From positions 1 to 33,925 of IMG/VR virus record IMGVR_UViG_3300028610_000992: 33,925 bases of DNA; one strand, 5' to 3'. Positions 1-33,925 of this stretch are shown piece after piece. Both the position numbers and the translations under genes were made by a program. Within the stretch, counting starts at the first letter, position 1. Each line of letters opens with the position of its first letter. Source of the stretch: a virus. Below the pieces are notes generated by a model. That model searched no databases. It had not been told where the DNA came from and saw only the letters and a list, made by a program, of their open reading frames with translations.

Positions 1-923
1 ACAGCGGCGAAGGCCCCGATGATTACCTCGTTGCGGTCAGCTCTGCGGGAGACGTTATTGTCTACGCTGGAACAGATCCAAGCAGCTCAGCGACTTTCGG
101 AATTATCGGACTCTGGTTTGTTGGGGCTGTCCCTTTCGGAAGAAGAATTACTGGACTTTATGGTGGAGACATGCTCCTCCTCTCCACCTACGGACTCATC
201 AGTATGGGAGCCCTCCTACAAGGGAAAGACCCCTTCAGCTTAGAGGCTAGTCTGACGTGGAAGATACAGGCGTTTATCAATCAGGCGATGTCGCGGAGTA
301 GAGAGATATTTGGGTGGGAAATAAGAATTCACCCCAGCTTATCGCGGCTGGTTATTTCCTCCCCCAAGGAAGTAAGCATACCTCATACTCAGTATGTGTA
401 CGACCTTAACCTCAAGGCATGGTCTATTTGGCATGACGTACCCATTCTCACATCAGAACAGTACCAGTCTGAGTTTTACTTTGGCTCTTCTGACATTAAC
501 GTGTGGAAGTTGCAGGGTACGATTGATAATGTTGAGTTATCTAACCCGGTTCCTTTACAGATTGATTGGCAACTCCTCACGAGTTACCAGGATATGGATA
601 GCCCTGAGCAATTCAAGCGTATGCAATTTATCAGGCCTATCTTCATAGCCCAGTCATTCCCATCGTATACGGTGAGAGCCTTTTACGATTATGACTTATC
701 TGAATTACCTTCACCTCCTAATGCAAGTGCTTTCGGTGTCGGTATTTGGGATTCAGGCTTGTGGGACGTAGATATCTGGGGTGGTGGGTCTACAGATTTT
801 CAGCCAGCCCGAGGAGCTTATGGCATAGGTAAGACAATGGCCATTGCTCTACGGGGTAAGTCACAAGTGGAAACTACATTGATCGCCATTGGCATCATGT
901 GGGACGATGGAGGGTTGCTGTGA
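1..923 (+). CDS. Tail/packaged-DNA stabilisation protein, P22 gp10-like (5' partial)
   Basis: The reading frame is open from the first complete codon (position 3) to TGA at 921-923, so the gene starts before the window. An ATG at 171 is inside the frame and is probably not the start. The N-terminal visible part carries the signature DDYLVAVSSAGDVIVYAGTD, followed by PSS and GRRI then GGDMLLLSTYGLISM, which I recognise from the widespread podovirus structural proteins annotated as packaged-DNA or tail stabilisation proteins (P22 gp10 type), expected below the portal in the short tail. The rest is beta-rich with several aromatic patches (GIWDSGLWDVDIWGG). The next gene overlaps its stop codon. 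The family is recalled, not searched; a generic tail or head-tail connector protein is the alternative. Confidence 0.65.
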   Translation, partial: SGEGPDDYLVAVSSAGDVIVYAGTDPSSSATFGIIGLWFVGAVPFGRRITGLYGGDMLLLSTYGLISMGALLQGKDPFSLEASLTWKIQAFINQAMSRSREIFGWEIRIHPSLSRLVISSPKEVSIPHTQYVYDLNLKAWSIWHDVPILTSEQYQSEFYFGSSDINVWKLQGTIDNVELSNPVPLQIDWQLLTSYQDMDSPEQFKRMQFIRPIFIAQSFPSYTVRAFYDYDLSELPSPPNASAFGVGIWDSGLWDVDIWGGGSTDFQPARGAYGIGKTMAIALRGKSQVETTLIAIGIMWDDGGLL

Positions 924-1363
924 TTGACTACCTCCCCATGTCCCGTAATGAAGAGTGGGAATGGATACATGCTAGGGCGGAGTGTGTCCGGTGTGCTGAC
1001 ACGAAAGGTATTGTCGCATATAAGGATGGGAAGATTGTGGGGATGGTAGCCTTTGACACATGGGCTCACAATAGCGTACATATCCACATTGCTTTTGAGG
1101 ACTTGTTAATATTCAAACATGGATGGCCAGAGGCTGTCTTTGGGTATGCCTTCAACACTTGTGACAAGGGTGTAATCATAGGCGTTACTCCAGCATGTAA
1201 TAAGAAAGCATTACGGTTCAACAAACACATTGGCTTTGAAGAGATATTCAGAGTTAAAGATGGCTTTGAAGTAGGTATTGACTTTGTGGTGACACAGTAC
1301 CGCAAAGAAGACTGCAAATACATAAGGAAGGAAGATGGGCAAATCTACTCCCGCTGCGCCTGA
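920..1363 (+). CDS. GNAT-like N-acetyltransferase fold protein
   Basis: About 147 residues. I chose the GTG at 920 because GGAGG at 908-912 sits 7 bases upstream and the GTG overlaps the previous stop (GTGA); a GTG at 899 is the alternative. The pattern fits a GNAT fold: an early strand GKIVGMVAFDTW, a central hydrophobic helix, then KGVIIGVTPACNKKALRFNKHIGFEEIFRV, which resembles the usual end of GNAT proteins (N-x-A-L-R-F-N-x-x-x-G-F). Short GNAT-like proteins are common among podovirus tail and ejection genes. No substrate can be inferred. Its place between two virion genes suggests a virion-linked or modification role rather than metabolism. Confidence 0.6.
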   Translation: MIDYLPMSRNEEWEWIHARAECVRCADTKGIVAYKDGKIVGMVAFDTWAHNSVHIHIAFEDLLIFKHGWPEAVFGYAFNTCDKGVIIGVTPACNKKALRFNKHIGFEEIFRVKDGFEVGIDFVVTQYRKEDCKYIRKEDGQIYSRCA

Positions 1364-2372
1364 CTACGAGGCAGCGGCCGAACAGACTGCGGCTGGCAAT
1401 CTTGAAATGCTGGAGATGCAGACGGCGGCTAATCGCCCCACACAGAATACTCCGTGGGGTACGGTTGATTGGACACAGGATGATGCAGGAGCATGGACCC
1501 AGAATATTACTCTTTCCCCCGAACAGCAGGAAGCTCTTGACGCACAACTCGGTATGCAGACTCAACGGAGTAACCTTGCCGGTGGTATGATGGGCAGGGT
1601 GGAGGATGAGTTTGGCGAAGCCATGGACTGGGACCAATTCAGTGAAGGTGGTGCTCGGGTTGAAGGTGGGGATTTTTACGGGGACAGGGCAGGTGAAGCC
1701 CTCTATGGCAGAGCTACCTCACGACTTGACCCACAGTGGGAGCAACGTGCTGAGCAACAAGAGTCTGCCCTACGAAATCAAGGCTTGCGCCCCGGCGACG
1801 AAGCTTATGACAATGCTATGTTGAATATGGAGCAACAGCGGACTGATGCTTATCAGCAGGCTGGCTTCCAGGCTGACATGGCGGCAGCACAAGAAGGCTC
1901 CCGTATGCAGGGTATGGATATTGGAGCCGGTGGGTACAATACGACCCTCAGGCAGCAGGAAATTTCTGAAGCTATGCAAGCCCGAGGATTTAGCCTCAAC
2001 GAGATCAATGCTATATTGCATGGTCAACAGGTGGGGATGCCGAGTATGCCGGGCTTCAATACTGCTGGAGTTGTGGAGGGTGCTGACTATACAGGAGCAG
2101 CCCGTGACACCTACAGTGCTGACATGGATGAGTACAATGCAGGTCAGGCAGGCTGGCAGAGTGTTATGAATGCTGGCGCAGGCATGATGAGTTTCAGTGA
2201 TGTAAGGTTGAAGCGCAGCGTTGAGTATGTCGGACGTTGGGCTAATCGTAAGTTCTACAAGTGGACGTATATCTGGGGCGAAAAAGGCTTTGGAGTACTG
2301 GCACATGAGAATCCGGATATGGTCGTGGCTGCTCCGGCTGGCTACGCGATTGTTGATTACGGGAGACTATGA
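1335..2372 (+). CDS. Virion protein (ejection type) with a C-terminal S74-like segment
   Basis: 345 residues, beginning 29 bases inside the preceding gene at an ATG right after an AAGGAAGGAAG Shine-Dalgarno tract. The N-terminal region (PDYEAAAEQTAAGNLEML, then QTAANRPTQNTPWGTVDWTQ, residues 9-47) is a motif I recognise from many environmental podovirus structural proteins. The middle is long, polar and Gln/Met/Ala-rich, probably helical. The last 60 residues begin FSDVRLKRSV (Ser288, Asp289, Lys293) and end VLAHENPD then YAIVDYGRL, which looks like a short form of the intramolecular chaperone domain of peptidase family S74. Neighbouring genes are also virion-like. The exact structural role is unknown. 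Confidence 0.6.
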   Translation: MGKSTPAAPDYEAAAEQTAAGNLEMLEMQTAANRPTQNTPWGTVDWTQDDAGAWTQNITLSPEQQEALDAQLGMQTQRSNLAGGMMGRVEDEFGEAMDWDQFSEGGARVEGGDFYGDRAGEALYGRATSRLDPQWEQRAEQQESALRNQGLRPGDEAYDNAMLNMEQQRTDAYQQAGFQADMAAAQEGSRMQGMDIGAGGYNTTLRQQEISEAMQARGFSLNEINAILHGQQVGMPSMPGFNTAGVVEGADYTGAARDTYSADMDEYNAGQAGWQSVMNAGAGMMSFSDVRLKRSVEYVGRWANRKFYKWTYIWGEKGFGVLAHENPDMVVAAPAGYAIVDYGRL

Positions 2373-2752
2373 TGGGAATGTCAAGAGGTGGTGGCGGCGG
2401 AATAGCAGCGGCTATCCAGCGTGGGCGACAACAGCGAGCAGGTCCAAGAGGTGGTATGGCCGGATTGGTCGGAGATGCTCGGCAACAGCAGGCAGGCATA
2501 GCTGCTCCAAGAGGTCCTGTAATGGGAGGAGAACGCCCTGTAGGAGGAGGTTATCAAATGGGTCGTGGTGCTGCCCCTCCCATCCCTCGTGGAGGTCGAG
2601 CAGGAGGTATGCCAGCCCGAATGCAGCAGCAAGCGATGCTGGCTCAACAGATGCGGAGGGGTGCAGCTCCTAATATGGCAGGGGGTCGTGTACCTCAGCG
2701 GGGGAACCCTCGGCAGCAACGAGCAGCGATGGGTGGAGGTAGGAGATACTGA
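2369..2752 (+). CDS. Gly/Arg/Gln-rich low-complexity phage protein
   Basis: 127 residues; the first ATG overlaps the previous stop (ATGA), with a second ATG directly after it. Composition is dominated by Gly, Arg, Gln, Ala and Met (GGGGG near the start, RRGAAPNMAGGRVPQRGNPR near the end), with almost no acidic residues, so the protein is probably disordered and strongly basic. No domain is recognised. It sits in a run of co-translated virion genes, which suggests a virion or DNA-binding accessory role, but this is inference. Codon phase and stop-start overlaps on both sides support it as a real gene. Confidence 0.6.
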   Translation: MMGMSRGGGGGIAAAIQRGRQQRAGPRGGMAGLVGDARQQQAGIAAPRGPVMGGERPVGGGYQMGRGAAPPIPRGGRAGGMPARMQQQAMLAQQMRRGAAPNMAGGRVPQRGNPRQQRAAMGGGRRY

Positions 2753-3303
2753 TGGCTAATTCGCAGGCAGCGATGCAAAGGCTCCTCGCTTCAGGCTGGA
2801 AGCAGGGCGATCCAATTCCTCAATGGTTTATAGCGGCTGACCCTAGTGCTTCAGTTGGGCCAGAAGGCTCAATGGATAACCCCATGCAACTTCCTCCTAT
2901 GCAAGTTCGGGGTGAAGGCCCAATGGGTCCGCCAGCGCCGGGAGCTCAAATGGGACCGCCACAGCCGGGAGCAGGAACAGCAGCGTCTACCGGGGTCTTT
3001 GCTGGCATGAGCGATGAAGATGCTCAACAGTATGCAGGCATGGGGGAACTACGGGTGCAGAAGGACCGTGCTGAAGCCTTGCGGGATACGGAGGATGCTA
3101 AAGGGCGATACTTGAACCAAGGGCGAACCTTTGTTGCTGCCTCCCCATTGGAACACCTGTCTGTCGGGCTACGCCGATACAAAGGTAAGAAGAAATCTAG
3201 AGAGATTGGTGAAAAGCAGACAGAAGGGCGTAAGAGTATTATTGATCTTTTGCGGAATAAGAAAGACCTAACCGAGGAAGACTTGGAAGACTTAGGATAC
3301 TGA
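2752..3303 (+). CDS. Hypothetical virion-region protein, Pro-rich with basic coiled C-terminus
   Basis: 183 residues; ATG overlaps the preceding TGA (TGATG) with GGAGGTAGGAG upstream. The N-terminus (SQAAMQRLLASGWKQGDPIPQWF) looks ordered, residues 45-80 are rich in Pro, Gly, Gln and Met, and the C-terminal half is charged and helical (RVQKDRAEALRDTEDAKGRY, later KGKKKSREIGEKQTEGRK). The pattern resembles small virion-associated proteins found between internal virion genes of podoviruses. No enzymatic motif is visible and no function is assigned. Confidence 0.55.
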   Translation: MANSQAAMQRLLASGWKQGDPIPQWFIAADPSASVGPEGSMDNPMQLPPMQVRGEGPMGPPAPGAQMGPPQPGAGTAASTGVFAGMSDEDAQQYAGMGELRVQKDRAEALRDTEDAKGRYLNQGRTFVAASPLEHLSVGLRRYKGKKKSREIGEKQTEGRKSIIDLLRNKKDLTEEDLEDLGY

Positions 3304-3304
3304 T

Positions 3305-4225
3305 ATGCCTGACCCAATTGAACTCATGCTTATGGAAGACCGGGATGCGAGTATGCAGCAAGCTCTAGCACAAGGTCTACGCCGTCAGTCAGAAATAGGT
3401 GCGCTTGCTCAACTAACGGGAGATGAAGTTCTCCAACCATTTGGCGTGGGGTTGAGCAAACGTACTCAAGCGAGTACATTAGCAGAGGTAGCGAACCTGC
3501 AAAGGAAGAAGCAGCGTGATTTAACGCAGAGTTACTATGACCAAATGGAAGACCAGTTTGGCAGGAAACATGCTCTAGCCCTCCGCAAACAGGCAGAGGA
3601 TGAAAAGCACAATAAGTACCTTCGTGAAGTTGGCTCCCCGGCAGAACGTCGGCTGGCCAATACTATAAAGAAACAGTTTGACGATAACGTTCGCAAGTAT
3701 TCTGAAACTATGACCCGCCTGAATATACCAGAGCTTAAAGGCGATGTTATGCGGGTCACCACCATACTTGACCAATATCAAGAAGGTGGTAAGAGGGCTG
3801 GCGAAGGTATTGAAGGTGTTGGGTTTGGAGGACTCAAACCGGGCCGCTTCATTAGCGACGAAGCTGTAAATCTCAGGCAGGGGCTTGCCTCTGTTCGTAA
3901 CAAGTTGCTCAGGCTTAGGTCTGGTGCGGCAGTAACCGACCCAGAAATGGCTCGCTTTGCGGATGAGTTGATTGAACAGTTTGACGGTATGGGTACTGAT
4001 CGTGAATTACTGCTAACTTTCCCGCACATCGTGGCTGGCATTAAGAATATTGAAGCTGGCATCGGTGCAGGGTATGACCCACAGGTCGTAGCTACATGGG
4101 AGCAACAGTTCCATGACATACAGGGAACTGACCCCAGAGATGTCGGCGTGGGGGCAGTTCCTCCCCAGCCTAATGAACAGGAGGGAGTGGTAGTGGCTGA
4201 TTGGTCAACTGCTACATCAAACTAA
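3305..4225 (+). CDS. Virion-associated helical protein, putative internal virion/ejection protein
   Basis: 306 residues; ATG lies 1 base after the previous gene, with AGGA 7 bases upstream. The protein is predominantly helical and charged (residues 50-140), with the segment LRQGLASVRNKLLRLRSGAAVTDPEMARFADE cut across residues about 190-222; I recall a similar R-SGA-VT-PEM-RF pattern in structural proteins of other podoviruses. It ends by overlapping the next ATG (TAATG). Likely an ejected or internal capsid protein by context; this is inference, and the family has no clear biochemical role known to me. Confidence 0.5.
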   Translation: MPDPIELMLMEDRDASMQQALAQGLRRQSEIGALAQLTGDEVLQPFGVGLSKRTQASTLAEVANLQRKKQRDLTQSYYDQMEDQFGRKHALALRKQAEDEKHNKYLREVGSPAERRLANTIKKQFDDNVRKYSETMTRLNIPELKGDVMRVTTILDQYQEGGKRAGEGIEGVGFGGLKPGRFISDEAVNLRQGLASVRNKLLRLRSGAAVTDPEMARFADELIEQFDGMGTDRELLLTFPHIVAGIKNIEAGIGAGYDPQVVATWEQQFHDIQGTDPRDVGVGAVPPQPNEQEGVVVADWSTATSN

Positions 4226-5895
4226 TGGATTATAGACTTCCTAATGGTACAATCATCAGGAACGTACCTGATGATATGAAGAAACATGCGATTGCTGGTC
4301 GGGCAATACGGGAAGGTCTGGCTACTAATGCTGACTTTGGCTATGATGAAGCTGGGAGTGCAGCAGGAGAGACTAAAGGGGATCGGTTCATAGAAGGTAT
4401 GGGTCGGGGAGTTGTAGAAACAGGCCGACAAATTGGCAACATATTCGGTATCATCAGTGATGATGAGTTGGCAGATGCTGAGAAGCTAGATGCTGACCTC
4501 ATGGCCACTGGCATGGGACAGTTCGGGAGTGTGGTCGGAGAGATCGCAGCTACCCTACCAATCAGCGGGGGCGTGGGGCTGGCAGGCAAGGCCGCAGGAA
4601 CCGGGCTGAGAGCCGCTCGAGCAGCCGGTAACGTAAGTCGGCAGGGGTTTGCTAGGGCAGGCAGGGTACTACAAAGTCCGGTTGCTCGAGGGGCTGTCGA
4701 GGGCGCTGCTATAGGTGCGATATTTGGTGGCCCAGAACATCGGGTTGCTGGAGCAGCCGGAGGTGCAGGCTTTGGAGCTGGTGGTGGATGGTTAGGTCAG
4801 AAGATTGGGAATAGCTGGCGTAACTTCAAGCTGACTAGTATGACCCCCGAAGCTATAGCTCTGCAGAAGCAGACCGGGCAGTTTATCCCTCTCTCCCAGT
4901 CAGGGCAGGGCATCACTAAGATGTGGTACAATGGAGTACTGGCTAATCTTCCAGGTGTGTCCCGTAAAATTCATGGGCAGTACAGAGATGCAGTTAATGA
5001 CTTACGTCATTGGGCAGCAACGAAAGCACACCCTGATACTGAATGGGCCGAAGTCACTTTAGCTGGGGACGATAGTGTCGTAGCTATGATGAGTAAGCTG
5101 GATGACTTTTGGACGGGGGCATACGATGATATCAATAAGGCTGCTGTAGATGCCACTAGGTTGAAAGTACCTAAAGAAGTAAGGTCCTTACTAGAAACTG
5201 CTAGTGAAGGTTTGTACAAGATACCAAAAGGAACACAGCAACGAGGCGCACAACTTCTGAACCATCGTAATGCTCTTAATAACCTCCGGTCTCAATCTGG
5301 CAAAGGCCCTCTTCGGGCTGGCATCAATAAAAAGATTGATGAGGCTATTGAAAGCGTTGATGATGTACTTAAACGGGAAGTTGATGATGAAGTATTTGCT
5401 CGTTACGAGCAATTATCTGAACCATACAAGCATTATCAAATTCTTGGCAAGGCTTTTGACGATGCTGCCAAAAAGGGAGGGGAGTTTACTCCGGGGCAGC
5501 TCCTAGCTAGGTCAGCGAAAGGTGCATCTAAGAGTACCCCTGTTGAAGATTCTTACCTTGCGGTAGCTCGTAATGCTGCGAAAGCATTGCCAGATTTTCC
5601 AAGCAGGCCAGGAATTTATCAACTTATTGCAGCGACTCAAGTAGGTGGTGCTATCGCAACTGCCATGACAATGGGCCTCGCTAGTGCTGGTGTAGGACTA
5701 GCCGGTATCCTCGGGGTTGGCAGAATGATGGCGAGCAAAAGATTTCAACAGGTCATTACAGGTCAGCACAATATGCGAAGGTTGCTTGACCCCAAACATC
5801 ATCCATGGTTTGTTGCTTCACTAAGGCAGGCGGGTTTGACTGGCCGACAAATAACAGCGATTGAATCTGGTATCATAGCGCAGGGAGAAAAGTAA
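4225..5895 (+). CDS. Large Gly/Ala-rich internal virion (DNA ejection) protein candidate
   Basis: 556 residues from the ATG at 4225, which overlaps the preceding stop (TAATG); a TTG at 4201 would add eight residues but has nothing in its favour. It starts MDYRLPNGTIIRNVPDDM, a start I associate with podovirus virion proteins. Residues about 85-190 alternate Gly/Ala-rich hydrophobic stretches (GSVVGEIAATLPISGGVGLAG, AVEGAAIGAIFGG, AAGGAGFGAGGGWLG) that could insert in or cross membranes, followed by a mostly helical body. Another hydrophobic Gly/Ala stretch lies near residue 490 (ATQVGGAIATAMTMGLASAG). These features fit an ejected protein that forms or lines a channel through the cell envelope. 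No lysozyme or transglycosylase signature was recognised. Confidence 0.5.
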   Translation: MDYRLPNGTIIRNVPDDMKKHAIAGRAIREGLATNADFGYDEAGSAAGETKGDRFIEGMGRGVVETGRQIGNIFGIISDDELADAEKLDADLMATGMGQFGSVVGEIAATLPISGGVGLAGKAAGTGLRAARAAGNVSRQGFARAGRVLQSPVARGAVEGAAIGAIFGGPEHRVAGAAGGAGFGAGGGWLGQKIGNSWRNFKLTSMTPEAIALQKQTGQFIPLSQSGQGITKMWYNGVLANLPGVSRKIHGQYRDAVNDLRHWAATKAHPDTEWAEVTLAGDDSVVAMMSKLDDFWTGAYDDINKAAVDATRLKVPKEVRSLLETASEGLYKIPKGTQQRGAQLLNHRNALNNLRSQSGKGPLRAGINKKIDEAIESVDDVLKREVDDEVFARYEQLSEPYKHYQILGKAFDDAAKKGGEFTPGQLLARSAKGASKSTPVEDSYLAVARNAAKALPDFPSRPGIYQLIAATQVGGAIATAMTMGLASAGVGLAGILGVGRMMASKRFQQVITGQHNMRRLLDPKHHPWFVASLRQAGLTGRQITAIESGIIAQGEK

Positions 5896-7442
5896 TGCCA
5901 CGTGACGGCGGAGGGACTTATACCCTACCAGCAGGAAACCCGGTAATCCCGGGTACGATTATTGAAACAACGTGGGCGAATCCCACGATGAATGACATCG
6001 CTGCCGCGCTTACCGATTCCCTCTCCCGCACAGGGTCTGGGGGTATGATTGTACCGTTCCTCAATGCAGACGGAACAGTTAATCTTCCTGGTATATCGTG
6101 GTCTAACCAACAGAACATGGGCTTCTACCGGCCCAACCTTGACGAAATGCGGGTCAGTGTTGCCGCTAACGACAAAGCACGGTGGACTAGCGACGCACTT
6201 AATCCTATGGATATTTTTGTAGGAGGTATGTGGGTCGCAGTAATGAATGAAGGTGGGGACTATTCTCCCACAGGTAACTGGGACTGGTCAGGTGCAGCTT
6301 CATTTATATACTCCAATCCCATTATCCTCAATGGTGCAGATGTTTCCATATCCTTACGGGAGACAGGAGGCACAGCAGATGAAGGGGTATGGAATTTCCG
6401 AGCTAATGCTGATAAGTTTGTCATTGCTTCTGCTACGGACGGAGCACCCCTTGTAGATGTAGAAGATGCCCTAGAGATTACTCGTGCTGGCACAGCCATC
6501 GGGCCATGGACTTTTAGGGGAGGCGAGTGGAACTTTAGTGCTGCATCAAGGTTATTAACAGTCACAGTTGATGGGTCTGGGGCTAAACTTCTCTCTACTT
6601 TAGGTGGCCTTGATCTTGATGCTGTCGGCAGTAGCGTCGCCCTTTTTGGTGATGGCAAATTACGATTCATTGCTTCATCAATAGCAAGTCAGGTTGATGT
6701 ATTTGCTGATGGTAATTCTGATACTGAGCGGCATCTAGTTGTGTTAAAAGATTCCTCGGGGAATATAAAAGGTGAGTGGGGTTGGACTGCTGCTGAAGCT
6801 AAGATGCACATATCAAATCTCATCAATGGACAAGATTTTGAGCTTTCACATGATAGCTTTGCTGGTAATCCCCGCGTATTCTTATTCTCTGATCCAGATG
6901 CTCAAGCTACCCTCACTGGTATTACCCTCGTAGAATTACGAGTTGGTACAGGGGGCGAGTTAGCATTTGAAGGGATAGCGAATGGGTCGTCAGGAATGTT
7001 TTTCAATAACACCAAGATGGCTCAAACAGTATCTGCTGGGAACGGTGGTCTTGAAGCTAACAATACGGATACCGGCGGAGGGTTTGAACGAGTATTGACC
7101 ACGTCCGACATTACTCCTTCTTCTGGGAATATGGTCTTTTCTGGATACGTAGATGACTTTGCTATTGGGAATAATTTACCGGCTGGTTGGTCGGCGACTA
7201 GAACAGGTCTAGGTACTTACAAAGTAACTCACAATCTTGGTTTATCCCCTGTTACTGATCTAGCGATCTCAGCAACGGGTATAGGGACTGTCTCTGGTCC
7301 AGCCGGAATGATTATAGCTGTGGTATTAGGTCGGTTTACTAACTCTTTTGATGTCCAACTTGGTAATCCAGATATGGGTGTTGGCGGAGGCGGGGGCAAC
7401 GTAGATCGTAACTGGATGTTTGTAGCGCAAGATAATACATAA
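5895..7442 (+). CDS. Tail fibre / receptor-binding protein
   Basis: 515 residues, start overlapping the previous stop (TAATG). The N-terminus has the pattern RDGGGTYTLPAGNPVIPGT followed by TTWANPTMNDIAAALTDSLS, a widely shared anchor segment of phage tail fibres. The middle is beta-rich and repetitive without obvious enzymatic motifs, and the C-terminal 110 residues (SGYVDDFAIGNNLPAGWSAT onward) look like a compact beta domain ending in a Gly stretch and RNWMFVAQ. It is the last virion gene before the lysis region. It probably binds the host surface; the receptor cannot be inferred. A tailspike with hydrolase activity is possible but no catalytic site is visible. Confidence 0.7.
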   Translation: MPRDGGGTYTLPAGNPVIPGTIIETTWANPTMNDIAAALTDSLSRTGSGGMIVPFLNADGTVNLPGISWSNQQNMGFYRPNLDEMRVSVAANDKARWTSDALNPMDIFVGGMWVAVMNEGGDYSPTGNWDWSGAASFIYSNPIILNGADVSISLRETGGTADEGVWNFRANADKFVIASATDGAPLVDVEDALEITRAGTAIGPWTFRGGEWNFSAASRLLTVTVDGSGAKLLSTLGGLDLDAVGSSVALFGDGKLRFIASSIASQVDVFADGNSDTERHLVVLKDSSGNIKGEWGWTAAEAKMHISNLINGQDFELSHDSFAGNPRVFLFSDPDAQATLTGITLVELRVGTGGELAFEGIANGSSGMFFNNTKMAQTVSAGNGGLEANNTDTGGGFERVLTTSDITPSSGNMVFSGYVDDFAIGNNLPAGWSATRTGLGTYKVTHNLGLSPVTDLAISATGIGTVSGPAGMIIAVVLGRFTNSFDVQLGNPDMGVGGGGGNVDRNWMFVAQDNT

Positions 7443-7451
7443 GAGGGTAAT

Positions 7452-7799
7452 ATGAGTACAGCTAAAGAACAAGGTATTCGCATAGGCATCAACCAGTTGG
7501 TGACTTACCTTACCCTCATACCTATCTTCTGGTTTATTCTACAGCCCCTTCTTATGAATGCAATGGCTGAGGATATCAAGGAGATAGTAGCAGAAGAAGC
7601 AGCGCCAATCAACAATGCTTTCGTCGCCTTGCTACAACGAGACATCAATAAGCTGTTGAAAGAGATGGCAGCTTTGAGATTTCGTCAAAGGAGTGACAAT
7701 GCTGAATGGACAGAGGACGATGCTGAATACTTAGCTGATCTAGAAATAGAACTAGCTGCATTGAATGAAGCTAAGTCAGCATTGCAAGACACTAGTTAG
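7452..7799 (+). CDS. Membrane-anchored coiled-coil protein, inner-spanin-like
   Basis: 115 residues. One strong N-terminal transmembrane segment (LVTYLTLIPIFWFILQPLLM, residues 16-35) is followed by an acidic/basic helical region that is probably a coiled coil (residues 38-110, many Ala, Glu, Leu and Lys). The layout, N-terminal anchor plus helical outer domain, is that of an i-spanin, and the gene opens the lysis region. No clear outer-membrane lipoprotein partner was found: the secreted protein at 8560 lacks a lipobox cysteine. Another membrane-linked lysis accessory role is equally possible. Confidence 0.45.
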   Translation: MSTAKEQGIRIGINQLVTYLTLIPIFWFILQPLLMNAMAEDIKEIVAEEAAPINNAFVALLQRDINKLLKEMAALRFRQRSDNAEWTEDDAEYLADLEIELAALNEAKSALQDTS

Positions 7800-7800
7800 C

Positions 7801-8118
7801 ATGGTACAATTAAATGAAGTAACAAAGGCTGTGAAATCAGCCATCCATAATAAGGAGAAAGAAGTGCCTGAACAGCAGCCAGATGGTCACCAGAAAATAG
7901 CCCTCGGTATTTTCCAAATCTTTAACGAAGGAGTGCCTGTATCCTCAGCTAAATCAGAACAGGTGTCCGAGATGAAATTATGGCTCGCGGCCATCGCTAA
8001 TGGTCAGCTTAAGATTGTTGACACAGCAGCTATTCCAGATACTCCTCCGGTTGATCCTCCCCCGGCGGACCCACCAGCAGGAAGCAATGGCGATGGAGCT
8101 GAAACTCCTCAGGATTAG
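7801..8118 (+). CDS. Small hypothetical protein with Pro/Asp-rich tail
   Basis: 105 residues from the ATG at 7801, one base after the previous stop. A GTG at 7864 is preceded by AAGGAG with 6-base spacing, the best ribosome binding site here, and would give 84 residues; the true start is unresolved. The body (KIALGIFQIFNEGVPVSSAK, then EMKLWLAAIANGQLKIVD) looks like one small ordered domain, and the tail has the repeat-like PPVDPPPADPP. No family recognised. Its 3' end overlaps the next gene by 26 bases. Confidence 0.5.
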   Translation: MVQLNEVTKAVKSAIHNKEKEVPEQQPDGHQKIALGIFQIFNEGVPVSSAKSEQVSEMKLWLAAIANGQLKIVDTAAIPDTPPVDPPPADPPAGSNGDGAETPQD

Positions 8119-8563
8119 TTCTGGGTACGAAGCTACCCTTGGGAACTTGTTTGATACGGAGCCTGCTCGTGCGCCTCTTTTAACTTTCCTGTGCTACACT
8201 TTAGAGGATCAGTACAATGAGCCAAAGGTTCCAGGTGAAACTAGAATACCCCCGGGAAGGTATGAAATCAAGCTGCGTACCGAGGGAGGCATGTACGGGA
8301 GGTACATGGAAAGATTCCATCCGTGGCATGGGGGGATGCTCTGGTTACAAGACGTACCGGGTTTCACATTTATATACATTCACGTTGGCAACAAAGACGA
8401 CGATTCAGAAGGTTGTATTCTCGTTGGCGACGGCCAGATATCCAATGTAGTTGAACGGGGGCAAGTCACAAGTAGTGTCATAGCTTACCGACGTTTATAT
8501 GAATTAATCCATGCAGCAATAATGAAAGACACAGTGTGGATAACGATAGAGGACGTAGCATGA
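8093..8563 (+). CDS. DUF5675 family protein, candidate lysis enzyme
   Basis: 156 residues from the ATG at 8093, chosen because AGGAAG lies 8 bases upstream; the ATG at 8087 is too close to it. Features fit DUF5675: MELKLLRISSGYEATLGNLF at the start, an LxYTLED strand, a PPGRYEIKLR strand, then FIYIHVGNKDDDSEGCILVGD, the conserved H-x-G-N ... GC-I-L-x-G-D block. DUF5675 proteins are often encoded beside phage holins, and the fold has been suggested to act on peptidoglycan, but I know of no proven activity. No other endolysin candidate is visible in this lysis region. Confidence 0.7.
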   Translation: MELKLLRISSGYEATLGNLFDTEPARAPLLTFLCYTLEDQYNEPKVPGETRIPPGRYEIKLRTEGGMYGRYMERFHPWHGGMLWLQDVPGFTFIYIHVGNKDDDSEGCILVGDGQISNVVERGQVTSSVIAYRRLYELIHAAIMKDTVWITIEDVA

Positions 8564-8955
8564 AACGAATACTGCAAGGCTTCATAGCATTCTTACTCCT
8601 TGGGTCTATCACATTGGCCCAGTCTCCCAGCTATCCTCGTGATGTAACCCTGTGCTGGACCCATCCGACTTTGTACGAAGATAGTACAACTATTCAAGAT
8701 GGGGACATTGCCCATACCCGAATTACAGGTACTCGGCACAGTGGGGAAACTATAGTTGACACTACCTCTGCAATGACTGTCTTGCCGGGGGCGGTTCAAT
8801 GCCAAACCCTCGTGGGGGCTATCCCACAGCCGGGGACATATACATTCCTCGCTTATACGGTGACTGTTGATGCTATCAGTTCCGATGCAAGCAACTCTGC
8901 GGATAAGAAATTTACGGGGAAGCCCCTCCCCCCAAACGCTCTGGGTGTTCAATAG
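8560..8955 (+). CDS. Small secreted beta-sandwich-like protein
   Basis: 131 residues; ATG overlaps the previous stop (ATGA). Residues 1-21 (MKRILQGFIAFLLLGSITLA) form a typical signal peptide with probable cleavage around LAQ-SP. There is no cysteine at the expected lipidation position, so it does not look like a lipoprotein or o-spanin. The mature part is beta-rich (VTLCWTHPTLYED, GTYTFLAYTVTVDAI), reminiscent of a fibronectin III or Ig-like sandwich, a recollection rather than a match. It is exported by the host machinery and would act in the periplasm or on the cell surface, perhaps in lysis or exclusion. Confidence 0.5.
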   Translation: MKRILQGFIAFLLLGSITLAQSPSYPRDVTLCWTHPTLYEDSTTIQDGDIAHTRITGTRHSGETIVDTTSAMTVLPGAVQCQTLVGAIPQPGTYTFLAYTVTVDAISSDASNSADKKFTGKPLPPNALGVQ

Positions 8956-8963
8956 GGTAGCTT

Positions 8964-9230
8964 ATGAATTGGTTAGCGATAGCAATTGGAGTCCCCCTGT
9001 TCATCTTATTGGTCGGCGTACCGTGGCTCAATGGTGTGCTTGATCTTATCATGGCGTGGCGATTTGCCAAGAACCACCATACTGACAAGACTGCATTCTT
9101 CGTAAACTGGAATGCTTTCAAATGGTCGTGGCTCCATCAGCTTGAAGCAATGGTGAAAGCTATGCCATTTCTAGCAAAAGATCTAACTGAAAACTTCGGT
9201 ATTCGACCGGATGATGGGAGGACTACATGA
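8964..9230 (+). CDS. Small membrane protein in the lysis region
   Basis: 88 residues with one or two N-terminal hydrophobic stretches (WLAIAIGVPLFILLVGVPWL, residues 3-22, then GVLDLIMAW) and a charged C-terminal half rich in Trp, Lys and His. A weak GGGTAG ribosome site lies upstream. It overlaps the next small membrane gene by 4 bases (ATGA). The family is not recognised; the position among holin genes suggests a holin, antiholin or membrane accessory. Confidence 0.5.
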   Translation: MNWLAIAIGVPLFILLVGVPWLNGVLDLIMAWRFAKNHHTDKTAFFVNWNAFKWSWLHQLEAMVKAMPFLAKDLTENFGIRPDDGRTT

Positions 9231-9439
9231 ATAAGCCTTCAAGCACTATCACAGCGGCTGGCATTGCTGGATTTATCGCAGCAACTGTTCTTCTTATCGT
9301 CAAGATTGTTTGGCCTGAGATTCACTCGCAAATACCACCGGATTATCATGGCTACTTAGTCGTAGGAATCATGCTTATCTTTGGTTACTTCAAGAAGGAG
9401 AATGTCCTTGGGAATTCTAAGCAATCTACTTGGGGGTGA
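9227..9439 (+). CDS. Small two-helix membrane protein, holin candidate
   Basis: 70 residues with two transmembrane segments (ITAAGIAGFIAATVLLIVKI, residues 8-27, and GYLVVGIMLIFGYF near residues 42-55) joined by a short loop with a basic C-terminus (KKENVLGNSK). Size, helix number and charged tail match class II phage holins. The start overlaps the preceding gene (ATGA) and the end overlaps the following holin family gene. Having two adjacent candidate holins suggests a holin/antiholin pair. Confidence 0.55.
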   Translation: MNKPSSTITAAGIAGFIAATVLLIVKIVWPEIHSQIPPDYHGYLVVGIMLIFGYFKKENVLGNSKQSTWG

Positions 9440-9809
9440 CACCGCAGTCGCAGGGGTCACTGCTGTCGGCAATGTGCTGGACAATTTGTTCACTAGTAAA
9501 GACGAAAAGCTGACGCATGAAGAAGTGCGGATGCGTCTCGCTATGGCCCCAGACATGGCGCAAACAGAGATCAATAAGATAGAAGCGACGAGCCGCCACT
9601 GGTTCGCCGCTACATGGAGGCCATTCATCGGCTGGGTCTGTGGTTTAGGAGTTCTTAACATGGTGCTCATAAACCCATGGATACAATGGATTTCGGGGCA
9701 AGTTGGGCCGGAGCTTCCTCACCAAACTATCATGCAATTAACTCTGGGCATGCTCGGACTTCTAGGTACGATGCGTACCGTTGAGAAGGTTAAGGGTAAA
9801 ACGAAATAG
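9408..9809 (+). CDS. Holin, 3TM family (Holin_3TMs)
   Basis: 133 residues from a TTG start at 9408. The family typically begins Met-Gly-(Leu/Ile)-Leu-Ser, which matches this TTG read as Met (GILSNLLGGD), and AAGGAG lies 7 bases upstream; the ATG at 9402 would put AAGGAG only 1 base away. The conserved body is present: an acidic segment, INKIEATSRHWFAATWRPFIGWVCGLG, then PWIQWISGQ and a final hydrophobic helix QLTLGMLGLLGTMRTVEKVKG. Family members accumulate in the inner membrane and time lysis. It is the last plus-strand gene before the convergent minus-strand block. Confidence 0.8.
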   Translation: MGILSNLLGGDTAVAGVTAVGNVLDNLFTSKDEKLTHEEVRMRLAMAPDMAQTEINKIEATSRHWFAATWRPFIGWVCGLGVLNMVLINPWIQWISGQVGPELPHQTIMQLTLGMLGLLGTMRTVEKVKGKTK

Positions 9810-9811
9810 TT

Positions 9812-9839
9812 GTGCGGTGGTGACTGCCTCCGTCCGCAC
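9812..9839. terminator. Candidate bidirectional terminator hairpin
   Basis: GTGCGG at 9812-9817 pairs with CCGCAC at 9834-9839 around a 16-base loop in which GG and CC may add two more pairs. It lies between the convergent holin and DUF3310 genes, where a terminator is expected, but neither side has a clear U-run, so it may depend on Rho or be weak. Confidence 0.35.
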
Positions 9840-9877
9840 CCAGAGCTAACTAGTACCCGTTGGTCACCTCGGGCGGA

Positions 9878-10177
9878 CTACTTGTCCTGATTGACATAGT
9901 CCGGTGTTGCATCGCCCTCTTCTTCGCCATCTCCGTCTGCTTTAACGCATTCAATGTACTTTTCCAAGTGGTGCCTCGCCTTCTCCAAGTCGTCAAGGAG
10001 GGGCAAACCACGCGGACCCTTCTTCCTCCAAATGTACTTTGATATACAATACTGGAACTGATTAAAGCCAAAGGCCCAAGAAACATCCCAATGCTCAAGA
10101 AGATGACCACAGCTAGGGCAGGGAGCTGCCGTGTCTTTATAGTGCTGTCCTCCGACTTGCCTTTCATTTGCTGCCAT
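9878..10177 (-). CDS. DUF3310 family protein (nucleotide kinase-like annotation)
   Basis: 99 residues from an ATG at 10177, preceded by GGAGG at 7-base spacing. The DUF3310 pattern is clear: NERQVGGQHYK at the start, HWDVSWAFGFNQFQYCISKYIWR in the middle, then DDLEKARHHLEKYIECV. This family is common in phages; some members carry a nucleotide kinase-like label, but its activity is not established. Unusual is the insert PCPSCGH before HWDV, a CxxC pair that suggests metal binding; family members normally have only a few residues there. The tail is acidic (DGDGEEEGD). It is the last gene of the minus-strand block. Confidence 0.8.
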   Translation of the reverse strand: MAANERQVGGQHYKDTAAPCPSCGHLLEHWDVSWAFGFNQFQYCISKYIWRKKGPRGLPLLDDLEKARHHLEKYIECVKADGDGEEEGDATPDYVNQDK

Positions 10178-10208
10178 TGCCTTCCCTCCAGGATGCATCC
10201 CCATTTGC

Positions 10209-10358
10209 TCACCACAATACGAACTTGGCTAACTCTAGTATTACAAGACACCAAATCCCCGCCCTTATATGACTTACACCACGGTAAACATCGCCCAGGA
10301 ATTCGCCCATTTCCATTTCATCCGTGTACCCTTTCACTGCTGTTTCCTTATTTGACAT
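10209..10358 (-). CDS. Very small protein with C-terminal membrane helix
   Basis: 49 residues. I chose the ATG at 10358 because AAGGA lies 8 bases upstream; an ATG at 10364 is possible. The N-terminal half is polar (SNKETAVKGYTDEMEMGEFLGDV) and the last 18 residues (AGIWCLVILELAKFVLW) form one hydrophobic segment reaching the very end, so it resembles a tail-anchored membrane peptide. No family recognised. A promoter-like box lies just upstream at 10379-10396. Confidence 0.45.
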   Translation of the reverse strand: MSNKETAVKGYTDEMEMGEFLGDVYRGVSHIRAGIWCLVILELAKFVLW

Positions 10359-10378
10359 ATCCATATTCCTTTTAGCTA

Positions 10379-10396
10379 GGCTACTTTTATATAATA
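10379..10396 (-). promoter_or_regulatory. Promoter-like box, shared WATTATRTAAANRTAGSC motif
   Basis: Read on the minus strand this is TATTATATAAAAGTAGCC, a close match (15 of 18) to the box at 25435-25452 and to those at 21003 and 21102. It sits between the ThyA-like gene and the small genes downstream, with TATTAT as a -10 box; the -35 region is poor. Confidence 0.4.
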
Positions 10397-10416
10397 ACCC
10401 ATCCACCAGTCCGGAC

Positions 10417-11385
10417 CTAATTATATTTTTTCCTTTCAATGCGCCTTGTCTCCCAGTCCCAACAAGCTCTATGCCAGTCAGAAGCTACAATCTCCTCAAT
10501 ATATTCGTACCTGTTTGGACGATCTATGTAGGCCATTTTGATAGGCCATGCGACATGCTGTATCCATGGGCAGCGGAAAACACTTTCCCCATCAAGGAAA
10601 CGAACACAATCCTCCATAAATTCAACATGAGTACAGTCTGTCAGCAGGGCCATGTGGTCCCCCACCCTTTGTTCCCCCTTGTACATGTCTACGTCCAGGG
10701 TTGTTTTGATAATATCCTCATAACGGGGGACGTTAGTGTAGATGTGGCAGTTATTACTGAACACATGATACTGCCCTAGTTTCAAGACAGCAGCGGAAGC
10801 TATAAGCTCCTGTAGCATTGTCATGTGTACCACGTTCGCGCCCAGCATCCCCCAAATAAAATCATTGCTCCGGTTACACACTGTCATATTAAGGCAGTCA
10901 GTTTCGTCTACTCTGAAGTATATGTGAGTATTACATGGTCGGTCTGAGGTCTGGGCTCCTGGTCCGTCGTGTACGACGTCCCACATGGACAGTACAGCTT
11001 GACGTGTACCGGGGGACTGGCGGAGAAGATCAATGACTTGGGTAATTTGATAGATAGGGTTCGCCCATCGGTATCCATAAGCGCCTCGCAGTATTCCATT
11101 ATCACTATACTCCATCATTCTGCTATTAAATTGGCTTATCCACTCAGCGTCGTTAGACCCTGCCATCATCCAAACAAATTCCATACAGTGGAAAAACGGG
11201 TTAACTCTTCTGACAGGGCAGTTGAGCAGACGCTCCTCAGGAAATTGTATGGTTAGGAATATCGGAGCCGGCATTACCATCGCAGCTCCTACCCTAGTAT
11301 GTTCCATTAGGGAGCATGTACGGAACATCTGTAGCCCTTCTACGTATGCTTGAGGCGCGTTTCGCCCTGTTATTTCTATAATCAC
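10417..11385 (-). CDS. Thymidylate synthase-like enzyme (TS or dUMP hydroxymethylase)
   Basis: 322 residues, GTG start at 11385 with AAGGGG 9 bases upstream. The family marks are NPFFHCMEFVWMMAGSND (62-79), GAYGYRWANP (101-110), RQAVLSMWDVVHDG (128-141), the catalytic block DRPCNTHIYFRV with Cys151, and NRSNDFIWGMLGANVVH (171-187). Cys151 would attack dUMP, and Asn184 matches the Asn that favours dUMP over dCMP in ThyA-type enzymes. Cys151 is followed by Asn, not the His of bacterial ThyA. From sequence alone it could methylate dUMP to dTMP or hydroxymethylate it to 5-hydroxymethyl-dUMP. The neighbouring HMUDK_hel and TAGT genes favour the second reaction; that is inference. Confidence 0.85.
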   Translation of the reverse strand: MIIEITGRNAPQAYVEGLQMFRTCSLMEHTRVGAAMVMPAPIFLTIQFPEERLLNCPVRRVNPFFHCMEFVWMMAGSNDAEWISQFNSRMMEYSDNGILRGAYGYRWANPIYQITQVIDLLRQSPGTRQAVLSMWDVVHDGPGAQTSDRPCNTHIYFRVDETDCLNMTVCNRSNDFIWGMLGANVVHMTMLQELIASAAVLKLGQYHVFSNNCHIYTNVPRYEDIIKTTLDVDMYKGEQRVGDHMALLTDCTHVEFMEDCVRFLDGESVFRCPWIQHVAWPIKMAYIDRPNRYEYIEEIVASDWHRACWDWETRRIERKKYN

Positions 11386-11403
11386 GCGTGTAACCCCTTG
11401 TTT

Positions 11404-11432
11404 TATATAACATTTTAACCTAAGCCCGTCTA
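11404..11432 (-). promoter_or_regulatory. Candidate promoter for the ThyA-like gene
   Basis: Minus strand: TAGACG (11427-11432), 17-base spacer, TATATA (11404-11409), inside the 129-base gap before the ThyA-like gene. -35 match is 4 of 6. The gap also holds a small hairpin (TGGCT/AGCCA around 11433-11451) without a T-run. No tRNA or small gene was found there. Confidence 0.35.
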
Positions 11433-11514
11433 CTGGCTGAATAATAAAGCCATGCCTAGCTATTGCCCGGTATGCGATCTACCGTCGACAGGCGTCTGAC
11501 ACGGCCATATTAGC

Positions 11515-12381
11515 TCAATAGGCCGCATATTTGCGCTTACTCCGGCCAGTGCCGGTTAGAACGCGACAATACTTGTCGAACTCGCACATACAGTTCTGTA
11601 GGTCCTGCATACACATTGTGAAGTATGGCTCCCCCAAGCGGTTTTCAATATCGCTCTTAACATCTTCTATAGCTTCCTGATACAGAGATTCTGTAATCTT
11701 CCTATGGTGATACCAGGATAACCCCCGGAGACTTCCTGGCCCCGGAGCACTGAAGTACATCCAATCAGGGGCTGCTTCTAAAGGGTGGCCTTTCGTATTT
11801 TTAAGGTCTGCTACAATCTGGGCGGAGAGGAAGCTGCCAAGGCCATCCACCCGTTTGAACCAATGCCAGTAATCTTCGCAGTTAGGCTGGCAGGATGCTG
11901 GTGTAATATCTATCACCTTTTGCAGTACCTCTACGCAATAGTCTACTTTAGACATCTTGCGCCCATGCGTAGTAATGAGGTATGCCCCTCCCCAGACTTT
12001 ATCCCCACGCTCTTGGCGTTTAGTCAGTACGTCCCATAGCTTCGTATGGGGGGAAGGTACTAGACTAAATTTTATTTCCGCAAGGGTTTCGGGCCAATTA
12101 AAGAGACGCCCCGCGACAACAGCAACTTCATAGTAGTCTCCGAACGTATCCGGAGTATAGTTTTCCCGGAGCCATCGCGTAACACGATCGTCCTCCCTGT
12201 GAACGTTGCAGAAATACGTCCGTTGGAATACCAAATCTTCGCTCCATGGTCGCTTATCACCACGTTCCTTTTTAACACGAATCCTCTCCCGTTCAGATAT
12301 CCAGTAGGCCAGCAGCTCCGGCCTTGTATAGTGCCTTCCATTGACCTCTAAAGTCAACTCGCTTACCTCCCAACCATCCAT
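11515..12381 (-). CDS. Putative DNA base hypermodification protein (HMUDK_hel / aGPT-Pplase type)
   Basis: 288 residues; ATG at 12381 with GGAGG 6 bases upstream. The layout matches proteins annotated as putative DNA base hypermodification protein (5-hmdU DNA kinase helical domain, PF18723; aGPT-Pplase of Iyer and colleagues): ISERERIRVKKERGDKRPWS (28-47), RTYFCNVHREDDRVTRWLREN (54-74), a central helical part with RLFNWPETL, GLGSFLSAQIVADLKN, then PDWMYFSAPGPGSLRGLS and the end QDLQNCMCEFDKYCRV. Family members act on 5-hydroxymethyluracil in DNA, helping to install phosphorylated or amino-linked groups. There is no P-loop kinase domain here. It overlaps the TAGT gene by 89 bases. Confidence 0.8.
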   Translation of the reverse strand: MDGWEVSELTLEVNGRHYTRPELLAYWISERERIRVKKERGDKRPWSEDLVFQRTYFCNVHREDDRVTRWLRENYTPDTFGDYYEVAVVAGRLFNWPETLAEIKFSLVPSPHTKLWDVLTKRQERGDKVWGGAYLITTHGRKMSKVDYCVEVLQKVIDITPASCQPNCEDYWHWFKRVDGLGSFLSAQIVADLKNTKGHPLEAAPDWMYFSAPGPGSLRGLSWYHHRKITESLYQEAIEDVKSDIENRLGEPYFTMCMQDLQNCMCEFDKYCRVLTGTGRSKRKYAAY

Positions 12382-13093
12382 CTTTTGCCTCCTTTTCTAC
12401 AGCTTTGATGTAAGGCCCGAAGCGTTCTTCTAGCCAGTAGCAGGCTTCAGCTTGCATTTCGGGTGTTCGGTATAGGCTGCACCCTCCGGGCGCGTTGCAA
12501 CTCCCCCAATCCTGGAAGAAGGTAGTAATGATCTTATTGCCTTGACCTCTTGCTAGTAGGGTGGCATTGAGTACCACGTCAGAAAGAATAGGAAACTTAG
12601 CAAGATCAGGAATTGTACCAGCCAGCCTACGATTAATTCCCTGGACACAGATAACTTTCCCATTTTCATTAAAAGGTGGCTTCTGAACATGGCCCATTTG
12701 TCGGGGGTGGACGCCCACGAGTGCTGTGTCTTCAAGTAATATCTCCATAAAGCCAAAGAGGGTCAGCAGGCGTTCACATTCACTCCCTGCTAGAGTTTTA
12801 AGTGTGAAGCCAGTCTTACTATTTTCCTTCATAACTTGGTGGCTGAATACAAGGTCATCATCTAAAATGCAGCAACATTCCTTTCCATCACCCATACCGT
12901 CTTGTAAGATCCATTGCATTTTCTGGCTGTAGTTGGTGACGGTAAAGGGAGCAGCAATAGTCGGAATCTTGCCGTGTAATTCCTCTTCTTCCTGGGGTAC
13001 TACGAGCCAGCATTTGTCCCGCCATGAATAAGGTATGCTTTCGTAAGTTCGCTGCGCTCCAACTCTACCACGTGTCATTATGTATAAGTTCAT
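12293..13093 (-). CDS. TAGT-type glycosyltransferase (DNA base modification)
   Basis: 266 residues from the ATG at 13093 (GGGGA 6 bases upstream; a TTG at 13108 is an alternative). It shows a small GT-A-like glycosyltransferase layout: MNLYIMTRGRVGAQRTYESI at the start (R-G-R motif), WLVVPQEEEEL, then KMQWIL and the DxD-like ILDDDLVFS (Asp78-80) for metal and nucleotide sugar binding, followed by an ARGQGNKIITTFFQDWGSCN segment. This pattern fits the TET/JBP-associated glycosyltransferases (TAGT) described by Iyer and colleagues in modified-DNA gene clusters. It likely adds a sugar or related group to hydroxymethylated pyrimidines in DNA. The sugar donor and the exact target are unknown. Confidence 0.72.
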   Translation of the reverse strand: MNLYIMTRGRVGAQRTYESIPYSWRDKCWLVVPQEEEELHGKIPTIAAPFTVTNYSQKMQWILQDGMGDGKECCCILDDDLVFSHQVMKENSKTGFTLKTLAGSECERLLTLFGFMEILLEDTALVGVHPRQMGHVQKPPFNENGKVICVQGINRRLAGTIPDLAKFPILSDVVLNATLLARGQGNKIITTFFQDWGSCNAPGGCSLYRTPEMQAEACYWLEERFGPYIKAVEKEAKDGWLGGKRVDFRGQWKALYKAGAAGLLDI

Positions 13094-13102
13094 AATCTTT
13101 CC

Positions 13103-13145
13103 CCACAAACAAAACGAGCTCCGATCACAAAGTAACCGAAGCTCG
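13103..13145 (-). terminator. Rho-independent terminator before the hypermodification genes
   Basis: On the minus strand CGAGCTTCG pairs with CGGAGCTCG (9 pairs, one mismatch) around a 13-base loop (13115-13145), followed by TTTTGTTTG. It ends the small basic protein gene at 13151 and lies just upstream of the TAGT start at 13093, so hypermodification genes would depend on readthrough or a promoter I did not find. Confidence 0.7.
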
Positions 13146-13150
13146 AGGGC

Positions 13151-13474
13151 TTACGCTTCAGCCGGGGGTGCAGTCAGTGTGCAAGCTTCAGCTTCAACAA
13201 AGAAGCGGAGCCAGCCACGAGGCTGCTCTTTTTCTTCGGCCTTTTCAGCAAGTTTGGCGAAATGCTCGACAGTCTTGCCGTCGCTCTTGGTCAGATATTC
13301 ATACCAACGAGCACGAGCACCACGGAACTTTTGTTCTCCATCGGTTAATCCGATGGTAGCTCCTTTGGCATACCCGTAATCTTTCCTGGGGGCGCGGGGC
13401 TTCTTATCGCCGGAAGCTTCTTTTTTGGCACTCGCAGCTTTTCCGGTCGGCGGCGTAACATTGGACTTGCCCAT
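13151..13474 (-). CDS. Small basic protein, paralogue of the 25530 gene product
   Basis: 107 residues from the ATG at 13474 (AAGGAG 7 bases upstream; the ATG at 13480 is too close). The first 40 residues are Lys/Ala/Pro-rich and probably disordered, like a histone tail (GKAASAKKEASGDKKPRAPRK). The rest is a small domain: KFRGARARWYEYL, GKTVEHFAKLAEK, QPRGWLRFFV. The protein at 25530 shares this layout (RGAR-x-W, G-x-x-V-x-x-F, GW-x-x-F), so the two are diverged paralogues. The basic tail suggests nucleic acid binding, perhaps DNA packing or regulation; this is inference. A promoter-like pair precedes it and a strong terminator follows, which suggests high independent expression. Confidence 0.7.
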   Translation of the reverse strand: MGKSNVTPPTGKAASAKKEASGDKKPRAPRKDYGYAKGATIGLTDGEQKFRGARARWYEYLTKSDGKTVEHFAKLAEKAEEKEQPRGWLRFFVEAEACTLTAPPAEA

Positions 13475-13513
13475 CTTCATTCTCCTTCTTAGGGTTTATA
13501 TGGGTGCATTGTG

Positions 13514-13542
13514 AGTGTACCACAAAGAGCGTCTTCGTGCAA
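13514..13542 (-). promoter_or_regulatory. Candidate promoter for the small basic protein gene
   Basis: Minus strand: TTGCAC (13537-13542), 17-base spacer, TACACT (13514-13519), between the helicase stop and the small basic protein start. The same TTGCAC/TTGCAA -35 occurs at 21038 (minus), 21510 and 26054. Confidence 0.4.
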
Positions 13543-14904
13543 CTATTTAGTGCTCAAACTCGCAAACAATTTTTTCTGGGTATGATCCTTTTGTGCTAGA
13601 GTATCCATTACTACGTCATCCAGTGTGTCAGTAGCTAGTATATGATAAATGAATACTGGGAATTTCTGACCTTGCCTATTCACACGCGCATTAGCTTGGT
13701 CGTAATATTCAAGGTTCCACGTTATACCGAACCATATTATATGATGGCAGGCTTCCTGCAAATTAAGTCCGTGTGCCATGGAAGCCGGGTGGCAGATCAT
13801 TAACGGTGTCTGGCCTGCATTGAAAGCCTGTATGTACTCGTTAGATCGTCCAGCCGACGTGCCTCCTCCAAGAACAGGGATTGAAGAACCAAAGCGTCCG
13901 AGTATTCGCTCTCTGTCGTGATTGAATTCATACATAATAAGTGCAGGAGCCCCTCCAAGTTGTTCGATAAGGTCAGCCAACGCTTCAAGCTTCGCCTCAT
14001 GGATCGGGGACCAGTCGCGATCCTTTGAAGTATATATCGCTCCATTGCAGATTTGTCTGCACTTGCCTCCAGCGACAGCGGCATTTGCTGCGACGATGAC
14101 TCCTTCGTTGATTTCGGTGATGAATTCGTTTTCGATGTCATTGTATTTCTCCCGGGCATCTTGGGGCAGGTCCACATAGATGCGCTCTTGTAGAACAGCA
14201 GGCATCTCTAAATAATCATTTGCAGCTAACCGAAGCACCAGAGGGTCTATCCTCCCCATTATAGCTTCCCAAGAACCTTGATTGGGGTAGAACTTATAAG
14301 GCTCCCAAGCATTGCTATGAAAAAACTTATTTCGGTAATGGGTGACGTATCGGCCCAATGCGTTTCCTTCGTCCATTATGAACACTTGGCCGAATAAATC
14401 TTCTAGCCCGTTGGGGATCGGTGTTCCTGTCAGAATCCATCTGCGATCGAACCGGGGAAAGTGAGGCCTCATTAGTTTGAATCTTTTCGTTGTTGAGTTT
14501 TTGAACTTGGTGCTTTCGTCTACGCATACAACAGTCCATTCCTTGCGGTGAGAAGCAGTTGGGGCGAACAACCACGCCAGCCCCTCGGGATTAATGATAT
14601 GTATGTCTACGTCCAGCCTTAACATCGCAGGTTTATCATTACCATGTATGACTGCATAGGTAAGTTCATTAAACTCCAACCACTTTTCTATTTCGTCAGG
14701 CCAGACATTGTAACAGGGACGCAGGGGAGCGATGACTAGCATTCCCTTGGGGACCATACCCTTGCTCTTTAGAATTTTATATGCCGCGAGGCATACTGCT
14801 GTTTTTCCGAGACCGGGGTCAAGAAAAAGGCCTCCGCTCCCCTGCGATAGTAGGAGCTTTATAGCACGAAGCTGGTATTCATGGGGTGTCCAGGGAATGC
14901 TCAT
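13543..14904 (-). CDS. SNF2-family DEAD/DEAH-type helicase
   Basis: 453 residues. It has the motifs of an SF2 SNF2-type ATPase: Q-motif-like WTPHEYQLRAI, Walker A DPGLGKT (29-35), motif Ia VIAPLRPCYNVW (57-68), motif II VCVDEST (126-132), motif III LTGTPIPN (158-165) and motif VI QANARVNRQGQ (403-413). Phages often encode this type beside a VRR-NUC gene, as here, where the two genes overlap by 26 bases. Such helicases are thought to aid phage recombination, replication fork restart or counter-defence. The ATPase looks intact; the target DNA structure cannot be told. Confidence 0.9.
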   Translation of the reverse strand: MSIPWTPHEYQLRAIKLLLSQGSGGLFLDPGLGKTAVCLAAYKILKSKGMVPKGMLVIAPLRPCYNVWPDEIEKWLEFNELTYAVIHGNDKPAMLRLDVDIHIINPEGLAWLFAPTASHRKEWTVVCVDESTKFKNSTTKRFKLMRPHFPRFDRRWILTGTPIPNGLEDLFGQVFIMDEGNALGRYVTHYRNKFFHSNAWEPYKFYPNQGSWEAIMGRIDPLVLRLAANDYLEMPAVLQERIYVDLPQDAREKYNDIENEFITEINEGVIVAANAAVAGGKCRQICNGAIYTSKDRDWSPIHEAKLEALADLIEQLGGAPALIMYEFNHDRERILGRFGSSIPVLGGGTSAGRSNEYIQAFNAGQTPLMICHPASMAHGLNLQEACHHIIWFGITWNLEYYDQANARVNRQGQKFPVFIYHILATDTLDDVVMDTLAQKDHTQKKLFASLSTK

Positions 14905-15166
14905 CTAATATGGTCTTAGCTCTTTCATAGTTGTCCGTCCAATACGCCGCAACACCACGCTCAGTAAGTTGCTTGAGTCGGTGCTCCTGTATTTTGCTAG
15001 GCTTTTCCCCGAGTTTCTTAAACTCAATCCATACGTGATAGCCGTAAGGATTAACGAATAAGTGGTCTGGCCATCCTCGTTGTCCAACGACGTTGATCTT
15101 AAGTGGTAGGTAATTGATAGATTCAGCATATTTACTCGCTTTTTGCTCTACTTTACTTTCTAAAAT
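14879..15166 (-). CDS. VRR-NUC domain nuclease with probable ATT start
   Basis: 95 residues: LESKVEQKASKYAESINYLP at the start, KINVVGQRGWPDHLFV (G-x-PD) in the middle, then HVWIEFKKLGEKPSKIQ (E-x-K) and LTERGVAAYWTDNYE at the end. This is the complete VRR-NUC pattern of PD-(D/E)xK nucleases cleaving branched or flapped DNA. No ATG, GTG or TTG exists between the upstream in-frame stop and the conserved start. The best candidate is ATT at 15166, 7 bases after AGAGGA and overlapping the preceding gene's stop; CTG at 15172 is the alternative. An automatic caller could miss it. It overlaps the SNF2 helicase gene by 26 bases. Confidence 0.8.
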   Translation of the reverse strand: MLESKVEQKASKYAESINYLPLKINVVGQRGWPDHLFVNPYGYHVWIEFKKLGEKPSKIQEHRLKQLTERGVAAYWTDNYERAKTILDEHSLDTP

Positions 15167-15828
15167 TGGCAGGGTCCTCTATTCGCTTTGCTAAACTGAC
15201 ACCACTTGCAAGACCATTGAGGCTTAGGTATGAATTCCTCCAGTGGTGTATTTTCAATTGTGTCAATTTCATCCCTCAACATGGGGATGTACTCACCCAT
15301 CATAGAAGCAGGGTAGTGAATCTTCTTGTTTTGTTTCTGGTCTAGGTAGACCGCAGTAACATCAACTCCGTCCTGCTCTGGTAGCTCTATAAGAGTCGCC
15401 ACACCATAGATCCATTGCTGGTGAGTATGCTCTGGATAGATTTTACCTGTCTTATATTCAAATACCTGAACTCGTTCGTCCTTTGGTATGAAGCGTAGGT
15501 CCATGAAGCCCCGCACCATAACGTCAGGATGATCATACCCACAAGGACCCATGTCCATGTCTATGCCCCACTTGTACTCAGGCTGACAATCGTAAGTTTC
15601 CCGCAGGCTAAAAAAGAACTGCCCGTAATGCTCATGTATGTCTGGGTGAAGCATTTCCGTGTGGCCACTGACGAAAGCTTCTAAAGAATTATGGATTTCA
15701 GTACCTCGTTCCATAGCAGGGGATACGATAAACTCTACCTTCACCTTGTCTATGTAGTTAAATTTGAACTTGGCCGGGCATTTCTTAAACGTAGCCAGCC
15801 GTGAATACGAGTATGGGCCATAGTTCAT
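15160..15828 (-). CDS. Cas4/RecB-like PD-(D/E)xK exonuclease with predicted Fe-S cluster
   Basis: 222 residues. It has the nuclease layout of RecB/Cas4-type enzymes: YSYSRLATFKKCPAKFKF (Cys17), GTEIH (His46), GFMDLRF (Asp110), VFEYKTGK (Glu124, Lys126) and the QQWIYG helix (from Gln137). Cys207, Cys210 and Cys220 near the C-terminus (CKWCQFSKANRGPC), with Cys17, are the four cysteines expected for a 4Fe-4S cluster as in Cas4 and AddB. Phage members are 5'-3' or 3'-5' exonucleases in recombination or DNA processing. It starts on the stop of the upstream small gene (ATGA) and lies in the operon with VRR-NUC, SNF2 helicase and PolA. Confidence 0.82.
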   Translation of the reverse strand: MNYGPYSYSRLATFKKCPAKFKFNYIDKVKVEFIVSPAMERGTEIHNSLEAFVSGHTEMLHPDIHEHYGQFFFSLRETYDCQPEYKWGIDMDMGPCGYDHPDVMVRGFMDLRFIPKDERVQVFEYKTGKIYPEHTHQQWIYGVATLIELPEQDGVDVTAVYLDQKQNKKIHYPASMMGEYIPMLRDEIDTIENTPLEEFIPKPQWSCKWCQFSKANRGPCQF

Positions 15829-16049
15829 GTGCCATTTCCTTTACTGTGTTTGATTTTATGAACCTCTTCAAGAAGCTCCAGCCTATCAAGGATATTCTCA
15901 CATAGGAAGAGAAGCAATAGGAATGGACGGTCTAGCAGTTTACCATCGTGCATATCCAGACCCACTCTATTCGCTATAGCTTCAGCCATAGCCCGTATCA
16001 TAGCAGTTTCTTCTACTGCTCCTTCAATAACTTTTAGTTCATCGACCAT
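15825..16049 (-). CDS. Small hypothetical protein in the replication operon
   Basis: 74 residues; GGGGAAG lies just upstream of its ATG. It is mostly helical (DELKVIEGAVEETAMIRAMA, then LLLLFLCENILDRLELLEEV) with no recognised family. It overlaps the polymerase gene by 11 bases and the nuclease gene by 4, so it is co-translated with both. It could be a small partner of polymerase or nuclease; inference only. Confidence 0.5.
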   Translation of the reverse strand: MVDELKVIEGAVEETAMIRAMAEAIANRVGLDMHDGKLLDRPFLLLLFLCENILDRLELLEEVHKIKHSKGNGT

Positions 16050-17838
16050 AGTCTTCCCCCTTTGTCATTTTAGTTAGTGAACCCCAATTAGGCCCGTGAA
16101 AGCCTTCGCTTCGCATGGGTACATCAAACAGGGGCGCATCCATGGCTCCTTGTAGATGTGCCATTTCAGCCTGCCATAGTTCAGTGGGTACGGAAGCGTT
16201 AATTTCATCGTGTATGGTGGCCAGGAACATAGTGTCCAAGTCCTTTATATCATGCCAATCACATATAACTTCTTTAGTTTGGTCACCTGCGCTGCCTTGA
16301 ATTAAATAGTTAAGAAGCTTGTATTCAAAGGTTCGCATCTTACCTTTGATTAGCTTTGCTGGCTCCGTCCGGTAGTGCCGCCCACCCCATGTGCGGATTG
16401 TACCCCCAGAGCGCCCTCGACTGCGCGTAGACGCAGCGAGGTTAGCTGCCGCTGGCATAGCCTTAAAATAGGCGTTCCGTAGCTCGAAGGCCACAGCAGG
16501 GGGCTTCTTAAGCTGTTGACTTAGCCCCGGCACACCACTACCGTAGATAATGCTGAAGCCTGTAATCTTTACATCAGGTCTTGGATACAGATTTCCCGTA
16601 ATTTGTTCAATGAGATTCTGTGCCATTGTGTGCGGGTCAAGAAAGGGGTTATCGCAATACGCCACCATGAGGGGGCCATCTTCAAAATGTGCCAGGATAC
16701 GGATTTCTTGGGAACTAAAATCCCTTTTAATCCAGACATGGTAAGCTTCAGGTAATAAATATTCTCGCATGTTGGGCAATGGCGGAAGACCCCTTGGTAT
16801 GATCCAATCAAACGGATTAGGAGGGTTTTGGAAGTTGGGTCGTGCGCTAGACAACCTTCCAGTTCTTGCGCCTGCTGTTCCTTTTTCATTATTCTTTACC
16901 TGATTCCACTCGGTGTGAACGCGCCCATCTGCTTCTGCAAAAACGAGCCATGGGTTCATAAAAGTGCCGATGCATGTACTCATAGTAGACCGATAAGCCA
17001 GTAGGTCTAATAGGTCTTTGTACTCTGGATCGATCCCCTGAATTAGGTTGTCTTTGGCGGTACTTCGTCTTCCTGTTGGGGTGTATTTCCATTCTCGCAT
17101 AACTCCGGCTGCGTCAAGTTTGTCTGCAAGAACAACTCCTGATCCGATGTTAAATTCGTCGCATCCAAGCCTTTTATATATCCGTTGCTCTGCTTGTGCG
17201 AGGCCAATGGTACAAATGTCAACGTCAGCTGCGAGTCGTTCCACATCAACTCGTATTCCATTTCGGCTACTTTCCGCCATGATGGGGGCGAGCCTACGCT
17301 CTCTATCATACGGTTCCTTAACATCTGGAGTATGGAGAAGATTGAACAGTCCGAGGGTACGCAGTACGTCACCTTGCGCGTATGGGGCGACAAGAGTGCT
17401 AGGAGCAAGTGAGATATAAGCTCCCGCTGTCTTTGGTGTCGCCTCCGGGACATTAGCGAGGATCCATTCAGTGAGTTTATCCTGTTCTTCCGGAGGCATA
17501 TCCAAATACCTATCAGCAGCAGGCTTAAGAGCAAGAGTATTACTATAGGGATCGTCCAAGAACAGTAAGAACATTGTGTCATGTACTCGCTCCCAATGTG
17601 GTCGCTTGGTTTTGAACCAGTGGGTTCCTACAGCTATGTCAAATTGTGCGTGGTGGAATATAAGGGGTCGCCCGGAGTCTATGGCTTTGTCCCACATTAC
17701 TTTCATAGAGTCCCAGCCCGTCGTATAGACCGGGCTGGTCTCATCCAGGATACCAATGCTGGCAAGACCGCAAGGGCGAGGGGGGTTCACCAATGGGTTG
17801 CCGACAATGGCCTCTGTTTCGAAGTCAAGCGTTATCAC
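16039..17838 (-). CDS. DNA polymerase A family with 3'-5' exonuclease domain
   Basis: 599 residues; GTG start overlaps the preceding stop (GTGA). The N-terminal DnaQ-like exonuclease has TLDFETE (Asp5, Glu7), FHHAQFD (Asp67) and YAQGDV (Asp157). The polymerase part has TGRLSSARPNFQN (326-338), motif A RDFSSQEIRILAHF (Asp373, Glu378), motif B RPDVKITGFSIIYG (Arg420, Lys424, Phe428) and motif C TIHDEI (His543, Asp544, Glu545). The set is complete, so both synthesis and proofreading are expected. Motif A differs from bacterial DYSQIELR, as in many phage enzymes; Phe at the 762-equivalent position disfavours dideoxynucleotides. This is the main replicative polymerase. Confidence 0.95.
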   Translation of the reverse strand: MITLDFETEAIVGNPLVNPPRPCGLASIGILDETSPVYTTGWDSMKVMWDKAIDSGRPLIFHHAQFDIAVGTHWFKTKRPHWERVHDTMFLLFLDDPYSNTLALKPAADRYLDMPPEEQDKLTEWILANVPEATPKTAGAYISLAPSTLVAPYAQGDVLRTLGLFNLLHTPDVKEPYDRERRLAPIMAESSRNGIRVDVERLAADVDICTIGLAQAEQRIYKRLGCDEFNIGSGVVLADKLDAAGVMREWKYTPTGRRSTAKDNLIQGIDPEYKDLLDLLAYRSTMSTCIGTFMNPWLVFAEADGRVHTEWNQVKNNEKGTAGARTGRLSSARPNFQNPPNPFDWIIPRGLPPLPNMREYLLPEAYHVWIKRDFSSQEIRILAHFEDGPLMVAYCDNPFLDPHTMAQNLIEQITGNLYPRPDVKITGFSIIYGSGVPGLSQQLKKPPAVAFELRNAYFKAMPAAANLAASTRSRGRSGGTIRTWGGRHYRTEPAKLIKGKMRTFEYKLLNYLIQGSAGDQTKEVICDWHDIKDLDTMFLATIHDEINASVPTELWQAEMAHLQGAMDAPLFDVPMRSEGFHGPNWGSLTKMTKGEDYGR

Positions 17839-18062
17839 GCTGTACGGCGATGTTTACGTCTGCGTAGATTGCGGACATTGCCTAGTGTGATTTCCATACG
17901 GGCTTGGAAGCTATCAAGCGCCCTTGCTCGTTTAATCTTCTGGGTTGTAGTCTTACCATTCCAGTAGATAAGGGAAACATCGCAGGTAGAACACACGCCT
18001 ACGGCTGATATCTTGTGGGTCTTACTGGTGCGGTCGCACAACGAGCAGTATTTATACGCCAT
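17835..18062 (-). CDS. Small zinc-ribbon-like protein
   Basis: 75 residues with two CxxC pairs (CSLCD near residue 6 and CSTCD near residue 24), forming a probable zinc ribbon, followed by a basic helical region (KIKRARALDSFQARMEI, then RNLRRRKHRR). The zinc knuckle plus basic tail suggests nucleic acid binding. It is co-translated with the polymerase gene through a GTGA overlap. No exact family is recalled; related small zinc proteins occur beside phage replication genes. Confidence 0.6.
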   Translation of the reverse strand: MAYKYCSLCDRTSKTHKISAVGVCSTCDVSLIYWNGKTTTQKIKRARALDSFQARMEITLGNVRNLRRRKHRRTA

Positions 18063-18075
18063 CTTCTTCTCCTTG

Positions 18076-18291
18076 TTAGTATGACGTAACGGTCCGGGGT
18101 ACGCAAGATACGTTGAAAAACAACGTCCCCCGGTCCGCTACGAGCTGTTGCTGATTAACGGCAGCTACCTCCGTTTGATACTCCCTCCAGCTTGGGTTGA
18201 GCTCATGGGCTACCCGATTCCACGGCATGGCTCTGTATTCAGTATTTGCCGCTATCTGCTGGAGCCTCCTCGCTTTTTGGGCTGAGGTCAT
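18076..18291 (-). CDS. Small hypothetical protein (start uncertain)
   Basis: 71 residues from the ATG at 18291, which lies 53 bases inside the upstream gene; the ATG at 18228 would avoid the overlap but lacks a good ribosome site. The sequence is a helical, Gln- and Ala-rich small protein (AMPWNRVAHELNPSWREYQT). No family recognised. Confidence 0.45.
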   Translation of the reverse strand: MTSAQKARRLQQIAANTEYRAMPWNRVAHELNPSWREYQTEVAAVNQQQLVADRGTLFFNVSCVPRTVTSY

Positions 18292-18979
18292 AAGGGACCA
18301 TCAGGGTGCTGCGGCATACTTCTTTACGGGCGTGAGTAGCAGCGATATACTCGTCGGCTAGGGGTTCAACCGGCTCAAAATGTACTCGGAATTGCGACTT
18401 GGGGTCAGGCTTAACCATCACTTTAGTCAACATGCCCCACGAAGGCCGCTGGAAGTTAGCCGATAGACCATTGACATAGTTGGCCCAATTCTTAACCGAC
18501 ATAACCGGCAGGCTCAACACAGCAATTTCAGCATTGCCATATTCCTCTACATTGTCAAGCCACGGCAGAATTGCCAGCTTGCGACGTTCCCCACAGGGCT
18601 TCCCCTTCCCCGGTGGTTTTCTCCATGCGTTCATAATACAAGTGGCGCAAGAACCCCACCCTTCCCAATCACGCTCAGGCACAGCTTCGTGTGCTTGAAG
18701 GTCCTGGCCTACGTCGCCATAAGCGAAGCAAGCGGGAGGGTTGACCACGCCCGGTTCGTAGGGCTGGTCATAGTACACCTGCTCATGTATTACATCGGCC
18801 ACAATGCAGGTCAACTCGTTATCAGGTACAGGGGTGTCATTAAACGTCATAACTCCCGATTGCAATGATATGCGTGTGACGCTGGGCCGTTCAGTTTTGG
18901 CTACATCCTTGGCTTCGTCCTTCATCATCTCTTCCCATGAGACAATCCCCGTTTCGCTACTTGCTTTCTTTTTGGTCAT
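18239..18979 (-). CDS. Conserved phage protein with Cys cluster, possible ssDNA-binding role
   Basis: 246 residues. The pattern PPACFAYGD followed by WGSCATCIMNAW and GKGKPCGERRKLAILP is one I recall from conserved proteins in phage replication modules; its four cysteines (C-x-many-C-x-x-C-x-many-C) suggest a zinc site. A polar acidic N-terminus precedes it, and the C-terminal part has beta-like segments (FRVHFEPVEPLADEYI). Its position next to the polymerase and a Gly/Lys-rich basic loop are compatible with single-stranded DNA binding. That role is inference; no OB-fold signature was confirmed. Confidence 0.55.
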   Translation of the reverse strand: MTKKKASSETGIVSWEEMMKDEAKDVAKTERPSVTRISLQSGVMTFNDTPVPDNELTCIVADVIHEQVYYDQPYEPGVVNPPACFAYGDVGQDLQAHEAVPERDWEGWGSCATCIMNAWRKPPGKGKPCGERRKLAILPWLDNVEEYGNAEIAVLSLPVMSVKNWANYVNGLSANFQRPSWGMLTKVMVKPDPKSQFRVHFEPVEPLADEYIAATHARKEVCRSTLMVPYDLSPKSEEAPADSGKY

Positions 18980-19350
18980 TTGAATGTCACCTTTACTTTT
19001 TCGTTTAGTTTCCGCCCTATGCCGGGTATTTCAATATCATCATCCCAGCGCAGTTTGACTGCCGTAGCTGTAAGACGTTTATGTACGAGATCCATAGCAT
19101 CATTGGCGACTATGTACTGGTGAATTGCTGCCCAATCCTCTCCAACAGGTTCTTGGGTAGCAGTATATTCCACAAGCACGTCGCCCATGTCTACGCCAGC
19201 CCCACCGTTTTGATTACAGTGTTGGACTAACGAAAAATAGAAGCCGTCTTCTAGAGTCTTGAGGTCCCTTGCTGCACGGTCGGCAGAAAGGCGTTCAGCC
19301 TTGGCGCTTTCATACTTTCGGGCTGTGGCTTTGAGGTCTGCTAGGTCCAT
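18976..19350 (-). CDS. Conserved phage hypothetical protein (replication module)
   Basis: 124 residues; AAGGAG is 8 bases upstream of the ATG at 19350, and the end overlaps the next gene (ATGA). The N-terminal half is helical and charged (LKATARKYESAKAERLSADR), and the C-terminal half has a short beta-like region (GDVLVEYTATQEPV) ending in KLNEKVKVTFK. I recall this as a common partner of the Cys-cluster gene that follows. Function unknown. A strong promoter-like pair at 19383-19410 suggests this gene heads a transcription unit. Confidence 0.55.
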   Translation of the reverse strand: MDLADLKATARKYESAKAERLSADRAARDLKTLEDGFYFSLVQHCNQNGGAGVDMGDVLVEYTATQEPVGEDWAAIHQYIVANDAMDLVHKRLTATAVKLRWDDDIEIPGIGRKLNEKVKVTFK

Positions 19351-19382
19351 ATTTCATGCTCCTTATTCTATGGTGGCCTGCC

Positions 19383-19410
19383 ATTACATAATACCACAGG
19401 GGGTTGTCAA
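19383..19410 (-). promoter_or_regulatory. Promoter for the polymerase operon, overlapped by a TTACATAAT site
   Basis: Minus strand: perfect TTGACA (19405-19410), 16-base spacer, TGTAAT (19383-19388). The ATTACATAAT site at 19383-19392 overlaps the -10 box, as expected for an operator. It would drive the genes from 19350 towards the polymerase. Confidence 0.5.
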
Positions 19411-19419
19411 GTGGTAGCT

Positions 19420-19575
19420 TCAATAATTCACGTCAATGCTCATAGGACAGTAGCTTGTCACTGGGATAATGTAGGTGTATGTTCTACCTTCGTATTCATA
19501 AAGGCAGGTCGTGGTTTCTGAGCCTTGAACTTCACCGACAAGTACGGCTGTGACTAATATGAGTGCATACATCAT
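19420..19575 (-). CDS. 51-residue secreted or membrane peptide
   Basis: Short open frame: ATG at 19575 with AAGGAG 8 bases upstream, overlapping the previous stop (ATGA). The first 18 residues (MMYALILVTAVLVGEVQG) look like a signal peptide or membrane anchor, and the rest (SETTTCLYEYEG onward) is short, aromatic and has two cysteines that could form a disulphide. No family recognised. A signal-peptide gene inside a replication operon is unusual; the product might act in the periplasm or envelope, for example in exclusion or lysis control. Confidence 0.55.
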   Translation of the reverse strand: MMYALILVTAVLVGEVQGSETTTCLYEYEGRTYTYIIPVTSYCPMSIDVNY

Positions 19576-19904
19576 TTCTTTAACTCCTTAAGGATATCTT
19601 CCATTACTTTCTGGTTGTGGGTCTGGTCTAAACTGAAGCCATTGATTTCAAGATTCATTTCTACATGCTTATCTATATCAGCTATAAGCTGTTCTTTGAA
19701 CAAATTTAGCATAGTCCGCATGTTTTTGTTGACCACGCAGTCTTTATGATCTTTATGCTCCTGGGCTGTGAGCACTAAATAGATAGCGAAGGTAGATACC
19801 ATGATTTTTTGACCCTCCCTAATGATATCTAAAAGATCATCTGGGTCATCGACATCAGAAGCTACGCTGAGTAGCATATTCATCAGTCTTTCGGAGTCTT
19901 TCAT
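19572..19904 (-). CDS. Small helical hypothetical protein
   Basis: 110 residues from the ATG at 19904, which overlaps the upstream stop (ATGA); a GTG at 19910 is possible. The protein is acidic and helical (SVASDVDDPDDLLDIIREGQ, then LNLFKEQLIADIDKHVEMNL). Codon phase and overlaps on both sides support it as real. Function unknown. Confidence 0.5.
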   Translation of the reverse strand: MKDSERLMNMLLSVASDVDDPDDLLDIIREGQKIMVSTFAIYLVLTAQEHKDHKDCVVNKNMRTMLNLFKEQLIADIDKHVEMNLEINGFSLDQTHNQKVMEDILKELKK

Positions 19905-20305
19905 TCGCACACCGTTTCGTAAATGTCTACTTCCTGCATCTTAGTGCCTACTTTGACACGCTTGCAGAGTGTAGAAGAGAAGTTAAGCCAAATCGTTAAG
20001 TCTTTGTCCGGATGGTCAAAGTATGTTTGATAAGTTGACTGGGGATGGATGGTTGGACGGCTCCGAGGCTCATAGCCAAGAGGCCGCAAAGCTCTGAATA
20101 TGCTTTTCAACACTTCCTGGTCCCCTGCCACAGAGATATCGACAGAGTCTGAGTCAAAATTCACCCGTAGTATTTCAATATGCTCTAGGGCTTTTGACAT
20201 CTGCATTAAATCTCTTTGGTTGTCCCGAAAGAAGTGTTTAACCTTCCTGTAAAAAACTCTTTGTTCCCGTACTGCTTTTTCAGTTTCACCTAATAGACTG
20301 GACAT
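19901..20305 (-). CDS. Conserved hypothetical protein
   Basis: 134 residues; weak GAGGGG ribosome site upstream. It has an N-terminal charged helix (ETEKAVREQRVFYRKVKHFF), then a mixed alpha/beta region (ILRVNFDSDSVDISVAGDQE, LTIWLNFSSTLCKRVKVG). No motif identified. It overlaps neighbours by 4 to 20 bases, so it belongs to the operon. Confidence 0.5.
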   Translation of the reverse strand: MSSLLGETEKAVREQRVFYRKVKHFFRDNQRDLMQMSKALEHIEILRVNFDSDSVDISVAGDQEVLKSIFRALRPLGYEPRSRPTIHPQSTYQTYFDHPDKDLTIWLNFSSTLCKRVKVGTKMQEVDIYETVCE

Positions 20306-20516
20306 TACTGTAATTCCCCTCTTGTGCTTCTTTTTCTTGTGTAATAAGGATTTCCAACTGCTCTAGCACGTGAGTTCTATTGCCGGTCATCCCGTATGCG
20401 CGTTTGATTATCATGTATGCTGAAGGTGCGCGGCTCCGCTTCATGCCTAGTATCTCCAGCTTTAATGCTGACCTGCGGGTCAACATGGCGATTAGTTTGA
20501 GTTTATCATCAATCAT
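20286..20516 (-). CDS. Small conserved phage protein
   Basis: 76 residues; ATG overlaps the upstream stop (ATGA). The pattern LTRRSALKLEILGMKRSR followed by APSAYMIIKRAYGMTG resembles a small conserved protein I recall from many phages, of unknown function. It is basic and helical and may bind nucleic acid. Confidence 0.55.
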   Translation of the reverse strand: MIDDKLKLIAMLTRRSALKLEILGMKRSRAPSAYMIIKRAYGMTGNRTHVLEQLEILITQEKEAQEGNYSNVQSIR

Positions 20517-20713
20517 GCTTTAGTCAACTTGGTGATTTCCACCACTTGGTATAACGACTTATCTCTTTCATGCAACCGAATAGCGTGTTTCGTTGCCGCA
20601 GCTTCAACGAAGGGGAGGCCCCCATTCGTGCCAATAATTTGAAGTGCTCCGGAAGCTGCCTTGCCTACGATTAAGAAGCGTTGTAGCCTCTGTTTCTTTT
20701 TATCCTTGGTCAT
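20513..20713 (-). CDS. Small basic hypothetical protein
   Basis: 66 residues; it starts 14 bases inside the preceding gene with a weak AGG upstream. Basic N-terminus (TKDKKKQRLQRFLIVGKAAS), then a small mixed domain. Function unknown. Confidence 0.45.
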   Translation of the reverse strand: MTKDKKKQRLQRFLIVGKAASGALQIIGTNGGLPFVEAAATKHAIRLHERDKSLYQVVEITKLTKA

Positions 20714-20984
20714 GTGAAGCCTGTGATAAATTGTAAAGGTGAGTGTCTAGGTCAGTGCTGCCTGCAAAGTGATCTTGAAATTCGAGGTACATTGCAATGA
20801 CCCGTAAGGTGAAGGGGTGGTCGTTTGGCATTAAGGTCTGATGAACCCTACAGTGAAGTTCCATTTCTGGCTTTATGGCGATACCATGATTAGCATGGTA
20901 AGGTTGATATTCTTCCAGAGTTACCTGGACCATATAGCCACCTACCTGATCTTCTATGTTGCCGATGAATACTAGATTACCCAT
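20700..20984 (-). CDS. Hypothetical protein, first gene of the minus-strand block
   Basis: 94 residues; AGGA 8 bases before the ATG. A beta-like N-terminal region (NLVFIGNIEDQVGGYMVQVT) is followed by His-rich segments (YQPYHANHGIAIKPEMELHC). It begins the minus-strand block downstream of the promoter-like box at 21003. Function unknown. Confidence 0.5.
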   Translation of the reverse strand: MGNLVFIGNIEDQVGGYMVQVTLEEYQPYHANHGIAIKPEMELHCRVHQTLMPNDHPFTLRVIAMYLEFQDHFAGSTDLDTHLYNLSQASHDQG

Positions 20985-21002
20985 AATTGAATTCCTAAGT
21001 TA

Positions 21003-21043
21003 GCCTACATTTACATAATTACATAACCGGGGCTGATGTGCAA
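21003..21043 (-). promoter_or_regulatory. Candidate promoter for the minus-strand block
   Basis: Minus strand: TTGCAC (21038-21043), 17-base spacer, AATTAT (21015-21020), within AATTATGTAAATGTAGGC (21003-21020), a member of the shared box. Two overlapping TTACATAA sites (21010-21027) cover the -10 area. The gap at 20985-21140 is a divergent promoter region. Confidence 0.45.
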
Positions 21044-21075
21044 GGCATCTTTATTCCCTGCATGAGGAACATAAA

Positions 21076-21120
21076 ATTATGTAAATCGGGCCGCTATGCG
21101 GTATTATATAAAGGTATAGC
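21076..21120 (+). promoter_or_regulatory. Candidate promoter for early plus-strand genes
   Basis: TATTATATAAAGGTATAGC at 21102-21120 matches the shared box and gives a TATTAT -10; ATGTAA 17 bases upstream (21079-21084) is inside an ATTATGTAAA site at 21076-21085. CCGCTATGCGG directly before the -10 box forms a small hairpin. Confidence 0.45.
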
Positions 21121-21140
21121 AGCCAAGGAAACTAACTATC

Positions 21141-21494
21141 ATGAAAATGTTTAAGCAAGATTTCGTAAAGGAAATCGAAGAGTCAATGCCAGAATTTGTA
21201 CGTTACTTTGAGTACATGGCTAAAGTCGCTGGAGTTGAAGGGCTATTTGAACCAGCGTATTGCTCCGAATGGGACACAGCACCGGGGCAAATTCTTGATG
21301 AAAAAGGTTATTACCTCCTAACATCACAGAAGCTAGGTTCTTATGAATGGGTTAATCAGGGCGAAGAGATAATATGCTACTATGGTCGGGGTTGGTTCAC
21401 TTTCAGCATCAGCTGCCCACTAGCCTCTGGTATTCAGGAAATGTGGGTTGACCAGCATATAATCAGTACGCTTAAAGATTATGAATTGATATAA
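21141..21494 (+). CDS. Early hypothetical protein
   Basis: 117 residues; leader AAGGAAACTAACTAT right before the ATG is almost identical to that of the next gene. The protein is acidic and aromatic (MPEFVRYFEYMAKVAGVEGL, ICYYGRGWFTFSIS). No family recognised. As first gene after the divergent promoter region it is probably expressed early and may act on host functions. Confidence 0.55.
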   Translation: MKMFKQDFVKEIEESMPEFVRYFEYMAKVAGVEGLFEPAYCSEWDTAPGQILDEKGYYLLTSQKLGSYEWVNQGEEIICYYGRGWFTFSISCPLASGIQEMWVDQHIISTLKDYELI

Positions 21495-21509
21495 TAGTTA
21501 GTCAAAAGG

Positions 21510-21538
21510 TTGCAACTGACGGCCCCATTTTATATAAT
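21510..21538 (+). promoter_or_regulatory. Promoter with perfect TATAAT
   Basis: TTGCAA (21510-21515), 17-base spacer, TATAAT (21533-21538), in the gap before the small gene at 21574. Near copies of the TTACATAA motif overlap the -10 region. Confidence 0.55.
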
Positions 21539-21573
21539 TACATATAAGCCCACAGCATGAAGGAAAACTAACT

Positions 21574-21747
21574 ATGAACGTACTTGAATTAAGAAATGTG
21601 ATTTGCGGCATACTGGAACACAACGGGGCGAAAATTGTTGACACTGGTATGGAGCTAGATACCCCAGAAGGTGAAATTGGGGTACAGCTTGGCGAAATGA
21701 TTTACGACATAACCATACGGGAGCGTGGCCATGTCAACCCAAGCTAA
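21574..21747 (+). CDS. 57-residue early protein
   Basis: Short open frame with the same AAGGAAAACTAACTATG leader as the gene before it. It is a compact protein (MNVLELRNVICGILEHNG, GVQLGEMIYDITIRE). It overlaps the SprT-like gene by 17 bases. No family recognised; the conserved leader and promoter support it as real. Confidence 0.6.
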   Translation: MNVLELRNVICGILEHNGAKIVDTGMELDTPEGEIGVQLGEMIYDITIRERGHVNPS

Positions 21748-22234
21748 AGTGGAGGCAATTATTGCTGAAGTAGAAATGAATGCCCCTCAGCACACCATGT
21801 TCCCCTGTGCATTTAGACTTAGGCTATTTCGTAACAGCCCCACGGCAGGACGGGCTATCGGCACATGCAGTTTAGAAATAAATGCTGACCTAGCCGAACA
21901 GCATCCGGAAAACTTACGCGATACAGTTATACATGAAATCGCCCATTGCCTTGTCCACCTTAACTACGACCACAAGTGCAAACCTCATGGATCGGAATGG
22001 CAGGACATGATGTATAGGCTCGGTATTGAACCCGAACGCTGCCACCGCATGGAACAACCCAACCTTGTTCGTAAGCGCCACCACCGAATTGCATATCATT
22101 GCAGTTGCCACGAACACCACCTTACGACGGGAAAGCACAACAAGATACAGATATACGGCCAAATTCGCACATGCAACAGATGTGGCGACCAACTAATCTA
22201 CGGACCAAAGGAGCAAGACAATGCCCAAGTATAA
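21731..22234 (+). CDS. SprT-like zinc metallopeptidase family protein
   Basis: 167 residues from the ATG at 21731 (GGGAG 7 bases upstream). It has VIHEIAHCLVH (His68-His72 HExxH), a third possible ligand His86, and WQDMMYRLG, followed by a C-terminal zinc ribbon (Cys124, Cys126, Cys148, Cys151). This is the SprT/Spartan layout; relatives act on DNA-protein crosslinks or are of unknown function in phages. It is an early gene, which suggests host takeover, protection of phage DNA or removal of bound proteins. Catalytic residues look complete. Confidence 0.8.
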   Translation: MSTQAKVEAIIAEVEMNAPQHTMFPCAFRLRLFRNSPTAGRAIGTCSLEINADLAEQHPENLRDTVIHEIAHCLVHLNYDHKCKPHGSEWQDMMYRLGIEPERCHRMEQPNLVRKRHHRIAYHCSCHEHHLTTGKHNKIQIYGQIRTCNRCGDQLIYGPKEQDNAQV

Positions 22235-22574
22235 TCGTGTACAGGGTCACAGCAGGCAGTATGAGTTATTGCTGGAATTGTGGAATGACGAGCAACAGCA
22301 GAAAACGATACGGCAAAATGTCCTAACGGAATTGCACGAACCAACCCCAGACTGTTGTTTGAAGGATGAACCATACTTCTACCACGATGGCCTGTGGGAC
22401 ATACTGCCCCCGGAATCACACTACATAAGCGAATATATTCCGGAGCATGGAAACGAAGATGACGAATGCCAGCTACTCGTGGCCATTTGGTGTCGGGTTA
22501 TGGCTGAAAGTGGCCACCCTGATGCTCTAGTGCATATCGCCCACTTTATGAAAGTAGAAATAGAGGGCTACTAA
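22221..22574 (+). CDS. Early hypothetical protein
   Basis: 117 residues; AAAGGAG 8 bases upstream, overlapping the SprT-like gene by 14 bases. Acidic, Trp- and His-containing, no motif recognised (PDCCLKDEPYFYHDGLWDIL, CQLLVAIWCRVMAESGHPDA). Ends on the next start (TAATG). Confidence 0.5.
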   Translation: MPKYNRVQGHSRQYELLLELWNDEQQQKTIRQNVLTELHEPTPDCCLKDEPYFYHDGLWDILPPESHYISEYIPEHGNEDDECQLLVAIWCRVMAESGHPDALVHIAHFMKVEIEGY

Positions 22575-22828
22575 TGCTGAAATTCAAACGGGTTAGGCGG
22601 ATACTAGTACGGAAGGAGAAGAATCCGTATTACAATGGTTCCCCTCGCAACGAGCGGTATATCTACCGCATTGTCTTTGCCCCTAAGAAGGTGGAAAGAT
22701 TCACAGTACGCAAGGGGGATAGTCGGCATTGCAAGCTAGACCCTGGAGTTGAATACGTACATAAGATAGAACAGTACGTTGACAGCCCACTATGGGATGT
22801 CATAATTTACTGCACCTTCCTAGAATAA
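22574..22828 (+). CDS. Small basic early protein
   Basis: 84 residues; ATG overlaps the previous stop. Basic with many Lys and Arg (LKFKRVRRILVRKEKNPYY), followed by beta-like strands (RFTVRKGDSRHCKLDPG). No family recognised; may bind nucleic acid. Confidence 0.5.
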   Translation: MLKFKRVRRILVRKEKNPYYNGSPRNERYIYRIVFAPKKVERFTVRKGDSRHCKLDPGVEYVHKIEQYVDSPLWDVIIYCTFLE

Positions 22829-22842
22829 AGACTTTAGCTATT

Positions 22843-22871
22843 CGCGCACCGGGCGCGTATTATGGTAAGTA
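22843..22871 (+). promoter_or_regulatory. Hairpin and promoter-like box before the primase gene
   Basis: CGCGC (22843-22847) and GCGCG (22853-22857) form a short hairpin immediately followed by TATTATGGTAAG, related to the shared box. A ACTAACTAT leader follows at 22877-22885. It could be a terminator for the early genes, a promoter for the primase gene, or both. Confidence 0.35.
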
Positions 22872-22905
22872 CAAAGACTAACTATAATCCTTCCAGGAGC
22901 ACGAC

Positions 22906-24999
22906 GTGGCAACGACTCCCTTTTCCTTTACGGACTTCAATGAGCAACTAGAGTACTTAACGGAAAGGGGAATTGATGAAATAACTGTGAAGCGGCTAGG
23001 GCTTGAAGTTAAGACCTCCACATGGCTGCATGAGCAGGGGTTCCCAAAAGTACCAGGACTTAGTCGTGGTATAGTGTGGAGGCTACGTGACCCCGAGGGC
23101 GTCGCCACGGGCAAGCTCGGGGCTCGCGTATTCTACCAGCAAGGCATCGTACCCAATACCGACAAGCCTAAGTTCCTACCACCGAAGGGCCAAGTTCCTG
23201 GCCTATATTTCAGCCCACTAAGTCCCTGGGATAAACTGGAGTATAATGACAAAGTATATATCTGTGAGTCCTACCTAAAAGCAGATATCTGCGCCATGCT
23301 TGGGTTCCATGCCATTGGCGTGAGCGGATGCTGGGGCTGGTCATATATGAACAAACTAAACTGGGATTTCAAACTGCTGCCGTGGCATGACCTACGCCTT
23401 CAACCTATCGTGTGCATGGATTCAAATGTATGTGAAGCCAACCCAAAGCTCTGGCTGGCAGCTCGCAAACTATCAGCAAGCATGGAAGTAGAATATCAGG
23501 TCCACGCCAGCATTTTAGTCCTTCCACCCCCAAAGGAGGGCCAGTGGGGACTAGATGATTACTATGCGAAGTTTGGTAGGGATGCTACACAGGACTATCT
23601 ACATGGGGAGCCGGAACCCCTTCCAAGCGCGATGTCGGACCACTTAAAGATAATGGCACAGGAAGTATGTTGGTGTGACCAACTCGCCATGTGCATAAGG
23701 ATATCGGATGGCCTGCTAATGTCACGCGGTAATTTTGAATCAGGACATTATGCTGACAGGCAGGTATGGAACGAAGACGGTAAGCCTGTTCCTGTTGCTA
23801 AGACATATATGAAATGGCCCGAGCGCACAGTGGTCAACGACTATGTGTACCTTCCCGGCCAGCCTCGGTTAATTACCGAAGGGCGTGGGTCCTATAATGC
23901 GTGGGAAGGCATGGGCTGTGAACCACTGGCTGCTGATGTCTCCCTATTTACCGATTGGCTGGAGCTTGTATTTACAGAGCAAGAGCGGGAATATATCTTA
24001 GACTGGTGGGCATGGCAGCTCCAGAATCTAGGTGGTAAGCTCACTACAGGGCTGGTGATGGTAGGTCCACCGGGCATTGGGAAGGGCTGGGTGACTGCCA
24101 TATTCACGCGCATATTTGGGAACAAGAACGTAGCCAGTGTTCCCCTTACAGTGCTTGAAAAGAACTTTAACGCGGAAGTGGCGACCCGGCAGTTATTCGT
24201 TGTGGAGGAGACTGATGAAGTCGGTGGCAACAACCAGCTCGTGTACAACAAGCTGAAGGATATGATAACGAACCCCATATTGCGGTTGGAAAAGAAAGGT
24301 GTTGACGCCATATTTATTGACAATAGGCTGAACGTATTTCTAACAGGGAACCAAGTGGGGATATTTAAGCTGGACGCCAACGACCGTAGGTTCTATGTAG
24401 CTGAATGTGTGGAACCGGATAGCATGATTGCTGTCGCCAATTCCCAGTCATTTTGGGAGCACCGATGGGAGTGGCTGGACGCCGGTGGCGCAGAAGCGAT
24501 ATATGGCTATCTACTTAGCAGAGATCTCGCGCACTTTAACCCGAAGGGCATGGCCCCAATGACCGGCGCTAAGAAGGATATGATAGAACTGACCCACACC
24601 ACATTGGATCTCTGGGTGCAGCAACTCATTAGTGACCCTGAAGCTGTGCTGGTAGCAGGACATAGTGAAGTAGACGGATGCGTGGCCACCGCGAAAGAGC
24701 TCCTGTGGTTATATAAGGAAGGTCACGTGCGGCTGTGCGATTTAGACCGTGGTGATGTGAATGGCATGAATAGAGCATTAAAGAATGCTCGCGTGGAACT
24801 GGCCAATAGCGGGAACAAGATTAAGGTGGCTGGCTACCCGGCTCGTTATTTCATTATCCGGCCCACCCCACCGAGTGTCTTGAGTTGGGCTGCTTTAGTG
24901 ACAGATAGGGTGTTTTGGCAGAGGTTGGTAGCCAGCGAGCAGGGAAATGGTAGCCAGACAGAAGGTACTGGCTACCCCGACTCGAGTAAGAAATACTAA
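22906..24999 (+). CDS. Primase-helicase: N-terminal DUF3854/TOPRIM-like, C-terminal SF3 (DUF5906-type) helicase
   Basis: 697 residues; GTG start with AGGAG 6 bases upstream. The N-terminal half has VYICESYLKADICAMLGFHA (Glu121) then IVCMDSNVCE (Asp172), the DUF3854 TOPRIM-like pattern. The C-terminal half is an SF3-type ATPase, GLVMVGPPGIGKGWVTAIFT with Walker A GPPGIGKG (387-394), VVEETDEV (Walker B, 432-439) and an arginine-rich end. Such proteins replace separate primase and helicase in many phages and prime or unwind at the origin. Motifs look complete. The last 60 bases of the gene and the downstream gap hold GGTAGCCAG iterons, so the origin may begin inside it. Confidence 0.85.
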   Translation: MATTPFSFTDFNEQLEYLTERGIDEITVKRLGLEVKTSTWLHEQGFPKVPGLSRGIVWRLRDPEGVATGKLGARVFYQQGIVPNTDKPKFLPPKGQVPGLYFSPLSPWDKLEYNDKVYICESYLKADICAMLGFHAIGVSGCWGWSYMNKLNWDFKLLPWHDLRLQPIVCMDSNVCEANPKLWLAARKLSASMEVEYQVHASILVLPPPKEGQWGLDDYYAKFGRDATQDYLHGEPEPLPSAMSDHLKIMAQEVCWCDQLAMCIRISDGLLMSRGNFESGHYADRQVWNEDGKPVPVAKTYMKWPERTVVNDYVYLPGQPRLITEGRGSYNAWEGMGCEPLAADVSLFTDWLELVFTEQEREYILDWWAWQLQNLGGKLTTGLVMVGPPGIGKGWVTAIFTRIFGNKNVASVPLTVLEKNFNAEVATRQLFVVEETDEVGGNNQLVYNKLKDMITNPILRLEKKGVDAIFIDNRLNVFLTGNQVGIFKLDANDRRFYVAECVEPDSMIAVANSQSFWEHRWEWLDAGGAEAIYGYLLSRDLAHFNPKGMAPMTGAKKDMIELTHTTLDLWVQQLISDPEAVLVAGHSEVDGCVATAKELLWLYKEGHVRLCDLDRGDVNGMNRALKNARVELANSGNKIKVAGYPARYFIIRPTPPSVLSWAALVTDRVFWQRLVASEQGNGSQTEGTGYPDSSKKY

Positions 25000-25141
25000 T
25001 AAAAACAACGGGTCACAGGTTCAGGTAGCCAAGGTAGCCAGAGTAGCCAGTATATTCCCATTCCCATACGTGTACGCTAGACCTCATGTGTGATATATGC
25101 CCCCGTTAAGTCTGCTGGCTACTCTGGCTACCCGGCTACCT
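24830..25141. repeat. GGTAGCCAG-type iterons, candidate origin of replication
   Basis: Ten copies of GGTAGCCAG or its complement, with up to one or two mismatches: CTGGCTACC at 24830, GGTAGCCAG at 24927 and 24949, CTGGCTACC at 24968, then GGTAGCCAA at 25024, GGTAGCCAG at 25033, AGTAGCCAG at 25042, CTGGCTACT at 25115, CTGGCTACC at 25124 and CCGGCTACC at 25132. Four lie inside the 3' end of the primase gene and six outside. Direct and inverted orientation, clustering and position beside the primase gene fit replication initiator binding sites. Confidence 0.55.
25023..25141. repeat. Large inverted repeat
   Basis: Arms 25023-25050 and 25115-25141 are almost perfect inverted copies (one mismatch and one extra base) separated by 64 bases. 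Each arm holds three iteron copies. As RNA or single-stranded DNA it could form a stem of about 27 pairs. Confidence 0.7.
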
Positions 25142-25334
25142 AGGTCATATTTTCAGGTTCGAGGGATCCTCCAGCGACACACGAAGCTGCCGGAAGCCCT
25201 CGCTTCCCATCAAATCTCCCGAAGTCGGGTCGCCTTGACACGATAATCTAGGATTTTCATTGTCAAATGAAGCGAAAATCCTGGAGATCGGTCAGTCTCT
25301 CGTCTTCTCTCTTCTCTTCTCGTCATCTCTCTTC
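25142..25334. other. Structured non-coding tract with hairpins and pyrimidine-rich repeat
   Basis: No gene is visible. It holds hairpins GGAAGC/GCTTCC (25192-25207) and CCCGAAGTCGGG (25218-25229), a stem AGGATTTTC/GAAAATCCT (25250-25258, 25274-25282) with TTCATT/AATGAA inside it, and a pyrimidine tract (25296-25334) made of a near-perfect 17-base direct repeat with 20-base period (starting at 25298 and 25318). Confidence 0.6.
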
Positions 25335-25446
25335 ATTTAACATAATAAAATCTATTGAACATCAATATTATGTTAAATGGACAAATATTTTCTCTGGCAA
25401 TATCTGTGCCATTTAACATAATATCTAATTTGCGTATTATGTAAAG
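25335..25446. repeat. Four TTWACATAAT sites as two inverted pairs
   Basis: Sites: ATTTAACATAAT at 25335-25346 and 25411-25422 (plus), ATTATGTTAAAT at 25367-25378 and ATTATGTAAA at 25436-25445 (minus). Each pair is an inverted repeat, 20 and 13 bases apart. The second pair overlaps -35 and -10 boxes of a candidate promoter. Confidence 0.65.
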
Positions 25447-25452
25447 ATAGCC
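25413..25452 (+). promoter_or_regulatory. Candidate promoter for the 25530 gene with operator-like sites
   Basis: TTAACA (25413-25418), 16-base spacer, TATTAT (25435-25440), the latter inside TATTATGTAAAGATAGCC (25435-25452), the best member of the shared box. A TTWACATAAT site covers each box, a classic repressor layout. The start codon lies about 80 bases downstream. Confidence 0.5.
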
Positions 25453-25529
25453 CCATTTGGATATTTTCCCGTGGTACCATGAATTTACGGTGGCAAATTG
25501 GCCATCGCAACTAGCTAAGGTAAAATATC

Positions 25530-25799
25530 ATGTCTAGCAAAAATCCAGTAATTGCGGTAAATCCCAAGTTCAAGGGTACGTATAGGGGCGCTCGGGCGTC
25601 TTGGCACGGCGCAATGGCCGGTTTCGTAGGGCAGCCGGTTTCCGCATTCGCCGCTCACGTTACGTCCAAGGGCAACTGTCCTTCCATGCCCCAAACCGGC
25701 AAGTTAGTCGGTAAGGCGGAACCTGTGGCTGGCTGGGTCAGCTTTCTAACCATACCCAGCAAGAAAAACAGCCAAACCCCGGCCTACGTCATTAAGTAA
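25530..25799 (+). CDS. Small protein, diverged paralogue of the 13151 gene product
   Basis: 89 residues; AAGGTAAAATATC precedes the ATG, an AAGG core 9 bases away. The domain TYRGARASWHGAMAGFVGQP, VSAFAAHV and PVAGWVSFLT parallels KFRGARARWYEYL, VEHFAKLA and PRGWLRFFV in the minus-strand protein. It lacks the Lys/Ala-rich tail of that protein. Net charge is basic. It sits alone between two operator-like arrays and ends in a strong terminator, which suggests an independently regulated and abundant product, perhaps a DNA-binding regulator or origin protein; inference. Confidence 0.65.
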   Translation: MSSKNPVIAVNPKFKGTYRGARASWHGAMAGFVGQPVSAFAAHVTSKGNCPSMPQTGKLVGKAEPVAGWVSFLTIPSKKNSQTPAYVIK

Positions 25800-25816
25800 A
25801 ATCCGGGTGCATTATG

Positions 25817-25844
25817 GAAAACCGGGCTTGCCCGGTTTTCTTTT
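25817..25844 (+). terminator. Strong Rho-independent terminator
   Basis: GAAAACCGGGC (25817-25827) and GCCCGGTTTTC (25830-25840) form an 11-pair perfect stem around TT, followed by TTTT. It closes the small gene at 25530. Confidence 0.85.
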
Positions 25845-25965
25845 ACATAATGTAGATGTATTATGTTAAATGGATAGTCCTTAACATAATGCATGACTTC
25901 CTTTACATAATAATCTGCTGGATTATGTTAAGGAGTGGATTATGTTAAGTCGCTCATTATGTTAA
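25841..25965. repeat. Seven TTWACATAAT sites in an array
   Basis: Sites at 25841-25851 (plus), 25860-25871 (minus), 25881-25890 and 25902-25911 (plus), and 25922-25931, 25939-25948, 25956-25965 (minus). The first four are spaced 19 to 21 bases, the last three exactly 17 bases apart. No gene is visible between 25800 and 26091. The spacing fits cooperative binding by a dimer, or iterons. Confidence 0.7.
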
Positions 25966-26053
25966 GTCCCCCCGATGACTTACCCCACAAATCACAATAA
26001 CTATTACTCGACCTGGACGCATAAAATGAGGTTGTGAGCTCCTCACAGATAGC

Positions 26054-26083
26054 TTGCAATTCGGGGCATGGAGGGCGTATAAT
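26054..26083 (+). promoter_or_regulatory. Promoter for the packaging/late genes
   Basis: TTGCAA (26054-26059), 18-base spacer, perfect TATAAT (26078-26083). Only 8 bases separate TATAAT from the ATG at 26092, so the transcript start should fall on or next to the start codon. Confidence 0.6.
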
Positions 26084-26091
26084 TCTGACCT

Positions 26092-26493
26092 ATGAGTAAG
26101 GAGCAAACGGTTCAGCAGTTCATTCCAGCTGAGGATTACGTGGAGGCTGAAGAGGCCGAAACGCAGCGCGTCTATGAGGATCCTCAACCTTACAGTGACG
26201 TAGCTGAAGACTGCAAGGAGTTGAGCAAACTTGCTACCTCTGGGAACGGAGTCAGTAGGATTAGCGTACCGCGCGAGCTACAGCGGAAAAGAGTGGTCAA
26301 CGCCTTCCAGGATGCGTTTGAGCTGATAGGCGGCGTCCCCCGTCTGGCACATTGGGCTGACCAATCTCCGTCAGCCTTTTATAAGCTCTACGCTCGGTTA
26401 CTCCCCACTACGGCTCAGCAACAGCTTGAGCATAGTGGGGAGATAATCGTTAAGCACGTCTTACCGAGGGGTCCCCTCGATGAGTCAGAGTAA
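26092..26493 (+). CDS. Putative terminase small subunit
   Basis: 133 residues. There is no ribosome binding site at a useful distance: the -10 box ends 8 bases before the ATG, so the mRNA is probably leaderless. The N-terminal half is acidic and polar. The C-terminal part VVNAFQDAFELIGGVPRLAHWAD then PSAFYKLYARLLP resembles the small-terminase-like pattern (aFELiGGvprLa-WA-FYkLyaRLiP) found upstream of TerL in podoviruses. Small terminases bind the packaging start site. Position at the head of the packaging operon supports it. The exact family is recalled, not confirmed. Confidence 0.6.
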   Translation: MSKEQTVQQFIPAEDYVEAEEAETQRVYEDPQPYSDVAEDCKELSKLATSGNGVSRISVPRELQRKRVVNAFQDAFELIGGVPRLAHWADQSPSAFYKLYARLLPTTAQQQLEHSGEIIVKHVLPRGPLDESE

Positions 26494-26837
26494 TGCCGCC
26501 GAAGACAGCAAAGCAAGCCCGAGCGATGGCAGCAGCAGCAGCCGGGAAATCAACGATAGGAATTCCACAAAGCGTAGGGAGAGAATTCATGCCATATGGT
26601 AATAGTCCCAAACCGAAATATTCAACTGGCGGAACGATGGGTGGTGGAGCAGCTGGGAGTAATCCTGAGTACCGTCATGACCCAGTCAAGAAAAAGCGCA
26701 ACCCTCAGACACGAGGCTCTGCTGGCTCGTATGCGATGATTGCAGCCCTCCGCCAGCCTGGACGTAGCTCCAAAGAATTCAAGGGGTCGAAGAAACCCGC
26801 AGGCTCTGGCAAGTCCATGACGGGGAGCTCATACTAA
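26493..26837 (+). CDS. Small basic conserved phage protein
   Basis: 114 residues; start on the previous stop (TAATG). The pattern PPKTAKQARAMAAAAAGKST then GIPQSVGREFMPYG resembles short phage proteins with KSAKQ...GIP-SV-x-EF, of unknown function. Basic and Gly/Ser-rich C-terminus (GSKKPAGSGKSMTGSS) suggests DNA binding or disorder. Confidence 0.6.
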   Translation: MPPKTAKQARAMAAAAAGKSTIGIPQSVGREFMPYGNSPKPKYSTGGTMGGGAAGSNPEYRHDPVKKKRNPQTRGSAGSYAMIAALRQPGRSSKEFKGSKKPAGSGKSMTGSSY

Positions 26838-27169
26838 TGCCTGATGAAGAGGAGCAAGGCTGGTTCGCAGAACTATTGAGTTCCTTTGGGGACGATGATG
26901 CGAGTCCGAAAGAGCGGGAAATGGTCCGCGCCCCAACTCCTCCTCCTCCAACATTCGTGCAGGGCGAAGATGAATCCAGTATGGATTTCGGCTTGCGTAA
27001 GAAACGGGAGACTCGTGCCTACGCTAAACTTCTGCGTGACATGGATGCATCCCCCGAGAATTACATGGTTCCAGCAGCGGCAGCAGAGGCTGAGGCCACC
27101 GAGGAGATATCTCGGTATAACCGTAAGCGACAGTTGGATATGGCAGAGCAGGAGGTTGGTTCACGGTAA
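26837..27169 (+). CDS. Small acidic hypothetical protein
   Basis: 110 residues; start on the previous stop (TAATG). Acidic N-terminus (PDEEEQGWFAELLSSFGDDD) with a PTPPPP stretch and a charged helical C-terminus (KKRETRAYAKLLRDMD). No family recognised. May be a small virion or scaffold-type accessory. Confidence 0.5.
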   Translation: MPDEEEQGWFAELLSSFGDDDASPKEREMVRAPTPPPPTFVQGEDESSMDFGLRKKRETRAYAKLLRDMDASPENYMVPAAAAEAEATEEISRYNRKRQLDMAEQEVGSR

Positions 27170-27954
27170 TGGGTCGTATAGGGCCACCCCTCCCGACGGA
27201 CAATGTCTACCTAATTGAAACGGCGGATGACTTACCTCAGATACTAAGCCAGTGGACACTCTATAACCTACAGTTTGATCCTGGCGCCGGAATCGGCCTT
27301 TATTTTTCGCCTGATGGGACTAGTCTTGTCAGGCTTGCTGCTGGGGGAGGTGGCGGAGGGGTCACCTCCTTTAACAGTAGAGTTGGAATAGTTGTTCCTG
27401 TTATTGCTGACTATGCGGGATTTTATGCTGACTCCTTTAATACACGCACGGGAGCAGTTGTTCCACAAGCTAGTGATTATTCAGGATTTTACGTTGATTC
27501 GTTTGAAGGCAGGGTAGGAGCTGTCGTTGCAGTACAGGATGATTACGAAAGTTTCTTTTTAGTCAAAGGGAACTTTGCTGATCAGACTGTTTTAGGAGAT
27601 GTTGTATTCTCTGGCGAAATAGAGATGACAAATATCTTTGGTTTTAAGCTCGGACCAAGTTGTGAACTTGAACACCGGAACCCTGCTGATGATTCAACGT
27701 GGTTCCAACAGTATGGGAGTTTCTTTGCCGAATGGGGGATAGCAGGACCTGACTTTCAGGATATATTCTTCATTTTTAGCAACAGCTTTACTCATTACAG
27801 GTTTGAATCCCCACTTTTTCTACGGGAACTAGCAGCATCAGAAAATAATCCCAGTACTCATGGGCAACTTTGGGTAAGAGATGATGATCCCAACACGTTG
27901 ATGTACACTGATGGCGAAGATAACGATTTCACAGTGGATGTCACACCAGCATAG
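27169..27954 (+). CDS. Tail-fibre-like protein with three short repeats
   Basis: 261 residues; TAATG overlap. Residues about 64-129 carry three repeats of about 22 residues: SFNSRVGIVVPVIADYAGFY, SFNTRTGAVVPQASDYSGFY, SFEGRVGAVVAVQDDYESFF. This SFNxRxGxVVPxxxDYxxFY unit is common in phage fibre and head-decoration proteins. The C-terminus (GQLWVRDDDPNTLMYTDGED then DFTV) resembles a motif at the ends of many phage fibres. It lies between the packaging genes, an unusual place; it may be a head fibre or decoration protein instead of a tail fibre. Confidence 0.6.
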   Translation: MGRIGPPLPTDNVYLIETADDLPQILSQWTLYNLQFDPGAGIGLYFSPDGTSLVRLAAGGGGGGVTSFNSRVGIVVPVIADYAGFYADSFNTRTGAVVPQASDYSGFYVDSFEGRVGAVVAVQDDYESFFLVKGNFADQTVLGDVVFSGEIEMTNIFGFKLGPSCELEHRNPADDSTWFQQYGSFFAEWGIAGPDFQDIFFIFSNSFTHYRFESPLFLRELAASENNPSTHGQLWVRDDDPNTLMYTDGEDNDFTVDVTPA

Positions 27955-27963
27955 GAGAGAATA

Positions 27964-28185
27964 ATGGCCCGGAAGACCCCAAAACCGAAAAAAGTGAAAA
28001 ATGGCAAAATCGAGGTTGAGGGGAGCCCTGAAATTTTTGACCGATTCTTTGCAGAACGTGAACGGGACCGGCTTCAGGACCGTCTGACACGAATTACGGC
28101 CCAGAAAGTAGAATTTGAGGATGAAATCCTTAATGTGGCGGATGATATTGCCAGTTGGGATGCGGTGATCGCCCAACTCCCATGA
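27964..28185 (+). CDS. Small coiled-coil protein
   Basis: 73 residues; AGGAGAG precedes the ATG. Basic N-terminus (ARKTPKPKKVKNGKIEVEG) then a helical coiled segment (RDRLQDRLTRITAQKVEFED). Its end overlaps TerL (ATGA). No family recognised. Confidence 0.5.
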   Translation: MARKTPKPKKVKNGKIEVEGSPEIFDRFFAERERDRLQDRLTRITAQKVEFEDEILNVADDIASWDAVIAQLP

Positions 28186-29564
28186 GTAAACAGATTGAGG
28201 TATATTATGAGCCCCGGCCAGCCTTCTTGCCCTTCCACGCACGTCAGGAAAGATGGGCATGTATCGTCTTTCACAGACGAGGAGGGAAAACGGTCGGCTG
28301 TATCAACGATATCCATACTCGAGCCTTATATACCTCGAAAAAGAACGCAAGATACGCTTACATCGCTCCGTTCTACCGACAAGCTAAGGACGTTGCATGG
28401 ATGTATCTTAAGGATTCCACCCAAGATTCTGCTGTTAAGGTAAAAGAAAGTGAATTGTCAGTTGAACTATTTAACGGAGCTAAAATCACCCTCTACGGAG
28501 CCGATAACCCCGATGCCCTCCGAGGACTTTATCTCGATGGTGTCATCCTTGATGAATTCGGCGATTGTCGTCCTTCCCTCTGGGGAGAGGTTGTACTCCC
28601 CACACTTGCAGATAGGAAAGGATGGGCAGTATTCATTGGAACCCCCAAAGGAAAGAATCATTTCTGGCAAGTAAGGGAGCGAGCAAAGCGTGAGAAGAAT
28701 TGGTTTTACCTTGAAGTTAAGGCCAGTGATCCTGGGTGCGTCCTCCCTCAGGAAGAGCTTGATGAAATGCGAGCCCAGATGTCCGAGGCGCAGTACGACC
28801 AAGAACTTGAGTGTTCCTTTGAGGCAGCGGTATTAGGAACATACTATGCTAAACAGATATCGCTTATGGAGGCTGGCCGCATTGATGGCAAGGCGGGAGA
28901 ACCTCAAATTGGAATTTACAAGCACGATCGCGACTTTCCAGTTTCAGCTGCTCAAGACATCGGGTACAGTGATTCAAATGCAATTTGGTTCTGGCAACAC
29001 CGACCCGACGGTATTGCGGTTATTGACTATGAAGAACATCATGGAGAGGCCCTGCCCTTCTACTTTGAACTTTTAAGGAATAAGCCTTATGACTACGAAG
29101 CTATCTGGTTACCTCACGATGCTAAGGCAAAAAGCCTTCAAACTGGCCGCACCACTGTTGAGCAGTACCTTAATGAAGTGGACGATGAGGGGAACGGAGA
29201 GTTCCCAATTAGGATTGCTCCTCGTCTTGATGTACAGCATGGTATTGACGCTGTTCGCTTTATACTGCCTCATTGCTACATAGACCAAGCGAACTGTGGA
29301 GATGGTATTGAAGCTTTACGAGCATACAGGAGGAGGTACGATGAGATAACTAAAGCCTTCAGCCCCAAACCTCTGCATGATTGGAGTTCTAATGGGGCTG
29401 ACGCCTTTAGATATTTTGCTCTGGTAGCTAAGGAGAAGATTGAAACACGTTCTTTAGGCCAGATTTTACAAGAACAGAATTATACGCCCCCAGGAATGAC
29501 TCTGGAGGCACTATTCCACGACCGGGCAATGAAAAAACCCCGATTTAATAGGCAGCGAGTATAA
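28182..29564 (+). CDS. terL: Terminase large subunit
   Basis: 460 residues from the ATG at 28182 overlapping the previous stop. ATPase: HRRGGKT (31-37), a degenerate Walker A usual in TerL; Walker B GVILDEF (120-126); coupling motif FIGTPKG (151-157). RNase H-like nuclease: DIGYSDSNAI (Asp259), LPHDAKAK (Asp313) and DWSSNGADAF (Asp400, Asp407). The set is complete, so it drives DNA into the prohead and cuts it. The family is clear; the packaging mode (headful or direct repeats) is not visible here. Confidence 0.92.
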   Translation: MSKQIEVYYEPRPAFLPFHARQERWACIVFHRRGGKTVGCINDIHTRALYTSKKNARYAYIAPFYRQAKDVAWMYLKDSTQDSAVKVKESELSVELFNGAKITLYGADNPDALRGLYLDGVILDEFGDCRPSLWGEVVLPTLADRKGWAVFIGTPKGKNHFWQVRERAKREKNWFYLEVKASDPGCVLPQEELDEMRAQMSEAQYDQELECSFEAAVLGTYYAKQISLMEAGRIDGKAGEPQIGIYKHDRDFPVSAAQDIGYSDSNAIWFWQHRPDGIAVIDYEEHHGEALPFYFELLRNKPYDYEAIWLPHDAKAKSLQTGRTTVEQYLNEVDDEGNGEFPIRIAPRLDVQHGIDAVRFILPHCYIDQANCGDGIEALRAYRRRYDEITKAFSPKPLHDWSSNGADAFRYFALVAKEKIETRSLGQILQEQNYTPPGMTLEALFHDRAMKKPRFNRQRV

Positions 29565-31702
29565 TGGACGACCAACGAACCCCGATGGGTAGTACCCTCT
29601 CCCCCATTAAGACTAGTAAGGATTTCAAAAGGACTCCGACCGGCTGGTACAAGAGGTGGGACTCTGAAATGGTCGCTGCTAACAAGCGAATCCGTAAATG
29701 GCACAGACAAGGCGACAAAATACAGGCAAGATATGCCGACCGAAGAGGTATGCAGGGGAGTCGAGGGTACTCTACAGACGAAACTGGTGCTGGCGGGAAT
29801 ATGTTCAGAGTCAATCTGTTCAATGCCAATATCAATACTCAGCGCTCCATGCTATACGGGAGTACGCCAAAGGTAGACGTCTCGCGCCGCTTTGCCGACG
29901 CAGATGACGACGCGGCGCGGGTTGGTTCACTTATCCTCAATCGTTTACTGAACACTAGCATTGAGGCCTCTGGTGATGATTACAAATCGTGCCTCCAGTA
30001 TAGCCTAGATGACAGGCTACTCCCCGGCCTCGGCATTGCGCGTGTTCGCTATGAAGTGGAAATGGAGAAAGTTGAACACGAGGAAATTGTTGGCGACGAT
30101 AATATGGTGCAGGCTGAGGCCTATACTGAAGAAAAAATACTTAGCGAAAAAGCCCCGGTGGACTATGTTCACTGGGATGACTTCAGGTGGGGCTGGGCGC
30201 GAACGTGGTCTGAAGTGCCGTGGATTGCCTTCCGTTCATACCTTACTAAGGATCAAGCCACGGCACGATTTGGTAAGGAGATGGCTGATCAGCTCCAGTA
30301 CAAGAATAAGAGTATTGGGGAGCTAGTTGAAAAACGGCTAACCGCAGAAGAAACAGCGGATGCGTGGGATAGGGCTGAAGTGTGGGAAATTTGGGACAAA
30401 CAGACAGAACAGGTTTTCTGGTGGTCCAAAGGTTTTGAACGCATCCTGGATAAAAAGAGGGACCCTCTGAAGTTATTTGGCTTCTGGCCCACGCCAGAGC
30501 CAATGCTCGCTAACTGCGTCTCGAATCTGCTCTTGCCGCAGCCGGACTTTGCCATTGCCCAAGATCTCTACAACGAAATCGATGAACTGGAGACGCGGAT
30601 TGGCATCATAACGACTGCGGTGAGGGTAGTTGGTGTATACGATGAAGCTAATGATGGTGTGAAGCGTATGCTGGAGGAGGGTTTTGAAAATGATCTGATT
30701 CCAATGAAGAATTGGGCACAGTTCTCTGAAAAGGGCGGTATGGACGGGCAGGTGGATTGGCTCCCCATTGAAGACATTGTTAATGCTCTTGAAAAGTTGG
30801 TGTCCCAGCGATCAGATGCAATGGCCCTCCTGTATGAGGTCACAGGGATGGCCGATATTGTCCGAGGAGCATCTGGGCCATCACGTGAGTCGGCTGCTGC
30901 TGCTGAAGGTAAGAAGACCTTTGCTTCTATACGCATACAGGCTCTACAAGAGGACTTCGCACGGTTTGCCAGTGATCTTATGGCGCTGAAGGGTGAAGTT
31001 ATCTGCAAACACTTTGAAGCCAAAACCATTGTAGAGGATTCTAATATCCTGCGAACGCCTGATGGCCAAAATCAAGAGTTGATTCAGTCAGCTTTGAAAC
31101 TTCTTAAGGACCCAGAAGAGGCTGCATGGCGCATTGAAGTCCGACCAGAGTCAGTGGCTATGGTGGATTATGATAAGATGCGGCAGGAACGTGGTGAATT
31201 TATTACTTCTGTTTCTACTTTCATGCAATCGGCCGCGCCTCTGGTACAGATGGATCCAAACGCCACTCCCACACTTATTGAGTTGCTCAAATGGGCAGTC
31301 GCAGGCTTCAAAGGTAGCCGTGAGATTGAGGGTACGCTTGATAGGGCTATTGAGGCTATGCAGAAAGCTCAACAGCAGGAGCAACAGGAAGAAGAGGGTC
31401 CCAGCGAGGCCGAACTGGAGATGCAGCGGTCCCAGCAGGAGCACCAGCAGGATATGGAGCTTCAGGCTTCCAAGCATCAGCAATCTATGCAAGAACTACA
31501 GGCCAAGCATCAGGCAGATATGAAGGAAGCACAGACAGAATTCCGGATGGAGATGAAGAAGATACAGGCCGAAATGCTGGCAGCAATACAAGAGGAAATT
31601 GCTCAGTCGCAGGCAGCGATGGTACAGGACGATCGCGAAACTGCCAATACAATGAAAATAGACGACAACAAGCCGAGGCCTGGAGGCGACAACGGTGCGT
31701 AG
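29564..31702 (+). CDS. Portal protein
   Basis: 712 residues; TAATG overlap with TerL. The N-terminal domain has the usual portal pattern (FKRTPTGWYKRWDSEMVAAN then NLFNANINTQRSMLYGSTPK, LRRFA). The C-terminal 170 residues are Gln-, Glu- and Lys-rich with long heptad-like stretches (SELEMQRSQQEHQQDMELQA type), a predicted coiled coil that could form the long tunnel or barrel inside the capsid. It forms the dodecameric ring for DNA passage and joins head and tail. Position after TerL and before scaffold is standard. Confidence 0.88.
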   Translation: MDDQRTPMGSTLSPIKTSKDFKRTPTGWYKRWDSEMVAANKRIRKWHRQGDKIQARYADRRGMQGSRGYSTDETGAGGNMFRVNLFNANINTQRSMLYGSTPKVDVSRRFADADDDAARVGSLILNRLLNTSIEASGDDYKSCLQYSLDDRLLPGLGIARVRYEVEMEKVEHEEIVGDDNMVQAEAYTEEKILSEKAPVDYVHWDDFRWGWARTWSEVPWIAFRSYLTKDQATARFGKEMADQLQYKNKSIGELVEKRLTAEETADAWDRAEVWEIWDKQTEQVFWWSKGFERILDKKRDPLKLFGFWPTPEPMLANCVSNLLLPQPDFAIAQDLYNEIDELETRIGIITTAVRVVGVYDEANDGVKRMLEEGFENDLIPMKNWAQFSEKGGMDGQVDWLPIEDIVNALEKLVSQRSDAMALLYEVTGMADIVRGASGPSRESAAAAEGKKTFASIRIQALQEDFARFASDLMALKGEVICKHFEAKTIVEDSNILRTPDGQNQELIQSALKLLKDPEEAAWRIEVRPESVAMVDYDKMRQERGEFITSVSTFMQSAAPLVQMDPNATPTLIELLKWAVAGFKGSREIEGTLDRAIEAMQKAQQQEQQEEEGPSEAELEMQRSQQEHQQDMELQASKHQQSMQELQAKHQADMKEAQTEFRMEMKKIQAEMLAAIQEEIAQSQAAMVQDDRETANTMKIDDNKPRPGGDNGA

Positions 31703-32003
31703 GACTTGGCGGTGGATCAACGGGGCTTCAGTAGAGGTTACTCCCTCTAATAATATCCCTCGTGATGACATGCGATTTGAGACACCCTTTGTTAGCCCCG
31801 TTGATGGCAGCTTAATTCGTAATAAACAGGATTTGCACGACCATAACCGTCGGAACAATGTTGAACAGACATCTGACGGCCATATGCAGGACTGGCAGGG
31901 CAAGAAGCAAGAGCGTGAGGACTTCTTGGCTGGCAGGACTGGAAAAGAAGAACGGATAGAGGCTATAAAAGAGACCCTCTACAAATTAGGAGAAAGACCA
32001 TGA
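31695..32003 (+). CDS. Small protein between portal and scaffold
   Basis: 102 residues; GTG start with GGAGG 8 bases upstream, 8 bases inside the portal gene. It contains SPVDGSLIRNKQDLHDHNRR (residues about 34-53), like a short conserved gene often seen between portal and scaffold in podoviruses. Role unknown; head assembly likely by context. Confidence 0.55.
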   Translation: MRRTWRWINGASVEVTPSNNIPRDDMRFETPFVSPVDGSLIRNKQDLHDHNRRNNVEQTSDGHMQDWQGKKQEREDFLAGRTGKEERIEAIKETLYKLGERP

Positions 32004-33094
32004 CCGGTGACACAATGCGTGAGGCTATGGAGGCTGCATTTGATGGAGCAGAGAATGAAGAAGAGCAAGAAGAAACAGGGGGATCCCCAGCGGAGCCCGA
32101 GGAGTCCTTGGGGGCTGCCGAAGCCGGCGAAGAAACCGGGGCCGAAGGGGCCGAAGCAGTTGTCGAAGACGAACTCGGAGAAGGTGCTGTTCCAGAAGGT
32201 GCGGGAGCGGAACCGCTACCTATTGATGCCGCTCCCGAAGGAGATGCTCAGCCTCTTGGAGGAGATTCGCCAGCGCCCGTTTCCTGGACACCAGCAGCCC
32301 GCGAACATTGGGCAGGAATCCCCCCAGAAGCGCAAGCAGAGATTATTAAACGGGAAGGGGACATTGCACGAGGACTTCAGCAGGCTTCCGGGCATAAACG
32401 CGTCGCTGATGAATACTTTAAGACGGTAGCCCCTTTCCAGAGTTTCATACAGGCGGCTAATTCAACGCCGGCTCAGGCTATTACTGAGCTTATGACTACT
32501 GCGGCTCAGCTTACACAGGGTTCCCCCCAGAAGAAAGCTCAGGTAGTGCAAAATATCATCAATGAGTACGGGGTTGATATTACCATGCTGGATGATCTGT
32601 TATCTGGTCAGCCAGTACAGGACGATCCTAATGCCCCATTGCTCGCTGCTATTGATGAGCGGCTTGCACCTATGAATGACTTTATGGGGACGGTGCAACA
32701 AGGACGCCAGGAGCAAGCTCACGAGGTGAACCAAGAGGCAGCTACTGAATTAGGAGCTTTCCAGCAAACTCACGGAGAGTATTACGAAGACTTACGGGAA
32801 GATATGGCTGATATTATGGAAATGGCCACTAACCGAGGGCGTGATATGAGCTTAGAACAAGCATATGAATATGCGGCTAATGCTCATCCTGAAATCGGAC
32901 CTATTCTAAAACAACGAGCAGCGGCTGAGGCAGGCAAGTTAGACCCAGCGACAGCGGCAGCTAAGAGGGCCGCAGCATCTAGTATTCGCGGGGCTGCGAA
33001 TAGCGGAGGAGGCCCACAGGCTGACGGCAGTGATACTCGGGCTTTAATGACTGAGTTATGGGATGATGCAGCAGGTGATGTAGGTCACGGGTAG
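32000..33094 (+). CDS. Scaffold protein
   Basis: 364 residues; start overlaps the previous stop. The first 100 residues are very acidic (EEEQEETGGSPAEPEESLGA type), followed by a helical body (REHWAGIPPEAQAEIIKREG, TPAQAITELMTTAAQLTQGS, then AKRAAASSIRGAANSGGG). Acidic N-terminus, helical body and basic C-terminal end are typical of scaffold proteins that shape the prohead and then leave. Position right before the capsid gene supports it. Confidence 0.75.
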   Translation: MTGDTMREAMEAAFDGAENEEEQEETGGSPAEPEESLGAAEAGEETGAEGAEAVVEDELGEGAVPEGAGAEPLPIDAAPEGDAQPLGGDSPAPVSWTPAAREHWAGIPPEAQAEIIKREGDIARGLQQASGHKRVADEYFKTVAPFQSFIQAANSTPAQAITELMTTAAQLTQGSPQKKAQVVQNIINEYGVDITMLDDLLSGQPVQDDPNAPLLAAIDERLAPMNDFMGTVQQGRQEQAHEVNQEAATELGAFQQTHGEYYEDLREDMADIMEMATNRGRDMSLEQAYEYAANAHPEIGPILKQRAAAEAGKLDPATAAAKRAAASSIRGAANSGGGPQADGSDTRALMTELWDDAAGDVGHG

Positions 33095-33215
33095 TTTGCA
33101 TTTCACACCTTTTATATGCTATCCTACACGGGAACTAGGAACTCCCAGCCTTAGCGCAGATTCCCCAAGTTGGCAGAAAATATTCTTTTCACATAAAGCC
33201 ATGGAGGAATCATAA

Positions 33216-33925
33216 ATGGCATTCCCAAATGTTAGCGATATCATTGCGACAACGATTGAAAGTCGTACGCGCAAAATTGCTGACAACGTAACTGCGAACA
33301 ATGCCCTGCTGAGTAAGCTCAGTATGAAAGGTAAGATCAAGCCGGCCTCCGGTGGTACAAAGATCTTGCAGGAACTCAGTTTTGCTGAGAACTCCAATCA
33401 GGGCTGGTATAGCGGCTACGACCTTCTGCCTGTTGGTGTATCGGACGTGCTCAGTGCTGCTGAATACGATTGGAAACAGGCAGCGGTCCCCGTTGTCATC
33501 TCTGGCCTGGAGATGTTGCAAAACTCCGGCCGGGAACGCATGATTGACCTTATGGAAGGTCGGTTGGGCGTTGCAGAATCAACCATTGCAAATCTCATAA
33601 GTGACGGCCTGTACTCCGACGGGACTGGCTCAGCCGGTAAGGAAATTACCGGGCTTGACGCCGCAGTTCCAGTGGATCCAACGACTGGCACTTATGGGGG
33701 AATCGATCGGGCAACCTTCACCTTCTGGCGCTCGCAAGTGCAGACCGTATCGGTCACTGCCGCAAACGTCCAGCAAACGATGAATGCTCTGTGGTCAAGT
33801 CAAGTCCGCGGATCAGATCGACCAGACTTAATCCTGATGGATAACCTCTTCTGGCAGATTTACGTTGCATCCTTACAGGCTCAGCAGCGTTTCAATTCGC
33901 CAGAGGTTGGCAACCTCGGGTTCCC
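33216..33925 (+). CDS. Major capsid protein (3' partial)
   Basis: Open from ATG 33216 to the end of the window with no stop; GGAGG lies 8 bases before the ATG. The start MAFPNVSDIIATTIESRTRK and the block TANNALLSKL then KGKIKPASGGTKILQELSFA are typical of podovirus major capsid proteins of the HK97 fold. It forms the head shell. The 121-base gap before it has no gene; AACTAGGAACTCC and a TTGCAT near 33098 are too weak to call a promoter with confidence. Confidence 0.85.
   Translation, partial: MAFPNVSDIIATTIESRTRKIADNVTANNALLSKLSMKGKIKPASGGTKILQELSFAENSNQGWYSGYDLLPVGVSDVLSAAEYDWKQAAVPVVISGLEMLQNSGRERMIDLMEGRLGVAESTIANLISDGLYSDGTGSAGKEITGLDAAVPVDPTTGTYGGIDRATFTFWRSQVQTVSVTAANVQQTMNALWSSQVRGSDRPDLILMDNLFWQIYVASLQAQQRFNSPEVGNLGF

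Follow-up and report, generated by a model that had tools for sequence, protein, structure and literature searches.

A block of three phage genes, encoding a thymidylate synthase-like protein (TS-like), an all-helical protein of the PF18723 family (HEL) and a divergent glycosyltransferase (GT), probably constitutes a module for a glycosylated thymine analogue in phage DNA. The block lies in a stretch of 33,925 nucleotides, here called the window, which is the entire IMG/VR virus record IMGVR_UViG_3300028610_000992; this record carries no end repeats and is incomplete, about 6.4 kb being missing between its two ends by comparison with a 40.9-kb relative. An earlier note on this DNA had described three neighbouring minus-strand genes of ThyA-like, HMUDK_hel and glycosyltransferase type, and the open reading frames, which are all intact and adjacent, agree with the profile matches on that description (Table 1).

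Table 1. Features of the GT-HEL-TS cluster and their positions in the window
Feature	Position	Strand	Remarks
GT	12293..13093	minus	divergent TAGT-type GT-A glycosyltransferase; alternative in-frame TTG start open at 13108
HEL	11515..12381	minus	288 aa; PF18723 (aGPT-PPlase1, Pfam name HMUDK_hel); all-helical
TS-like	10417..11385	minus	322 aa, GTG start; predicted dUMP 5-hydroxymethylase
GT 3' end/HEL 5' end overlap	12293..12381	minus	89 nt; from ORF coordinates
Terminator-like hairpin	13115..13145	minus	14 pairs and a T-rich tail; immediately upstream of GT; consensus scan only

The order GT-HEL-TS recurs in all 16 related IMG/VR contigs, two of which end inside the cluster, and the cluster genes are, judging from their substitution patterns, under purifying selection (dN/dS ~0.06-0.20 among the related contigs, where computable). 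The shared order and the low ratios together argue that the cluster is not a product of chance, and no nucleotide-level relatives of it were found in the phage collection. GT and HEL overlap in 61 of the 68 adjacent pairs among the HEL loci listed, with a median of 89 nt when every ORF is counted from its first start codon, and the overlap in the window is compatible with translational coupling. The hairpin upstream of GT would terminate the preceding gene, setting GT-HEL-TS apart as its own unit.

Residue signature and phylogenetic placement both lead us to predict that the TS-like protein is a dUMP 5-hydroxymethylase. It matches PF00303 in a Pfam profile search (E 7.9e-20) and the PHROG thymidylate-synthase family phrog_5131 (E 4.6e-76), and it scores far under the NCBIfam cut-offs for thymidylate synthase. 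Cys151 and Asn184, which the earlier note had named, are real and kept by all 159 TS-like proteins that neighbour HEL among the loci listed (D148 by 158 of the 159), and they align to C146 and N177 of the E. coli enzyme, N177 being the uracil-type residue. At the folate/hydride pocket the protein departs from thymidylate synthase in the manner of SPO1 gp29: like gp29 it has no counterpart of E. coli Trp80, carries Asn for His147 and is devoid of the C-terminal tail, and the Asp that it has at the position of E. coli Leu143 is found in both T4 gp42 and SPO1 gp29. The same comparisons bear on the idea that the enzyme makes 5-hydroxymethyl-dCMP, giving glycosylated cytosine as in T4 and T6, which might be entertained in view of the CMP hydroxymethylases that are its nearest PDB matches and of the best-known TAGT enzymes (T2/T6), which act on glucosylated hydroxymethylcytosine (PMC13216743). 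The base-discriminating position, however, is Asn in every one of the 159 neighbours, whereas a CMP hydroxymethylase has Asp opposite N184 in a phmmer alignment, and the closest relatives are the annotated dUMP-type hydroxymethylases of thymine-modifying phages, with a signature common to SPO1 gp29. We therefore dropped the dCMP identity on account of the conserved Asn and regard it as hardly credible; the uracil-type signature supports thymine as the modified base, as had been suggested from the start.

The glycosyltransferase appears to be a divergent enzyme of the TAGT type, predicted to attach a sugar to 5-hydroxymethyluracil in DNA. It matches phrog_842, 'beta-glucosyl-HMC-alpha-glucosyltransferase' (E 7.6e-18), and is 27% identical (E 3e-19) to gp40 of Brevibacterium phage LuckyBarnes, which itself matches the Pfam TAGT model PF20691. 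That model did not match the window protein in hmmscan at E up to 1, or anything in the window genome in a six-frame search at E up to 10, while among aligned homologues it matched 55 of 66 and phrog_842 matched 66 of 66. The family placement offered earlier thus had a mixed outcome: the middle protein falls inside PF18723 and the TAGT-type label is upheld by homology to PF20691 members and by phrog_842, but the window GT itself lies outside PF20691. A sequence search of the PDB returned nothing significant; the AlphaFold model (pLDDT 94.2) matches GT-A UDP-sugar transferases, the best being GalNAc-T2 at Z 14.4, and as modelled the protein is a GT-A fold with an acidic, metal-type DDD motif. 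This motif, also picked out in the earlier note, corresponds to residues 83-85 and is close to invariant in the GTs beside HEL among the loci listed (D83 and D84 in 119/119 each, D85 in 117/119).

The genomic company kept by HEL elsewhere is informative about the glycosyltransferase. Searches limited to their best 80 loci gave 170 different HEL proteins, drawn from phages and from viral contigs, and the partner in these listed loci is a TAGT-like GT in 118, a GT-B enzyme in 10, both in 1 and a 5-hmdU DNA kinase in 31, with none detected in 10. Not one of the 170 combines a kinase with any GT, and the amino-acid:DNA transferase ADDT accompanies 19 of the 31 loci that have a kinase and none of the 129 GT or GT-B loci listed. 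Many other phages share the three-gene set; the GT holds the slot that the kinase, an unrelated enzyme, takes in other HEL loci, and the HEL tree implies about eight switches between kinase and GT partners, at least four of them forced by its starred branches. Because the GT stands in the slot of the kinase and no listed HEL locus has both, the sugar-like group envisaged in the earlier note is well supported. Other genes accompany some loci of putative GT-B type: in one (L084) a putative GT-B, HEL and TS stand beside four ADP-heptose-type genes (PfkB, SIS, cytidylyltransferase and HAD), and in two others (L196, L203) a PIG-L-like deacetylase adjoins a GT-B-like ORF, HEL and TS.

The same observations weigh on whether the GT might decorate another target, such as a protein or the host lipopolysaccharide, leaving HEL and the TS-like enzyme to make and handle 5-hmU. 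GT-A enzymes of such a general fold do serve many acceptors, but an acceptor other than DNA seems improbable to us given the recurrent gene overlap with HEL, the slot that it repeatedly takes in place of a DNA kinase and the membership of the GT in the group that holds the DNA glucosyltransferase of T6 (phrog_842; TAGT = PF20691, PMC13216743).

Neither the PF18748 kinase nor the PF18724 transferase was found in the window record or in the 16 related contigs, and an identical search recovered the kinase in M6, P26218, MW202557 and SKML-39. One of the related contigs, G013, looks complete, since it has a 127-bp terminal repeat. The remark that the window contains no P-loop 5-hmdU kinase is thus borne out at the level of PF18748, and with it the expectation of unfamiliar chemistry, as the absence of this kinase implies a departure from the M6/ViI route; the phosphate-linked group that had been offered as an option loses its footing, with neither family detected in the window or its 16 relatives. 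It could be argued that the phage nonetheless follows M6/ViI, phosphorylating 5-hmdU and then adding an amino acid or amine, with a kinase that is encoded in the stretch absent from the record or borrowed from the host: the record is not complete, M6 gp55 is a homologue of HEL (28.5% identity), and Pfam calls the HEL family '5-hmdU DNA kinase, helical domain'. We consider this very improbable, as a search that detects the known examples finds neither gene in the window or its 16 relatives, G013 among them, and as GT and kinase never stand together beside HEL in the loci listed. The kinase route was dropped, neither kinase nor ADDT being found in these records.

That the middle gene is of the PF18723 type, as had been proposed, is confirmed by a match above the curated cut-off (E 6.2e-34; 118.1 bits against a cut-off of 25), covering positions 6-276 of the 281 in the profile. 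Comparison of its sequence and of its profile with the PDB gave nothing significant, nor did Foldseek alone give a significant match to its model (pLDDT 93.0), and the fold came from re-alignment with VIA-align. There the best match is gp46/PUGT of phage PaMx11, at Z 11.7 and 4.1 A over 217 residues, followed by 8-oxoguanine DNA glycosylases at Z ~9-10, and nearly all best matches are DNA glycosylases, PUGT or DUF2419 (Z 5.6-11.7), although such scores are easily inflated for helical proteins, for which Z <13 is not strong. The model suggests that HEL has the fold of the DNA-glycosylase (HhH) superfamily, and we predict that it binds and presents, or acts on, the modified base. At least 167 of 169 HEL proteins among the loci listed keep N59, R62, D65, D192, D206, G214, G216, G220, C266, E267 and K270; Asp206 presumably lies near the position of the catalytic Asp of HhH glycosylases, and with this invariant polar set HEL may be catalytic.

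HEL itself could be the chemist, a PUGT-like transferase or DNA glycosylase that adds or exchanges a second group on the hmU or sugar-bearing base. Its top structural match is a 5-PmdU glycinyltransferase, with DNA glycosylases next; D192, D206, C266, E267 and K270 are almost invariant; and a weak profile likeness to ADDT spans the HhH and C-terminal motif (hhalign E 0.0013, at a probability of only 18%), profile-profile comparison giving no similarity to kinase or GT families. Five Hyphomicrobiaceae-type bacterial genomes, moreover, carry HEL-TS pairs with which neither GT nor kinase was detected. Elsewhere in these genomes no kinase was found by a search that recovers it in M6, P26218, MW202557 and SKML-39, and no TAGT-like GT was found. 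Yet the partners vary across unrelated chemistries while the polar set is constant, a pattern that suits a shared task of handling DNA or the base at least equally well, and P26218 and MW202557 have kinase and ADDT without HEL. On balance we find a chemist's role for HEL rather unlikely, if worth keeping in mind.

The alternative that we prefer for HEL itself is a base-presenting partner. The bacterial HEL-TS pairs, together with phage MW202897 (Manatee Spring), which has GT, TS and HD and no HEL anywhere in its record, indicate that the association of HEL with a GT is strict in neither direction, and no fusion of HEL to a GT or kinase stood out among the annotated loci. The Pfam name of the family is misleading, since the sampled PF18723 proteins are mostly beside glycosyltransferases, and only 31 of the 170 loci listed have a kinase nearby. 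We tentatively speculate, with more doubt than conviction, that PF18723 is a general platform for 5-hydroxymethyluracil DNA, namely a base-flipping protein of DNA-glycosylase fold and not a part of a kinase. If it is, the repeated refilling of the partner slot by unrelated enzymes (TAGT-type GT, several GT-B types, 5-hmdU kinase) means that exchange of one gene would swap the decoration on thymine. Part of this partner pattern may already be in the literature (Lee 2018, Lee 2022, Iyer 2013, Wen 2024).

In the pathway that we propose, the TS-like enzyme would convert dUMP and methylene-tetrahydrofolate into 5-hydroxymethyl-dUMP, a chemistry assigned from knowledge of the family. Host kinases would probably phosphorylate this product, as no such enzyme was recognised in the window, and the phage DNA polymerase would then incorporate it. 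The GT would take a sugar from a nucleotide-sugar of the host, probably a UDP-sugar, and attach it to the 5-hydroxymethyl group in DNA; the ORFs scanned in the window yielded no sugar-nucleotide gene. Judging from the family and fold of the GT and from its replacement of the kinase, the product would be a phage relative of base J. We are fairly confident of the hydroxymethylation and glycosylation steps taken jointly. HEL would bind the duplex and flip or position 5-hmU for its partner, the GT here and the kinase in M6-type phages, a role modelled on its predicted fold for which we see nearly even chances, leaning slightly to doubt. DNA modified in this way would resist host restriction.

Several known systems resemble the module in part. 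The cassette of Pseudomonas phage M6 and Sphaerotilus phage SN1 (TS, HD, aGPT-PPlase1, P-loop kinase, rSAM, PLP enzyme and aGPT-PPlase2) shares with the window homologous TS-like and HEL genes that lie near one another and near a PolA-type polymerase, but M6 has a PF18748 kinase (gp54), ADDT (gp51) and radical SAM and PLP genes, whereas the window has neither kinase nor ADDT and a GT in the slot of the kinase. The cultured phage LuckyBarnes (gp38-gp41) likewise has TS, TAGT and HEL genes and no kinase or ADDT, and differs in its order, TS-GT-GT-HEL, in its two GTs and in a 517-aa TS-like protein; its HEL, GT1 and TS are 25-29% identical to those of the window. MW202897 has its GT and TS ('pyrimidine hmase') with HD in a row, as the window has GT and TS, but differs in having no HEL. 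HTVC023P-type pelagiphages, marine podoviruses of SAR11, carry TS and aG/PT-PPlase1 near PolA, and several of their genomes have a beta-glucosyl-HMC-alpha-glucosyltransferase and a deoxynucleotidase in that region (PMC9599517), which is not treated there as a sugar module replacing the kinase. Base J, the glucosylated 5-hydroxymethyluracil in the DNA of kinetoplastids (JBP and JGT; PMC6449724), is of the same type as the predicted product, although its thymine is oxidised already in DNA, whereas hydroxymethylation is predicted here at the dUMP stage. The TAGT of T6 (PF20691), which puts a second glucose on glucosyl-hmC (PMC13216743), shares the phrog_842 superfamily and GT-A fold with the window GT, but its target is cytosine and a first glucosyltransferase is required, whereas the window has a single GT beside a uracil-type hydroxymethylase. 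Solitary TAGT homologues, of unknown role, occur in 288 of 753 phage genomes (PMC13216743).

The prediction is testable in LuckyBarnes, which is in culture and carries the same gene set, and if it is confirmed the enzymes would be useful to label or detect 5-hmU in DNA. The expected role of PF18723 shifts as well, from the kinase domain that its name implies to a protein found mostly beside glycosyltransferases. More broadly, modules of this kind predict widespread base-J-like DNA among phages, with several possible sugars.

The GT-HEL-TS cluster of the window is probably a form of the thymidine hypermodification cassette that has no kinase and relies on a glycosyltransferase. The genes for the predicted glycosyltransferase (GT), the PF18723 protein (HEL) and the predicted dUMP 5-hydroxymethylase (TS-like) are head-to-tail ORFs on the minus strand, with 89 nt common to the end of GT and to HEL, and their order is kept in all 16 related IMG/VR contigs, two of which begin inside the cluster (L012 within HEL, L028 within GT). 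An HD-domain gene follows TS in three of the 16, and dN/dS ranged from 0.06 to 0.20 (unsaturated comparisons only).

Features of the window cluster and the HD-domain genes of three related contigs
Feature	Position	Strand	Remarks
GT	12293-13093 from ATG, or to 13108 from TTG	minus	ORF, first in transcription order
HEL	11515-12381	minus	ORF, second in transcription order
TS-like	10417-11385	minus	ORF, third in transcription order
Terminator-like hairpin, T-rich tail	13145-13115	minus	directly upstream of GT; consensus match only
HD-domain gene	L024:12573-13205		directly after TS; lost or absent in window
HD-domain gene	L025:5175-5705		directly after TS; lost or absent in window
HD-domain gene	L026:10184-10714		directly after TS; lost or absent in window

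The 12.2-kb contig L012 (IMGVR_UViG_3300009788_000545) shares 16 genes with the window at 99.6-100% identity, most of them at 100%, and the two represent the same virus population. The window record has no end repeats, and it lacks about 6.4 kb, since in G004, a 40.9-kb relative aligning with it in two blocks, the counterparts of window 33925 and window 1 are separated by about 6.4 kb. Another relative, G013 (41,350 bases), carries a 127-bp terminal repeat at its end and is therefore probably complete. Elsewhere in the window, positions 22906-24999 encode a primase-like protein (DUF5906 and a weak VapE-like match).

TS-like matched PF00303 and scored highest with phrog_5131, the family that also contains gp58 of Pseudomonas phage M6, while HEL matched PF18723 (118 bits), as did M6 gp55. 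The sole family match of GT was phrog_842, and the TAGT model PF20691 was not detected in it; gp40 of the Brevibacterium phage LuckyBarnes, a PF20691 member, is 27% identical to it, and among 66 aligned GT homologues all matched phrog_842 and 55 matched PF20691. M6 encodes a 5-hmdU DNA kinase (gp54, PF18748) and an amino acid:DNA transferase (ADDT; gp51, PF18724), whereas the window has GT, and neither family was matched in it or in the 16 related contigs; both were found in M6, P26218, MW202557 and SKML-39.

In the TS family, Asn versus Asp distinguishes uracil from cytosine enzymes. Aligned against E. coli ThyA, T4 gp42, SPO1 gp29 and M6 gp58, TS-like retains C151, the catalytic Cys, and N184, the Asn of uracil-type enzymes; the Asn/Asp column of T4 gp42 is off by one in this alignment and was left out of the argument. 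Asp148 takes the position of E. coli TS Leu143, as Asp does in T4 gp42 and SPO1 gp29, and, as in SPO1 gp29, Trp80 has no counterpart, Asn stands at His147 and the C-terminal tail of TS is missing. All 159 TS-like proteins encoded beside HEL genes share C151 and N184, and 158 of them also have D148. Another TS-superfamily member produces 5-hydroxy-dCMP (PMC13390438). Loci L157-L161 and L168-L173 have no HEL but a short, distant TS-like ORF followed 0.4-0.7 kb downstream by a TAGT-like GT, which may be a cytosine-type system. Downstream of TS, the small gene at window 9878-10204 gave no Pfam match but, read by eye, contains a DUF3310-like motif; HEL loci L060, L094, L097, L111, L112 and L265 have similar ORFs after TS or HD.

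The AlphaFold model of GT (pLDDT 94.2) has a GT-A fold, and its best re-aligned structural matches are UDP-GalNAc transferases (Z 14.4); TAGTs have been described as GT-A, with solitary members noted (PMC13216743). The best match of the HEL model (pLDDT 93.0) was the 5-PmdU glycinyltransferase PaMx11 gp46/PUGT, with Z 11.7 across 217 residues, ahead of 8-oxoguanine DNA glycosylases and DUF2419; nearly all leading rows belong to this DNA-glycosylase/PUGT/DUF2419 superfamily, Z values below 13 being not strong for helical proteins. Profile comparison also gave a weak resemblance between HEL and ADDT, located at the same motifs. N59, R62, D65, D192, D206, G214, G216, G220, C266, E267 and K270 are each present in at least 167 of 169 HEL sequences, whatever the partner, and motif reading would put D206 near the catalytic Asp position of HhH glycosylases.

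Loci were collected by HEL and GT profile searches and then annotated with profiles built in this analysis; the best 80 loci per search were taken, and all frequencies given here refer to these and are not population estimates. A TAGT-type GT lies within 7 kb of HEL for 118 of the 170 distinct HEL proteins, with GT-B-type partners for 10, both GT types for one, a kinase for 31 and no detected partner for 10. Kinase and GT never shared a HEL locus (0/170), an absence that is consistent although these loci are the best 80 per search, and ADDT was found near 19/31 kinase loci versus 0/129 GT or GT-B loci. Among the typed genes flanking HEL, GT upstream with TS downstream occurred at 71 loci and kinase upstream with TS downstream at 23; GT lay downstream of HEL at 38. 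Some of the ten loci without a detected partner have other candidates: L265 a weak PF20691 match, L196 a GT4-like protein, L203 a GT-B-like fragment by eye and L253 a P-loop ORF by eye. L097, which belongs to the GT count, encodes a clear member of PF20691. For L060 and L196 the GT-B label comes from weak Pfam matches; for the seeds L084, L111 and L112, which had no Pfam match, it comes from reading the sequence by eye. A quick maximum-likelihood tree built from 168 HEL proteins (SH-aLRT support only, several long branches, change counts approximate) requires 8 changes of the kinase/GT label, at least 4 of them forced by starred branches, and 17 changes when all three partner labels are used; one single kinase/GT switch is incompatible with this tree.

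In L268, L269, L271, L272, L273 and L296 (bacterial contigs of Hyphomicrobiaceae, Hyphomonadaceae and related groups), HEL-TS pairs have neither a GT nor a kinase as neighbour; L269, the one case read by eye, has a putative uracil-DNA glycosylase ORF immediately upstream. Neither the PF18748 kinase nor a homologue from the GT alignment was detected in five bacterial genomes with such pairs, which may be domesticated or serve in another role. HEL is absent from MW202897, which has GT, TS and HD, and from P26218 and MW202557, which both encode the kinase and ADDT. These cases set limits to a reading of HEL as a common platform for its partner enzymes, and HEL may therefore have its own chemistry.

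TS and aG/PT-PPlase1 near PolA have been reported in pelagiphages, some of which also have a TAGT-type gene in that region (PMC9599517). Glucosylated 5-hmdU has been stated as not reported in phages (PMC6449724); the thymine derivative of SP-15 bears glucosyl and phosphoglucuronolactone residues (PMC5977210), and phage DNA with a glycosylated derivative of thymine is hence not new as such. In the viral contig L084, PfkB, SIS, cytidylyltransferase-like and HAD genes (12296-14685) closely follow a putative GT-B-HEL-TS cluster, the set that, from family knowledge, would be expected for ADP-heptose synthesis. Between the GT-B-like gene and HEL, L196 (8947-9507) and L203 (596-1144) carry a PIG-L/LmbE-like deacetylase gene, with a PIG-L match above the Pfam cut-off in L203 and below it in L196, as would be expected for an amino sugar. 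These neighbour genes support the use of the HEL-TS core with different sugars.

Follow-up and report, generated by a model that had tools for sequence, protein, structure and literature searches.

XerD-type half-sites of dif form arrays beside the packaging genes of a phage family and recur in unrelated phages

Results

The gene order around the repeats

The window, that is, the whole stretch of 33,925 bases analysed here, is the IMG/VR record IMGVR_UViG_3300028610_000992. Its primase-helicase gene begins at 22906, and its packaging block opens with a putative terS gene (26092-26493, plus strand), recognized only by its position before TerL and portal and by an HTH-like sequence; TerL (28155-29564) and portal (29564-31702) were assigned with PHROGs. 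Upstream of this block, between two arrays of repeats, lies a small plus-strand gene of 89 aa (25530-25799). It is a paralogue of the gene at 13151-13480, and the two small proteins form one family, RGARAxW...GKPVxxF...GWLxxF, with no match in Pfam, PHROG or PDB. For the 25530 protein, AlphaFold predicts a confident small fold (pLDDT 87), and this model likewise found no PDB match. Homologues of the 25530 gene occupy the same place in G001-G004, G006, G010, G018, L053, L066, L067 and L088.

The 25530 gene is followed by an intrinsic terminator on the plus strand, the inverted repeat GAAAACCGGGC-TT-GCCCGGTTTTC-TTTT (25817-25844), which extends into the second array. The late (terS) promoter, TTGCAA-18-TATAAT (26054-26083, plus strand), is situated 87 bp 3′ of this array. 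Its −10 box ends 8 bases before the start codon (26054-26092), which could leave the late transcript almost without a leader; both the promoter and this arrangement are conserved in relatives. Between the second array and terS lies a conserved non-coding block, CCCCCCG...ACAAATCACAATAACTATTACTCGA (25966-26020), which may serve as a packaging site or in late control, and similar CCCCCCGG...ACAATCACTCCA blocks are present in G018, L053, L066 and L088. The array region had no match in Rfam.

The motif analysed was TTWACATAAT. An exact search found it eleven times around the 25530 gene, on the 5′ side at 25337+, 25367-, 25413+ and 25436- and on the 3′ side at 25842+, 25860-, 25881+, 25902+, 25922-, 25939- and 25956-, and twice more at 21.0 kb (21010+ and 21076-). 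The entire virus record holds no exact copy beyond these 13, as against 0.11 expected in 33,925 bases and a maximum of 1 in 100 dinucleotide shuffles. The first-pass annotation of this DNA, which had described eleven sites around the gene, is thus confirmed with coordinates agreeing within 2 bases, and the sequence also bears out the inverted pairs and the spacing of 17 bp (25922/25939/25956) that it reported. The copies that it had placed elsewhere proved to be of unequal quality: those at 21010 and 21076 are exact, those at 19383 and 22859 carry one mismatch, and that at 21018 is a weaker, overlapping copy. Other one-mismatch copies, TTTATATAAT at 10386, 21103 and 21529, could be nothing more than sigma70 −10 boxes and were left out of the half-site counts given below.

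The repeats are XerD arms of dif

The chromosome dimer-resolution site is known as dif. Read on the opposite strand, TTWACATAAT becomes ATTATGTWAA(R)T, the XerD half-site (right arm) of dif; the comparison with dif was suggested by recombination repeats of Acinetobacter plasmids found in the literature (PMC3882262). A published table of dif sites (PMC2731167) lists the XerD arms TTATGTTAAAT, TTATGTAAAGT, TTATGTCAAAT and TTATGTTAAGT. We scored the window with a XerD matrix built from 33 chromosomal dif sites of this table, without any phage data. Ranks 1-9 were taken by nine array sites, of which four match the consensus exactly, and rank 10 by a site preceding the primase gene. At 10 bits or above the window contained 17 matches, compared with 2-5 in each of ten Markov genomes.

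Array 1 (25335-25447) consists of four 12-mer half-sites, at 25335-25346 (minus), 25367-25378 (plus), 25411-25422 (minus) and 25436-25447 (plus), scoring 21.5, 21.5, 21.5 and 11.3 bits, and is found in all relatives that cover the region. Array 2 (25840-25967) contains seven half-sites of 12 bp, starting at 25840 (minus), 25860 (plus), 25879 (minus), 25900 (minus), 25922 (plus), 25939 (plus) and 25956 (plus), with 12.9-21.5 bits; relatives keep the motif and differ in the number of copies. A single half-site ATTATGGTAAGT (22859-22870, plus; 14.8 bits, rank 10) stands 36 bp 5′ of the primase-helicase gene, and a half-site is found at this position also in G001, G002 and G003. Two more, both with the exact motif, lie between the divergent early operons (21008-21087): 21008-21019 (minus, 9.7 bits) and 21076-21087 (plus, 10.4 bits), one of which is kept in G001.

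Logos of 174 and 203 array sites yielded the 11-mer TTATGTTAAAT, in which positions 24 and 27 vary and A25 is fixed, just as reported for dif. In the logo seeded only on TTATG, A25 reached 0.91, with T, A or C at position 24 and A or G at position 27. Individual phages prefer individual variants, mostly TTATGTAAAGT in L322, TTATGTCAAGT in L279 and TTATGTTAAAT in G012; all three are known in chromosomal dif, the C24 form (TTATGTCAAGT) also from Burkholderia. By motif identity, the repeats are XerD half-sites, and it is very probable on these sequence grounds that the XerD of the host binds them in vivo.

The arrays lack the anatomy of a recombination site

A XerC half-site at dif spacing, i.e., across a 6-bp centre, was found nowhere in the window: at the best XerD sites the XerC matrix gave −22 to 0 bits, the median for real XerC arms being 12.2. 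Only one of 31 pairs of facing arms is separated by a 6-bp centre. Logos and matrices alike therefore show XerD arms without XerC arms, as in the XDS-type sites of B. subtilis. Tyrosine recombinases (PF00589) were not detected in 15 related or array-bearing phages, all 14 control genomes being positive, nor was a dif-like attP found in the window or an integrase in the 15 phages, as far as phage DNA taken apart from any host genome carrying an integrated copy can tell. Since both a XerC arm at dif spacing and a phage tyrosine recombinase are missing, the arrays are best described as XerD-only sites for a host protein.

These data bear directly on the reading of the arrays as Xer recombination sites, serving integration at the host dif as in IMEX phages, multimer resolution, or movement of the 25530 gene as a pdif module. 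Such a role would agree with the XerD arms themselves, with inverted arms flanking a gene, with the existence of phages and plasmid modules that exploit Xer (PMC5357621), and with the same arm in the plasmid repeats of PMC3882262. However, besides the absent XerC arm and 6-bp centre, there are 7-15 copies where one suffices, and the gene order is fixed in all relatives. We regard recombination as a very unlikely purpose of the arrays.

Conservation of the layout in relatives

Searches with the 25530, primase and portal homologues retrieved related IMG/VR contigs (G001-G006, G010, G018 and, further out, L053, L066, L067 and L088). Every contig covering the region has the motif at the equivalent place, on one or both sides of a 25530-like gene and upstream of terS/terL, and this layout persists down to about 43% portal identity. 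The first-pass annotation would have given up the motif had it occurred at random frequency or been missing from close relatives, and neither is the case. Closer relatives carry 7-15 exact copies; single sites are gained and lost while the motif is retained. Counted as arms, there are 11-17 per genome, up to 17 of them within about 650 bp. The motif stays unchanged while the 25530 homologue falls to 25-40% identity and primases to 49%. Some contigs end inside the array; physical genome ends were considered, but these may instead be assembly breaks at repeats.

A second repeat family, of period about 9 (GGTAGCCAG), occupies 24926-25144, where it lies on either side of an AT-rich stretch of about 100 bp with which the primase gene ends. 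Its place and period are kept in G010, G018, L066, L067 and L053, and its unit is changed (AAGTTGCCA, TAACAGGAG, GACAGTTAA, GTAACACTG and GTTGCACGC), which makes it a candidate set of origin iterons evolving in concert with an initiator.

That TTWACATAAT itself represents replication iterons, as had also been proposed, here with the primase-helicase or a different initiator of the phage as binder, might seem plausible from the start of the array about 340 bp after the primase-helicase gene and from the origin-like period-9 repeat in the same intergenic region. Yet the half-sites occur in both orientations at variable distances of 13-60 bp, so that the regular, helix-phased direct repeats looked for were not found. 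Moreover, the motif does not follow the diverging primases and recurs in two phages, G012 and G021, that have no replication protein in common with the window, whereas the period-9 repeat, which is unlike the array motif and looks more iteron-like, does change with lineage. The iteron reading of the arrays is thus extremely improbable.

Similar arrays in unrelated phages

Similar arrays were found in about ten further phage groups. G012 and G021, which are related to each other, have not a single protein in common with the window at E<1e-4; G011, G022 and G023 share only a few ordinary proteins (terminase, polymerase or capsid). Further arrays are present in L322, L279, L293, L297, L107 and the MAG contig L244; for several of the array phages the analysis covered part of the genome. 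No match to the 25530 family was found in the fetched DNA of G011, G012, G021, G022 and G023, and no cognate regulator gene is common to the window and G012/G021, full proteomes having been compared for some of the phage groups. A BLAST search of the array against cultured phages returned chance matches only. Motif clusters from AT-rich contigs were left out of account; L286, which was inspected as the only one of them, turned out to be a coding repeat.

The earlier suggestion of an operator for a phage regulator acting on several transcription units, possibly the 25530 product, can therefore be kept in one half only. Arms are found where the early promoters diverge (21.0 kb), 5′ of the primase gene (at 22859) and about the 25530 and terS promoters, which fits a protein-binding site used at several units. 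A phage regulator is not supported, because the motif is arrayed in phages without a shared protein or a 25530-family match and because it equals the XerD arm of dif, the site of a host protein. As unrelated phages carry the arrays and their arms follow dif-type variants, the simplest reading is a binder common to all their hosts.

Wherever terL was located, in the window as in every other such contig, the array lies upstream of it: by about 0.4 kb in G011, by 1 to 4 kb in the window, G023, G030/L279, G031/L322 and G026/L107, and by more in G029 and, if circular, in G022. The arrays thus tend to mark the border of the packaging block.

Coupling to promoter-like elements

The two inverted half-sites at 25411 and 25436 together form a sigma70-like promoter, TTAACA-16-TATTAT (25413-25440, plus strand), which can also be read on the other strand (25445-25418); six relatives have the block TTTGCGTATTATGTAAA and the right arm without any change. 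A sigma54-like −24/−12 element TGGCACAGATATTGCC (25396-25411, minus strand) overlaps the half-site 25411-25422 by one base, the last of the arm, and scores 16.2 bits with a matrix of published ChIP-associated Salmonella sites (PMC3844500; own scores at least 14.9). The element is kept in G001-G004, G006 and G010. The genome-best match to this matrix falls inside the array in G001-G004, G010, G012, G018, G022 and G023, the window element being the second best of its genome.

Arms in other groups, too, often adjoin such an element at a fixed spacing, and the adjoining sequences conform to the sigma54 −24/−12 consensus TGGCAYR-N4-TTGC. Across groups, TGGCA abuts 21 of 165 arms (about 0.45 expected), a count that is partly ascertained, as G022, G023, L107 and L244 were found by a TGGCA-containing pattern; the window family, G012 and L293 came to light in other ways. 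A palindrome TGGCA-N7-TGCCA for some other factor was considered and rejected: the right half varies (CCA/CAT/CTA), so that the fit of the sigma54 matrix is equal or superior. In G011, which carries about 30 arms, there is no sigma54-like element.

When a genome collection was scanned for the composite of arm and sigma54-like element, one of six matches was real, and since this one, on an Acidithiobacillales MAG contig, looks phage-derived, the composite is not a chromosomal feature in that collection. The contig, L244, bears at 4650-5127, at its end, an array of XerD arms with abutting sigma54-like elements; it is probably a phage contig, and its bin gives a possible clue to the host. Separately, four AT-rich phages (L250, L251, L253 and L255) have few XerD arms but several textbook sigma54 elements, which lie within a few hundred bases of one another, possibly reflecting a wider phage use of sigma54.

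The promoter context might also suit an operator or upstream activating site of a factor other than XerD, a phage regulator or a host enhancer-binding protein, with the likeness to dif due to chance: the sites do lie at promoter regions, several of them beside sigma54-like elements. But no phage protein links G012/G021 to the window family, the half-sites stand singly, face either way and show no phasing, unlike paired palindromic enhancers, and a match over 11 positions including the variable positions of dif itself would have to be a coincidence. This explanation appears distinctly unlikely.

Discussion

In this work, we describe XerD-only arrays that, judged by sequence, probably recruit host XerD to the boundary between early and late genes of the phage, where it would act on the DNA as a regulator or roadblock. 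What the sequences document is the identity of the motif, its conservation, the absence of XerC arms and of a phage recombinase, and the coupling to promoter-like elements. Between the replication and the packaging/late blocks, the arms would recruit XerD encoded by the host, not by the phage, as a plain sequence-specific DNA-binding protein. Early in infection, XerD would cover the promoter elements of this hub, namely, the two-arm sigma70 promoter, the arm-abutting sigma54-like element and the early and primase promoter regions with their arms, and so hold the hub back. As replication multiplies the arms, 11-17 with each genome, the limited XerD of the host would be titrated and the hub would open, resulting in a late switch that senses copy number. 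This regulatory, titration-based mode is a tentative proposal, and the arrays are larger than promoter occlusion needs. The open-licence literature searched contained no report of XerD as a promoter regulator.

Titration could in principle be the whole purpose, the arrays being decoys that draw XerD away from dif and disturb dif recombination and cell division, without any local function. The number of arms per genome and the turnover of single arms between relatives are compatible with this, as titration demands less of the exact site position. A pure decoy, on the other hand, needs neither the conserved position upstream of the packaging block nor the coupling to promoter-like elements, and we consider it quite improbable.

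A serious alternative, although unlikely in our estimation, is that the arrays are phage counterparts of the XerD-only sites in the B. subtilis terminus: host XerD bound to the arrays would unload SMC from the phage genome, or hinder related machines such as Wadjet, so that the DNA near the packaging start stays clear of loop-extruding complexes. It is serious because SMC unloading by bound XerD is established in the B. subtilis terminus region, according to the passages citing Karaboja 2021 in PMC10945525 and PMC12322038. The XerD-only clusters match the anatomy of those sites and lie upstream of terminase genes, and SMC can be a phage target, as T7 inactivates MukBEF by a protein (PMC7617805). 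However, it would leave unexplained why the spacing to sigma54-like elements is fixed and why single arms stand in the promoter regions of the early and primase genes; in the literature searched, XerD-driven SMC unloading is discussed for B. subtilis only, and the SMC type of the hosts may differ. Were this alternative nevertheless true, many unrelated tailed-phage lineages would carry cis-acting XerD arrays that load host XerD beside the packaging start and thereby rid the phage DNA of SMC, MukBEF-like or Wadjet complexes, a prospect with a low chance of being right, and the arrays would be a DNA-encoded counterpart of protein inhibitors of SMC such as T7 gp5.9.

Recruitment of host XerD as a regulator or roadblock, the reading that we prefer, would extend what is known. 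That phages use Xer proteins for integration has been established; XerD-only arrays without recombination anatomy that recur in about ten groups of phages and keep to the early/late boundary were not described in the open-licence literature searched. Should XerD bind them, it would join the host factors that shape phage gene control or genome topology, and the arrays would offer a ready test piece for XerD roles beyond recombination, such as SMC unloading and promoter occupancy. The coupling to sigma54-like elements points to phage use of that form of polymerase.

Comparison with known systems

The closest cultured relatives are the Myxococcus phages Mx8 and Mx9 (portal identity 44%); Mx8 has an annotated integrase and, in the 41.8 kb examined, no match to the XerD arm. 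The IMEX phages CTXphi, VGJphi and TLCphi resemble the array phages in using host Xer proteins. Their attP is a dif-like integration site, often with a degenerate XerD arm (PMC3025954), whereas the XerD arms of the arrays are perfect, multiple and free of XerC arms, and their carriers are tailed dsDNA phages. The pdif/Re27 recombination-associated repeats of Acinetobacter plasmids (PMC3882262) have the arm ATTTAACATAAT in common with the arrays, and here, too, arm-bearing sites flank a gene; in contrast, the plasmid repeats possess a XerC as well as a XerD arm and are associated with the exchange of modules, while the phage arrays have XerD arms only and a fixed gene order. With chromosomal dif (PMC2731167) the arrays share the 11-bp XerD arm and its conserved and variable positions, but they occur in many copies without the XerC arm and the 6-bp centre and are by anatomy not a recombination site. 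A further parallel, as far as PMC12322038 and PMC10945525 convey the findings of Karaboja 2021, is offered by the XerD-only sites of the B. subtilis terminus, which also bind XerD and are distinct from dif. Compared with these, the arrays lie on phage genomes, beside phage promoters and packaging genes, with as many as 17 arms packed into about 650 bp, and their arms follow the variants of proteobacterial dif.
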